DNA of 41,731 bases, from positions 1 to 41,731 of IMG/VR virus record IMGVR_UViG_3300043499_000165. One strand, given 5' to 3'. Below the pieces are notes generated by a model. The model saw only the letters and a list, made by a program, of their open reading frames with translations. It did no database searches and was not told the origin of the DNA. Below are positions 1-41,731 of the stretch, one piece after another (the first letter of the stretch is position 1; each line of letters begins with the position of its first letter). The DNA is from a virus. Made by a program: the position numbers and the translations under genes.

Positions 1-124
1 CCCCGCGCGATGATCGAGGCGCGCTTGGTGCGCGGCTCCTTCCCGGCTGGCCGCACTCGCCGACTCCAGGGCTTGAGCGTGCCGCTACGGCCCTTGTACT
101 CGGGGCACTCGCGGCTGTCCTTTC
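1..124. repeat. Left copy of terminal overlap (circular junction)
   Basis: Bases 1-77 are identical to 41488-41564, and bases 78-124 are identical to 41685-41731. The window is therefore a linearised circle, or a terminally redundant or permuted molecule. The left copy lacks the 120 bases present at 41565-41684. The junction shares only a single G as microhomology. Confidence 0.95.
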
Positions 125-572
125 GGTGGCCGACTCCGCCACAGACGCCGCACGCCCGCTCCTTCTTCGGCGACTTCTTCACGCGATCACCCTCCGTGGT
201 GGTGTTACTCGGAGCGACGACGGGCTCCTCGGTCCGCGGGCCGCTACGCGCCCCCGTTCCACCCGAACGTCGCTCCGACTTCTTGTGGCGGCGGCGGACA
301 GCTGCGGGGACAGGGGTCGCTATCTCCGTACCGTCGAGCGCGGTCGCATCGCTCACCGCCGCCACGTCTTCGTCGTCGCCCTGCCGGCACTCGCCCGGCT
401 TGTGAAGCCTCGAGCAGATCCGGCAGCGCGTTCTCCAGCCGCCCTTCTTCGTCGGAAGCCCAGGAGGCAGGCCTGCAGCTCGTCGCTCAGCCGCCTTCAT
501 CTCGGCCAGATCGTCGCCGTGGATACCCATCGGCAGAACGCGGACCCGTGGACCAGCCCCTGTCTCTGTCAT
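1..572 (-). CDS. Double zinc-knuckle protein (N-terminal part; continues across circle junction)
   Basis: The frame is open from ATG at 572 (ATGA overlap with the upstream ORF) to the left edge. It has two Cys/His clusters: CRICSRLHKPGEC near residues 50-62, and CGVCGGVGHRKDSREC near residues 140-155 (C-x2-C-x4-H-x6-C, zinc-knuckle-like). Between them lies a long basic, Ser/Thr/Pro-rich linker. With the right-end copy the protein is 172 aa and stops at TAA 41661-41663. With the left-end copy it reads in frame into the VRR-NUC gene. The zinc clusters suggest nucleic-acid or protein binding in the early/replication operon. No named family was recognised. Confidence 0.7.
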   Translation of the reverse strand, partial: MTETGAGPRVRVLPMGIHGDDLAEMKAAERRAAGLPPGLPTKKGGWRTRCRICSRLHKPGECRQGDDEDVAAVSDATALDGTEIATPVPAAVRRRHKKSERRSGGTGARSGPRTEEPVVAPSNTTTEGDRVKKSPKKERACGVCGGVGHRKDSRECPEYKGRSGTLKPWSRRVRPAGKEPRTKRASIIAR

Positions 573-688
573 CCGATGCCTTCCATGGAAACCCTCTCGA
601 CCAGCTGGTCCACGAGTTCGCCCCCGCTCGCCGGTTTCCCGCCCCCACGTCCATCCTCCGTGGGGGACGGGTCGCCGGCTTCCCTCAC
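569..688 (-). CDS. Small coupled ORF, 39 aa
   Basis: GTG at 688 to TGA at 569-571, with the stop overlapping the ATG of the zinc-knuckle gene (ATGA). The product is Gly-rich at the N-terminus and acidic/hydrophobic at the C-terminus. There is no clear Shine-Dalgarno sequence. The main support is its position in an operon where nearly every gene is coupled this way. No function is recognised. Confidence 0.35.
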   Translation of the reverse strand: MREAGDPSPTEDGRGGGKPASGGELVDQLVERVSMEGIG

Positions 689-699
689 TCCGGTCGAGC

Positions 700-1077
700 T
701 CAGCCCGTCGGAGTGTTCGCCTCGACAGCTGCCGACAGGGACGCGTTGGCAGCGTCGAGTTCGTTCTTCATCGCGATGAAGTCCTCCGGCTTTCCGCCGG
801 CGTCGATCGCCGCCTGGATCCGCGCGCTGATACCTTCGATCAGGCGCACCGCCGACTGCTGGACCGTCGTCGTCTCCGCGACTTCCGCGCGGAGTTCCTC
901 GAGTTCCGTGGCCATAACCGCTCCTTGGTTTGTGAGGCGTTCCGTGAGGCCCGCCACACGGTTGAGGGTGCTCTCGATCCTCCGGAGAGAATCGTCCTGG
1001 CGGCGCTCCGCTTGGAGCGTCCGCACATCCTGCTCGAGTCGATCGAGTCGTTCGTGAACCTCGCGTCTCTCAGGCAT
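700..1077 (-). CDS. Coiled-coil protein with possible internal start
   Basis: This 125-aa product starts at ATG 1077, overlapping the end of the upstream 63-aa gene by 8 bases. The sequence is a long heptad-rich helix (VHERLDRLEQDVRTLQAER and following), so a coiled coil is likely. An in-frame ATG at 915 has a strong ribosome site (AAGGAG, five bases upstream). A 71-aa short form may be made from the same frame. No family was identified; a structural or regulatory oligomer is possible. Confidence 0.6.
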   Translation of the reverse strand: MPERREVHERLDRLEQDVRTLQAERRQDDSLRRIESTLNRVAGLTERLTNQGAVMATELEELRAEVAETTTVQQSAVRLIEGISARIQAAIDAGGKPEDFIAMKNELDAANASLSAAVEANTPTG

Positions 1078-1261
1078 TGCTTGAGGCCTCCGGTGCTGGC
1101 AGCTTGAGTCGCGCCACGACGCGATTGAACGCGACTTCGGCGACTCTGAATCGCTTCGTGCTCGACCATGGATTTCGCAGGACGAGAGCGATCGCATCGA
1201 GGTCCTCGTCCAGCGTCGGGCCTTCTACCGCCATTGCCTGTGCCGGTGCTTCTCCGTTCAT
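1070..1261 (-). CDS. Small hypothetical protein, 63 aa
   Basis: ATG at 1261 lies three bases after the stop of the glycosidase-like gene, and the ORF ends inside the start of the coiled-coil gene. The product is mixed alpha-helical with no Cys, signal peptide or membrane segment (contains LDEDLDAIALVLRNPW). Function is unknown; it belongs to the same leftward operon. Confidence 0.55.
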   Translation of the reverse strand: MNGEAPAQAMAVEGPTLDEDLDAIALVLRNPWSSTKRFRVAEVAFNRVVARLKLPAPEASSNA

Positions 1262-1264
1262 CGG

Positions 1265-2581
1265 TCAGTCCCTCAGCAGGTAGACGGCGTCGCGCGCCGC
1301 AATGGTGACGCGGGTGACTGGGCCGGTGGTCACACCTCCGCGCTCGGCACCGCCGATCAGGTACGCCGGCCAGGGCGTGGTGACGTCGGTGGTGACCGAG
1401 CGCGGGTTCACGATCACGGCGCCGTACTGGAACTCGCGGACGTAGACGCCGAGCCCGCCGAGCTCGCGCGTCGGCGTCACCGCGCGTCCGAGCCATCCGG
1501 CGGCGCGCCGAGTCGGCTTGCCGGTGTTCCGGTCAACCGAGTACTCGTCGAGCCACCAGTCGATGTAGGGGATCCGCCAGTCGTAGTTCCCCGGGCCCGC
1601 CACGAAGGCGCACTCACCGAGACAGGCGTTGCCCAGACCGAAGCGGAGGTCGGCGCGGAACTCCGGGCCACCCTGATAGCTCCCGGCCCAGCGCGGGATC
1701 ACGGCGATGACCGACAGGCGCCGCGGCGACATCTGGTACGACTCCCGGAGCAGGCCGAGCGGGCCGAGCATGTTGTTGCCCCAGCCCACCGGGTTCTGGT
1801 TCGGGAAGTTCTCGCGCCACCAGCCATCGACCCGATCACCACCCGGGTAGTCGCCGGCGGGCCCGCCGTTGCCGATCAGGGTCAAGTCGGGGAACCGGTA
1901 GCGCAGCTCGGAGAGGAGCGCGCCCTGGGCGCCGCGCATCGCGCCGTCCCAGTCCTCGAGCGAGCTGTAGCCGGCGCGCCGGTAGTCGATCTGGTTGTCC
2001 GGGGTCACGCGCCAGCCGTTGCCGGTGCACACCGGATCGATCAGGGCGCCGTCGAAGAGACCCGTGCCCAGGACTTCAGTCCATATCTCGACCAGCCGGG
2101 CGCGCACCCCCGGGACGCAGATGTTGGCGGTGTAGGTGTTCGGCGCGCCCCACGGGGATCCATCGGGGCGGCGGAAGTAGTCGTCGCCCACGGCATCGTA
2201 GATCCGTGCCTGGTACGAGCTGCGGTCCGAGCTGTTGACCGGCCAGTACGGGGCCACCAGCAGGTGGGCGACCACCTTCGTGCCGGCGCGCCGGATCTCG
2301 CGCAGGACGTCAGCGTGGTCGTCCCACAGGTAGGCGGGCTGGACGCACCAGTAGCCGAACCGCTGGATCTGATCGAGAACATCGGTGTCGACAATCTGCT
2401 CGCGGAAGTCGAGCGGGTCCTGCTTGAGCAACGGCATGCCGGCGCCGTTGACGCCCTCGTGGAGCATCACCTTGGGGAATGCGCCGGTGTTCGGTTCGGT
2501 GATGCGGTGGAAGCCAGAGGCGTCGACGAAGTAGCCGAAAGCGCCCCAGATCTGGTTCAGCCAGCCGTACTTGTTGGGCAT
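1265..2581 (-). CDS. Putative TIM-barrel glycoside hydrolase-like protein
   Basis: A 438-aa protein started by ATG 2581 behind a clear GGAGG site. It resembles the hypothetical glycosyl hydrolase (GHL/DUF) families built on a TIM barrel: strand-like blocks such as FGYWCVQPAYLWDD, TKVVAHLLVAPYW, LFDGALIDPVC and LTLIGNGG are spaced like barrel strands with acidic residues at their ends. There is no signal peptide. It may degrade or bind host surface polysaccharide, but its place among early/replication genes rather than tail genes is odd for a depolymerase. The catalytic pair cannot be assigned by eye. Confidence 0.5.
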   Translation of the reverse strand: MPNKYGWLNQIWGAFGYFVDASGFHRITEPNTGAFPKVMLHEGVNGAGMPLLKQDPLDFREQIVDTDVLDQIQRFGYWCVQPAYLWDDHADVLREIRRAGTKVVAHLLVAPYWPVNSSDRSSYQARIYDAVGDDYFRRPDGSPWGAPNTYTANICVPGVRARLVEIWTEVLGTGLFDGALIDPVCTGNGWRVTPDNQIDYRRAGYSSLEDWDGAMRGAQGALLSELRYRFPDLTLIGNGGPAGDYPGGDRVDGWWRENFPNQNPVGWGNNMLGPLGLLRESYQMSPRRLSVIAVIPRWAGSYQGGPEFRADLRFGLGNACLGECAFVAGPGNYDWRIPYIDWWLDEYSVDRNTGKPTRRAAGWLGRAVTPTRELGGLGVYVREFQYGAVIVNPRSVTTDVTTPWPAYLIGGAERGGVTTGPVTRVTIAARDAVYLLRD

Positions 2582-2606
2582 CGATCCTCCGTGATCGCGG
2601 GGGCGC

Positions 2607-2900
2607 TCATGTCGTAGGCGTAACCTCGGGTGCGTGTCCGGTCGTGGGGGTGAAACGTTCGAGCTGGTTGGCCCAGTTGGCGACGGAGTCAGCCAGCGAC
2701 TGGGCGGCGAGAACGTCCTGCTGCAGCTGCTTGGCGATCGCGCGCACCTCGGCGAGCTGGCCGGGCGTGACGATCGGGACCTGGACGGCGCCCTCGAGCG
2801 CGGTCTTCAGTTCGCGCTGGGCATTTCGGAGCTGGTCCTGGACGACGACGAGCTGGCGCTCGAGCATGCCGGTCGTGAGTCCTGAGCCGCGCGCCGGCAT
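2607..2900 (-). CDS. Helical/coiled-coil hypothetical protein, 97 aa
   Basis: ATG at 2900 directly abuts the stop of the Cys-rich ORF. The product is mostly helical with heptad-like stretches (MLERQLVVVQDQLRNAQREL) and a Thr/Pro-rich tail. No family was recognised. It is co-transcribed with the HerA-like ATPase and the glycosidase-like gene. Confidence 0.55.
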   Translation of the reverse strand: MPARGSGLTTGMLERQLVVVQDQLRNAQRELKTALEGAVQVPIVTPGQLAEVRAIAKQLQQDVLAAQSLADSVANWANQLERFTPTTGHAPEVTPTT

Positions 2901-3053
2901 TCAGGCAGCCTTCTCGGTGGGCTTGTGGCCGCGGCACGGACGGGTCAGCCGATGCACGCAGTCGATCGCGGCCAAGAACCGCATGACGATCGGCAGCTTG
3001 TGCCACTCGTCGCAGCGGCAGACGGCGAGGCAGTCGGGACAGTAGTGGGCCAT
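2901..3053 (-). CDS. Cys/His-rich mini-protein, 50 aa
   Basis: ATG 3053 overlaps the stop of the HerA-like gene (TGATG), and the stop abuts the next ATG. The N-terminus is MAHYCPDCLAVCRCDEWH, and further Cys/His occur near residues 32-43. This gives enough ligands (C5, C8, C12, C14, H18, C32, C40, H43) for one or two zinc sites. The coupling suggests it is made in step with the ATPase, perhaps as a partner. No known family. Confidence 0.55.
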   Translation of the reverse strand: MAHYCPDCLAVCRCDEWHKLPIVMRFLAAIDCVHRLTRPCRGHKPTEKAA

Positions 3054-4828
3054 CACGCGACCCCCAGCTCGTCGACGGCGCGGATCTCGGCGCGCCCTTC
3101 GATCAGCTCGAGCGTGCGTAGGCGCGAGAGCGCGTTGCGGTAGGTGCTGCTGTCAGGCGAACTGCCGGCCCTCTTCGCGAGGTCCTCGCGGGCTACCGAG
3201 TTCGGCCAGTATCCGAGCAGCTCGTGGAGTACTCGACCGGGCATGGACTGTCGGCCGACGCGGTCGAGCCAGTAGGCAGCGAGATTCCCGCCGGCAGCGG
3301 CCGGCAAATGCACCTGGCCACCGCCAGCGTGGTAGCCCTCGTCGGTCACCATCAGGCCATCACGGCCGCCGGTGATCAGGCCCTTAGTGCGTAGGCCGCT
3401 GAGGATGTTCCGGAACGTCGAGCTGCGGACGGAATAGCCGGAGACGAGCGCGGCCTTGCGGGCCGGCGTGCGCAGATGCGGCTTCTCGAGCAGCGCGTGG
3501 AGCAGCGCCAGCTCTCCCTTCGTGAGCTTCACGTCCCCATTCATCGACGCCGGCCGACCCGACGCGCCCCTGGCCCCCATGGCAGGTGGCGCGCTTCGCA
3601 CCGACGTCGATGGACGAGAAGTGACCAACGGGTCCGGGATCATGGCAGGGGATGGCCGCATCCCTCGCTCCCCCGGACCCGCCGGAACTGTGTAGGCGCC
3701 CGCGTGATCGCGGTGCACCTGGTGGGTGGCGTTCACCAGGCGATCGAAGGCCTCGCGCACGCCACCCTGGAGCTCGTACATCCGGTCGACCATTCCGCGG
3801 AGCGCCTCGAGCTCGTGGGGCTGGAGGACCGGGACTTCTACACGCTCGGGCGCCGGCGGCTTGAGCTGCTTCATCTCCGCAAGTTCACGCTCGAGCGTGG
3901 CGATCCGGGCCCGGAGCGCCTTGGGATCCGCCGCGGCCGCGCGCTCGACCACGTCCTTCATCGACGCCTCGAGCTTCGCCAGGTCGACCTTGGCCAGCTT
4001 CACCGACGGCGCGGCGGTGCCCACCTTGGGCGTGGCGCTGGCGTCGTAGGTGCGGCGCGGGTCGATGTGGATCAGGCCGAACCGCTCCAGCCAGGAGGGC
4101 GACCAGACGAAGCACTGGCCGGTCTTCAGCTTGGGCAGCTGGTCGATCGAGGCCTGGACGTCGTGCTCGACGATCCAGTCCTGGATCGCGCGGCGCTCCT
4201 GCTTGGCGATCGTCCGGAAGACGAACAGCGTCCCCACCTGGTTCAGGGCGTCCTTGTTCACCGCCTGGGGGCGCTGCGAGATCAGCGTGTGGCCGATGCC
4301 GAAGTTGCGGCCGATCTTCGTCAGGTCCTCGAAGGCGCCCACCATGCGCGCCTCCTCGTTGCCTTTGAACTGCGGCAGGAAGGTCTGCGCCTCCTCGATG
4401 AACAGGTGGAGCGGGGAGCGCTCAGACTTCTTCCGGTGGAACAGCTGCTCGGCGAACGCGGTCGCGAACTCCTTGCGCTGGCCCTTGCGCAGCATCGAGA
4501 CGTCGATCACCGCCGACGTGCCGGTGTCCACGATCGTGTCGGCGACCAGCGCGCCGGCGCCGGGCTCGAGCGGGATGTCGCCGTGGATCCCACCGAGCAC
4601 CGGGATCTCGTAGCCGGCTCCCTTGCCGCCGGGCCCGACGCGCAGGCCGTACCAGACCCCGACCGGATCCAGCACCACCACCTGGGCGTGCGCCTCGAGC
4701 AGCAGCTCGGCCAGCTTCGAGGCGCCGTACGTCTTGCCGCCCCCGCTGGTGCCGAGGAACGCCGTCTTCTGCGTGACGACGTCGAGCGGGATCCGGAGCT
4801 CGGCGGCGAGCTGGAGGAGCGCGCTCAC
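3053..4828 (-). CDS. HerA/FtsK-like P-loop ATPase with C-terminal winged-helix repeats
   Basis: A 591-aa protein starting at GTG 4828 (GTGA overlap). Walker A GTSGGGKT is at residues 26-33 and Walker B HLFIEEAQTF near 141-150. The following SQRPQAVNKDALNQ block is typical of HerA-type (DUF87) hexameric DNA translocases. A coiled-coil stretch near residues 300-330 follows. Two related winged-helix-like units then occur in the last 170 residues, each with an SSTFRN/SSTYRN core followed by a Leu-rich recognition-like helix. It probably pumps or remodels DNA. It lies directly downstream of a ParB-like gene, and a nuclease gene (VRR-NUC) is in the same transcription direction across the junction. 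The exact role (partition, recombination, replication or defence) is not shown by sequence. Confidence 0.8.
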   Translation of the reverse strand: MSALLQLAAELRIPLDVVTQKTAFLGTSGGGKTYGASKLAELLLEAHAQVVVLDPVGVWYGLRVGPGGKGAGYEIPVLGGIHGDIPLEPGAGALVADTIVDTGTSAVIDVSMLRKGQRKEFATAFAEQLFHRKKSERSPLHLFIEEAQTFLPQFKGNEEARMVGAFEDLTKIGRNFGIGHTLISQRPQAVNKDALNQVGTLFVFRTIAKQERRAIQDWIVEHDVQASIDQLPKLKTGQCFVWSPSWLERFGLIHIDPRRTYDASATPKVGTAAPSVKLAKVDLAKLEASMKDVVERAAAADPKALRARIATLERELAEMKQLKPPAPERVEVPVLQPHELEALRGMVDRMYELQGGVREAFDRLVNATHQVHRDHAGAYTVPAGPGERGMRPSPAMIPDPLVTSRPSTSVRSAPPAMGARGASGRPASMNGDVKLTKGELALLHALLEKPHLRTPARKAALVSGYSVRSSTFRNILSGLRTKGLITGGRDGLMVTDEGYHAGGGQVHLPAAAGGNLAAYWLDRVGRQSMPGRVLHELLGYWPNSVAREDLAKRAGSSPDSSTYRNALSRLRTLELIEGRAEIRAVDELGVA

Positions 4829-4917
4829 GCGCGCTCCCCAGAGGCAGTGCCAGGTCCAGTGGACGATGTGGGTGGGGTCACTTCACGGGCATCACCCCTT
4901 TCGAGTCGACGGGTCAC
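4825..4917 (-). CDS. Tiny coupled ORF, 30 aa
   Basis: GTG at 4917 overlaps the stop of the 50-aa ORF, and its TGA overlaps the GTG of the HerA-like gene (GTGA at both ends). The product is Thr/Ser/Pro/Gly-rich with a basic N-terminus. It may be a real micro-protein or only a coupling device for ATPase translation. Confidence 0.35.
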   Translation of the reverse strand: MTRRLERGDAREVTPPTSSTGPGTASGERA

Positions 4918-5066
4918 TTCCGACCGCCCTTCGGCTTCGCATCGCGACGCTTCTCGCGCTCGCCGGCGACCATCAGCAGCTGCCTCAGCTCGGCGCGATC
5001 GTCCCGCTGCTGCTGCTCGCGTCGGCGGATGCGGTTCCACAGCTTTGCGATCTCTCGCATGGACAT
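4914..5066 (-). CDS. Small basic helical protein, 50 aa
   Basis: ATG at 5066 sits behind GGAGGG with a five-base gap, just after the ParB stop. The peptide MSMREIAKLWNRIRRREQQQ begins a highly charged helix ending in a Lys/Gly/Arg tail. It could be a DNA- or RNA-binding adaptor between ParB and HerA. No homologous family was recognised. Confidence 0.55.
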   Translation of the reverse strand: MSMREIAKLWNRIRRREQQQRDDRAELRQLLMVAGEREKRRDAKPKGGRK

Positions 5067-5081
5067 GGCGACCCTCCGTGG

Positions 5082-6587
5082 TCAACGGGACCGCTTCTTC
5101 GAGGCCGCCTTCTTGGCGGCCTTCTTCGGGGCTGGCTTGGACTGGGGCGACTCACCCTTCAGGGCGGCGCGCGCGTGATCCTCGTGCTGCTTGTAGATCG
5201 CCTTGGCGTCGATGCCGAGCGCGTCCGCGAGATCGTCCCCGTCACCATCGGCGGTCAGCCCGTACGCCAGGGCTTCCTGGACGGACTTGATGGAGACCTT
5301 GGCGACCCAGTCACGGCGGCCCTTGTCGGTCTCGGGGATCGTGAGCTTCCGCTGCTTTGCGAACTCACGGAGAGCCCAGGACCGGCCACCCAGCAGCAGC
5401 ACGCGCAGACACTTCTCCGGCGAGAGCTGGCCGACCTTGGCGTAGATCGCGCCCTCGATCGCCTCGTTGGCCTTGTCCTGCGCGTCGCGGAGCGCCTGCT
5501 CCAGCTTGGGATCGGACTTCGGTGCTTCCCGCGGCGTGGCCCCCCCGCCCCCGGAGGAGCCGCGCGCCGCGGTCGCCACGCGGGATTTCCGCGCGCGGAT
5601 CTCAGATGCCCAGTGGGTGCTGCACTTGTTCTTGTCCACGCAGACGAGGAACGACTCGCCGCGGTGGAGCCCGGCGCGCACGTATCCCAGGACCGAGTAG
5701 TCGCAGGTCTTCGATTTCTCCTGTCCGTCGGCGCGCTTCCACGATGCGGAGTGGTAGATCCGATCGTTGCCCATCGAATCCTTCGCCGACGGCGGGGTGT
5801 AGTGGCCGAAGGTGACCGCGACGACCTTCCGCCCCGTGTCTTCAGCCTGCTCGAGCGCGAGCGCGGTCTGCGGGTAGAGCATCGGATCCACGCGGCTCGC
5901 GTCGAATCCGACATGCTGGTCCACCCACGCCTGCAGCTCGCGGACGCTGACCGCCTTCGTGCTGTCCTTGGTCGTCGGGTCGGCTTCGTCCCACATGACT
6001 TCCTGTCGCGTGAACGTCCCCTGTGCCAGGGCGCTCTTCTGGTCGGCGGGCTTCAGCCGCGACAGGACGATCGCGTGGCCCGCGAGGATCCGGCCGGCGA
6101 GGAAGTGCTCGCGGCCCTCGGGGATCAGCTCGAGCAGCTTCACGCGGTCGTAGACGTAGGCCACCGAACGCCCGATGTGCTCGCTCACCCCAGCTGCGTC
6201 CAGTTTCGCGAGCTGCATCAGGCGCCGGTAGCCCTCTGCCTCCTCGAGCGGATGGAGGTCCGCGCGGTGGTTGTTCTCGATCAGCTGGAACTCGAGGGCC
6301 TCGGACTCGCCCATCTCGCGGACGACCGAGGGGATGTCGAACTGGCCGGCGACGCGGGCGGCCGCCAGGCGGCGGTGGCCGGCGACCACCTCGTAGAGCT
6401 CCCCGTCCGGGCGGACGAGGATCGGCATCAGCACGCCGTTGTTGCGGACGCTGGTGACCAGGTCGTCGAAGTCAGGACCCTTGGTCCGGTTCGACGGGTT
6501 GGTCTTCGACTGCGTGATATCCGCGACTGGGATCCGCAGGTACTGCTGGGCTGGCATCGAGGCCGGGACTACCGCCGATGCTTCCAT
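5082..6587 (-). CDS. ParB/RepB-type DNA-binding protein
   Basis: 501 aa, started by ATG 6587 behind GGAGG. The N-terminal ParB/Srx-like domain shows LRIPVADITQSKTNPSNR, then LMPILVRPDGELYEVVAGHRR (residues about 55-75; GHRR is the conserved nucleotide-binding motif). A KorB-like HTH region follows (DAAGVSEHIGRSVAYVYDRV). The middle has Cys residues (KTCDYSV, FLVCVDKNKC), and the C-terminus is Lys-rich. No ParA gene is nearby; the neighbouring ATPase is HerA-like instead. It could bind phage DNA for segregation, silencing or replication control. Seen: domain and context. Inferred: role. Confidence 0.8.
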   Translation of the reverse strand: MEASAVVPASMPAQQYLRIPVADITQSKTNPSNRTKGPDFDDLVTSVRNNGVLMPILVRPDGELYEVVAGHRRLAAARVAGQFDIPSVVREMGESEALEFQLIENNHRADLHPLEEAEGYRRLMQLAKLDAAGVSEHIGRSVAYVYDRVKLLELIPEGREHFLAGRILAGHAIVLSRLKPADQKSALAQGTFTRQEVMWDEADPTTKDSTKAVSVRELQAWVDQHVGFDASRVDPMLYPQTALALEQAEDTGRKVVAVTFGHYTPPSAKDSMGNDRIYHSASWKRADGQEKSKTCDYSVLGYVRAGLHRGESFLVCVDKNKCSTHWASEIRARKSRVATAARGSSGGGGATPREAPKSDPKLEQALRDAQDKANEAIEGAIYAKVGQLSPEKCLRVLLLGGRSWALREFAKQRKLTIPETDKGRRDWVAKVSIKSVQEALAYGLTADGDGDDLADALGIDAKAIYKQHEDHARAALKGESPQSKPAPKKAAKKAASKKRSR

Positions 6588-6640
6588 CGAGTGAGCCTCC
6601 GTGCTGGGAGGCCCGAGGCGCCGCGCGCCCCGGGCGCGGT

Positions 6641-6877
6641 TTAGGGGCGGAACGGGGCGATGACGATGTCGATGAACTGGGCGGCGATCCAGAAGCCGGC
6701 GCCGGCGATCAGGGCGTAGAACGCGAGCCGGGCGTAGCGGAGCGCCTGGTCGCGTCGAACGGACGACGACCGCGTCGAGAACTCGACAGTGAAGGGAGGC
6801 TTGGGGTTGCTCGTCAGCTGCGGGGAAGGCTCCAGGCCGTGCTCACGGTGGAACCGAACCAGTCGGGACCCAACCAT
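6641..6877 (-). CDS. Small single-pass membrane protein, 78 aa
   Basis: ATG 6877 is preceded by AGGAG. The C-terminal third has one hydrophobic span (LAFYALIAGAGFWIAAQFI). The N-terminus is polar and basic. It is the first gene on the ParB/HerA side of attP, so in a prophage it would lie next to the host junction. Function unknown; superinfection exclusion or lysis accessory are possible but unsupported. Confidence 0.55.
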   Translation of the reverse strand: MVGSRLVRFHREHGLEPSPQLTSNPKPPFTVEFSTRSSSVRRDQALRYARLAFYALIAGAGFWIAAQFIDIVIAPFRP

Positions 6878-6907
6878 CCGGGGCTCCTGCCCGGATCGCG
6901 ATGACCA

Positions 6908-6957
6908 TCGGGCTCATAACCCGAAGGTCGCTGGTTCAAATCCAGCCCCCGCTACCA
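6908..6957 (+). other. attP: Probable attP core: 3' half of tRNA-Met(CAT)
   Basis: Bases form an anticodon arm TCGGG-CTCATAA-CCCGA (6908-6924, anticodon CAT), variable loop AGGTC, T-arm GCTGG-TTCAAAT-CCAGC (6930-6946), the acceptor strand CCCCGCT, discriminator A and CCA (6954-6957). The 5' half (acceptor strand AGCGGGG and D-arm) is absent upstream. It is therefore not a working tRNA gene but the piece that restores a host tRNA-Met gene on integration. It lies about 90 bases from the integrase stop, the usual place for attP. Confidence 0.85.
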
Positions 6958-6960
6958 ATC

Positions 6961-6990
6961 CGAGGCGCCGGAGACTTCTTCGGCGCCTCG
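6961..6990 (+). terminator. Hairpin terminator after the tRNA fragment
   Basis: A perfect 10-bp inverted repeat CGAGGCGCCG / CGGCGCCTCG with a 10-base loop is followed on the plus strand by ACCCTTTTC. It could end transcription of the reconstituted host tRNA after integration, and could also affect transcription from the minus-strand integrase side. Confidence 0.6.
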
Positions 6991-7050
6991 ACCCTTTTCA
7001 GGGCGGGGGCTGTCAGCGGCCCTCGGAGCGACCCGAAGGATCCTGCGATC

Positions 7051-7905
7051 CTAGTCGGACGACGTCCGCGCCAGCGGGCGCCAGCGTGTCGTCGTCTCGT
7101 GGATCCGCTCGGCTTCGCGGCGAACCATCTCGTCGCTCAGTCGAGCGTACTGCTGCGTCGTGGTCACCGACTGGTGACCGAGAACCTGCTGCAGCGCCGG
7201 CAAACTACCTCCGCTCTCGATCCATCTGCAAGCGAAAGTGTGCCGGAGCTGGTGAACGTGGAACCGTCCGACACCACTCCGGCGCCGGACCAGCTTGTTG
7301 AACGAGCCGTTCGCGCACTCGACGTACGGCACCAGCGGACGGTCACCGCGCAGGGCGATCTCCGCCTCGATGCTGGGATTCAGGGGCACCCGTCGAACCC
7401 TCGTCGACTTCGTCCGGTGGACGACGATCATGCCGTGGGAGACGTCGGCGCTCCGGGCCCGGACCAGCTCGCCCCACCGGAGGCCAGTGGCCAGGGCGAG
7501 GCGGACGATGAAGGCGTGGGGCTCCCCGATCGAGAGCACCGCCTCGAGCTCGCGGTCGTTCAGCCGGTCCGGCGGGCTCTCCTGAATCCGGGGCATGACC
7601 CTCCGCGGGAACGGGGACCGGCAAATCATGCCGCCCTCCACCGCCCAGTTCACCAGGCTCCGCGCGTCGGCCAGCAGGTGGCGGACGGTGCGCGGCGCCA
7701 GTTCGCGCGCTTCCAACGAGAGCCGGTAAGCGCGCAGGTCGTCGGGGCACAGGCAGGACAGCTCGATGGTCCCGAGGGAGGGGACCAGGTAGTCACGAAC
7801 GCGCTGAGCGGCCATGCTCATGTTCTTCGGGCTCCGTGCCGTTGCTACGTACAACGCCAGCCAGCGTTCAGCTACCGTTGCGACCGTCACACTGGGTACG
7901 GGCAA
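7051..7905 (-). CDS. int: Tyrosine recombinase (phage integrase)
   Basis: 284 aa. The catalytic set of tyrosine recombinases is visible: R143 (ATGLRWGEL), K166 (HRTKSTRVRR), H218-x-x-R221 (HQLRHTFA), H244 (LGHQS) and nucleophile Y253 (TQQYARL). The N-terminal 100 residues form a SAM-like core-binding domain. The start is taken as TTG 7905, because no ATG lies upstream in frame; GTG 7890 is an alternative. It presumably catalyses integration at the adjacent tRNA-Met attP and excision from the host chromosome. Confidence 0.93.
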   Translation of the reverse strand: MPVPSVTVATVAERWLALYVATARSPKNMSMAAQRVRDYLVPSLGTIELSCLCPDDLRAYRLSLEARELAPRTVRHLLADARSLVNWAVEGGMICRSPFPRRVMPRIQESPPDRLNDRELEAVLSIGEPHAFIVRLALATGLRWGELVRARSADVSHGMIVVHRTKSTRVRRVPLNPSIEAEIALRGDRPLVPYVECANGSFNKLVRRRSGVGRFHVHQLRHTFACRWIESGGSLPALQQVLGHQSVTTTQQYARLSDEMVRREAERIHETTTRWRPLARTSSD

Positions 7906-8038
7906 GCGGCTCCAGAATGGCCTCCTGCCTTTTACCCGGGGGCGGGTCCCTGAACGCCGGGGGGAAGCGAGCTAGACGCAACGCTAGCTTCGTGGGCGCA
8001 CGATCGTCAATAGATTTTTGTATAACGGCGGCGTAGGC

Positions 8039-8272
8039 TTATTTGCGGAGGGTCGCGCGGAGTGCACGCTCGACGTCGGCAACGGTGCAGCCGAGCGCCT
8101 TGGCGTAGACCTCGAGGAAGCGGTCGTCGGGGGTCGCGATCCGTCCGTGCTCGAAGGCGCTGATCGTGGTCCGATGCCGCGGGTGGCGCTTCTTCGCAAA
8201 GAAGGCGGCGACGTCGTCGAGGGTCAGCGAACCGGGCGCGCCCTTACGTAGTTTGGTTAGCGGGGTGGGCAC
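8039..8272 (-). CDS. XRE/Cro-CI-type repressor-like protein, 77 aa
   Basis: Helix-turn-helix protein of the lambda repressor fold (LTLDDVAAFFAKKRHPRHRTTISAFEHGRIATP), followed by a dimer-like helical tail. GTG 8272 was chosen because it follows the divergent intergenic region. It has no clear ribosome site, so the message may be leaderless as for lambda cI from PRM. It sits between integrase and a divergent plus-strand gene pair, the position of a lysogeny regulator. It lacks a RecA-cleavable C-terminal domain, so induction must work differently if this is the main repressor. Confidence 0.7.
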   Translation of the reverse strand: MPTPLTKLRKGAPGSLTLDDVAAFFAKKRHPRHRTTISAFEHGRIATPDDRFLEVYAKALGCTVADVERALRATLRK

Positions 8273-8338
8273 GGCGCAGATGTAGCACCAGTTGTTAAGT
8301 CGCGCAAATAGGAAACGTTCTGCGAGGAGGAGAGAGTC
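8273..8338. promoter_or_regulatory. Divergent regulatory region between repressor and lipoprotein
   Basis: This 66-base spacer is AT-richer than its surroundings. Reading minus, TTGCGC and TACATC are 17 bases apart and would place the transcript start at about the GTG of the repressor. Both boxes are weak matches. Reading plus, a long purine ribosome site (GAGGAGGAGAGAG) precedes ATG 8339. Confidence 0.4.
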
Positions 8339-8830
8339 ATGAGGGCCGTAGGGATGTCCTTGATCGTGTTGCTGTTGGCCGGCTGTGCGGCCACTGGCGT
8401 GAAGCATCAACGCCTGCAGTCGTTCGATGAATCGGAGTACGCGCCCTATTCACAGAAGGGGACCGCGGTCATCGAGGGGCAGGCCTTCATGCGGACTGCC
8501 GGCGGCGATGTGAAGTACGCAGCAGGGTCCATCGTCGCAATGAACCCAGTGACGACCTACTCCCGCGAGTGGTGGGACACGGCAGTCGTTAAAGGCCAGA
8601 ACATGGCCGAGGCAGATTCGCGCGCGAATGACTATCACTGGTCGACGACCGCAGACGGCGAAGGGCGATTCAGCTTCGAGAACCTTCCGGCCGGTGAGTA
8701 CTACATTGCGTGCGGCGTCTCGTGGAAGGTATCGAGTTACCGCACGAGTGGCGGAGCAATAGGCGCTCAGGTCAAGGTCAGCGACGGCGAGCACGTCCGC
8801 GTGATCCTGCAACCGGTCAGGACGTTCTGA
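8339..8830 (+). CDS. Secreted lipoprotein with a carboxypeptidase-regulatory-like fold
   Basis: 163 aa on the plus strand with a very strong ribosome site. The lipoprotein signal MRAVGMSLIVLLLAGCAATG gives a lipobox LLAGC and mature Cys near residue 16. The C-terminal DGEGRFSFENLPAGEYYIAC matches the pattern of CarboxypepD_reg-like/transthyretin-like beta domains in cell-surface proteins. It would be anchored in the outer or inner membrane. Its position beside the repressor, in the opposite direction to phage late genes, suggests expression from the prophage (lysogenic conversion or superinfection exclusion). Confidence 0.75.
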   Translation: MRAVGMSLIVLLLAGCAATGVKHQRLQSFDESEYAPYSQKGTAVIEGQAFMRTAGGDVKYAAGSIVAMNPVTTYSREWWDTAVVKGQNMAEADSRANDYHWSTTADGEGRFSFENLPAGEYYIACGVSWKVSSYRTSGGAIGAQVKVSDGEHVRVILQPVRTF

Positions 8831-9159
8831 TGAACCTGCGAGAGGGAAGCCACGTCTGCCTGAGTTGTGGTTCAACGGTGTTCCCCGTCCAGAAGGACCG
8901 CGGCGGCGGTGCAGGTTGTCTCATCGAGATCATTCTGTGGTTCTTCTTCATCATCCCCGGACTCATCTACTCGATCTGGCGTCGGGCGGATAAGTTGACG
9001 CTTTGCCCCGTCTGCAGCTCCACCCAACTGGTTCCCGCCTCGTCCTCGATGGGCCAGCAGCTCAGGAGTACCCTGAACTGCAGGAAGTGCGGGGCCCGTA
9101 TAGAGCCTGGCGTGAAGTTCTGTCCGCAGTGCGGCGAGCCAGCTAGCGCTCCGTCCTGA
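8830..9159 (+). CDS. Zinc-ribbon membrane protein, 109 aa
   Basis: ATG 8830 overlaps the lipoprotein stop (TGATG), so the two are co-translated. Order: zinc finger CLSCG near residue 10, membrane span CLIEIILWFFFIIPGLIYSI (about 31-50), LCPVC pair near 60, and C-terminal zinc ribbon CRKCGARI...CPQCGEP. It is similar in style to bacterial zinc-ribbon membrane proteins of unknown role. Its 3' end overlaps the convergent minus-strand HTH gene by 17 bases. A surface-modifying or exclusion role with the lipoprotein is inferred from pairing only. Confidence 0.7.
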   Translation: MNLREGSHVCLSCGSTVFPVQKDRGGGAGCLIEIILWFFFIIPGLIYSIWRRADKLTLCPVCSSTQLVPASSSMGQQLRSTLNCRKCGARIEPGVKFCPQCGEPASAPS

Positions 9160-9409
9160 CCTCGAGCGCGTGCCCTAAGATCTGATTGACGTGCGTCAGC
9201 TGCGCCTCTGACCCGAACCGCTCACGCACCAAGTCCACGATCACCAAGGCGCGGCGCAGCGGAGGAGTGCGGTCGCCGCGGATCCAGTTGTAGACCGCCT
9301 TGGGAGTAACCGGCTCGCCGCGCGCTCGGAGATCTCGGCAAATCGGGATGACTCCGTACCGTCGCATGTCGGACGCGAACGGAGTGATCCATCTGCGGGG
9401 GACGCGCAT
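9143..9409 (-). CDS. Small helix-turn-helix DNA-binding protein, 88 aa
   Basis: ATG 9409 is preceded by GGAGAAAG. A likely HTH lies at GEPVTPKAVYNWIRGDRTPP, followed by a helical tail. It looks like a Cro- or excisionase-sized regulator placed between the lysis genes and the lysogeny region. It is convergent with the zinc-ribbon membrane gene. Confidence 0.55.
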   Translation of the reverse strand: MRVPRRWITPFASDMRRYGVIPICRDLRARGEPVTPKAVYNWIRGDRTPPLRRALVIVDLVRERFGSEAQLTHVNQILGHALEVRTER

Positions 9410-9488
9410 CCCTGAGCTTTCTCCAAAGTCCCGGGCGTAGCGGCGGGGCGCCGCTGTGCTCGGATGGATAGCACGCCGGTCTAGGCTG

Positions 9489-9854
9489 TCAACGTCGCCG
9501 GCGCTGTCCTCTCATGAGGCTGTCGATCCGGGCCTCGAGCCGCCAGCGCTCGCGGTCGGCCGAACGCCGCATCGCGTCGACCTGGGACCGCGAGTAGGCA
9601 CGCTGGGCGAGGATGTCGTCCTGGGTGTCGGCGATCTCGCCCTGCCCGCGGCTCAGGTTGTTGATCCGCGTGATGATCACCGAGTCGGCAAACTGGCGCG
9701 CCACGCGTTCCTCGGTAATCGCCCTCGTGATCGGCTCGGCAATGAACCACTTGTTGATCATCCCGAGCATCGACGCGACCGCGATGAACGTCCCGGCGTA
9801 GATGCCGAGCTTCTTCGCCAGCAGATAGGAGCCGTTCCCCTCGCCCACCGCCAC
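9489..9854 (-). CDS. Membrane-anchored coiled-coil protein, spanin-like (Rz-like)
   Basis: 121 aa with an N-terminal membrane span (LGIYAGTFIAVASMLGMINKW) and a long charged helix rich in Arg/Glu, ending in basic residues. This is the layout of an inner-membrane spanin or of a lysis accessory protein. It lies seven bases after the holin-like gene and downstream of the endolysin, completing a lysis cassette. GTG 9854 is used; GTG 9848 is possible. No separate Rz1-type lipoprotein was found embedded here. Confidence 0.5.
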   Translation of the reverse strand: MAVGEGNGSYLLAKKLGIYAGTFIAVASMLGMINKWFIAEPITRAITEERVARQFADSVIITRINNLSRGQGEIADTQDDILAQRAYSRSQVDAMRRSADRERWRLEARIDSLMRGQRRRR

Positions 9855-9860
9855 CCTCTT

Positions 9861-10568
9861 TCAGAACACGAACCAGGCAGCCAGCTCGCCGGAGTAGTCG
9901 CCACCGGAGTCAAAGTCCTTCGCCACGCGGAACCGCAGGGCGACGTGATTGGAGAGCGTGAATCCCGGTTGGAGTGCGAGGAACCCGATTGCCGGAGCGT
10001 CGGCGACAAAGTCGCGCCGGACCCCGCCACCAGCCGACATGGTCAGGCGATCCCTGAACGACGATGGCTTCGGCTCGTCGGCGTGCGTCGGCGCCGCGAC
10101 CCACAGACTGCCGCACAGGAGTAGCGCCGCGGCGACCTTCACCTTCACGGCAGAGGCCGGGTCCACCTGGCCCTTAGAGAGCGAGACGAACGCCGAGCGG
10201 ATCATCGACCAGAGCGCACCGCCAGCCAGACCGAGGGTCGCATCGCCCATCTTCCAGCCGATCAGCGCGCCGAGGATGGGGTTGATGATGAAGCCCCACT
10301 TCTCGAACCGCTTGCCAATGTGCTCGTTGAGCCACGGCGACGCCTCGCGCGACTTCTTCGCGATGAACTCCCAGGAGAAGATCAGGGTGACGATCGGGAA
10401 CCCGGCCAGCAGCTTGGAGAGGTAGGCGACCACAGCGCCGTCCATCCACGGAAACGACAACGTCAGCACTTCGATCAGCGCTCGCTGCGCCGCCGCCACC
10501 TGGGTGGTGTCGACCGCCGCGGCGGCCGCGGTCACCTGCGCGATAAACACCAGCAGCATGAGTTTCAT
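9861..10568 (-). CDS. Holin-like multi-span membrane protein with outer-membrane-like C-terminus
   Basis: 235 aa, started by ATG 10568 behind AGGAGG. The N-terminus looks like a signal/anchor (MKLMLLVFIAQVTAAAAA). Spans follow at FPIVTLIFSWEFIA and FIINPILGALIG. Near residue 140 there is a second signal-peptide-like stretch (KVAAALLLCGSLWVAAPTHA), then alternating strand-like sequence ending in ...AAWFVF, the terminal Phe typical of outer-membrane beta-barrel proteins. The first half fits a holin between endolysin and spanin-like genes. The second half is unusual and might be made from an internal GTG. Confidence 0.5.
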   Translation of the reverse strand: MKLMLLVFIAQVTAAAAAVDTTQVAAAQRALIEVLTLSFPWMDGAVVAYLSKLLAGFPIVTLIFSWEFIAKKSREASPWLNEHIGKRFEKWGFIINPILGALIGWKMGDATLGLAGGALWSMIRSAFVSLSKGQVDPASAVKVKVAAALLLCGSLWVAAPTHADEPKPSSFRDRLTMSAGGGVRRDFVADAPAIGFLALQPGFTLSNHVALRFRVAKDFDSGGDYSGELAAWFVF

Positions 10569-10611
10569 GTCTGACCTCCTGTCGTTGTGGGTGTACGTGG
10601 AAGCGGGGGCT

Positions 10612-11184
10612 TCATACCGCCCTCCGGAGGAAGCCACCGAGCCGGTTCATCCACCCGGCGGCGAACTTCGCCTGACTGGGTTTCTCGGTGATCAGGCGGC
10701 CGTAGAACTCCGCCCGCTCCGCGCAGACGTCGCAGTACAGCGCCGTCGGATCCCGACGTGCGACGGTGAAGAGGGTGATCGCACCAACGACTCCATCGTC
10801 AGCCACCTTGCACGCGCGCTGGAGCATGCGAGCGGCCGTGATGGGGTGGCTGTGGACGCCGGCGTCGATCACCAGGCTGCGGACCTTTGGATACGGGATC
10901 TCGTTGAACCGCGGGCGCCGGATGAACAGCTCGAGGTACAACTCGCGAGTCTGGTCCTCGGACAGCGCGCGAAGGCGATCCTTCAGGTCGGGGTAGGCAT
11001 TGAGCCACCACTGCCACAGGGGATCGGTGGGCTTGCCAGCTGGACGCTTCAGGCGCAGGTAGTCGGCGAGCGTAGGAATCGTGACCCCGCGGTGGGTGGG
11101 GCCGCCATGATCGTCAGGGTCATCCACCCAGCCACCCTCGACGCTGAAGAGGTGGTCGAGCTCCGCGCGCTCCCAGGCTTCCAC
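10612..11184 (-). CDS. Endolysin, GH108 family peptidoglycan hydrolase
   Basis: 190 aa. The N-terminal motif FSVEGGWVDDPDDHGGPTHR matches the GH108 lysozyme-like signature (EGGY-x-DP-x-D-x-GG-x-T-x-G), with Glu of VEGG as the likely catalytic acid. The C-terminal part (CAERAEFYGRLITEKPSQ...FAAGWMNRL) resembles the peptidoglycan-binding-3 region usual in this family. GTG 11184 lies two bases after the stop of the HTH gene. No signal peptide is seen, so release by a holin is expected. Confidence 0.88.
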   Translation of the reverse strand: MEAWERAELDHLFSVEGGWVDDPDDHGGPTHRGVTIPTLADYLRLKRPAGKPTDPLWQWWLNAYPDLKDRLRALSEDQTRELYLELFIRRPRFNEIPYPKVRSLVIDAGVHSHPITAARMLQRACKVADDGVVGAITLFTVARRDPTALYCDVCAERAEFYGRLITEKPSQAKFAAGWMNRLGGFLRRAV

Positions 11185-11186
11185 GG

Positions 11187-11468
11187 TCAGACCCCCAGTC
11201 CCGCGAGCTCGGTCCGCGTGGCGGTCGAGCCCGATCGCGGCACCCACGTCCGGCGGTGGTCCCAGTCGCGGAGGATCCGGTAGAGGGTCGTCGTATGGAT
11301 CCCCAGCTCGTCGGCCGCCCACTGCTGGTGGCCGTCGGTGTACTCGAGCACCAGCACGATGTGCCGCCTCACCGCGGAGGCCAGCGTCAGATCAGCGACA
11401 CCGCTCTCCCGGTGGAATCCCGGGGCCGGCGGAATGCGATCGAGCAGGTGGTCGAGGCGCTTGGCCAT
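11187..11468 (-). CDS. Fis-type helix-turn-helix protein, 93 aa
   Basis: ATG 11468 overlaps the upstream stop (TGATG). The second half carries a HTH_8/Fis-like motif (ADELGIHTTTLYRILRDW) as found at the C-terminus of Fis and NtrC-family activators. The first part is a short helix pair. Its position between tailspike and endolysin genes suggests a regulator of late or lysis genes, but no target site was identified. Confidence 0.65.
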   Translation of the reverse strand: MAKRLDHLLDRIPPAPGFHRESGVADLTLASAVRRHIVLVLEYTDGHQQWAADELGIHTTTLYRILRDWDHRRTWVPRSGSTATRTELAGLGV

Positions 11469-11689
11469 CAGACCCCCACCACCCTGGCGTCGCCGCCGAT
11501 CTCGAGCAGCATGACGCCCGACTCGCGCTCCACCTCGCAGCTCCCGCCGCACCGCGGGCAGCGCAGCGCGCTGACCTGGTCGAGCTGCTGCCAGGGGAGC
11601 TTCCACGACACGAGCGTCGAGCAGACCTCGCAGGTGGCGAGGGCTGCGACGTGGGTGACGCGCACGTGGACGGTGTGCTCGGAGGCCAT
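11468..11689 (-). CDS. Small zinc-ribbon protein, 73 aa
   Basis: ATG 11689 overlaps the tailspike stop. It has two Cys pairs, CEVC near residue 20 and CPRCGGSC near residue 44, arranged as one zinc ribbon with beta-strand-like flanks. It is coupled to the Fis-like gene downstream. Function unknown; it could act with the HTH protein. Confidence 0.55.
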   Translation of the reverse strand: MASEHTVHVRVTHVAALATCEVCSTLVSWKLPWQQLDQVSALRCPRCGGSCEVERESGVMLLEIGGDARVVGV

Positions 11690-13221
11690 CAGGAGTTCGT
11701 CACCCACCCGGTGCCGCCGATGTAGACGCGCACCCGGTTGTTGGTGGTGTCGTAGTACACCGTCCCGGCGAGCGCGGGGAGCTTCGACACGTCGCTCTCG
11801 TCCGACGCGGGATGCCGCGGCAACTGGAAGAGCTTGTAGTCGCCGTTGATCACGGCCGCGAGCGAGCCACCGCTCGCCGTGTCGATCGCAAGCGGGCGCG
11901 GGGCGCCGCTCGCTTGGTCCCAAATGACGTTATCGCGGAGGATGATCTCCGCGGCCCCCGTCTCGATCCGAACGTCATCGGTGTACGGGCTGTCGCTCGT
12001 GCGGTTCTCTTTGATCGTATTCCCCTGCACGAGTACGGACCGAATGGTCGTCGCCGTCGAGCGCAGGATTCGGTTCTTCAAGTTCGCCGCGAACGGGCGC
12101 GCGAACTTGTTGCGCACGATGTTCATTCCGACCAAGTGCTGGGCGCCCTGTATCTCGATGAACCACGCACCCGACGCCGTCGTGGAGTGGGACTCGAAAT
12201 AGCAGTCCTCAATGATGAACTGCCGGATGTGTTGCCCTCCGCTGCTCCAGATGACCATCGGCTTGTCGTCGTCGGTCTCGCCGGTGCAGCGGCGCATGAT
12301 GCAATCGACCGCGCCGTCGATTTGGTACAGCGAGTTGCCCGGAACCTCGGCCGGCACGTTGCACCCGTCGAGCAAGATCGTCGTGCAACCCGGCCCAACG
12401 TAAACGGCCCCACCCGCGAGGAACTCGTACGCGCGAGTTTCCACGACGCCCGACAGAATCCAGATGTTCGACCCCGGCGAGCCGGTGAAGTAGATCGCCC
12501 ACGACGGAGAACGAGCCACCGTACAGCGAATCACCCAGGAGTGCCGCGCCGGGTCCCCACCGTTTCCGAACTTCACGCCACAGCCGGTGCCCGAAGCGTT
12601 TTGCCCAACGATCCCGATGTCTTCGATCGTAGCCCACGACCCGGTAATCAGGACCGCGTTGAGACTGGTCGACTGGCCCGCCATGTCTAGGATTGTGATT
12701 TGCGTCCCGTCGCCAATGACCCGCACGTTGTTCGGGATCGTGATGCCGGTAAACGAGGGCGTCGACGAGGAGTTGTAGGTCCCCGCTGGCACTCGCACGA
12801 CACCACCGCCGAGCGCCGAGCACGCGTCGATCGCGAGCTGGATCGTCGAAAACTGGGTCGCAAGCACGATGACGGCGGCGGTCCACGAGGAGCCGTTGTA
12901 TTCGACCCTGCGCCCCTCATCATCGACGAACGCGGACCAGCCCTTTTCCGGCGCGTAGAACAACCAGGCTGCGGCATCCCCGTCGTAGGCCGCGACCTGG
13001 TTTGCCTTCCCGGACCACGCTCCAGTCGGCGAGGTGCCCACGATGTAGCGATGGCCATGGGACGGAGAGCCGGGTGGCGTGTTCAGGCCGCGATCCTTCA
13101 CGGCGAGGGTGAGCAGGTTGTCGTTCCGCTGAATGGTCACCGACAGGTCGGTCCCGTACCCGTCCTCCCCGGTGGAGTACCCGTACTTCATTCCGTGATG
13201 TGCGCCAGTCTTGGCAGGCAT
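11689..13221 (-). CDS. Tailspike: DUF2793-type N-terminus plus pectate-lyase-like beta-helix
   Basis: 510 aa behind GGAGGAAGG. Residues about 30-115 resemble DUF2793 (LTLAVKDRGLNTPPGSPSHG, then WLFYAPEKGWSAFVDDE), a usual tail-attachment part. Residues about 125-460 show repeated short strands with Asn/Gly turns, as in right-handed beta-helix (pectate-lyase-3) proteins, starting at STIQLAIDACSALGGGVVRV. It presumably binds or cleaves host surface glycan at the tail tip. The base composition looks lower in GC than adjacent tail genes, common for exchanged receptor-binding genes. Confidence 0.75.
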   Translation of the reverse strand: MPAKTGAHHGMKYGYSTGEDGYGTDLSVTIQRNDNLLTLAVKDRGLNTPPGSPSHGHRYIVGTSPTGAWSGKANQVAAYDGDAAAWLFYAPEKGWSAFVDDEGRRVEYNGSSWTAAVIVLATQFSTIQLAIDACSALGGGVVRVPAGTYNSSSTPSFTGITIPNNVRVIGDGTQITILDMAGQSTSLNAVLITGSWATIEDIGIVGQNASGTGCGVKFGNGGDPARHSWVIRCTVARSPSWAIYFTGSPGSNIWILSGVVETRAYEFLAGGAVYVGPGCTTILLDGCNVPAEVPGNSLYQIDGAVDCIMRRCTGETDDDKPMVIWSSGGQHIRQFIIEDCYFESHSTTASGAWFIEIQGAQHLVGMNIVRNKFARPFAANLKNRILRSTATTIRSVLVQGNTIKENRTSDSPYTDDVRIETGAAEIILRDNVIWDQASGAPRPLAIDTASGGSLAAVINGDYKLFQLPRHPASDESDVSKLPALAGTVYYDTTNNRVRVYIGGTGWVTNS

Positions 13222-13230
13222 CCCTTCCTC

Positions 13231-15303
13231 CTATGCGATCGCCGAATAGACGGCGCGGTCGAGGGCGTAGACGTCCTCGCTGGCGTCAATCGTGATGAGG
13301 TTGTTGCGGATCTCGCCGGGCTTGGGCTGGCCGGTCCGGCACACGAGTCCGCTGATTCCGAGTGGTGGCCAGTTGAGAACGAAGGCGCCGCCAGGGCGCA
13401 GACGCTGCGCGTACCGGGTGGCGACGATCTCGAGCTGGCCGAGCGGGAAACACAGGACGCGCAGGACGCGCCCGCCGACGAGTTCCGCTGCCGCGCGGTT
13501 GGTGAGCCCGTGGAACGCGACCTCCTCCACCTCGAGGCGGCCGGCCATCTGCACGTTGGCGAGATTCTGGATCTGCACCACGCGCGGCGTGTGACCCTCG
13601 ACGCGGTCGGTGTACTGGATCTTCACGACGTTCTTGGTCTCGTCCCACGTGGGGCGCGAGAGCTTGACCGAGATCACGTTGGTCTCGTCGAGGACCGGCA
13701 GGGTCGAGATCTCGTAGTCGGCGCGGATCAGCTTGAGCGTGAGCTGCGCGGTCTCCGGGTCCGAGTACAGGACGCCGTCGACGTGGCGCATGATGTCCTG
13801 GACCAGGTCGAGCCCGTCGGCCGACGCATCGATCACCACGCTCATCCCGAGGCCTTCGCCGTGGACCGTGTCGCCGGCGGCCCGGAAGCTGACCAGGTCG
13901 ATCATCGAGGCGGGGATCGCCAGGCCGAATCGATCGTCGGTCAGCACCTCGTAGAGGTGGCAGATCGGGTTCGCGTCATCCCCGAGCGCGCCGTCGACCT
14001 CGATCCGGTGGCGGTCGCCACCGAGGCCAAGGCCGTTCGGACAACGCTCGGCCATGAGGGAGAAGGTCTTCAGGTAGGGCGTGGTGCCCCAGTACGGCCG
14101 GCGCGCGACGACGTAGGACAGCCCGCGCCAGGCGGGCGCCGTGTTCCCGAACTGCGCGGTGAGGTAGGCGTCCGATTCCTGCGTGAGGGTCCCGTGGTAG
14201 ACATCGAACGTCCCCACGATCCCGCCCTCGTCGCGTTCGCCGCCGAACAGCGTGGGCGCGTTCACGACAACGGTCGTCGAGTCCGTTCCCGGCGTGAACG
14301 TCAGGAACGATTCGTCGGTGAACCGGGCGGAGTCGGCCATCTGCGACGCGGTCATGTCGGGCGCCCCCCCGTCCATCCCGAAGTAGGCGTGGCAGTTCGT
14401 AGCTCCGTCGGTCCACAGAACGCTGGTCGCAGCGACCAGGGAGAAGAAGAAGCGGTCGGGGTCCGTCTGGTACGGCGCGACCTCCGCCGCCCCGGCGGCC
14501 AGCAGCGACGCCCCCTCGTCGAACCCGAGCGTCCCGAAGAAGGTGCTCACCGCGTCGAACGTGACCGTCCTGCCGGGCGCCGCGGTGATCGACCAGAGCT
14601 TGTTCAGCGAGTCGTAGGCCAGGGTCACCGACGGCAAGTTCGGGATCGGGAACCCGTTCCTCGTCTGCCGCTCGAACTCCTGCTTGTAGCCGGCGGCGTC
14701 GTAGCGGCCGGGGGACAGCAGGACATCCCGCGTCTGCGGCGAGGGGCCGCCGCCAGCCACGGTGAACTTCACCCGGTCGTTGAGGCCCGCCACGACCTCG
14801 AACCCGTACAGCACGCGAGACTGGTCGTCCGCGGTCTGCGCATGGATCGCGTCGGTGATCGCCTTCGACGCGGCGCCACTGCTCGCGTAGGTCCCGGCCG
14901 GCAGATTCACGCTGCCCACGCTCAGCACCAGGACCTGCGCCGCGGGGAGGTCGCTCGAGGACGGAGCGAGGATCTTCTCGTCGAACCGGACGTCGAGAAC
15001 CCGGTCGATCGGCCCCAGGCACATCCCGTACGCGACCCCGAGGAAGTACTTGTGGCCGAAGGTGTACCCGTCCTCGACGACGGGCTCGGTCAGGTAGTTA
15101 CCAGACCACAGGACGTTCGGCCCCTCGATCAGTCCGGTCCCGGCCAGGTAGGGAATGACTCGGCCTTCCTCGGCGGTCGGGCTCTGGAACTCGCCCACGC
15201 TCGAGGGGCGCGAGGGGGAACGCTCGTGGAAGCGCGGCCGCGGCCGCAGGAGATACTGGACCGCGGTCGTGAAGATGAAGGCGACGAGGGCGAACCAGAA
15301 CAT
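13231..15303 (-). CDS. Tail tip / central fibre hub protein
   Basis: 690 aa, starting at ATG 15303 (TGATG overlap). The N-terminus has a hydrophobic span (FWFALVAFIFTTAVQYLL) and then RPRPRFHERSPSRPSS. The middle has VIPYLAGTGLIEGPNVLW and KYFLGVAYGMCLGPIDRVLD, a pattern seen in the tail-tip protein of the gpJ-like group following DUF2163/BR0599 genes. The C-terminal half has the ICHLYEVLTDDRFGLAIP block typical of tip/hub proteins. It probably forms the baseplate hub that carries the tailspike encoded next. Confidence 0.75.
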   Translation of the reverse strand: MFWFALVAFIFTTAVQYLLRPRPRFHERSPSRPSSVGEFQSPTAEEGRVIPYLAGTGLIEGPNVLWSGNYLTEPVVEDGYTFGHKYFLGVAYGMCLGPIDRVLDVRFDEKILAPSSSDLPAAQVLVLSVGSVNLPAGTYASSGAASKAITDAIHAQTADDQSRVLYGFEVVAGLNDRVKFTVAGGGPSPQTRDVLLSPGRYDAAGYKQEFERQTRNGFPIPNLPSVTLAYDSLNKLWSITAAPGRTVTFDAVSTFFGTLGFDEGASLLAAGAAEVAPYQTDPDRFFFSLVAATSVLWTDGATNCHAYFGMDGGAPDMTASQMADSARFTDESFLTFTPGTDSTTVVVNAPTLFGGERDEGGIVGTFDVYHGTLTQESDAYLTAQFGNTAPAWRGLSYVVARRPYWGTTPYLKTFSLMAERCPNGLGLGGDRHRIEVDGALGDDANPICHLYEVLTDDRFGLAIPASMIDLVSFRAAGDTVHGEGLGMSVVIDASADGLDLVQDIMRHVDGVLYSDPETAQLTLKLIRADYEISTLPVLDETNVISVKLSRPTWDETKNVVKIQYTDRVEGHTPRVVQIQNLANVQMAGRLEVEEVAFHGLTNRAAAELVGGRVLRVLCFPLGQLEIVATRYAQRLRPGGAFVLNWPPLGISGLVCRTGQPKPGEIRNNLITIDASEDVYALDRAVYSAIA

Positions 15304-16112
15304 CAGCTCATCCTCCCCTTGTGGGGATTCAGAGTCGGGATCCTGGAGAACCCCAGGTGCCGCGGCAGGTTGCTGAACTTGGCCGCGCACGTGGTCTCGC
15401 TCCGGTCGCAGCCCGCGAACGCGTACACTTGGTCGCCGACCGCGAGCGCGGCGAACGGGGCGTTGAGCGTCAACTGCTCGCCCGCGTGCTCGGTCACGTA
15501 CCGGCGATCGCCGGCGCGGTCGCCGTTCTTGATCTCCACCCAGCCGGCGGTGAACCAGCCGTCCGGGCGGGCTCCAAACTCGGTCGCACGCACGATGAAT
15601 CCGTCAACCACATCGAGCGTGGCCAGGTCGCGGAACGTGAGCTTGTCGATGCCGCAGCCGGGCCCGTAGAGCGCCCAGTTGCACTGCCGCTGGTAGGTCA
15701 GGTTGGGCACCGATCGGCCCAGGGCGCCGGCGAGCGGCACGCACGTGAGCGACGCCTCGAGGCCATCGAACACCGGGTGCGCGACCCGGCCGATGAACTC
15801 GACCGCCGCCGCTCCGTTGCGGTGGACGCGGAACACCGACACGTACATCGGCACCCCCGGTAGGAGCCCGATGAAGAGCTGGGCGACCGGGTTGGCCGCC
15901 GTCAGCGAGATCGTGACGCTGCCGGCGCTGTCCTCCTGCGAGTAGTCGATCTCGCCGCGGCCGATGGTCGCCTGGGTGTAGATGCGGCCGTTGTACGGCA
16001 CCGTCTCGTCGGCGCCGGTGAACGCCCACTCGCGGGGGCCCTGGGTGAACAGGTAGAGCTCGCGGGGGCTCGCCGAGTCGGTGCTGGCCTCGGTCTCGAG
16101 GAAGCTGCTCAT
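15303..16112 (-). CDS. Phage BR0599/DUF2163-type minor tail protein
   Basis: 269 aa, ATG 16112 (ATGA overlap). The N-terminal half has RELYLFTQGPREWAFTGADE and the C-terminal half a Cys-rich block: RQCNWALYGPGCGIDKLTFR and GCDRSETTCAAKFSN with NLPRHLGFSRIP, the hallmark of the BR0599 family. Such proteins sit in the distal tail between tape measure and hub in many siphoviruses and gene-transfer agents. No NlpC/P60 tail peptidase follows, unlike the usual order. Confidence 0.82.
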   Translation of the reverse strand: MSSFLETEASTDSASPRELYLFTQGPREWAFTGADETVPYNGRIYTQATIGRGEIDYSQEDSAGSVTISLTAANPVAQLFIGLLPGVPMYVSVFRVHRNGAAAVEFIGRVAHPVFDGLEASLTCVPLAGALGRSVPNLTYQRQCNWALYGPGCGIDKLTFRDLATLDVVDGFIVRATEFGARPDGWFTAGWVEIKNGDRAGDRRYVTEHAGEQLTLNAPFAALAVGDQVYAFAGCDRSETTCAAKFSNLPRHLGFSRIPTLNPHKGRMS

Positions 16113-16732
16113 GGCGTCTCCTCGACCAGGTCGGTGATCGGGAGCTCGCAGCGGGCCGCCTTGCCGGTCCACTCGATGAAGATCTCGTCCTCGTCGAGGC
16201 GCACGTACCGGATGAACATCACCAGCCAGTCGATCGCCACCGCCACGCCGAGAGTCGTCTCGCCGGCGGGGCCGACCAGCGTGAGGGTCTCGGTGCCGTT
16301 GCCATTGCTGACGGCCGCCGTAACCCGGCGCAGGAGCATCACGCTGCCGCCGGGCTTCCGGATCGCCAGGTGCCGCCGGGCAGCGCCGGACGGCCAGATG
16401 CGCGTGGCGTAGCCGCACTCCTTGATCGTGATCGTGCCGACGCCCGAGCCAGAGGACGCGGCCAGCACCAGGTCACGCTGCCAGGACGGCACCCAGAACG
16501 GCTTGAGCTTCCCCTGGCAGGCCATCAGGTGCTGGCGCAGCTCGTAGATCTTCCCCAGATCGAGCGCGAGGACCTCGATCGAACGCGACTTGGCTGGCAC
16601 CGACGTCGGCGCCGTCACTGTGCGCGGCCCGGTCTGGGCATCCATCACCGTCGCCTTGAGGCGCTGGCGCTCCGCGGCGGAGAACACCCGGTTCGGGTTG
16701 GTCGACAGGAACGGCACGCCGAGGTAGTTCAT
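16109..16732 (-). CDS. Distal tail protein, 207 aa
   Basis: The start ATG 16732 overlaps the upstream stop (TAATG), preferred over the longer frame. It begins MNYLGVPFLSTNPNRVFSAA and continues with mixed beta sequence including QGKLKPFWVPSWQRDLVLA. This resembles a portion of transposable-phage (D3112/B3-like) distal tail proteins. With the next upstream gene it appears to make up what is one longer protein elsewhere; the pair are translationally coupled. Confidence 0.6.
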   Translation of the reverse strand: MNYLGVPFLSTNPNRVFSAAERQRLKATVMDAQTGPRTVTAPTSVPAKSRSIEVLALDLGKIYELRQHLMACQGKLKPFWVPSWQRDLVLAASSGSGVGTITIKECGYATRIWPSGAARRHLAIRKPGGSVMLLRRVTAAVSNGNGTETLTLVGPAGETTLGVAVAIDWLVMFIRYVRLDEDEIFIEWTGKAARCELPITDLVEETP

Positions 16733-17448
16733 TAGTCGGCCGTCTCCTCGTGATTCCACCGGAGACGATTGGCCGCAGCCTCGAGCGACTCGAGCGAGGA
16801 AGCCTGATCCTCGTCCAGGCGCCCGACCCGCATCGGGACCACCAGCGATCCGGCCGGGAACACCGCGGACCCGGCGAGCGAGTCACCCCAGTCGTTGCCC
16901 CAGCTCAGACCCCAGCCCGAACCATTCCCCTGCACCGCGGCGACCAGGTCGACGCCCGACGACGCGGCCGCGACGGCCGAGCCCCACGACTCACCCCAGT
17001 CCCGGCCCCATCCGTGGAGCGTTGCCTGCCCCGCGTACTGGAGGACCTGGTAGTTGCTCAGGCTCTCGTAGAGGAGCAGGTACGGATTCGCCTGGGTGGG
17101 CGCGATCTGGAACGGCACCACCTCGAGGCCATAGCCCGGGACCGGGGGATCGATCGGCAGGAAGGTGTCGCCGCCCACCACCGCGTCTGAGGTGCGGACC
17201 GCGTACTGCCACAGCGGCACCACCCACAGGTCGGCGTGGTGGGCCCAGAGGAATCCGAAGATCTCTGCCGAGGCCACCGGATCCGCGCGAGTGACGTCCA
17301 TCTCAGTGGAGCCGCCCGGGAACCCGCGGCGCGGGATCCGCTGCTCGCGCTTCGAATAGGTCGGCAGCACGTCGGTCGAGAACCGCAGACTCTCCCGAAT
17401 CACCTGGCCGCCATCAGGGGGATACGGGAACGGGATCGGAGCGATCAC
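16732..17448 (-). CDS. Distal tail protein, 238 aa
   Basis: GTG 17448 overlaps the tape-measure stop (GTGA). The N-terminus IPFPYPPDGGQVIRESLRFS, followed by a Tyr/Arg-rich block and FLWAHHADLWVVPLWQ, is typical of distal tail components that follow the tape measure (the segment that measures width and inserts tryptophans). It is rich in Trp/Gly near residues 150-190 (HGWGRDWGESWG, GWGLSWGNDWG). Probably part of the tail-tip ring. Confidence 0.65.
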   Translation of the reverse strand: MIAPIPFPYPPDGGQVIRESLRFSTDVLPTYSKREQRIPRRGFPGGSTEMDVTRADPVASAEIFGFLWAHHADLWVVPLWQYAVRTSDAVVGGDTFLPIDPPVPGYGLEVVPFQIAPTQANPYLLLYESLSNYQVLQYAGQATLHGWGRDWGESWGSAVAAASSGVDLVAAVQGNGSGWGLSWGNDWGDSLAGSAVFPAGSLVVPMRVGRLDEDQASSLESLEAAANRLRWNHEETAD

Positions 17449-20400
17449 CGCCGCACTCCCAGCGCCGAACCGATCGCGCGCGGGTTCTTGTGCATGATCC
17501 GCATCACGGCCCGCTCGAACTCGCGGCCGTTGAGCAGCCGCCCCTCGAGGCCCTCGCCGAGCTCGATCTGGAGCTTGCCGTTGATCGGGGCGCTCGCCGG
17601 CGCCGAAGGCTGGGTGAGGCGGGCTGGATCACGGAACGAGCTCGGGCTCACCAGGCCGCCCTCGGCGAACCGCGGAATGAACGATGAGGAGGTCGGGACC
17701 CGCGCGCTCATCCCGCGGATCGCGCTCTCGACGTCGGCGCGCGTGTACGTGGTGGCGATCGTCCGGCGGAAGTCAGACTCCGAGCGCACGCTCCGGAGCG
17801 CCTCGAGGTGCGGGAGTACTCCTGGCACCCGGACGGTCGCGGCCGGTTGCACGTACTCGCCGGCGGACAGCCAGGCGGGGATCGAGTCGCTCGTGCCGGT
17901 GCCAGGCCCGCGCACGGGTCCACCGTCGGCAAGCCGCGCCACGCCGAGCCGGGACACGTCGACGGTGCGGCGGAAGTCGGACTCGTTCCGTACTCGCCAC
18001 AGCGCCTCGAGGTGCGGGAGCGCCCGGCCCGTGGCGGCCGGGGCCGAGTCGCCCATGCCGGTGCCAGGCCCGAGCACGCGCCCGCCGTCGGCAAACCGCG
18101 CCACAACGCTCTTGGACACGCCGCTGGTGCGGTCACGCCGCCCACGCGTCTCCCGCGCGGGCTCGACCAGGGAACGCGCATACGCCGCGGGATCATTCGC
18201 GACCCTGCGTCCTTCCTCGGTGATCGTGAAACCGCCCGAATACTTCGCCGGCGCGGCTTCCCCGCCACCTGTGAAGATCGAGCCGATCGTGCGGCGGAAG
18301 TCCGACACGGAGCGGACCTGCCGGAGCGCCTCGAGGTGCTGCAGGACGCCGGGAACGCGGACCGTGGCGGCCGGCTGGACGTACTCACCATCGGACAGAT
18401 AGGCGGGGATCGAGTCGCTGGTGCCGGTGCCGGGCCCACGGATGATGCCGCCCTCGGCCTTCAACACCGGGACAGTCGGGTTGCCACCCAACCCAGAGAA
18501 GCCCCCGCTGAAGAGCGAGCCGAGGAATCCACCCACGCCCGTGAACAGCTGGGTTGCGAGCGCCTCCGCGGCCATGCGCTGGAGCGCCTCAACGACCTGG
18601 TCGGCGGCGCGCAGGGCAGACTCGCCGACGTCATCGAACCCGTCCTTCGTGCTGACCAGCACATCGACCAGGCCCGCGCGCGAGGCGTCGATGGCGGCGG
18701 CCTTCAGCTGCTTCAGCGAGAACTCCGAGGCCTGCACGGCAACGTCGACGTCGCGGATCGCCGCGGCGAACGCCTCCGCCTGGGCGATCATCTCCTCGTT
18801 GCCGATTCCGGTCTTGGGATCCCGCGTGCGGTCCGCGATCTCGAGGAGTTGCTCGGAGATCGCCTCGAGGGTCGGCAGGCGGTCCTTCTCGAGCTGCAGG
18901 ATCTGCGCTTCGCCCTGCGTCTGGCTGAGCAGCCCGGCGCTGACGTCCACCTGGATGGACTCACGCTTCGCGCTCAACTCGGACAGCGCCGAGTCGGCCT
19001 CTTTCAGGAGATCGTCGAAGTCGAGTTTGCCGATCTTCTGGTTCCTGAACCGCTCGCCTGCGCGCGCTGCCACGTCGGACGACCCGGTGAGCTGCCGAAA
19101 CGCCTCTTCGATCTCGACCGACTCGGCGTTGATCTCAGCGATCTTGAGCTGATGGATTCGCTTGAGGTCGGTGGTCGATTCGATCTCGACCTGGAGGATC
19201 CGCTTGGAGAGCTGGCGGCGCTGCTCGAGCTCCTGCTTCTTCAGATCCTCGGTCTTCTGGATCAGATCGAGCTGCTCGAGCAGCCGCTTCGATTCGAGGT
19301 CCTTCACCGTCCGATCGCGCTGGCCCGGCGTCAGGGACGGATCCTGCCTGGTCAGCCGGATCCGCTGATTGATGTTCCGGATCTCCGCTGCGCTCTCCTC
19401 CTCGAGGATCGAGCGGCGCTCGGCGAAGTACGTGCTCAGCGAGCGCAGGCCCTCGTCGAACGAGCGCTGGTTCTCCTGGCTGGCAATCCGGTTCTTCGCC
19501 CGGAGCAGGGCGAGCTCGCGATCCGCGCTGGCCTTCTCGAACTCTGCCCGCTCGCGGAACACCGCCGCTACGTTCGCCTTCGCGGCCTCGCGCCCATCGG
19601 GATCCTTGGGCAGCTGCAGGTCCTTCGGACCCTTGGTGATCTTCGTGAACGTATCGAGGAGCCCCTTCGCCGCGTCCTCGATCACCTTGCCTTGGCCGAC
19701 TACGGCCCCCTTCACGGCATCGCCCAGGCGCTTGCCAGCCTTGTCCAGGCCCTCCTGGTCGCCGGTGATGGTCGCCTTCCCCAGCTCCTTGAAGAACGAG
19801 ACCAGGGCGGCGGCCGCTTCGACCGCGAGGCCGATCTCGGTTGCGATCGCGCGAATCGGGATCAGCGCCAGCGCGGCGGCCGGCGCGAGGACCGCACCGA
19901 AGATCCGGCCCACCTCGGCGATCGCGTCCTTGTTCTCGGCGACCACGTCGAGGATCTCGGTGAGAACCGAGACGATCCCGGGCCCGGCGGAGGCGAGGAA
20001 CACCGTGGCCATGCTCTGCGCCTGAGCATTGACCTTGTCGAACTGGTTACCGACCAGCGCGGCCGACTTCACCACCTCACCGTCGAGGATGATGCCGAGC
20101 TTCTTGTACTTCTCGATCACCTCGTCGATCGAGCTGGTGCCGATCTCGTCGACGAACGCGCCGAACAGGCCCTTCTTGTCGCCGAAGAACTCCTTGAGGG
20201 CGCGGAGCTTCTGATCGCCAGGGAGCGCGGTGATCGCCTTCGCGATGAGGCCGAGCGCCTCGGCGACGTCCTTCCCGTCGAAGTCAGAGGCCGTCAGGTT
20301 CAGCTCGGCGAACTTCTTCGTCGCCTCGGGCACGCCGTCGCGGAGATCCGCGAGACCCTGCCCGGTGCGCGCGATCGCGCCGTGCAGCTGCTCCTGGCTG

Positions 20401-20777
20401 AGCCGGTTGTCGCGCGCCACGAGCTGCAGGGCCTGGAGGCCCTCGATCGACACGTCGGCGCTGAGCGCGAGGTTCTGGGTGGCCTCGGCCGTCTCGCTCG
20501 CCTGTCCGACCAGGTTCTTCAGCTGGACGACCGCGGCGCCGGCGGAGACCGCGATGCCGAGCGGGCCGAGCAGCTTGCCGACACCAGCGAGGGCGGTGCC
20601 GAACTCGCCGAAGCCCTTCGTCACGCCGGCGAGGAACCCACCACCGCCGCCGGCGGCCGGCGTCGCGAGCTTCTGCTTGGTCGCGACCGCCTCGGACTGG
20701 ATCTTCTTGAACGCCGCGAGGACCTCGGAGAGGCCCTCGGGCGTCAGCCTTACTCGGACGTCAGGCTCTCCAGCCAC
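17445..20777 (-). CDS. Tape measure protein
   Basis: 1110 aa, the longest protein, started by GTG 20777 behind AGGAG. It has a hydrophobic Ala/Gly region near 45-85 and again near 285-315, then long helical/coiled-coil stretches from about 400 to 680. The C-terminus contains repeated GPGTGTSDSIPA / LSxGEYVQPA modules commonly seen at tape-measure ends. It sets tail length and passes through the tail tube. It directly follows the G/GT chaperone genes, as in lambda gpH. Confidence 0.9.
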   Translation of the reverse strand: MAGEPDVRVRLTPEGLSEVLAAFKKIQSEAVATKQKLATPAAGGGGGFLAGVTKGFGEFGTALAGVGKLLGPLGIAVSAGAAVVQLKNLVGQASETAEATQNLALSADVSIEGLQALQLVARDNRLSQEQLHGAIARTGQGLADLRDGVPEATKKFAELNLTASDFDGKDVAEALGLIAKAITALPGDQKLRALKEFFGDKKGLFGAFVDEIGTSSIDEVIEKYKKLGIILDGEVVKSAALVGNQFDKVNAQAQSMATVFLASAGPGIVSVLTEILDVVAENKDAIAEVGRIFGAVLAPAAALALIPIRAIATEIGLAVEAAAALVSFFKELGKATITGDQEGLDKAGKRLGDAVKGAVVGQGKVIEDAAKGLLDTFTKITKGPKDLQLPKDPDGREAAKANVAAVFRERAEFEKASADRELALLRAKNRIASQENQRSFDEGLRSLSTYFAERRSILEEESAAEIRNINQRIRLTRQDPSLTPGQRDRTVKDLESKRLLEQLDLIQKTEDLKKQELEQRRQLSKRILQVEIESTTDLKRIHQLKIAEINAESVEIEEAFRQLTGSSDVAARAGERFRNQKIGKLDFDDLLKEADSALSELSAKRESIQVDVSAGLLSQTQGEAQILQLEKDRLPTLEAISEQLLEIADRTRDPKTGIGNEEMIAQAEAFAAAIRDVDVAVQASEFSLKQLKAAAIDASRAGLVDVLVSTKDGFDDVGESALRAADQVVEALQRMAAEALATQLFTGVGGFLGSLFSGGFSGLGGNPTVPVLKAEGGIIRGPGTGTSDSIPAYLSDGEYVQPAATVRVPGVLQHLEALRQVRSVSDFRRTIGSIFTGGGEAAPAKYSGGFTITEEGRRVANDPAAYARSLVEPARETRGRRDRTSGVSKSVVARFADGGRVLGPGTGMGDSAPAATGRALPHLEALWRVRNESDFRRTVDVSRLGVARLADGGPVRGPGTGTSDSIPAWLSAGEYVQPAATVRVPGVLPHLEALRSVRSESDFRRTIATTYTRADVESAIRGMSARVPTSSSFIPRFAEGGLVSPSSFRDPARLTQPSAPASAPINGKLQIELGEGLEGRLLNGREFERAVMRIMHKNPRAIGSALGVRR
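17761..18459 (-). repeat. Three degenerate coding repeats in the tape-measure C-terminus
   Basis: Copies at about 17761-17930, 17965-18092 and 18289-18459 share GPGTGT/MSDS, the HLEALR/W segment and xSDFRRT. The middle copy lacks the LSxGEYVQPAATVRVPG part. The distances between copies differ, so this is a duplicated domain, not a simple tandem array. The repeats encode protein and are unlikely to be regulatory. Confidence 0.8.
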
Positions 20778-21163
20778 GCGGTTCGCTCCTGGATGGCGTC
20801 TTCCTCGTCGGACTCATCTGCTGCTGCTTGAAGCGCCGGGCCCGGCGTCGGGTAGGGCTCGCGCGCGTCGTCCTTCAGGTTCGGCGCCGACAGCCACCAG
20901 CGGATCTGCTCAAACTGGTACTGCTCGGCCTCGATTTCCTTCACCCGCTCGACGTACGCCTCGAGCAGCTCCTCGAGCGGCCAGCGGCGGTAGATCAGCC
21001 GGGCGCGGCGGTGGTCGTTTCCTGCGACGGCTCGGATGACTGCTGTCCAGCTGCCCCAGCGTCCGGGTCCGCTGTCGCTGTCTGGGTCGTCGTCTCGCGA
21101 TCGCCTGCCTGCTGGTCGGCCGAGGCGTTCCTGTAGCCGTACAAGGAGGTGATCGCGCGTTCG
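20750..21163 (-). CDS. T extension of the tail assembly chaperone (made by -1 frameshift)
   Basis: This is the part of the alternative frame read after slippage at TTTTTTC (21163-21169). It begins RTRDHLLVRLQERLG and ends WLESLTSE. The joined G-T product would be about 272 aa. The T part has helices rich in Glu/Arg/Tyr (EAYVERVKEIEAEQYQFEQI), like lambda gpT. It has no good start of its own. It overlaps the start of the tape-measure gene by 28 bases. Confidence 0.8.
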   Translation of the reverse strand, partial: RTRDHLLVRLQERLGRPAGRRSRDDDPDSDSGPGRWGSWTAVIRAVAGNDHRRARLIYRRWPLEELLEAYVERVKEIEAEQYQFEQIRWWLSAPNLKDDAREPYPTPGPALQAAADESDEEDAIQERTAWLESLTSE

Positions 21164-21567
21164 AAAAAATCCATCACCAGAGCGCTCAGCAGCTGGTCGA
21201 GCCGCCCCTTGTCTTCTTCCGCCTTGAGTCGGCGAATGTGCTTCTCGGTCTCGAGCGCGACCGCCGGCGTCCAGTCCCCGTCGGCCAGGTCCTTGGTGAA
21301 CGCTGCCGCCGCTCCCGGCCACTCCGACACGTCGGCCGGCATGAGCATGGCGCTGAGGATCGCGAACTTCTGGCCGCTCTCGGAGACCTGGAGGAGGAGC
21401 CGACGGATGAACTCCTCGTTGTCCTCGTCGACCTCGATCGTGGCCTTGTGCAGCCCTGCCGGGCGCAGGCGCGCGGTGATGAAGTCTTCCTGTTCGGCAG
21501 TCATGTCCTCCGCCCGGGTGAACCGGACGAAGGACCGACCGCCGAGGGTGAATGCCTCGTTCGTCAT
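20995..21567 (-). CDS. Tail assembly chaperone, G form
   Basis: 190 aa from ATG 21567. The body to about residue 135 is a helical domain (EQEDFITARLRPAGLHK, FIRRLLLQVSESGQKFAILS). The rest, after the slippery site, is low-complexity Thr/Gln/Ala/Gly. In lambda, gpG and gpGT bind the tape measure in a fixed ratio during tail assembly. It lies between tail tube and tape measure, the conserved place. Confidence 0.82.
   Translation of the reverse strand: MTNEAFTLGGRSFVRFTRAEDMTAEQEDFITARLRPAGLHKATIEVDEDNEEFIRRLLLQVSESGQKFAILSAMLMPADVSEWPGAAAAFTKDLADGDWTPAVALETEKHIRRLKAEEDKGRLDQLLSALVMDFFERAITSLYGYRNASADQQAGDRETTTQTATADPDAGAAGQQSSEPSQETTTAAPG
21163..21169 (-). promoter_or_regulatory. Programmed -1 frameshift site TTTTTTC
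   Basis: On the minus strand the heptamer is T-TTT-TTC, with zero-frame codons GAT TTT TTC, an exact X-XXY-YYZ slippery site. Shifting back one base gives TTT TTT CGA and enters the open T frame. A downstream stimulating structure was not modelled. Confidence 0.85.
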
Positions 21568-21568
21568 G

Positions 21569-22351
21569 CTACGGAGTGATCAGCCAGCCGTACTTGGCCG
21601 TCGGGTGAACGAGCTCGTCGGAGAGGATGTTCCCCTCGAGCGCGAGCGAGGAGTACTCGGTCGGGTTGACCAGGCTCATCGCGCTGGCGCCGCTGAACTG
21701 CACGTGCCAGAGCAGAGCGTCGATCTTCGGACCGCGGCGCGCGTTCGACTCGAACCGCACCAGCGCGTCGACGTCGGCCGCCTGGCCGATGCTCACCAGG
21801 TTGCGGGTCTCGGTCGTCGGCGTGTAGCTGACCTTGATGCTGGCGCCGGCCAGGATCGGGCTGGAGGTCGGGATGTAGATCTTCCCCTGCTTCAGGTCCT
21901 GGGTGTAGTCCGTGCCGAGCACGTAGGTGGGCGATCCGGAGGTGTGCTTGACCACCACGGACGTGACGTTGCGGGCCGGGGTGAGGTAGCCGCCGAGCTG
22001 GAAGCTGCGGTCCTTGGCGACCACGACGACGACCTCGTCCACGACCGGCGTGTTGCTCTGGGCGTAGGTCGAGAGCGTGCCCATCTGCTGCAGCGCGAGG
22101 TTCTCCTTCGAGAACTCCCGCATGCGGATCGCGAGCTTGAGGCTGCGCTGGGTCTCGCCGCTGTCGAGCAGGGCGTTGTCGGCGGTGGTGCTGTCGCGGA
22201 TCTCGATCCGCTCCACCGTCGGCGTGATGTCGAACTGGTCGTTGTTGCCGAGGAACCGCTCGGCAATCTCCAGAGTGCCGTTCACGTACATCGCGACGCT
22301 GACCCTGCCGGCGCCGAGTAGGTGCTGAGAGCCGACTGCAACGTTGGCCAT
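21569..22351 (-). CDS. Major tail (tube) protein
   Basis: 260 aa, ATG 22351 behind GGGAGGG. Mostly beta-strand sequence (VSVAMYVNGTLEIAERFLG, RNVTSVVVKHTSGSPTY), with no signal peptide. It lies directly downstream of the tail terminator and upstream of the G/GT chaperones, as the lambda gpV-type tube protein does. It has the length and acidic beta character of a tube subunit that also carries an extra domain. Confidence 0.8.
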   Translation of the reverse strand: MANVAVGSQHLLGAGRVSVAMYVNGTLEIAERFLGNNDQFDITPTVERIEIRDSTTADNALLDSGETQRSLKLAIRMREFSKENLALQQMGTLSTYAQSNTPVVDEVVVVVAKDRSFQLGGYLTPARNVTSVVVKHTSGSPTYVLGTDYTQDLKQGKIYIPTSSPILAGASIKVSYTPTTETRNLVSIGQAADVDALVRFESNARRGPKIDALLWHVQFSGASAMSLVNPTEYSSLALEGNILSDELVHPTAKYGWLITP

Positions 22352-22370
22352 GATTCCCTCCCTGCAGCGG

Positions 22371-22817
22371 CTAGGCCGACTGCGTCAGATCGTTGCGCGC
22401 GGTCGTGTAGATCACGTCCAGCGCCTGAATGAACATCACGACCGAAGTCTTCTCCGGGTACCGCGGCTGCTCTCCCACTTCCTCTATGTCGATCGCCAGT
22501 CCGCCCAGCTCGTTGCCCACCAGGCGCGCGATGGTGTGGACCCGCATCGGATCCACGACCGCAGATGCCGTCAGGGGCGGTGTGGCGGTGGGGCGCACCC
22601 GGTGCACGACATCGAACTGCCGCCTGCGCTTGCGGACCGGCGTGTCCTGCTCTTCCGGCAGCACGCGCTCGGGCCCCATCACGATCGTGGTGGTCGGAAC
22701 ACCGTTCTCGACGTCGGCGATCTGGTGAACGTCACTGGCCGCCGGCAGGCCTCCGAGCGGGGCAGCGTTGTAGGCCGCGATCAGGGCCGCCTGGATCTGC
22801 AGTGCGTATGAGCTCAC
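22371..22817 (-). CDS. Tail terminator, gpU-like
   Basis: 148 aa, ATG 22817 overlapping the upstream stop (ATGA). It begins YALQIQAALIAAYNAA and has VRKRRRQFDVVHRVRPTAT. The size and helix/strand mix fit the minor tail protein U family. It sits between the FII-like protein and the tail tube, as in lambda order. Likely caps the tail and joins the head. Confidence 0.65.
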   Translation of the reverse strand: MSSYALQIQAALIAAYNAAPLGGLPAASDVHQIADVENGVPTTTIVMGPERVLPEEQDTPVRKRRRQFDVVHRVRPTATPPLTASAVVDPMRVHTIARLVGNELGGLAIDIEEVGEQPRYPEKTSVVMFIQALDVIYTTARNDLTQSA

Positions 22818-23140
22818 GGAGTCGTCCAGTCATTTGCGTCGACCACCTGACAGAGGATCTGGGTGAGCACCCCGTGTTCGCGGGCCATGGACGCCAGCAC
22901 TCTGTGGTTCACGCTGTCGACCGTGAGCGCCGCGCCCGGCGGCGGGCCCGGCTGCACACCGAGCGAGCCGGTCTTGATCGTGACGACAACCGCCCGCGTG
23001 ACGAGCTCGCCGGCGCCCGGGAACTCGTGCTCGGTCTCGTTGAACTGACGTACGATCCCCTTGACGGTGATCCCGCCGAGGGACACGTCGACGCCGAGCT
23101 CCGCGAGCATGGTTGGGGTGTCGTCATCACCGAGCGCCAC
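22814..23140 (-). CDS. Head-tail joining protein, gpFII-like
   Basis: 108 aa from GTG 23140 behind GGAG. Beta-rich with the block GGITVKGIVRQFNETEHEF and conserved-looking GELVTRAVVVTIKTGSLG. Length is near lambda gpFII (117 aa), and the position before the tail terminator matches. Likely binds the portal-proximal connector and the tail end. Confidence 0.7.
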   Translation of the reverse strand: MALGDDDTPTMLAELGVDVSLGGITVKGIVRQFNETEHEFPGAGELVTRAVVVTIKTGSLGVQPGPPPGAALTVDSVNHRVLASMAREHGVLTQILCQVVDANDWTTP

Positions 23141-23172
23141 CTGGTGGTCTCCATGTGTTCAGTGGGCCCTCA

Positions 23173-23209
23173 GGCGGCCGGATCGGGGTCCCGTCCGTCA
23201 CCGGCCGCC
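23173..23209 (-). other. Intergenic hairpin, GGCGGCCGG arms
   Basis: Inverted repeat GGCGGCCGG (23173-23181) and CCGGCCGCC (23201-23209) with a 19-base loop, in the gap between the 135-aa gene and the FII-like gene. No T-run follows on either strand, so it may stabilise or process mRNA rather than terminate. Confidence 0.5.
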
Positions 23210-23226
23210 GTGGTTGGGCCCTTGGA

Positions 23227-23634
23227 TTACGTCTGGTACTTCTTGAACGCGAGCAGGTTCACCGAACGCGTGATCGACGTGCTGCCGGTGACGTCGTTCC
23301 GCACGCGCAGGAACTTCTTCCGCTCGTGCAGCTTCACGAAGCGCACCTCCGTGAGCGCCGCGCTCGTGATCTGGCTGTACGCGCCGGCCGACCCGTCCTC
23401 CTTGTACAGCTCGGTGGCCGGGACGTCGGTGTAGCCGGAGCCCACGACATCCGACTCCTCGAGGAAGGTGTCGAGAGCGCCAGTACCGCCGGCCATCGCA
23501 TCGAGAATCACGGCGCCGACGCCTTCGTAGGCGGTGATGTCCTGTCCGGTGGCACTGCCATCGGCCGAGACGGCTGCCGTGGGCGCCAGGTTGAGCAGAC
23601 TCGCGCGTGCGAGCGCGGTTACGGTTGCACTCAT
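23227..23634 (-). CDS. Head protein of unknown role, 135 aa
   Basis: ATG 23634 behind GGGAGGA. Beta-rich with an Ala-rich start and KKFLRVRNDVTGSTSITRSV near the end. It is placed between the small post-capsid gene and FII-like, so it is probably a head completion or decoration protein. No family recognised. Confidence 0.55.
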   Translation of the reverse strand: MSATVTALARASLLNLAPTAAVSADGSATGQDITAYEGVGAVILDAMAGGTGALDTFLEESDVVGSGYTDVPATELYKEDGSAGAYSQITSAALTEVRFVKLHERKKFLRVRNDVTGSTSITRSVNLLAFKKYQT

Positions 23635-23649
23635 GATTCGGTTCCTCCC

Positions 23650-23663
23650 GGGCCCGCGGGCCC
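23650..23663. other. Perfect palindrome GGGCCCGCGGGCCC
   Basis: A 14-bp self-complementary sequence in the gap after the 61-aa gene and before the 135-aa head gene. It is one of three strong GC hairpins that separate head genes. No T-run. Confidence 0.45.
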
Positions 23664-23697
23664 CCCGTGCGTCATGTGAAGGCCGGCGAACGCCGAC

Positions 23698-23883
23698 CTA
23701 CTTCTCGTCCTTCGCCTTGACGCCCCTGTGCGCCGCCGCCGCCGGAGCGGGCGGATCGCAGGCCACGGCCCAGCCCTTCTTGATCTTGCGGAGCGCCTCC
23801 GGGGTCGGCAGGTCCAGCACCTCGCCCTCAAAGGCGTCCTTGCCGCCTCCCAGGCAGTGCGAGCGGATGATTCGAACGTGCAT
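23698..23883 (-). CDS. Small head-region protein, 61 aa
   Basis: ATG 23883 behind GGGAG. It begins MHVRIIRSHCLGGGKDAFEG and later has TPEALRKIKKGWAVA; the tail is Ala/Lys-rich. Located right after the major capsid gene, in the place of the lambda FI gene, though it is shorter. Function is unknown; head accessory likely. Confidence 0.55.
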   Translation of the reverse strand: MHVRIIRSHCLGGGKDAFEGEVLDLPTPEALRKIKKGWAVACDPPAPAAAAHRGVKAKDEK

Positions 23884-23909
23884 CGTTGGTCTCCCTCTGT
23901 GGACCCGGT

Positions 23910-23934
23910 GGGGAACCGGCCGAAGCCGGTCCCC
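23910..23934 (-). terminator. UUCG-capped hairpin after major capsid gene
   Basis: On the minus strand GGGG-ACCGGC-TTCG-GCCGGT-TCCCC folds with one bulged base and a UUCG tetraloop, 18 bases after the capsid stop. No T-run follows, so it may be an RNA-stability element or a factor-dependent terminator that sets capsid excess over downstream genes. Confidence 0.5.
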
Positions 23935-23951
23935 GGCGGGTCAGAGCGCGC

Positions 23952-26000
23952 CTACGCGCGCTTGGCGGCGGTGCCCTTACAGAACGACTCGCCATGACGA
24001 ATGATTACGTCGGCGAGCTGGTAGCTGATGATTCGGACGAGCGCCTGGTCGGCCAGCGTGACCTCGTCGACCGTGAGCTCGACAGCGCCCCAGGTCGGGA
24101 TCAGCAGATCGTTCCAGTTGCCGAAGACGAAGCCGTGCTCGTCGCCGCCCGAACCGAGCGTCTTCGAGATCTGGCTCGAGCCGATGGCCTTGTAGCCACC
24201 GATGTCGCCGTCGTCGACCCGGCCCATCCAGACGAAGTCGCCGGTGTTGGTGGCCTTCACCTTCGCCTTGAGGCCCGCCGCCATCAGGGCGGTGGTGACG
24301 AAGCCGAGGGTGCCGAACTCGGCGTTGGCGTCGTTCACCGTGCCGAGCATCTCGCAGATCTTGTCCCAGGTCGGGTAGACGCTTCCCATGGCGACCGAGC
24401 CGACATCGGGCGCGACGTAGATACCGGTGGGCTGGTTGCCGACGCCGGTGCCATGGAACGCCGCGCGGTCGATCGCGAGCGAATGGCCGATGACGAAGGA
24501 GTTCTTGTTGCGCTCCTCCATCGCCACGCTCGAGTTCTGGATCATCTGCTTGGTCAGGATGGTCTTGCCCATCAGCGCCTTGCCCTGGGAGTTGATCTGC
24601 TCCCAGTCCATGTCCGAGCTGCCGACTGCGGACGGCGGGTTCTCACCCATCCAGCTCACCGTCACGTCGCCGCCCTCGCGCGGCCAGGCGATGGGCGCGG
24701 TCTGGCCCGGCATCAGCTGAGCGCCGAGCCGCGTCGAGACCGCCACCGCACGGAGCCGCTCGATCAGCTCGCCGCGCTGCTCGAACACCGTCTCGATGCC
24801 CTTGCCGGCGGCGCCCATGTGCTGGGTGCGCGCCTGCCAGAAGGCATCCCGCTCCTCTTCCGGCAGGACGTCCTCGAGACACAGCGGCATGAGGTAGCCA
24901 CCGCGCGTCTGGTAGCCGGGCGGCACGATCTTCTTCAGCTGATCGCTGACGTCCATCTCGAAGCACTGCTTGTCGCCACCGCCGTAGCGCGCGTGGTAGG
25001 CGGCGCGCACCAGGCGCGTGAAGCTGTACTGCCGCGCTTCCTTGCCGGTCAGCTTGATGACGCGCTCGCTGTTCGGCTGCGCGACCGCACCGCGCGTCTG
25101 CATGCCGTCCAGGACGTGAGCCTTCACCTGCTCGACGGTCATACCCTTGTCGATGTACTCCGCCGCACGCGTCAGATTGACGTTGTGCGAGGCGCACACC
25201 TGCATGATGCCCGCGACCCGCTTCTCGAAGTCGCTCTGACCGAGCGCCGACCGGGTCTCCATACCCGAGGCCGGAGCCGCGGCCGGTGCTGCCGCCGGTG
25301 CCGCCGCCGCGGCAGCTGCAGCCGCCGGCGCCTCCGGAGTGTTCGCGTTCCCTGCCTCGACGCTCATCGTGGTCTCCTCTCCTCCGGGGCTCCCGCCCCA
25401 ATCCACGGGAAACTCTTCGCCTCCCGCCGCTCGGCCGGTGTTCGCTCGCGCATCTGCCGGCACGCTCACGATGGACACCTCAGACGGTGTCCATCGAACC
25501 CAGGTGATCTCTGACTTGTCGTCGTAGCTCTTCGCGGCCTTCGTCACCTTCGGCTGCCCGGTCGGAGGCCATCCGACCGAAACGAATTTGCGGCGGGGCG
25601 GAGTTGCGAGCATGGCGCGCTTCACCTTCTGCGCGTCATCGGTGTCCTCGAAATACAACTCGCCAACCAGCTTCTTCCCCTCGAGCCGGACGTTGTGGAC
25701 CATGCCGATGTGGTACGCGGGGTCGATGCTCCCCGTCCGGTAGCCGGGCCCGCCGTGCTCGAGCAGCAGCGACAGCCCGTGCTTCGCGAGCCGCATGTCG
25801 ACGGCGCTCGGCTCGTGACTCAGGACCTCGATGCAATAGCCGCGGTCGTACGGCGTCTCGGTCGAGATCGTGACCTTGATGACTTCCTCTTCCGGGCCGC
25901 CCTCGACCGTCGCCGCGCGCACCAGGCGCTCGGGCTCGAGCGGAATCGGCTCGGTGAACTGGACGGGCAGGGTCTTCGGGAGCTCGGGGGCGACGCTCAT
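23952..26000 (-). CDS. Prohead protease fused to HK97-fold major capsid protein
   Basis: 682 aa in one frame, from ATG 26000 (ATGA overlap). Residues 1-~180 look like an HK97-type/U35 prohead protease: His82 in LLLEHGG and Ser141 in KFVSVGWPP are the likely active pair. Residues ~210-246 are an Ala/Pro-rich linker. From ~260 on is a HK97-like major capsid (delta region, then GYQTRGGYLMPL, GNQPTGIYVAP, WNDLLIPTWGAVELTV). An internal ATG at 25367 with GAGGAGACC upstream could give a separate scaffold-capsid of 471 aa. The delta/scaffold role fits the helical part just after the linker. Confidence 0.88.
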   Translation of the reverse strand: MSVAPELPKTLPVQFTEPIPLEPERLVRAATVEGGPEEEVIKVTISTETPYDRGYCIEVLSHEPSAVDMRLAKHGLSLLLEHGGPGYRTGSIDPAYHIGMVHNVRLEGKKLVGELYFEDTDDAQKVKRAMLATPPRRKFVSVGWPPTGQPKVTKAAKSYDDKSEITWVRWTPSEVSIVSVPADARANTGRAAGGEEFPVDWGGSPGGEETTMSVEAGNANTPEAPAAAAAAAAAPAAAPAAAPASGMETRSALGQSDFEKRVAGIMQVCASHNVNLTRAAEYIDKGMTVEQVKAHVLDGMQTRGAVAQPNSERVIKLTGKEARQYSFTRLVRAAYHARYGGGDKQCFEMDVSDQLKKIVPPGYQTRGGYLMPLCLEDVLPEEERDAFWQARTQHMGAAGKGIETVFEQRGELIERLRAVAVSTRLGAQLMPGQTAPIAWPREGGDVTVSWMGENPPSAVGSSDMDWEQINSQGKALMGKTILTKQMIQNSSVAMEERNKNSFVIGHSLAIDRAAFHGTGVGNQPTGIYVAPDVGSVAMGSVYPTWDKICEMLGTVNDANAEFGTLGFVTTALMAAGLKAKVKATNTGDFVWMGRVDDGDIGGYKAIGSSQISKTLGSGGDEHGFVFGNWNDLLIPTWGAVELTVDEVTLADQALVRIISYQLADVIIRHGESFCKGTAAKRA

Positions 26001-28027
26001 GGGGCCTCCGTGGCGAGCTGCTCGGGATAGACGATCTCGTACGGCTTGAGGTACGACCCCGCGTAGAAGCTCGTCGTGGACACGATCTCGGCGAGTCCCT
26101 TCACCGCCCACCAGCCATGCCGCCGCGGGTTGGTTCCGTCGCCCGTTCCGCCGAATGAGTTCGCCGACACGGTCAGCACGGAGAATTGCGCGTAGAGGTC
26201 GTGGTAGAGATGGAGGCCCGGATAAACCCCGATGTTTCCCTCCGCGCCCCAAATCCACGGGCCGCCCGTCATCCATCCGAGCAGGAACTCACCGAGCAGA
26301 TCGTGCGTGTTGACCGGCGACTGCGTCGCCAGCGCCTCGAACCCGCGCGTTGCGAGAAGCGCGATGCGACCCAACGGCTGGCGTGTCACCGGATCGACCG
26401 CCCGAAAGACGCGTTCGGTATGCCCCCATCCGAGCGGACTCGTAAACGGCGAGAGGTAGAGATCCGGTGAACTGTCGAGCGTGTACGGCGAGCAATAGAA
26501 CCCGCGCACGCCCGCGCGCGCCGCGGCCGCCAGAACGGAGTCCAGCTTCGTCGCGTTCTCCCGCGTGACGTCTGACGGCGTCCAATCCATCGACGGCGGC
26601 CACATCACGCGATCGACGCCCGCGAGGCCGAGCGCCCTCGCGAGCGAGTCAGCCCTCTTGATCGTCGCCTCGATCAGACACGGCGACGCGCTGTCACCCT
26701 GCGCGCACGTCTGACCCACACCCGGCTTGATCCAGGTCCGCGTCCGGTTCACTCCCCAAACGTCATTGACCCGCTGTCCGCCTGTGATGTTGCCGGTCTG
26801 CGCGTTGCTCCCCGCAGCCCCGCGCGTCGGGATCCCGAACCACGAAGACGTCTGGTTGTACATGACGCCCGCGAAATCTTGCGGAGTGAGCCGCACCGTC
26901 GGGCCGAAACGCCGCAGGAGGCGAAGCTGCGGACCCATGTACGACGCGATCAACGTGTCCGCGTTCACTGACGTTGCGAGCACCATCTTGATCTGCTTCC
27001 GCGCGACCGAATCCGCCGACCCTCCCTGATTCAGAGAGTCCGTCAGCCCTGACGCGGGGATGTACGCGCCCGCTCCGCAGGACACCGGATTCGTAGACGG
27101 ACCAGACGACCCGGTCTGCATGTATCCCGACGCGGCGATGCTCACCTTCCGCGTCCGTTTCACGATCCGACCACCAGTCGCCGCGTGAAGACGCGCGAGC
27201 ACGATGCCGATCAGTTCCGGCCGCAGAGGATTACCGAGATCCGCCATGACGATCGGAGCAGGATCCCCCGTCGACCGCCCGCGCTCCCACACCGCGACAG
27301 ACTCCGCCGCCGCTGACGTCGCGCGAACCACCGCGTCACAGTCGCTGCAAAGCTGCACGCCGCCGGTCGTGATGTAGTTGTACGCAATGCCGTAGGCAAT
27401 GAGCGTCTTCCACGTTCCCGGGGGCCGAGACGCCACTGGCGCATAGAGGATCTGCGGGCTCCCCGTTCGCCAGACTTGATTGCCCTGCGCGTTGTAATAC
27501 GCGTACGACATCGGGGTACGCGCAACGGCCGCAACGCCGGTCGTGGTAACACCCGTCGAGCACCCGTCCGCCTGCGTCCACTTTGAAAACGGGTAGTAGT
27601 TCGGCCCGATGACCCCCATCGGCTTGTTGGCCCACGAGCCCTTCGTCGCGTTCGGTAGGCCGCGGAACAGCGAGTCGAACCCGGCGTCGATCTGCGTCAT
27701 GTAGTTCACCAGCAGGATCTGATCGCACTGGTCGATGGCGGTTCCCTTCGAAGTCGCAGGGTCCCATCCGATCACGTGATAGGCATTGCGGACCCACAAG
27801 ATTTTGGTCGCGTTGTACGGAACGTTGATGAAGTCCTCGCCCAGCCGCGTAAGTTCGCCCTCGACGCAACGCGTAGTGAACTTCGCCCCGACGACACCAG
27901 CAGCCAGAGACGGGTGGTCGGCGAAATCAATGAGGTAGGTACGCGCGCCCGCGGGAGACGCGATCACACACGCCAGCACGCACGCCAGAAGGAAGCGCCG
28001 CAACTCAGCGCCCGCCCTGCAAGTCAC
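25997..28027 (-). CDS. Large secreted protein of unknown function
   Basis: About 676 aa. A Sec signal peptide is clear: LRRFLLACVLACVIASPAGA, cleaved before RTYL. GTG 28027 gives the longest form. TTG 28003, two bases after the upstream stop, places the signal peptide at the N-terminus and may be the real start. The mature part has several Cys, suggesting disulphides, and many Tyr/Trp/Gly segments (SWANKPMGVIGPNYYPFSK, PWIWGAEGNIGVYPGLHL) like a soluble enzyme, but no family was recognised. Its stop overlaps the protease-capsid start (ATGA), so it is made with the head genes. Secretion from a head operon is unusual. Confidence 0.6.
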   Translation of the reverse strand: MTCRAGAELRRFLLACVLACVIASPAGARTYLIDFADHPSLAAGVVGAKFTTRCVEGELTRLGEDFINVPYNATKILWVRNAYHVIGWDPATSKGTAIDQCDQILLVNYMTQIDAGFDSLFRGLPNATKGSWANKPMGVIGPNYYPFSKWTQADGCSTGVTTTGVAAVARTPMSYAYYNAQGNQVWRTGSPQILYAPVASRPPGTWKTLIAYGIAYNYITTGGVQLCSDCDAVVRATSAAAESVAVWERGRSTGDPAPIVMADLGNPLRPELIGIVLARLHAATGGRIVKRTRKVSIAASGYMQTGSSGPSTNPVSCGAGAYIPASGLTDSLNQGGSADSVARKQIKMVLATSVNADTLIASYMGPQLRLLRRFGPTVRLTPQDFAGVMYNQTSSWFGIPTRGAAGSNAQTGNITGGQRVNDVWGVNRTRTWIKPGVGQTCAQGDSASPCLIEATIKRADSLARALGLAGVDRVMWPPSMDWTPSDVTRENATKLDSVLAAAARAGVRGFYCSPYTLDSSPDLYLSPFTSPLGWGHTERVFRAVDPVTRQPLGRIALLATRGFEALATQSPVNTHDLLGEFLLGWMTGGPWIWGAEGNIGVYPGLHLYHDLYAQFSVLTVSANSFGGTGDGTNPRRHGWWAVKGLAEIVSTTSFYAGSYLKPYEIVYPEQLATEAP

Positions 28028-28682
28028 AACGCACCGTCATAGCGATGGCACCAGCGCCCGCGCCGGTCGCAACGTAGATCGTTCCGAGCGAGGTGGTCCC
28101 CGCGCATCCGAGCACGCGAACGCGGATCGTCGTGTACCGCGAGCGATAGTCCGGGAGCACGAAGTAGCCCGAACGCTTCCCGTCGCTGTAGTGAATCGGC
28201 ACGATCTTCTCGCCCGGCATCAACGCCATCGTCAGCCCCGCGACGTCAGACGCCACGCCCACGTTGTGACCGGCCGCCGTGCCCATCGTGTCCGGGGCTC
28301 CGCCCGAGTTGGTGGACGACAGCTTCGGCTCGATGTACGGCGCGCTCGACATCGTGTCAGTGGCCGCCACGTAACCGCCCCGGACCATCACCGCCATGTA
28401 GACGATGCCGCACGAGTCCGCGTGCCCGCCGCCCGGCTGGCTTGAACTCTCGCCGAGGTAGATCTGGACGCCGAGCCAGTTCCACCCGCGCGTCAGCTTC
28501 GCGCTCGACACCAGCGCGTTGCCCGCAGACGTGGTCCCGTTGATGACGTCCGTGTGCTGATACTCGAGGTCCCGATCCTTCCGGGCCTCGTCGGAGAGGC
28601 TGGCGCCTGGGATAGGGCTGCTCTCCGCGTAGGCGCTCACAGCGATCGCGAGCGCCGCCACCACCATCAGTAATCGCTTCAT
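28005..28682 (-). CDS. Secreted beta-rich protein, 225 aa
   Basis: Start at ATG 28682 with GGAGG six bases upstream. Signal peptide MKRLLMVVAALAIAVSAYA, cut before ESSP. The mature part is beta-rich with Gly/Ser/Thr runs and few charged helices, ending ...TVRCDLQGGR; Cys occur at three places. It could be a surface-bound or pilus-like binding protein. It overlaps the 676-aa gene, so the two are linked. Alternative start at ATG 28694. Confidence 0.6.
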   Translation of the reverse strand: MKRLLMVVAALAIAVSAYAESSPIPGASLSDEARKDRDLEYQHTDVINGTTSAGNALVSSAKLTRGWNWLGVQIYLGESSSQPGGGHADSCGIVYMAVMVRGGYVAATDTMSSAPYIEPKLSSTNSGGAPDTMGTAAGHNVGVASDVAGLTMALMPGEKIVPIHYSDGKRSGYFVLPDYRSRYTTIRVRVLGCAGTTSLGTIYVATGAGAGAIAMTVRCDLQGGR

Positions 28683-28693
28683 CAGGGCCTCCA

Positions 28694-28951
28694 TCAGTCG
28701 AACGCCACGATCGAGCCGGCGGTGGTCCCGTCCGCCTTCACCTTGCTGACCCGCATCCGGAGCAGCGTTCCCGGCGGGACGTTCGCGAGCGTCAGCGTCG
28801 TGCCGTTGACCATCACCACCGTCAGATCGCCGCCGGCGCCCACCCACAGCCAGCGCGGCAGGAAGGGCAGCTCGTTGTCGTCGCTCGGCGAAACCAAAAC
28901 GCCGTCGCGCGAGGCTTCTGCGTCCACTGGGGATCGATCGGGCGGTGCCAT
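28694..28951 (-). CDS. Head spike base-like protein (RCAP_Rcc01079-type)
   Basis: 85 aa from ATG 28951 (GAGG upstream). VSPSDDNELPFLPRWLWVG, GGDLTVVMVNGTTLTLANVP, PPGTLLRMRVSKVKADGTTA and the tail GSIVAFD closely follow the pattern of the spike-base protein of Rhodobacter-type gene-transfer agents and of many phage head-fibre genes. It should sit on the capsid surface at vertices. Confidence 0.75.
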   Translation of the reverse strand: MAPPDRSPVDAEASRDGVLVSPSDDNELPFLPRWLWVGAGGDLTVVMVNGTTLTLANVPPGTLLRMRVSKVKADGTTAGSIVAFD

Positions 28952-29018
28952 CAGGTTCACCTCGTCGCTGGGGTGTGAAACGCAACGAGGTCGAAGATGA
29001 GGCGAAAATCTAGGCCGT

Positions 29019-29041
29019 CCATTCCACAAAATGTGGAATGG
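29019..29041. promoter_or_regulatory. Palindromic operator-like site between divergent genes
   Basis: Perfect 10-bp arms CCATTCCACA (29019-29028) and TGTGGAATGG (29032-29041) with AAA between. It lies in the spacer between the leftward spike-base gene and the rightward connector gene and covers the ATG at 29031. It looks like a repressor/activator site rather than a terminator, being AT-balanced and without a T-run. Confidence 0.6.
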
Positions 29042-29612
29042 GAATCATGGGTGGTCGGTGCCTACTGTCGCACCCGTGAACGAGCTCGCTTACATCCCCG
29101 GTCGCATCGCCGCAGGCACCACCGTGAAGTACTCGCGCTCTTTTTCGGACTTCCCCGCGAACGACGGCTGGACGATGAAGGTCTGGCTGGCCGGCGCGAT
29201 CGCCAGCGGCGTCGACGCGGTCGCCGATGGCGCCGGGTTCGACGTCACGCTCAGCGCAACCTTCACCGCGACGTTGACCCCGGGGAACTACCGGTGGGTC
29301 GAGCGCGTCACCAAAGGCTCCGACATCTACGACGCGGCGAGCGGCACCCTGGTGGTGACGCCCAATCTGGCGACCGCGTCCGCCGGCAGCTTGCTCTCGT
29401 ACGAGGAAAAGACGCTCGCGGTGATCGAGTCCGCGCTCACCGGCTCCCTGACGAAGGGGATGGAGAGCTATCAGATCGACGGCATCGCCGTGGTGAAGCT
29501 CGACGCTGAGAAGCTCGAGAAACTCCGGATCAAATACCAGAACGCGGTCAACCGCCTGAAGAACGGCGGACGCCTCGGCCGCATCCACCGCGCCACCTTC
29601 CCGAGGGTCTAG
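29031..29612 (+). CDS. gpW-like head-tail connector with N-terminal beta domain
   Basis: Up to 193 aa; starts at GTG 29058 or GTG 29076 are possible, and the latter gives ELAYIPGRIAAGTTVKYSRS directly as N-terminus. The first ~110 residues look like a small beta-sandwich; the last ~65 (YEEKTLAVIESALTGSLTKG...LDAEKLEKLRIKYQNAV) resemble lambda gpW, with the helix-hairpin pattern. It sits immediately before the portal gene, as W does in lambda. Confidence 0.7.
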   Translation: MWNGNHGWSVPTVAPVNELAYIPGRIAAGTTVKYSRSFSDFPANDGWTMKVWLAGAIASGVDAVADGAGFDVTLSATFTATLTPGNYRWVERVTKGSDIYDAASGTLVVTPNLATASAGSLLSYEEKTLAVIESALTGSLTKGMESYQIDGIAVVKLDAEKLEKLRIKYQNAVNRLKNGGRLGRIHRATFPRV

Positions 29613-29615
29613 CCC

Positions 29616-31307
29616 ATGAGCCCAGCCGCGCCGTTCCAGCGCCTGCGGCGCGCCTGGGGCGCGGCCGTCAGCGAGCTCCGAGGCATGACGCCGGCGAGCG
29701 CCCCGCGCCCCCGCGATGTCGGCCCCCGCGTCGTGCCGCCCACCATGCCCCAGACGCGCGCGGCGTTCCGCGCAGCTGCAGTGTCCCGGCTCGACCTGGA
29801 CTGGCGCCCATCTCTCGTTTCCCCCGACGACGAGATCCGTGGCGTCCTGCGGTTGCTGCGCGGCCGCGCGCGCGAGCTCTCCAACTCGGAGCCGATGGTC
29901 GGCCAGTACCTGAATCTTCTGTCCGCGAATGTGCTGGGCCCGGACGGGATCCAGCTGCTGGCGGTGAACGGTCCGGACGGCGAGATCGACGACGAGGCCA
30001 CCGAGATCATCCGCGACGGCTGGGAAGCCTGGTGGAACGGCCCGGTCACGGCCGACGAGCAGATGAACGGCCCCATGTTCGAGGCGCTGCAGCTCGAGAC
30101 CACGGCCACCGACGGCGAGAGCTTCTCGCGGATGCTGGTCGGCCGTGACTTCCGCGACGCCCTGGCGCTGGAGCCGATCGACGCCGACCTGGTGCCCGAT
30201 GGCCTCAACCGGAGCGCCGGATTCTCAGCCCCCGAGATCCGCCTCGGCGTCCAGGTCGACGAACGCGGCCGCCGGACTGGCTACTGGATCCACGAGCTGT
30301 CGTCGTACTCGCCGGGCAGCCAGATGGGCCGGCCCTACATGATCCCCGGCGACGAGATCATCCACGCGTATCGCCCGCGGCGCGGCAACCAGACGCGCGG
30401 GATCTCGTGGCTGACGCGGGCCATGATGATGTTGAACCACGGCGGGCGCTTCCTCGAGGCGGGCGTGATCGGCGCGCGCGTCGGCGCCAGCCAGATGGGC
30501 TTCATCAAGTGGAAGGACGAGAGCCTGGCGCCGGCGACCACGGACCCCTCGACCGAGGGTGCGACCACGGAAGGCGGCGGCGGCGGCGAAGGAACGGGCA
30601 GCTCGAGCTCCCAGCGACCGGAGATCGAAGTCGAGCCGGGCACGTTCCCCGAGCTCGACCCCGGCCAGGAGTTCCAGGAGTGGTCGCCCCAGTACCCCAA
30701 CACGACCACCGGCGAGTTCATGAAGGTGATCGACCAGCGCACGGCGTCGGGGCTCGGCGCCCAGTACCACTCGCTGGCGAACAACCTCGAGGGCGTGAAC
30801 TACAGCTCGATGCGTGGCGGCGAGCTGTTCCAGCGCGATCTGTGGCGGATGCTGCAGCAGATCTGGATCTTCAGCTTCCGGCGACGTATCTACGAGCGCT
30901 GGCTCCAGACCGCGATGCTCGCGGGCCGGATCCAGCTGCCGAGCCAGGACTGGCGCCGCTACATCAACGTCACGTGGCAGCCCCGCGGCTACGACTGGGT
31001 CGATCCGAAGAACGACCTCGAGGCCGAGGAGCTCGAGCTCAAGCTCGGCGGCACGTCGCTGACGGAGATCCTCGCCTCGAAGGGCCGGAACCTCCGCACG
31101 ATCATCAGCCAGCGGAAGCGCGAGAAGGAGATGTTCGAGAAGGCCGGGTTAGCGCTGCCCGAGCACCTGCGCGATGCGCCCACGCCGGCGCCGGATGGTC
31201 CGCCGGCGGGCGCCAAGAACGAGCCGCCGCCCGCGGATGACGACGCCCCCACGAACGGCAACGGGAACGGGAAGTCCATCAACCGCCTGCTCGCAGCGGG
31301 GCACTGA
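29616..31307 (+). CDS. Portal protein (lambda gpB-type)
   Basis: 563 aa. The sequence has the lambda-portal family features: RARELSNSEPMVGQYLNLL, NGWEAWW-like and WEAWWNGP, DGESFSRMLVGRDF, LEPIDADLVPD, and GDEIIHAYRPRRGNQTRGIS. C-terminal low-complexity Pro/Asp/Gly/Asn tail. It forms the dodecameric ring at the packaging vertex. The start is ATG 29616, three bases after the connector stop. On the plus strand, unlike terminase. Confidence 0.92.
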   Translation: MSPAAPFQRLRRAWGAAVSELRGMTPASAPRPRDVGPRVVPPTMPQTRAAFRAAAVSRLDLDWRPSLVSPDDEIRGVLRLLRGRARELSNSEPMVGQYLNLLSANVLGPDGIQLLAVNGPDGEIDDEATEIIRDGWEAWWNGPVTADEQMNGPMFEALQLETTATDGESFSRMLVGRDFRDALALEPIDADLVPDGLNRSAGFSAPEIRLGVQVDERGRRTGYWIHELSSYSPGSQMGRPYMIPGDEIIHAYRPRRGNQTRGISWLTRAMMMLNHGGRFLEAGVIGARVGASQMGFIKWKDESLAPATTDPSTEGATTEGGGGGEGTGSSSSQRPEIEVEPGTFPELDPGQEFQEWSPQYPNTTTGEFMKVIDQRTASGLGAQYHSLANNLEGVNYSSMRGGELFQRDLWRMLQQIWIFSFRRRIYERWLQTAMLAGRIQLPSQDWRRYINVTWQPRGYDWVDPKNDLEAEELELKLGGTSLTEILASKGRNLRTIISQRKREKEMFEKAGLALPEHLRDAPTPAPDGPPAGAKNEPPPADDDAPTNGNGNGKSINRLLAAGH

Positions 31308-31954
31308 TGCGCGGCGCCCCCTGGATCCTCCTGGCGGCGCTGGCGATCGCGGCGCCCGCGGCGGCCTCCGCCCCCGACACGCTGACGTTCACCATGCCGG
31401 ACAGCTTCGCGATGCCCGAGAGCCCCTGCGATTCGATGGCGGTCCCCGAGCAGGGCCTGCTCGGCGTGCTCCTCGAGCGCATGCGATCCGATGAGTTCGA
31501 CTGGCAGGTGGTCGACTCCCTGCTGGGGCTCCAGCCCGGCCAGCCGGTGTCGATGCACATAGACATCACCGGCTGTCGGCCGTGCGCGTTCCGGCTGTGG
31601 GTGATCGACGAGGCGCGCAACCCCGGGTGCCTTCCCTCGAGGACAGTCAACCGCTGGGAGCTCGGCGAGCCGGTGGGGGTCGGCGATCCGCCGGCCTTTC
31701 AGCTGGGCCGCGTGACGCCGATGCCGGTGCGCCGCCTGGCGGTCGTGGAGTTCCAGCTCGCGCGAGAGTCCGAGGCGGTGCTCGAGCTGTTCGACCTGTC
31801 AGGCAGACGGGTGCGCACGCTCGTGAGCGGCGCACAGGCGGCCGGGCACCACCTCGCGCTGCTCGACGCCGGCCAGCTGCCCGCCGGGCTCTACCTCCTG
31901 CGCCTGCGGGCGGGCGAGCGCCAGGCGCTGCGCCGCTTGGTGGTGATGCGGTGA
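31307..31954 (+). CDS. Secreted protein with FlgD/T9SS-like C-terminal sorting domain
   Basis: 215 aa, TGATG overlap with the portal gene. Signal peptide MRGAPWILLAALAIAAPAAA. Mature part begins with Pro/Asp-rich sequence and has four Cys in the middle (ESPCDSM, ITGCRPCAF, NPGCLPS). The last ~55 residues (ELFDLSGRRVRTLVSGAQAA, LPAGLYLLRLRAGERQAL, RRLVVMR) follow the classic FlgD-Ig/type-9-secretion C-terminal domain. This domain is typical of FCB-group, Gemmatimonadota and Eisenbacteria secreted proteins. A host-type export tag in a head-gene cluster is unexpected. Confidence 0.8.
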   Translation: MRGAPWILLAALAIAAPAAASAPDTLTFTMPDSFAMPESPCDSMAVPEQGLLGVLLERMRSDEFDWQVVDSLLGLQPGQPVSMHIDITGCRPCAFRLWVIDEARNPGCLPSRTVNRWELGEPVGVGDPPAFQLGRVTPMPVRRLAVVEFQLARESEAVLELFDLSGRRVRTLVSGAQAAGHHLALLDAGQLPAGLYLLRLRAGERQALRRLVVMR

Positions 31955-31958
31955 CCCG

Positions 31959-32105
31959 GTGTGGCCCCCGTTCCTGCACGCGCGCGACGGCCACGACCTC
32001 GACGCGCTGATCCGCGAGTACTCGAAACCCCGCGTGATTCCGGATCCGAAAACACAGGGCCCCAGCGATCCCCGCCGTGAAACTCAAGCCGAACGCCTTC
32101 GCTGA
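31959..32105 (+). CDS. Small ORF, 48 aa
   Basis: GTG 31959 to TGA 32105, five bases after the secreted-protein stop. The product WPPFLHARDGHDLDALIREY and following are Pro/Arg/Asp-rich. It overlaps the next ORF. It may be a minor coupled gene. Low support. Confidence 0.3.
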   Translation: MWPPFLHARDGHDLDALIREYSKPRVIPDPKTQGPSDPRRETQAERLR

Positions 32106-32268
32106 TCTCCAGCGCCGCGCCGACTCGCGCGACGAGCTGCTCCGCTCGCTCGAGGACGCCGTGTCGGCCCGCGTGACGGAGTACCGCCGGGCACCTTCGC
32201 CCGAGCGCCACGACTCGATCGCCCGCGCGGTGAAAAGTCTGCGAAGAGCTCAAGCTGGACGGGCCTGA
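32077..32268 (+). CDS. Small helical protein, 63 aa
   Basis: GTG 32077 to TGA 32268. An amphipathic, Arg/Glu-rich helical peptide (LRSLEDAVSARVTEYRRAPS). It ends just before a bidirectional-type hairpin. It is the last gene of the plus-strand block. Function unknown. Confidence 0.45.
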   Translation: MKLKPNAFADLQRRADSRDELLRSLEDAVSARVTEYRRAPSPERHDSIARAVKSLRRAQAGRA

Positions 32269-32383
32269 AACGACAAAACCCCGGGCTGCGCCCAGGGCTT
32301 TCATCCAGCAGCTCGTCGAGGATCCACAGTCGACCGTCATTCAGCAGGCACTGCGTCAGAATACGGCAAATCCAGCCTCTCAT
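32084..32383 (-). CDS. Doubtful minus-strand ORF with good ribosome site
   Basis: ATG 32383 has GGGAGG eight bases upstream. The frame (MRGWICRILTQCLLNDGR and following) runs through the hairpin at 32279-32297 and antisense to the plus 63-aa ORF. It may be a short peptide gene cut by that terminator, or chance. Confidence 0.25.
   Translation of the reverse strand: MRGWICRILTQCLLNDGRLWILDELLDESPGRSPGFCRFRPVQLELFADFSPRGRSSRGARAKVPGGTPSRGPTRRPRASGAARRASRRGAGDQRRRSA
32272..32304 (-). terminator. Terminator between convergent blocks
   Basis: On the minus strand CCCTGGGC-gca-GCCCGGGG (32279-32297) is followed by TTTTGTCGTTTC. It separates the plus portal block from the minus gene run. The plus strand has the same stem with one mismatch and a short pyrimidine tract. 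Confidence 0.6.
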
Positions 32384-32450
32384 GAGGCACCTCCCAGCCC
32401 GTCCCTGTTCCCCGAGCCCCTGCTCGGCGGTACTGCTGAAACGGAGAATA

Positions 32451-32491
32451 GCTGAAGGCCCCGGAGCGATCCAGCCTCCGGGGCCTTCAGC
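32451..32491. terminator. Strong 16-bp hairpin, probable bidirectional end
   Basis: GCTGAAGGCCCCGGAG (32451-32466) and CTCCGGGGCCTTCAGC (32476-32491) are perfectly complementary, with a 9-base loop. It lies between the small minus-strand gene stop (32513) and the plus-strand block. No T-run; termination or RNA end protection is inferred from stem strength and placement. Confidence 0.6.
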
Positions 32492-32512
32492 ATGCGTCGG
32501 ACCTGAACGAAT

Positions 32513-32770
32513 CTAGGCCGTTCGCCTGTCCGCGCGCTTCCTGCCCTCTTCCAAGTGCAGCTTGACCACCGCTTCGACGAGACGCTCGAAGTTGGTCTCG
32601 CTCAGGGCGGCGATCGCCTCAACGGGCGACCGTTTCCATACCTCCGCCTTCTGATTCACGTACGACAGCTCATCCACGCCGATGATCTCGCGGACGAACT
32701 CGCGGCCCGGGGTCTCGTTGAGATATGCCAGCGTCGCGTGGACCATCGCAAAGTGTTCTCGATCAACCAT
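32513..32770 (-). CDS. Hypothetical protein, 85 aa
   Basis: ATG 32770 behind GGAGG. Acidic helical protein (REFVREIIGVDELSYVNQKA, LSETNFERLVEAVVKLHLEE). It ends near the strong hairpin, the last gene of the terminase/RadC run on this strand. No family recognised. Confidence 0.6.
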   Translation of the reverse strand: MVDREHFAMVHATLAYLNETPGREFVREIIGVDELSYVNQKAEVWKRSPVEAIAALSETNFERLVEAVVKLHLEEGRKRADRRTA

Positions 32771-32786
32771 GGTCGGCCTCCATCGG

Positions 32787-33050
32787 TCACTTGCCCCAGC
32801 GAGCTCGCGCAGCTGCTCGAGCGCTCGCGGTGCGCTGCTCCTTCGACAGCGAGTCATTCAGGGCCTGGGCGCCGCTCGCGGCGATGTCCGATCGCTTCTT
32901 CGCGGTCAGGTTGTCCGCCCGCGCGGCGCCGGCGGCGGCCGCGATCGCGGCGCGCCGGCGACGTCCGAGCTTCTTCGCTCGAGCTCGTCCACCCTTCAGG
33001 CCGCCCAGCTGGCCGGCCGCCTTCTTGTCCATCTTCTTCGCCTTCGCCAA
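32787..33050 (-). CDS. Basic KGG-type/histone-like small protein, 87 aa
   Basis: TTG 33050 behind GAGGT (ATG 33032 is an alternative). Lys/Arg/Ala/Gly-rich: KKAAGQLGGLKGGRARAKKL, then Ala-Arg repeats ending ARAAARARWGK. Similar in composition to KGG stress or H1-like basic proteins that bind DNA. It may help condense or bind phage DNA. Confidence 0.6.
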   Translation of the reverse strand: MAKAKKMDKKAAGQLGGLKGGRARAKKLGRRRRAAIAAAAGAARADNLTAKKRSDIAASGAQALNDSLSKEQRTASARAAARARWGK

Positions 33051-33053
33051 CTG

Positions 33054-33131
33054 CTACCTCACGCCAAGTCGCGGGCCGCGTCGGCCCGGATGCAGGGACC
33101 GCTTGTAGCGCTTGCGGGAGATGGGCTCCAC
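33054..33131 (-). CDS. Possible 25-aa basic peptide ORF
   Basis: GTG 33131 after AGGAGCG, product VEPISRKRYKRSLHPGRRGP and following. Highly basic, close to the KGG-like start. Too short to judge; otherwise the 165-base gap holds only a GC hairpin at 33184-33208. Confidence 0.25.
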   Translation of the reverse strand: MEPISRKRYKRSLHPGRRGPRLGVR

Positions 33132-33183
33132 CCGCTCCTGGCGCTCGTTCGATTCTACCTCTGGTGCGGCCAGCGTCGAGGAT

Positions 33184-33208
33184 GGGCGGGGGTCGGGGGC
33201 CCCCGCCC
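33184..33208. terminator. GC hairpin after RadC gene
   Basis: GGGCGGGGG (33184-33192) pairs with CCCCCGCCC (33200-33208) around a 7-base loop, eight bases downstream of the RadC stop on the minus strand. No T-run. Confidence 0.45.
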
Positions 33209-33215
33209 TCCCGGC

Positions 33216-33686
33216 CTACGGCATCATGTCGCGGGCGCGGAAGCTGACGTGTCCGTGCGCCGTGATGATGACGTGATCGAGTACCCCGATTCCGAGCAGG
33301 ACTCCGGCGTCACACAGACGGCGCGTGATTCCGAGGTCCTCTTCGCTCGGCTCGGCGTCACCGCTGGGGTGATTGTGAACGAGCACGATGCTCGCCGCCG
33401 AGTAGAGGATCGCAACGCGGAAGACTTCCCGCGGGTGGACGATGGACGCGTTCAGGCTGCCGATGGAGATAACCACGCGCCGGGTCACTCCATGCCGCGC
33501 GTTGAGCAGCAGGACGCCGAACACTTCGCGCTCGGCATACCGAAGCTCAGGCCACGCGGCGACGACGTCGTCCGGGCCGCGCATCGCTGCGCTGTACGGC
33601 GAGTCGCCGATGAGAAGACGGGGAGCGCGGCGGGCATCCTTCACCAGCTCGCTCATCGTCCGCTCGACCAGCCCCTGAAATTCCAC
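33216..33686 (-). CDS. RadC/JAMM-domain metalloprotease-like protein
   Basis: GTG 33686 has a perfect AAGGAGG five bases upstream, so it is preferred over ATG 33764 or 33719. The 156-aa product is a complete JAMM site: H104-N-H106 in LVHNHPSGD, then S114 and D117 (HxH-x7-S-x2-D). The helix-hairpin-helix DNA-binding part of chromosomal RadC is missing. Such phage/mobile RadC proteins are common near DNA-processing genes; role unknown. A gene with a possible beta-grasp fold lies just upstream. Confidence 0.85.
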   Translation of the reverse strand: MEFQGLVERTMSELVKDARRAPRLLIGDSPYSAAMRGPDDVVAAWPELRYAEREVFGVLLLNARHGVTRRVVISIGSLNASIVHPREVFRVAILYSAASIVLVHNHPSGDAEPSEEDLGITRRLCDAGVLLGIGVLDHVIITAHGHVSFRARDMMP

Positions 33687-33733
33687 TGCATCCTCCTTGT
33701 TGACTCGCGTCGGGCCCATCCCGTCGCGATGTA

Positions 33734-33775
33734 CATACTCTAGCATGCGCGCTTGCTTGAGCACAAGTTATTTAT
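33734..33775 (-). promoter_or_regulatory. Possible promoter upstream of RadC
   Basis: AT-rich stretch after the terminator. TTGTGC and TAGAGT are separated by 18 bases on the minus strand. CTTG-TGCT-CAAG forms a small inverted repeat overlapping the upstream box. This is a moderate match only. Confidence 0.35.
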
Positions 33776-33780
33776 GCACG

Positions 33781-33810
33781 AAAAAAGCGGCCCCCGAAGT
33801 GGGGGCCGCT
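33781..33810 (-). terminator. Intrinsic terminator
   Basis: Minus strand AGCGGCCCCC-ACTTC-GGGGGCCGCT followed by TTTTTT: a perfect 10-bp stem and T-run right after the 95-aa gene stop. It ends the long terminase operon, the best terminator in the window. Confidence 0.9.
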
Positions 33811-33826
33811 CAATTCGTTGCGTCGG

Positions 33827-34114
33827 TCAGGTCTGGTAGGGCGGGGGCGTGTCGGTGTGGATGTCGGCGCCGCAGGCGGGCCCGGTCACGCCAACGAAGG
33901 TCTGCGAGTTCGCGAGAACCGCCCCAGGGTCCAGGGCGTAGGCCGTGGAGCCTTTGCGCATCCGAAAAACCACGTGCTTCGCGCCCACGTCGAAGCCGAG
34001 GCGCTCGTAGACGTCACGCATGCTCATGTGCGCGTCGTCCTCGATCGAGAACGCGAACCGCTCTTCGCCATTCTCGACCACCATCACGTCCATTGGTCCG
34101 TTCACGGTCGTCAT
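33827..34114 (-). CDS. Small possible beta-grasp (ubiquitin-like) protein, 95 aa
   Basis: ATG 34114 (ATGA overlap), GAGGAG upstream. Predicted order: strand (MDVMVVENGEE), strand (RFAFSIEDD), helix (SMRDVYERLGF), strand (KHVVFRMRKG), strand (TAYALDPG), tail. This order and the DPG turn resemble multi-ubiquitin-type beta-grasp proteins. No C-terminal Gly-Gly. Adjacent to a JAMM protease gene. The fold is inferred from pattern alone. Confidence 0.45.
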   Translation of the reverse strand: MTTVNGPMDVMVVENGEERFAFSIEDDAHMSMRDVYERLGFDVGAKHVVFRMRKGSTAYALDPGAVLANSQTFVGVTGPACGADIHTDTPPPYQT

Positions 34115-34422
34115 CGGGACTCCTCTTCTTGCGGCGGTTCCGATTCCGCCATCTCGGCGGCGGCTCTCTCAAAGTAGGCTCTTGTCTCGCGCAACTCTTC
34201 CGCGAGCTCTGGCTCCATCGGATGATGCACCCGGTCCTCAAGCAACCTGTCGGTCGGATCGCACCGGCGACCACGATCCCCCGGATCCCGGGCGATAACC
34301 CAGCCCTTCGGATCGCTCTTGCGTTCCTCCAAGAGGAACGCGAGAAGCCTGATAGCGCGTCTCCCGTTACGGAGATCCCGTCGCCGTTGCTGGTCATCAC
34401 TCATGGGGCGGGAGTCTATCAT
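34111..34422 (-). CDS. Hypothetical helical protein, 103 aa
   Basis: ATG 34422 overlaps the terminase stop (ATGA); internal ATG 34404 is a second option. Charged, helical, Arg/Glu-rich (RRAIRLLAFLLEERKSD, ELAEELRETRAYFERAAAEM). No family recognised; a terminase-adjacent accessory. Confidence 0.55.
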   Translation of the reverse strand: MIDSRPMSDDQQRRRDLRNGRRAIRLLAFLLEERKSDPKGWVIARDPGDRGRRCDPTDRLLEDRVHHPMEPELAEELRETRAYFERAAAEMAESEPPQEEESR

Positions 34423-36413
34423 CGCCGGAACCCGCCAACCCACCCTCCGCGGCGCCGCGGCCGCATCGGGAGCCCCTGGCGCACCTGGCCGGGGGGCGCC
34501 GGCGGCCCCGCTGGCGGGGCCGGTTGTGGCTGCACCCGGATCTCGAGGCGCTTCGCTCGAGCGCCCAGCGTTTCGACGAACCGCGGCCCGCGGATCCGGA
34601 GCGCCGCGAGTCCGAGGATCGTGAGGTCCCACTTCTCGTTTCGCTTCCCAGGGCGCCGGTTCAACCAGACGCTCATGACGCCCTTCCCCTTCACGTAGCG
34701 GCCCATCCGCTTTTCGGCCGTCATCTGGGCGAAGAACTCCTCGTCCGTCCAGTCCGCGATCGGGAAGTGGATGTAGCCGGGCCGCGCGCCCGGCACGTCG
34801 AGCTTCGGGATCTGCAGCCGGCCGTGGACGATGTCCTTTCCGGCCGCCGTGTTCAGCGAGTACACACGGGCGCGGTACGTGTTCTTGGTGCTGAAGCCGC
34901 GGATGAACGGATCGCCGGGGCTCACGATGCTGGCGCCGCGCGTCGGATAGACCTTCTGCGCGTAGTGGGCGCGGCAGAACTGGTAGACCGCGTCGGGCAG
35001 GTAGCCGGCGTCGATCGCGCCGCCCGAGATCCCGACCAGCTGGCCGGACTCGTGCCGGAACTTCGTTCCGAGGAAGTCGTGGAGCTCGGCCCACACAGAC
35101 CCCGGCCCTCGAGCGACCGGGTTGCCCTTCAGCATCAGGCCCTTCTCGGGATCCCCGAGGATGACGTGCTCGGCGATCGCCCAGCACTCCTCGCCGGCGC
35201 CGAAGCCCCACACCATGACCTCGATGCGGTCCTTGTGGACGTCGGCCGACAGGAAGAGCGCGCCGACCCGGTCGGGGACCTCGGCCGCGTACTTCTCACG
35301 CCGCTGGAACAGCGTGTCCTGGTCGTTGGTGTCGCCCGGCTCCTCCCAAGTCTCGGCGAGCTGGTGGTTGACCCACACCTGGAGGCTCAGCTGGTCGTCC
35401 TTCGACTTCAGGAAGTCGTCTGCGATGTCGCGCCACGAGGTCCAGCCCGCCGGCGAGTACATCGACGGCAGGTGCCAGCCGACCAGCGAGCCCTCGGCGG
35501 TCGGCCGCCACTCGCCGCGCTCGAGCATCTGGGTCTTCCAGCTCTCACTGATCAGTCGCCGGCACTCCGCACAGCGCAGCTTCACTGCCTCCGGGTCGTC
35601 CGGGTTGAATGTGGACGGTTCGAAGTCGATCGAGTGATGCTTCCCCTCGCGCCCGGAGTAGCCGCCCTCGCGCCACTGGATGTAGTCCATGTGCCCGCAC
35701 TCGGGGCACGGGATGTAGTAATGCTGCTGGTTGCTCTGCTCGTACAGGCGCTCGATGCGCGAGAACCCCTTCAGCGTTGGGGTCGAGACCCAGAGGATCT
35801 TCCGGTTCGGGAACGTGCGCGCGCGCTTGCGGATCAGGTCGACCGGGTCACCCTCACGGAGCACCGTGCCCTGCCAGCCGTCGACGTCGTCTCCGCCAAG
35901 GTTCCGCGCCGAGAACTGCCGCATGCCGGCGGGCGAGTTGGCGCCGCGCATGCGCAGCGTCGCGCCGAGGAAGCGCTTCGTGAAGGTCGAGTTCCGGCTG
36001 TCCCGGGTCCCAGCCATCGAGATCCGCTCGCGCAGCGACGGAGTCGACGCGATCATCGGATCGACGCGGGTCTGGGACAGCTCCTGAGCGTTCTCGCGCG
36101 TGGGGCAGAAGATCACCGTCGGCGCCGGCGCCTCGCTGAAGATGTACCCCAGCCAGTTCACCAGGATCTGGGACCCGGCGATCTGGCTGCCCTTCATCAG
36201 GACGCCTTCCTCTCGAGGATCCCACGCCGAGAGGAACTGCATGATCCCGCGTGTGAACGGCACGCGGTCGGTCCGCCATTTTCCGTGCTCGTTTGCCTCC
36301 TCGCGCGAGAGCATCCGGTACGTGTCGGCCCACTGGTCGACGGTGAGCTCCGGCCGCGGAGCGAGCGATCGCCGGAACTGCTCGGCGTAGATCTCGGCGA
36401 TGTCGAGAGTCAT
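34419..36413 (-). CDS. terL: Terminase large subunit (lambda gpA family)
   Basis: 664 aa, ATG 36413 (ATGA overlap), preferred over the longer frame. The ATPase part has VLMKGSQIAGSQILVNWLGY (Walker A-like, ~72-90), a Walker B-like DDVDGW, and ILWVSTPTLKGFSRIE. Zinc-binding Cys CPECG...CAEC lie between. The nuclease half has LFLSADVHKDRIEVMVWGFG and GGAIDAGYLPDAVYQFC, matching the GpA family. It cuts and packages phage DNA into the prohead with TerS. Confidence 0.93.
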   Translation of the reverse strand: MTLDIAEIYAEQFRRSLAPRPELTVDQWADTYRMLSREEANEHGKWRTDRVPFTRGIMQFLSAWDPREEGVLMKGSQIAGSQILVNWLGYIFSEAPAPTVIFCPTRENAQELSQTRVDPMIASTPSLRERISMAGTRDSRNSTFTKRFLGATLRMRGANSPAGMRQFSARNLGGDDVDGWQGTVLREGDPVDLIRKRARTFPNRKILWVSTPTLKGFSRIERLYEQSNQQHYYIPCPECGHMDYIQWREGGYSGREGKHHSIDFEPSTFNPDDPEAVKLRCAECRRLISESWKTQMLERGEWRPTAEGSLVGWHLPSMYSPAGWTSWRDIADDFLKSKDDQLSLQVWVNHQLAETWEEPGDTNDQDTLFQRREKYAAEVPDRVGALFLSADVHKDRIEVMVWGFGAGEECWAIAEHVILGDPEKGLMLKGNPVARGPGSVWAELHDFLGTKFRHESGQLVGISGGAIDAGYLPDAVYQFCRAHYAQKVYPTRGASIVSPGDPFIRGFSTKNTYRARVYSLNTAAGKDIVHGRLQIPKLDVPGARPGYIHFPIADWTDEEFFAQMTAEKRMGRYVKGKGVMSVWLNRRPGKRNEKWDLTILGLAALRIRGPRFVETLGARAKRLEIRVQPQPAPPAGPPAPPGQVRQGLPMRPRRRGGWVGGFRR

Positions 36414-36682
36414 CGGCGCGCTCGAGCAGCCAGGCCACGAACCACGGTCACGCGCCGGTCGACCGCCACCGCGCCGAGCTCGAGCGCCCGCGCGCGGAGT
36501 CGCGGGGATAGTTCGAAGTGCGGCACGGACGCCGGCGGCGATCGCTGGAACCATGCCCGGGGGATCCCGAGCAGCGCGGCGAACGAGAGCAGCTCGTCGT
36601 CCCCGCCGTCCGAGGTCATGCGGCAGGAGAACCCGCCACTCCACGGGGCGCCGCCATGGCGCAGCTGGTCGACGTGGATCAC
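36410..36682 (-). CDS. DUF4031-domain protein, 90 aa
   Basis: GTG 36682 overlaps the small-terminase stop (GTGA). VIHVDQLRHGGAPWSGGFSC followed by RMTSDGGDDELLSFAALLGIPRAWFQ is the DUF4031 pattern (start with a valine/tyrosine-x-D block, then Cys, D/E-E-L and a W-x-Q/R motif). Function in phages is unknown. It lies between the terminase genes. Confidence 0.75.
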   Translation of the reverse strand: MIHVDQLRHGGAPWSGGFSCRMTSDGGDDELLSFAALLGIPRAWFQRSPPASVPHFELSPRLRARALELGAVAVDRRVTVVRGLAARARR

Positions 36683-37176
36683 GAGCTGCTCCCGGTCGAG
36701 ATCTCCTGCGCCAGGCGCCGGCACTCCTCCCGGATCACCTTCTCGATCCTCAAGTACTCGGCGCGCGCGGCTCCAGGGGCGATGCGTGGGGTCAGGCGGG
36801 CCGGGAACGACTCGAGCGCCTCGGTGACGACGCGCGCCTGCTCCGCGGCAGCCAGCTCGGCCTCTCTGCGGAGCGTGCCCTCGTCCTTCAGGATCTCGAG
36901 CTCGAGCTTGCGCGCGCGGCGCAGCGCCAGGAGTGTCTGGGCCTTGTTGAGCGTCGGGCGTCCGGACGGCTCCGGGCCCTCGTCGTCCGCCGCGGCGCCG
37001 CGCGCGCTGTTCTCCGCCCACTGCTGGTCCGCCAGGTCCCGGTCGATCAGGCCGTTCTGGAACGGGATCTTGCCCTCGCTGATCGCCTTGTAGACGGCCT
37101 GCCGGCTGACGCCCCGGTGATCGGCGTACTGCTGAACCGTGTCGAGGGTGGGGCCCGCCTTCTTGCGCACCGCCAT
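36679..37176 (-). CDS. terS: Terminase small subunit (Nu1-like)
   Basis: 165 aa, ATG 37176. N-terminal winged HTH (TVQQYADHRGVSRQAVYKAI, then GKIPF...LIDRDLADQQW) like lambda gpNu1. The rest is helical, ending EECRRLAQEISTGSSS. It recognises the packaging site, which may be the palindrome cluster at 38100-38340. Confidence 0.85.
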   Translation of the reverse strand: MAVRKKAGPTLDTVQQYADHRGVSRQAVYKAISEGKIPFQNGLIDRDLADQQWAENSARGAAADDEGPEPSGRPTLNKAQTLLALRRARKLELEILKDEGTLRREAELAAAEQARVVTEALESFPARLTPRIAPGAARAEYLRIEKVIREECRRLAQEISTGSSS

Positions 37177-37179
37177 GCG

Positions 37180-37815
37180 TCAGTTCTTCTTCCCCCCGGT
37201 CATCGCCTTGCGCACGTGCGTGGTCAGGGCGGCAGGGAAGCTGCCGTCGCCAGCGCGCTCGAGCAGCCAGCCGCGGAACTCCAGCCAGGCGTCCTTCTGA
37301 CCCTCGTTGTCGAACTCGAGCATGTACAGGATCTTCCCCGCGCGGCGGCCGCGTGGTGCGCGCTCCTTCGGTTCCTCGATCGACTTCTCGAGCTCGCGGA
37401 TGTCCTGGTCGGTGAACCCGAGCATCTGGTGGGTGAACCCAGCCTTGATCGACGCGTCGATCTCGCCGGCGAGGATCCCGGGCTCGTAGTCGCCGTTCTC
37501 GGACGACCGGTTATGGATGATCCGGTAGGCGCGGCTCTGCTCCGGCGTCAGGTGGTCGTGGTTGATCACCGGGACGTGGGTCAGGTTGAGCTTCCGCGCG
37601 GCCAGCAGCCGCCGGTGCCCGGCCAGGATCCCGTCCTTCGTCGAGACCTCGATCGGACTGGTGAACCCGAACTCGAGCATCAGCATCGCCATCTCGGCGA
37701 CGCGCGCCGGCGAGTGTCGCTTCGGGTTGCGGTCGTACGGCTTCAGCTTCTCAATCGGCCAGAGCTCGGCCTTCGTCGCCAGGTGGATCCCGGTGGACGC
37801 GGCGCGGCGGCTCAC
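37180..37815 (-). CDS. Small ParB-like nuclease-domain protein, 211 aa
   Basis: GTG 37815 overlaps the upstream stop. ParB N-terminal domain: IEKLKPYDRNPKRHSPARVA, FGFTSPIEVSTKDGILAGHR, RRLLAARKLNLTHVPVI. C-terminal part is helical with Lys/Arg end. No KorB HTH, so differs from the 501-aa ParB. Such genes beside terminase are common in phages; role unknown. Confidence 0.8.
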   Translation of the reverse strand: MSRRAASTGIHLATKAELWPIEKLKPYDRNPKRHSPARVAEMAMLMLEFGFTSPIEVSTKDGILAGHRRLLAARKLNLTHVPVINHDHLTPEQSRAYRIIHNRSSENGDYEPGILAGEIDASIKAGFTHQMLGFTDQDIRELEKSIEEPKERAPRGRRAGKILYMLEFDNEGQKDAWLEFRGWLLERAGDGSFPAALTTHVRKAMTGGKKN

Positions 37816-38099
37816 CTGGCTAACCCATTCCAGCCGACGATCATCATCGATCGTGTGCCAAACCGAACTCCGATGGCCCCGCCGCCGAGACTCCACATCG
37901 AGTCGGGCCCGCAGATCGCGACCAGCTCCCAGATCTGCCGCTCCTGCGCACGGGCCAGCATCACGGTCGTGTCGATGGACGCGACCTCGGCATGGAGACG
38001 CTGGATCTCCTCCCCGCGCTCGATCGCCTGGAAGCCCCACGCGAGAAAACCCAGGATGACGCCTGTCATTATCGCGACCATCATTCTGATCACAGTCAC
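37812..38099 (-). CDS. Small membrane protein with N-terminal anchor, 95 aa
   Basis: GTG 38099 or 38093. Starts MVAIMTGVILGFLAWGFQAI, one membrane span, then a coiled-coil helix (ERGEEIQRLHAEVASIDTTV) and a hydrophobic tail. First gene of the terminase operon after the palindrome zone. Function unknown. Confidence 0.6.
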   Translation of the reverse strand: MTVIRMMVAIMTGVILGFLAWGFQAIERGEEIQRLHAEVASIDTTVMLARAQERQIWELVAICGPDSMWSLGGGAIGVRFGTRSMMIVGWNGLAR

Positions 38100-38110
38100 C
38101 CTTCCGATCT

Positions 38111-38129
38111 GTCAACCAAGTTGGTTGAC
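38111..38129. promoter_or_regulatory. Operator-like palindrome GTCAACCAA-G-TTGGTTGAC
   Basis: Perfect 9-bp arms with a G centre. Two further half-sites GTCAACCA lie at 38202-38209 and 38211-38218 as a direct pair. They are just upstream of the first terminase-operon gene. A site for a regulator or terminase is likely. Confidence 0.65.
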
Positions 38130-38155
38130 AACCTGTACTACCACCGAATCCGTCA

Positions 38156-38341
38156 TCACCGTGCGCCGCAACCGGCTGCGCCGGTTGAGTGCGCTTCACA
38201 TGTCAACCATGTCAACCAAGTTTTCGGACTGTGCACTGAGGCGATGTCGAGGTCGCCGTCACCCGTGTCCGGGTTCGGTGGAAGGACCCGTGACCGGCTC
38301 ATGAGCCGGTGGATGAGCCGGTGAGCCGGTGAACAGGTCAT
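38156..38341 (-). CDS. Doubtful ORF over the palindrome zone, 61 aa
   Basis: ATG 38341 overlaps the upstream stop (ATGA), but most of the frame lies over repeats, so the peptide is repetitive (HRLIHRLMS, TWLTWLT). I regard the zone 38100-38340 as mainly non-coding. Confidence 0.2.
   Translation of the reverse strand: MTCSPAHRLIHRLMSRSRVLPPNPDTGDGDLDIASVHSPKTWLTWLTCEAHSTGAAGCGAR
38293..38330. repeat. Palindrome plus half-sites, GAGCCGGT cluster
   Basis: ACCGGCTCATGAGCCGGT (38293-38310) is a perfect 18-bp palindrome. It is followed by direct half-sites GAGCCGGT at 38315-38322 and 38323-38330. Nearby AACCGG-ctgcg-CCGGTT (38170-38186) adds another. Multiple sites before terminase genes resemble a packaging (cosB/pac) or operator region. 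Confidence 0.6.
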
Positions 38342-39123
38342 CGAGCGCTCCGCACGCGCGTGAGAGCGCTCGAGATGCCACGGTTGAGCTCCTCGGCATA
38401 CCAGCGGTGCGCTTCACGCTCCGCCGTCTCCAACCATCTCAGGTCGCCGGGGATGGGCGGTGGAGCGATGAACGACCAGATCGTGCGGTAGTCGTCACGG
38501 TCCGGACCGATGCGCTGCGCCACACCTCGAGGCAGCAGGAACGTGCGCTCCTTGCCCTTCCACTGAATCGCACCGACCGGCTGATCGATCTGAGCGCGTC
38601 CGAACTCACCCAGCAGTCCCTGATCGACCGTCCTTCCCTTGCGCTTGCGCCTCAGCTTCTTCTTGCCCCTGAAGGCTGTGAGCTTCATGCCTGCGAAGCT
38701 GAAGCGTGGATCGATGCCGCGCGCGATCGAGGGTCGAGCTGGGCGTCCCGTGACGGGCGCTGCCACGCGCCTGGCGCCTGGCGTGGTGGGCTTCTTCACG
38801 CCACCACGCTCGAACCTCGGGCCCAAGAACGGTCCGCCCTTCGAGGTCTCCCCGATCGCGACCTCTCCCCATGGCCTGTCCTTGCTGCCGAACATCGCCC
38901 TGGTGATGCGCGCGGCAAAACCATCACCGAGCCTGCCTGGCACACCGAACCAGAACTTGCGGTTGCGGATGATGAATCGGTCATCCACCCGCTTCTCCAC
39001 AGCTGCGGCCACACGATCCAGAGTGCGGTTGGTGGCCCCCACGGTCTCGTACACCACTGCCCTCTCGTAGTTGGGCAGGTCACGCAGCAGCTTGGTGGCG
39101 TCGATCGACATGCGAATGTCCAT
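38338..39123 (-). CDS. Putative tail completion / gpZ-like protein
   Basis: 261 aa, ATG 39123 (TGATG overlap). An N-terminal helical portion (NYERAVVYETVGATNRTLDR) then basic, Arg/Lys/Gly-rich body with KGGPFLGPRFERGG and GKKKLRRKRKGR. The style (NRA/T helix then basic beta) is like gpZ tail-completion proteins. The usual place of Z, between FII and U, is empty here. Weak evidence. Confidence 0.35.
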   Translation of the reverse strand: MDIRMSIDATKLLRDLPNYERAVVYETVGATNRTLDRVAAAVEKRVDDRFIIRNRKFWFGVPGRLGDGFAARITRAMFGSKDRPWGEVAIGETSKGGPFLGPRFERGGVKKPTTPGARRVAAPVTGRPARPSIARGIDPRFSFAGMKLTAFRGKKKLRRKRKGRTVDQGLLGEFGRAQIDQPVGAIQWKGKERTFLLPRGVAQRIGPDRDDYRTIWSFIAPPPIPGDLRWLETAEREAHRWYAEELNRGISSALTRVRSAR

Positions 39124-39509
39124 CAGATGGCCCTTTCCCACAGATCGCCCATGGCCTCGAGCTTCTGCACCACGTACTCGTCGAGCTGCGGGAAGCCACG
39201 CTCACGAGCAGCTCTCATGTGCCCGCCGATCTCGAGTGGTGTGGCATTCGCTGATGCTGCACACCTCAGCATCTCGACCATGAACGCAGCGTGTCGCTCA
39301 CGCTCCGACGGTGACTGCTGCTTCTCCCAAGCCATGATCCGCTCACCGACCGCCGCCTTCACCAGCATCACGAACATCCCGATCTCGTTCTTGACGCCAC
39401 CCTTGCGATTCAGGTGATGAACCCGGGATGCGAGGGCGAGGATCTTCCTCTGGGTCAGCAGCTCGCCCCAGTGCTTGGTCTGCTCGTCGATCACGCCCTG
39501 GGGGATCAC
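39123..39509 (-). CDS. Hypothetical protein after the replication gene, 128 aa
   Basis: GTG 39509 overlaps the organiser stop (GTGA). All-helical (QRKILALASRVHHLNRKGGV, FVMLVKAAVGERIMAWE). In the position of a helicase loader such as lambda P but short and without visible ATPase motifs. Function unknown. Confidence 0.5.
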   Translation of the reverse strand: MIPQGVIDEQTKHWGELLTQRKILALASRVHHLNRKGGVKNEIGMFVMLVKAAVGERIMAWEKQQSPSERERHAAFMVEMLRCAASANATPLEIGGHMRAARERGFPQLDEYVVQKLEAMGDLWERAI

Positions 39510-40591
39510 GCGGCACCTCGCGCACGTCCGGAGAGCGAGATCCCACGAGCTGCAGCAGCACGCTTCACCAGGTCGGCGAAGTAGGCCGGCGTGGACTTTC
39601 GGATCACGCCTCGGCGGCGCGCCTCGAGGGCCTCCGCCAGGGCGCATCGGATCTCGAACTCCGAGAGCCGTGATGCGAGCAGAACGAAGAACCGGCGTGA
39701 GCGCTGGTCACCGAGACTGGCGACCAGGTCATCGACGATCACCCGCTGGCGATCGCGCTCCGCCGCGTTCCGATCGTCTATCTCTTCTGCTGGAAGACTC
39801 GAAGAATCAACGTTCTCTGTACCGTTGCTTCTAACGTTTATTGCGGCCGTTTTGGCCGCTTCACTCCCCGAACCGGCGATGTCGTTGTCGCGCAGAGGTC
39901 TGAGTGAAACGGCCATTTCGGCCGGCACACCCCTGAGTGAAACGGCCGATTCGGCCCCTTCACTCTGCCCGGGTAGTGAAACGGCCATTTCGGCCGCTTC
40001 ACTATGCGCGTGCGACGGGAGTGAAACGGCCGTTTTGGCCGCTTCACCCTCTGAGGCCCGATCTCCCGGTGGGACGGCTCGGAGTCCGTCCACAGGGAAG
40101 ATCGTGGTCTGGGCCGCAAGGGCGGAGGCACGCTCGGCCTGAATCGCCAGCAGCGCAGCCTCGTCTTCGGGTGCCACGGGATCAACCAGACTGATCAGGT
40201 ATCGGTCAGGATCGCGAACAGTCCGGCCAACGGTCCGATCGAAGCGCCAGCGGCTCTCACGAACGAGGAACCCTGACGACTCCAGGCGCCGAAGAGCAGC
40301 TCGGGCCCGCTTCTCACCTCCAAGGCCTGCAGCGATAGCGAGCTCGTCCTGTGGAGGGAGCTCGAACCACGCGTCGGCACCCGGGGCACTACGGCGGGCG
40401 AACTGCGCCCGCATCCAGAGAATCAGCTGAACGGCCTCGGGCCCGAGCCGGGGCGCCCAGCGCTGCAGGAAGTACAGCGTGATCGGCAGCACCTGGTCAG
40501 GGCGCACGATCGCGTCCTGCGCGTCGGGGAACCACGGCTCCATGCGCAGCTGCTCGATCTGGGCGGTGCGATCGTCCATGACTTTGATCAT
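39506..40591 (-). CDS. Replisome organiser / initiator-like protein with internal iterons
   Basis: 361 aa, ATG 40591 (ATGA overlap). N-terminal half is a helix/winged-helix (AVQLILWMRAQFARR, PPQDELAIAAGLGGEKRARA, ALRRLESSGFLVRESRWRF), typical of phage replication initiators. The middle encodes a repeated SEAAxxAVSL motif, five times. The C-terminal helical domain (RSRRFFVLLASRLSEFEIRC) may bind the helicase. Like lambda O, the DNA encoding the repeats is itself iterated. No helicase or primase is encoded nearby. Confidence 0.7.
   Translation of the reverse strand: MIKVMDDRTAQIEQLRMEPWFPDAQDAIVRPDQVLPITLYFLQRWAPRLGPEAVQLILWMRAQFARRSAPGADAWFELPPQDELAIAAGLGGEKRARAALRRLESSGFLVRESRWRFDRTVGRTVRDPDRYLISLVDPVAPEDEAALLAIQAERASALAAQTTIFPVDGLRAVPPGDRASEGEAAKTAVSLPSHAHSEAAEMAVSLPGQSEGAESAVSLRGVPAEMAVSLRPLRDNDIAGSGSEAAKTAAINVRSNGTENVDSSSLPAEEIDDRNAAERDRQRVIVDDLVASLGDQRSRRFFVLLASRLSEFEIRCALAEALEARRRGVIRKSTPAYFADLVKRAAAARGISLSGRARGAA
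39837..40048. repeat. ori: Five iterated 29-bp palindromes: probable replication origin
   Basis: Units at 39837-39865, 39903-39931, 39936-39964, 39975-40003 and 40020-40048. Arms AGTGAAaCGGCC and GGCCGcTTCACT surround a T-rich core. The three central/right copies have both arms almost complete; the first lacks the left arm and the second lacks the right. Start spacings 66, 33, 39 and 45 bases are all multiples of three, since they also encode protein. This resembles initiator-binding iterons inside an initiator gene. Confidence 0.7.
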
Positions 40592-41091
40592 GCACTCATC
40601 TCCACCGCACCGGATCCGCTGGTTGCGCGGGTCGTACGCAACCCTCGGTAGTCGGCTACCTGCGTGTCTCTCCTGATCACGAGCACCGCGTGCCGTCTCG
40701 GAGAGATGCCGAGTCGGCGCCGGCGGCGAGCACTGCAGGTCATACTCTTGACGCGCTGCCGGGCCCGCGCGCAGCCCTCGCACCGCCGCGCGTTCTTGTG
40801 ACCAATGAACCGAAGGCTGCAGTCCATCTCGACACAGGTGCGCCACACGAAAGGCCCAGTCACTACGCCAGGGGAAGGGCGCCTCTTGAGGTCCAGGTCC
40901 TCGAGGGACTTCTTCTGGTGCGGCCACAGCCCCATATCCGCTCGCCGGCAGTCATTCCGGATCCGCAGGCGCTCGTACTGCAGGAGGCGCGCGCACCGGG
41001 AGTGATACTTCCGGTTTCGATAGCCGAAGCCGAGCGCGTGGCCGCAGAACTCGCAGGGTCGGTTGTTCACCGGTAGGCGGACGCGCTTCAC
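40588..41091 (-). CDS. Zinc-finger protein, 167 aa
   Basis: GTG 41091 overlaps the VRR-NUC stop (GTGA). Two Cys/His clusters: CEFCGHAL...HSRC near residues 13-33, and CSLRFIGHKNARRCEGC near residues 91-107. The rest is basic. Early-operon nucleic-acid binding likely. No named family. Confidence 0.65.
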   Translation of the reverse strand: MKRVRLPVNNRPCEFCGHALGFGYRNRKYHSRCARLLQYERLRIRNDCRRADMGLWPHQKKSLEDLDLKRRPSPGVVTGPFVWRTCVEMDCSLRFIGHKNARRCEGCARARQRVKSMTCSARRRRRLGISPRRHAVLVIRRDTQVADYRGLRTTRATSGSGAVEMSA

Positions 41092-41570
41092 GACTTCCCT
41101 CCCTGGATATGGCCGCGGCGGGTCTCGATATAGTCCGCCAGCTCGCCGATCTCGTGGATGGTGAGACAGATCGCGCCAGCAGCTGCGAGGCGCGAGTGCA
41201 TGCGCACCTGGGCGGGCGAGCGCTTCGCCCCGCCGGTCTTCAGCTCGAGCACGAGCATCTTTCCGTCTGGCGGTAACGCGGCAATCACGTCCGAGAACCC
41301 GCGCTGATCCCGGTTGGAGAGCAGCTCGAACCCGCCGCCTTCGCGCGGGCGTACGCGCGGCCCGGTGTGGATGGGGATAGCGGGGATGCCAGCGAAGGCC
41401 AGCAGCGAGAGCGCCCCCGCCTGGAGGCTGGTGTGCCGGCGCTGGGATCCGCCGACCGCCAGCTGCAACTCGCTCGGCCGGATGCTGCCCCGCGCGATGA
41501 TCGAGGCGCGCTTGGTGCGCGGCTCCTTCCCGGCTGGCCGCACTCGCCGACTCCAGGGCTTGAGACTCAC
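41088..41570 (-). CDS. VRR-NUC domain nuclease
   Basis: 160 aa, GTG 41570 overlapping the small upstream ORF stop (GTGA). GFSDVIAALPPDGKMLVLEL then KTGGAKRSPAQVRMHSRL is the VRR-NUC pattern: Asp (SDV), Glu-x-Lys (LELK) and Gln (PAQ), the PD-(D/E)xK active site. Early phage nuclease, often linked to replication or recombination. In the left-end sequence variant it would be fused to the zinc-knuckle protein. Confidence 0.85.
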   Translation of the reverse strand: MSLKPWSRRVRPAGKEPRTKRASIIARGSIRPSELQLAVGGSQRRHTSLQAGALSLLAFAGIPAIPIHTGPRVRPREGGGFELLSNRDQRGFSDVIAALPPDGKMLVLELKTGGAKRSPAQVRMHSRLAAAGAICLTIHEIGELADYIETRRGHIQGGKS

Positions 41571-41656
41571 GCGAACAGCTCGCGAATCTTCTGCTCGAGG
41601 CGCTGGTCGACGATCTGCTCGATCAACGCACGCAGATTGGTGGGGGTGGTCTGCAC
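41567..41656 (-). CDS. Tiny coupled helical ORF, 29 aa
   Basis: GTG 41656 to TGA 41567-41569. Helical peptide RALIEQIVDQRLEQKIRELF; stop overlaps the VRR-NUC start. Present only in the right-hand copy; missing from the 124-base left copy. Confidence 0.4.
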   Translation of the reverse strand: MQTTPTNLRALIEQIVDQRLEQKIRELFA

Positions 41657-41660
41657 GCCC

Positions 41661-41731
41661 TTACCCCCCCCCCTGTGCGGATGGCGTGCCGCTACGGCCC
41701 TTGTACTCGGGGCACTCGCGGCTGTCCTTTC
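41661..41731 (-). CDS. C-terminal end of the zinc-knuckle gene (continues from left edge)
   Basis: Reading from 41731 in the frame of the left-edge gene gives the Cys-Pro-Glu-Tyr-Lys end of the second zinc knuckle, then a short Ser/Ala/Gln and Gly-Gly-Gly tail, and TAA at 41661-41663. The Gly codons lie in the run of ten G (minus strand), so the reading of the tail depends on that count. Confidence 0.6.
   Translation of the reverse strand, partial: KDSRECPEYKGRSGTPSAQGGG

Follow-up and report, generated by a model that had tools for sequence, protein, structure and literature searches.

The five palindromic iterons that lie within one gene of this phage, together with the AT-rich stretch that adjoins them, are very probably a replication origin, lodged inside the gene for its own initiator (a protein that we call P0001) and bound by that gene's product. 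We read them in this way from the sequence, from a predicted structure and by analogy with known initiators. The window, by which we mean the whole 41.7-kb stretch of DNA analysed (IMGVR_UViG_3300043499_000165), is a viral record of class linear. An initial annotation of it had already suggested a candidate origin-type array in an initiator gene, and that suggestion is strengthened here by a predicted winged helix, a disordered linker, an AT-rich 3' side and arrays in homologues. What are these repeats for, and is it the DNA or the peptide that has been kept?

An Array of Dyads Inside One Gene

A repeat search found a 29-bp dyad in five copies, all in register, starting at 39837, 39903, 39936, 39975 and 40020 and spanning 39837-40048, all within the P0001 gene. 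On the coding strand, the layout is 12 bp, a 5-bp A/T-rich center and another 12 bp (12-5-12), as in AGTGAAGCGGCC GAAAT GGCCGTTTCACT.

39506 to 40579, minus strand: P0001 gene, putative initiator, 357 aa, ATG start (basis, open reading frame and homologues)
40020 to 40048, minus strand: dyad 1, GGTGAAGCGGCC AAAAC GGCCGTTTCACT, arm pairing 10/12
39975 to 40003, minus strand: dyad 2, AGTGAAGCGGCC GAAAT GGCCGTTTCACT, arm pairing 11/12
39936 to 39964, minus strand: dyad 3, AGTGAAGGGGCC GAATC GGCCGTTTCACT, pairing 12/14 over its full length
39903 to 39931, minus strand: dyad 4, arm GGCCGTTTCACT intact, other outer arm degenerate, pairing 8/12
39837 to 39865, minus strand: dyad 5, arm AGTGAAGCGGCC intact, pairing 7/12

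The initial annotation had counted five 29-bp dyads in one gene; the five copies are real, but only three keep both arms nearly complete, and the other two have each lost one outer arm (that of dyad 5 runs into the AT-rich stretch), which leaves eight good half-sites, AGTGAARCGGCC, of a possible ten. When the 41.7-kb window is searched for this half-site with at most one mismatch, all eight matches fall inside the array and none outside. The spacings (66, 33, 39 and 45 bp) are each divisible by three, as had been claimed, and the copies, all sharing one frame, spell SEAAEMAVSL-like peptides, in agreement with the SEAAxxAVSL repeat read there earlier. We considered helical phasing of the dyads and rejected it, 33, 39, 45 and 66 bp amounting to 3.1, 3.7, 4.3 and 6.3 turns.

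When codons were permuted inside the gene with the protein sequence exactly preserved, none of 5000 such synonymous shuffles contained eight half-sites, the shuffle mean being 1.1; motif-specific tests of this kind were devised after the sequences had been seen. All the dyad copies draw on codons that this phage seldom uses (AGT, 4% usage; TCA, 3%; AAA, 4%; GTT, 8%; GAA, 13%). Among 23 window genes tested for repeat excess, the P0001 gene is a clear outlier (z = 7.6), and one tail gene follows with a weaker excess (z = 3.9). When viral contigs were searched for the exact pattern, two turned up (L005 and L006), both unrelated and with one site each rather than an array. Two lone, near-perfect palindromes of 28-30 bp lie elsewhere in the window, at 34317-34345 and 6961-6990, and are unlike the array in sequence.

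An Adjoining AT-Rich Stretch

On the coding strand, the last dyad is followed, immediately on its 3' side, by the 50 bp with the lowest GC content in the gene.

39794 to 39843, minus strand: AT-rich stretch, presumed unwinding element
39809 to 39814, no strand assigned: AACGTT hexamer, inside the AT-rich stretch
39833 to 39838, no strand assigned: second AACGTT hexamer, 24 bp from the first

The GC content of this stretch is 0.40, against 0.66 for the gene, and none of 100 synonymous shuffles went as low; among 23 window genes tested (40 shuffles), only the P0001 gene has a significantly low-GC stretch. As a control, the same test applied to lambda O placed the lowest GC at gene position 438, just past the annotated iterons. 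In the window and in most relatives of P0001 (L028, L011, L012, L018, L025 and L026 among them), the lowest-GC 50 bp lies in the array or just 3' of it; significance was not reached in every relative, and in L028, none of 100 synonymous shuffles was as low. AACGTT occurs six times in the 41.7-kb window, and it recurs at the equivalent place, in varying frames, in eight relatives (L007, L011, L017, L019, L027, L028, L039 and L040), often as a pair at a distance of about 25 bp. That it might be a second recognized motif of the origin is only suggestive, the hexamer having been spotted post hoc in the sequences.

A Protein with the Predicted Architecture of an Initiator

P0001 matches nothing in Pfam or PHROG, and this holds for two profiles that one might have hoped to see: Phage_rep_O (Pfam), without a match in P0001 or in nine relatives scanned, and RepA_N (PF06970), without one in P0001 or in the relatives scanned. 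The predicted structure says more.

40100 to 40477, minus strand: N-terminal winged-helix domain, predicted DNA-binding, residues about 35-160 (basis, model, Foldseek and HTH_36 in homologues)
39548 to 39790, minus strand: helical C-terminal domain, modeled as four helices with moderate confidence, residues about 264-344

An AlphaFold model of residues 22-168 is a winged helix (pLDDT 81). When it was compared with the PDB by Foldseek, ranks 1-5 went to DnaD and to the N-terminal domain of RepA_N Rep (4pql and 5kbj, which we take to be RepA_N proteins), with probability 0.99-1.00, E of 0.004-0.02 and TM of about 0.4-0.5, a resemblance of fold only; a Rep-DNA complex is among the top matches. 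Among viral proteins, first place goes to a putative replicon initiation protein (E 6.6e-5), with replication protein O ranking lower (E 1.4e-3). Winged helices are widespread, and the E-values here are modest. A model of the whole protein is poor (pLDDT 50) and yields only generic winged-helix matches. Between the two domains, residues about 154-262 are predicted to be disordered (pLDDT 24-33), and this segment coincides exactly with the part encoded by the array. The C-terminal domain, which is presumed to contact the replisome or a helicase, is conserved in sequence in L028 and recognizable by eye in L017, L019-L023 and L027. The predicted domain architecture agrees with the parallel with lambda O that had been drawn: an N-terminal winged helix, a linker at the array and a helical C-terminal domain.

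The surroundings of the gene are of some help.

41088 to 41570, minus strand: gene upstream of P0001, endonuclease- or Holliday-junction-resolvase-like (phrog_93, 2e-8; phrog_5702, 5e-7)

A nuclease-like neighbor is consistent with a replication module. The P0001 gene is not followed by a clear helicase-loader gene, and conservation with L028 does not extend to the gene downstream. Cumulative GC skew reaches its minimum at 40,958, a position that carries no information on the origin so near the contig end at 41,731 and in a sequence with nearly all genes in one direction. The window also encodes two ParB-like proteins, at 5082-6587 (minus strand, with ParB_N and HTH_ParB) and 37180-38199 (minus strand), and an integrase at 7051-7905, which together hint that the phage is temperate or plasmid-like in its lifestyle; among the window genes scanned, none was recognized as ParA. 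At 3053-4828 (minus strand) lies a HerA/AAA-like ATPase (DUF87, AAA_10), which may have an HTH at one terminus. The head module is unusually split, with the portal gene and its neighbors at 29031-31954 on the plus strand and the terminase and tail genes on the minus strand.

Relatives in Phages and Chloroflexota

Searches with the single protein (viral contigs, and tblastn of phage and plasmid records) returned no relative, and the terminase, used as a query, retrieved only distant phages. A genome scan did better: two Chloroflexi loci, L007 and L008, are 26-28% identical to the N-terminal domain of P0001, in an alignment that reaches well past the short motifs (DPVAPEDE among them) with which that first scan had been seeded. 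Profiles built from these (E <= 0.001) then found members in 16 of 301 and later 37 of 400 sampled Chloroflexota genomes, about 17 of the 400 being strong, in a count whose profile already contains many of those members and for which newly found strong ones are few. Identity across the N-terminal domain is 24-36% for Chloroflexota members. The profile search also brought in a single viral contig, L028. Its 285-aa protein shares 42% identity with P0001, C-terminal domain included; the contig also has a terminase 47% identical to that of the window and, directly upstream of the initiator, a RusA-like open reading frame, as read from the sequence.

Some members carry recognizable domains. A C-terminal DnaA_N domain is found in L012 (8e-14) and L007 (5e-6, over the Pfam cutoff), and HTH_36 (PF13730; gathering cutoff, 25 bits) is found in L018 at 30.5 bits, with L015 (24.7) and L028 (22.7) just under the cutoff and P0001 without a match. 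The genes beside L007 and L008 read as ParA/ParB-like. L025 (gene at 562-1986, minus strand), L046, L048 and L050 are distant Chloroflexota relatives with open frames of about 700 aa; the linkers of the last three are repetitive as well.

Most of the relatives examined have a repeat array of their own, in the same linker and with differing sequences. L028 has three copies of GGCCGAAAAACGGCC (identical dyad cores), spaced by 33 and 28 bp and lying in frames 2, 2 and 0, such that the peptide shifts from PKAEKRP to AGRKTARK; 0 of 5000 synonymous shuffles matched the three copies. In L015, three 29-bp dyads fall across all three codon positions, and one of them is a perfect 12-5-12 palindrome (12/12). 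The 29-bp dyads of L013, of TTGCAAACGGTCAAAATGGCAGTTTGCAA type, are offset in frame from those of the window (0/5000 synonymous shuffles); those of L016, L018 and L026 are of TGACAANTTGTCA type, and a GTTCANNNTGNAAC-type dyad in L017, L019-L021 and L035 shows a modest excess over the null. The arrays of some relatives consist of short, 15-bp dyads. L025 has given up palindromes for eight tandem direct iterons of about 22 bp (0/5000 synonymous shuffles), and these are followed by AT-rich direct repeats (AACTCTTTAACTCTTAAAACC).

No significant array was seen in L022 or L023 with the tests used, and the signals in L012 and L014 are weak. In most relatives, a seed-free score for palindromes had too little power. 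In a control, the seed-free repeat test missed the known iterons of lambda O; the missing signal in L014, L022 and L023 is therefore weak evidence. One unifying idea, that the GGCC cores common to the window and L028 dyads are one motif, was rejected, the spacer between GGCC and GGCC being 5 bp in one and 7 bp in the other.

Operators, Hairpins, Centromeres or Peptides?

Of the other readings, the one that fares best (and we still think it unlikely) takes the dyads for operators, used by the initiator or some other regulator to control transcription through the initiator gene, with the origin elsewhere. The size of the palindrome would suit a dimeric regulator, and transcription regulators too have winged-helix folds, but the array sits in mid-gene and not at a promoter, with no promoter-like site found nearby, and several copies beside a significantly AT-rich stretch, recurring in homologues, are a better fit to an origin. 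Both roles could coexist.

It is less likely again that the repeats work as hairpins in the mRNA, for attenuation, stability or protein binding. The transcript does fold much more strongly than shuffles (z = -8.6), and the recurrent arm mismatch would be a G-U pair on the coding strand; such folding is, however, expected of any palindrome, two copies have lost an outer arm with no compensation, and relatives with 15-bp dyads or, in L025, direct iterons follow the logic of a DNA site rather than that of a hairpin.

We give equally little credence to centromere (parS-like) sites for a phage ParB, tempting as it is to connect the array with the ParB that the phage does encode at 5082-6587, with the ParA/ParB-like genes that flank the initiator in L007 and L008 and with an outer arm, GTGAAAC, that resembles a parS half. 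The halves are unlike parS in spacing and orientation, a pattern search of the window gave only sites with three mismatches, elsewhere than the array, and the layout is kept in relatives whose arm sequences are unrelated; after that pattern search, we rejected the identity with parS.

A repetitive linker that functions as a peptide, or a neutral expansion of repeats within a disordered segment, would explain why all window copies share one frame and spell SEAAxxAVSL, yet it is just as improbable in the face of rare codons in every copy, synonymous shuffles that failed 5000 times out of 5000 to reproduce the half-sites and copies in differing frames in L028 and L015.

Those frames deserve emphasis. 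Copies that lie in different frames in two relatives (L028 and L015) argue that it is the DNA, and not the peptide, that is maintained, and since spacing in multiples of three is absent from both, the simplest account of the peptide repeat in the window is that it came along with in-frame duplication. Constant layout and position, with sequence, frame and peptide all changing, are the signature that one looks for, in sequences, of protein-binding DNA sites. The initial annotation had placed DNA and protein both under repeat pressure, a view at odds with an L028 third copy that is out of frame and with L015 dyads in all three frames. It had also named an outcome that would speak against an origin, a peptide kept while synonymous codons vary freely, and the opposite was found.

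A Known Design, Probably, in an Unfamiliar Family

An origin inside the gene of its initiator is a known trick. Lambda O, SPP1 gp38 and RepA_N Rep all bind repeats in their own gene; a neighboring AT-rich element then unwinds, and helicase or primase is recruited (PMC7466680, PMC6316719, PMC5703833), and the best reading of the P0001 family, by analogy, is that it follows this design in an initiator family that Pfam and PHROGs do not name. It is the starter family itself that appears to be undescribed.

Each of the three likenesses has its limits. Every lambdoid iteron is an inverted repeat, and the iterons lie midway along the initiator gene, with an AT-rich tract 3' of them; lambda O binds DNA with its N-terminal part and contacts the replisome with its C-terminal part (PMC7466680); the inverted-repeat iterons inside an initiator gene and the adjacent AT-rich element are both present in the window. 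The earlier claim that palindromic dyads set this phage apart from lambda was, on the same source, mistaken. What does differ is size (29-bp dyads, 12-5-12, spaced by 33-66 bp, against 18-19 bp and 20-24 bp in lambda); no sequence similarity of P0001 to lambda O was detected, and there is no conserved P-like gene downstream.

In the RepA_N protein of pSK41, a winged-helix N-terminal domain binds Rep boxes that are central in the rep gene, a C-terminal domain contacts the replisome and the linker that the origin encodes is dispensable for replication (PMC5703833); this dispensable linker fits the disordered, frame-drifting linker of the P0001 family. The Rep of pPR9 is a PF13730 hybrid initiator with an HTH_36 domain (PMC5703833), a domain that among the homologues of P0001 passes the cutoff in L018, and P0001 itself has, in its predicted fold, a DnaD-like winged-helix N-terminal domain. 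RepA_N proteins, however, belong to Firmicutes plasmids, whereas the P0001 family is found in a high-GC phage and in Chloroflexota elements and has a different C-terminal domain or, in some relatives, DnaA_N. SPP1 offers a phage origin-binding protein, gp38, with its binding repeats and an AT-rich unwinding element (oriL) within gene 38 (PMC6316719), much as we suppose for the putative protein here, but its sites are described as direct repeats, it has a second origin elsewhere and no sequence similarity to P0001 was found.

In the mechanism that we favor, the N-terminal winged-helix domain, probably as a dimer, would bind each 12-5-12 dyad; several occupied dyads would build a nucleoprotein complex, and the AT-rich stretch at 39794-39843 would open; the C-terminal domain would then recruit helicase or primase from the host. 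Where the origin is translated, the protein would have a disordered spacer whose sequence follows largely from the DNA sites. The analysis shows the array, its conservation as DNA, the AT-rich neighbor, a predicted winged-helix fold and a layout that recurs in homologues; the steps themselves (binding of the dyads by P0001, opening of the DNA and recruitment of helicase) and actual origin activity are what we infer.

A broader account is possible, and although we would stop just short of betting on it, we think it worth stating. A family of initiators with the DnaD/RepA_N fold, spread across phages and Chloroflexota elements and unrecognized in Pfam and PHROGs, may write its origin within the linker part of its gene, with sites that drift freely through reading frames, change with the recognition helix of the clade and are now palindromic, now direct; a neighboring AT-rich element with recurrent AACGTT would be kept as a second recognized motif.

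What does this mean for the phages and Chloroflexota elements concerned? With a protein that had previously been without annotation, they would now have a recognizable replication initiator and a predicted origin. The changes of reading frame are sharp evidence that repeats embedded in a gene are DNA sites. And the origin-in-initiator design would be one that recurs in initiators unrelated in sequence: lambda O, SPP1 gp38, RepA_N and, if we are right, the P0001 family.
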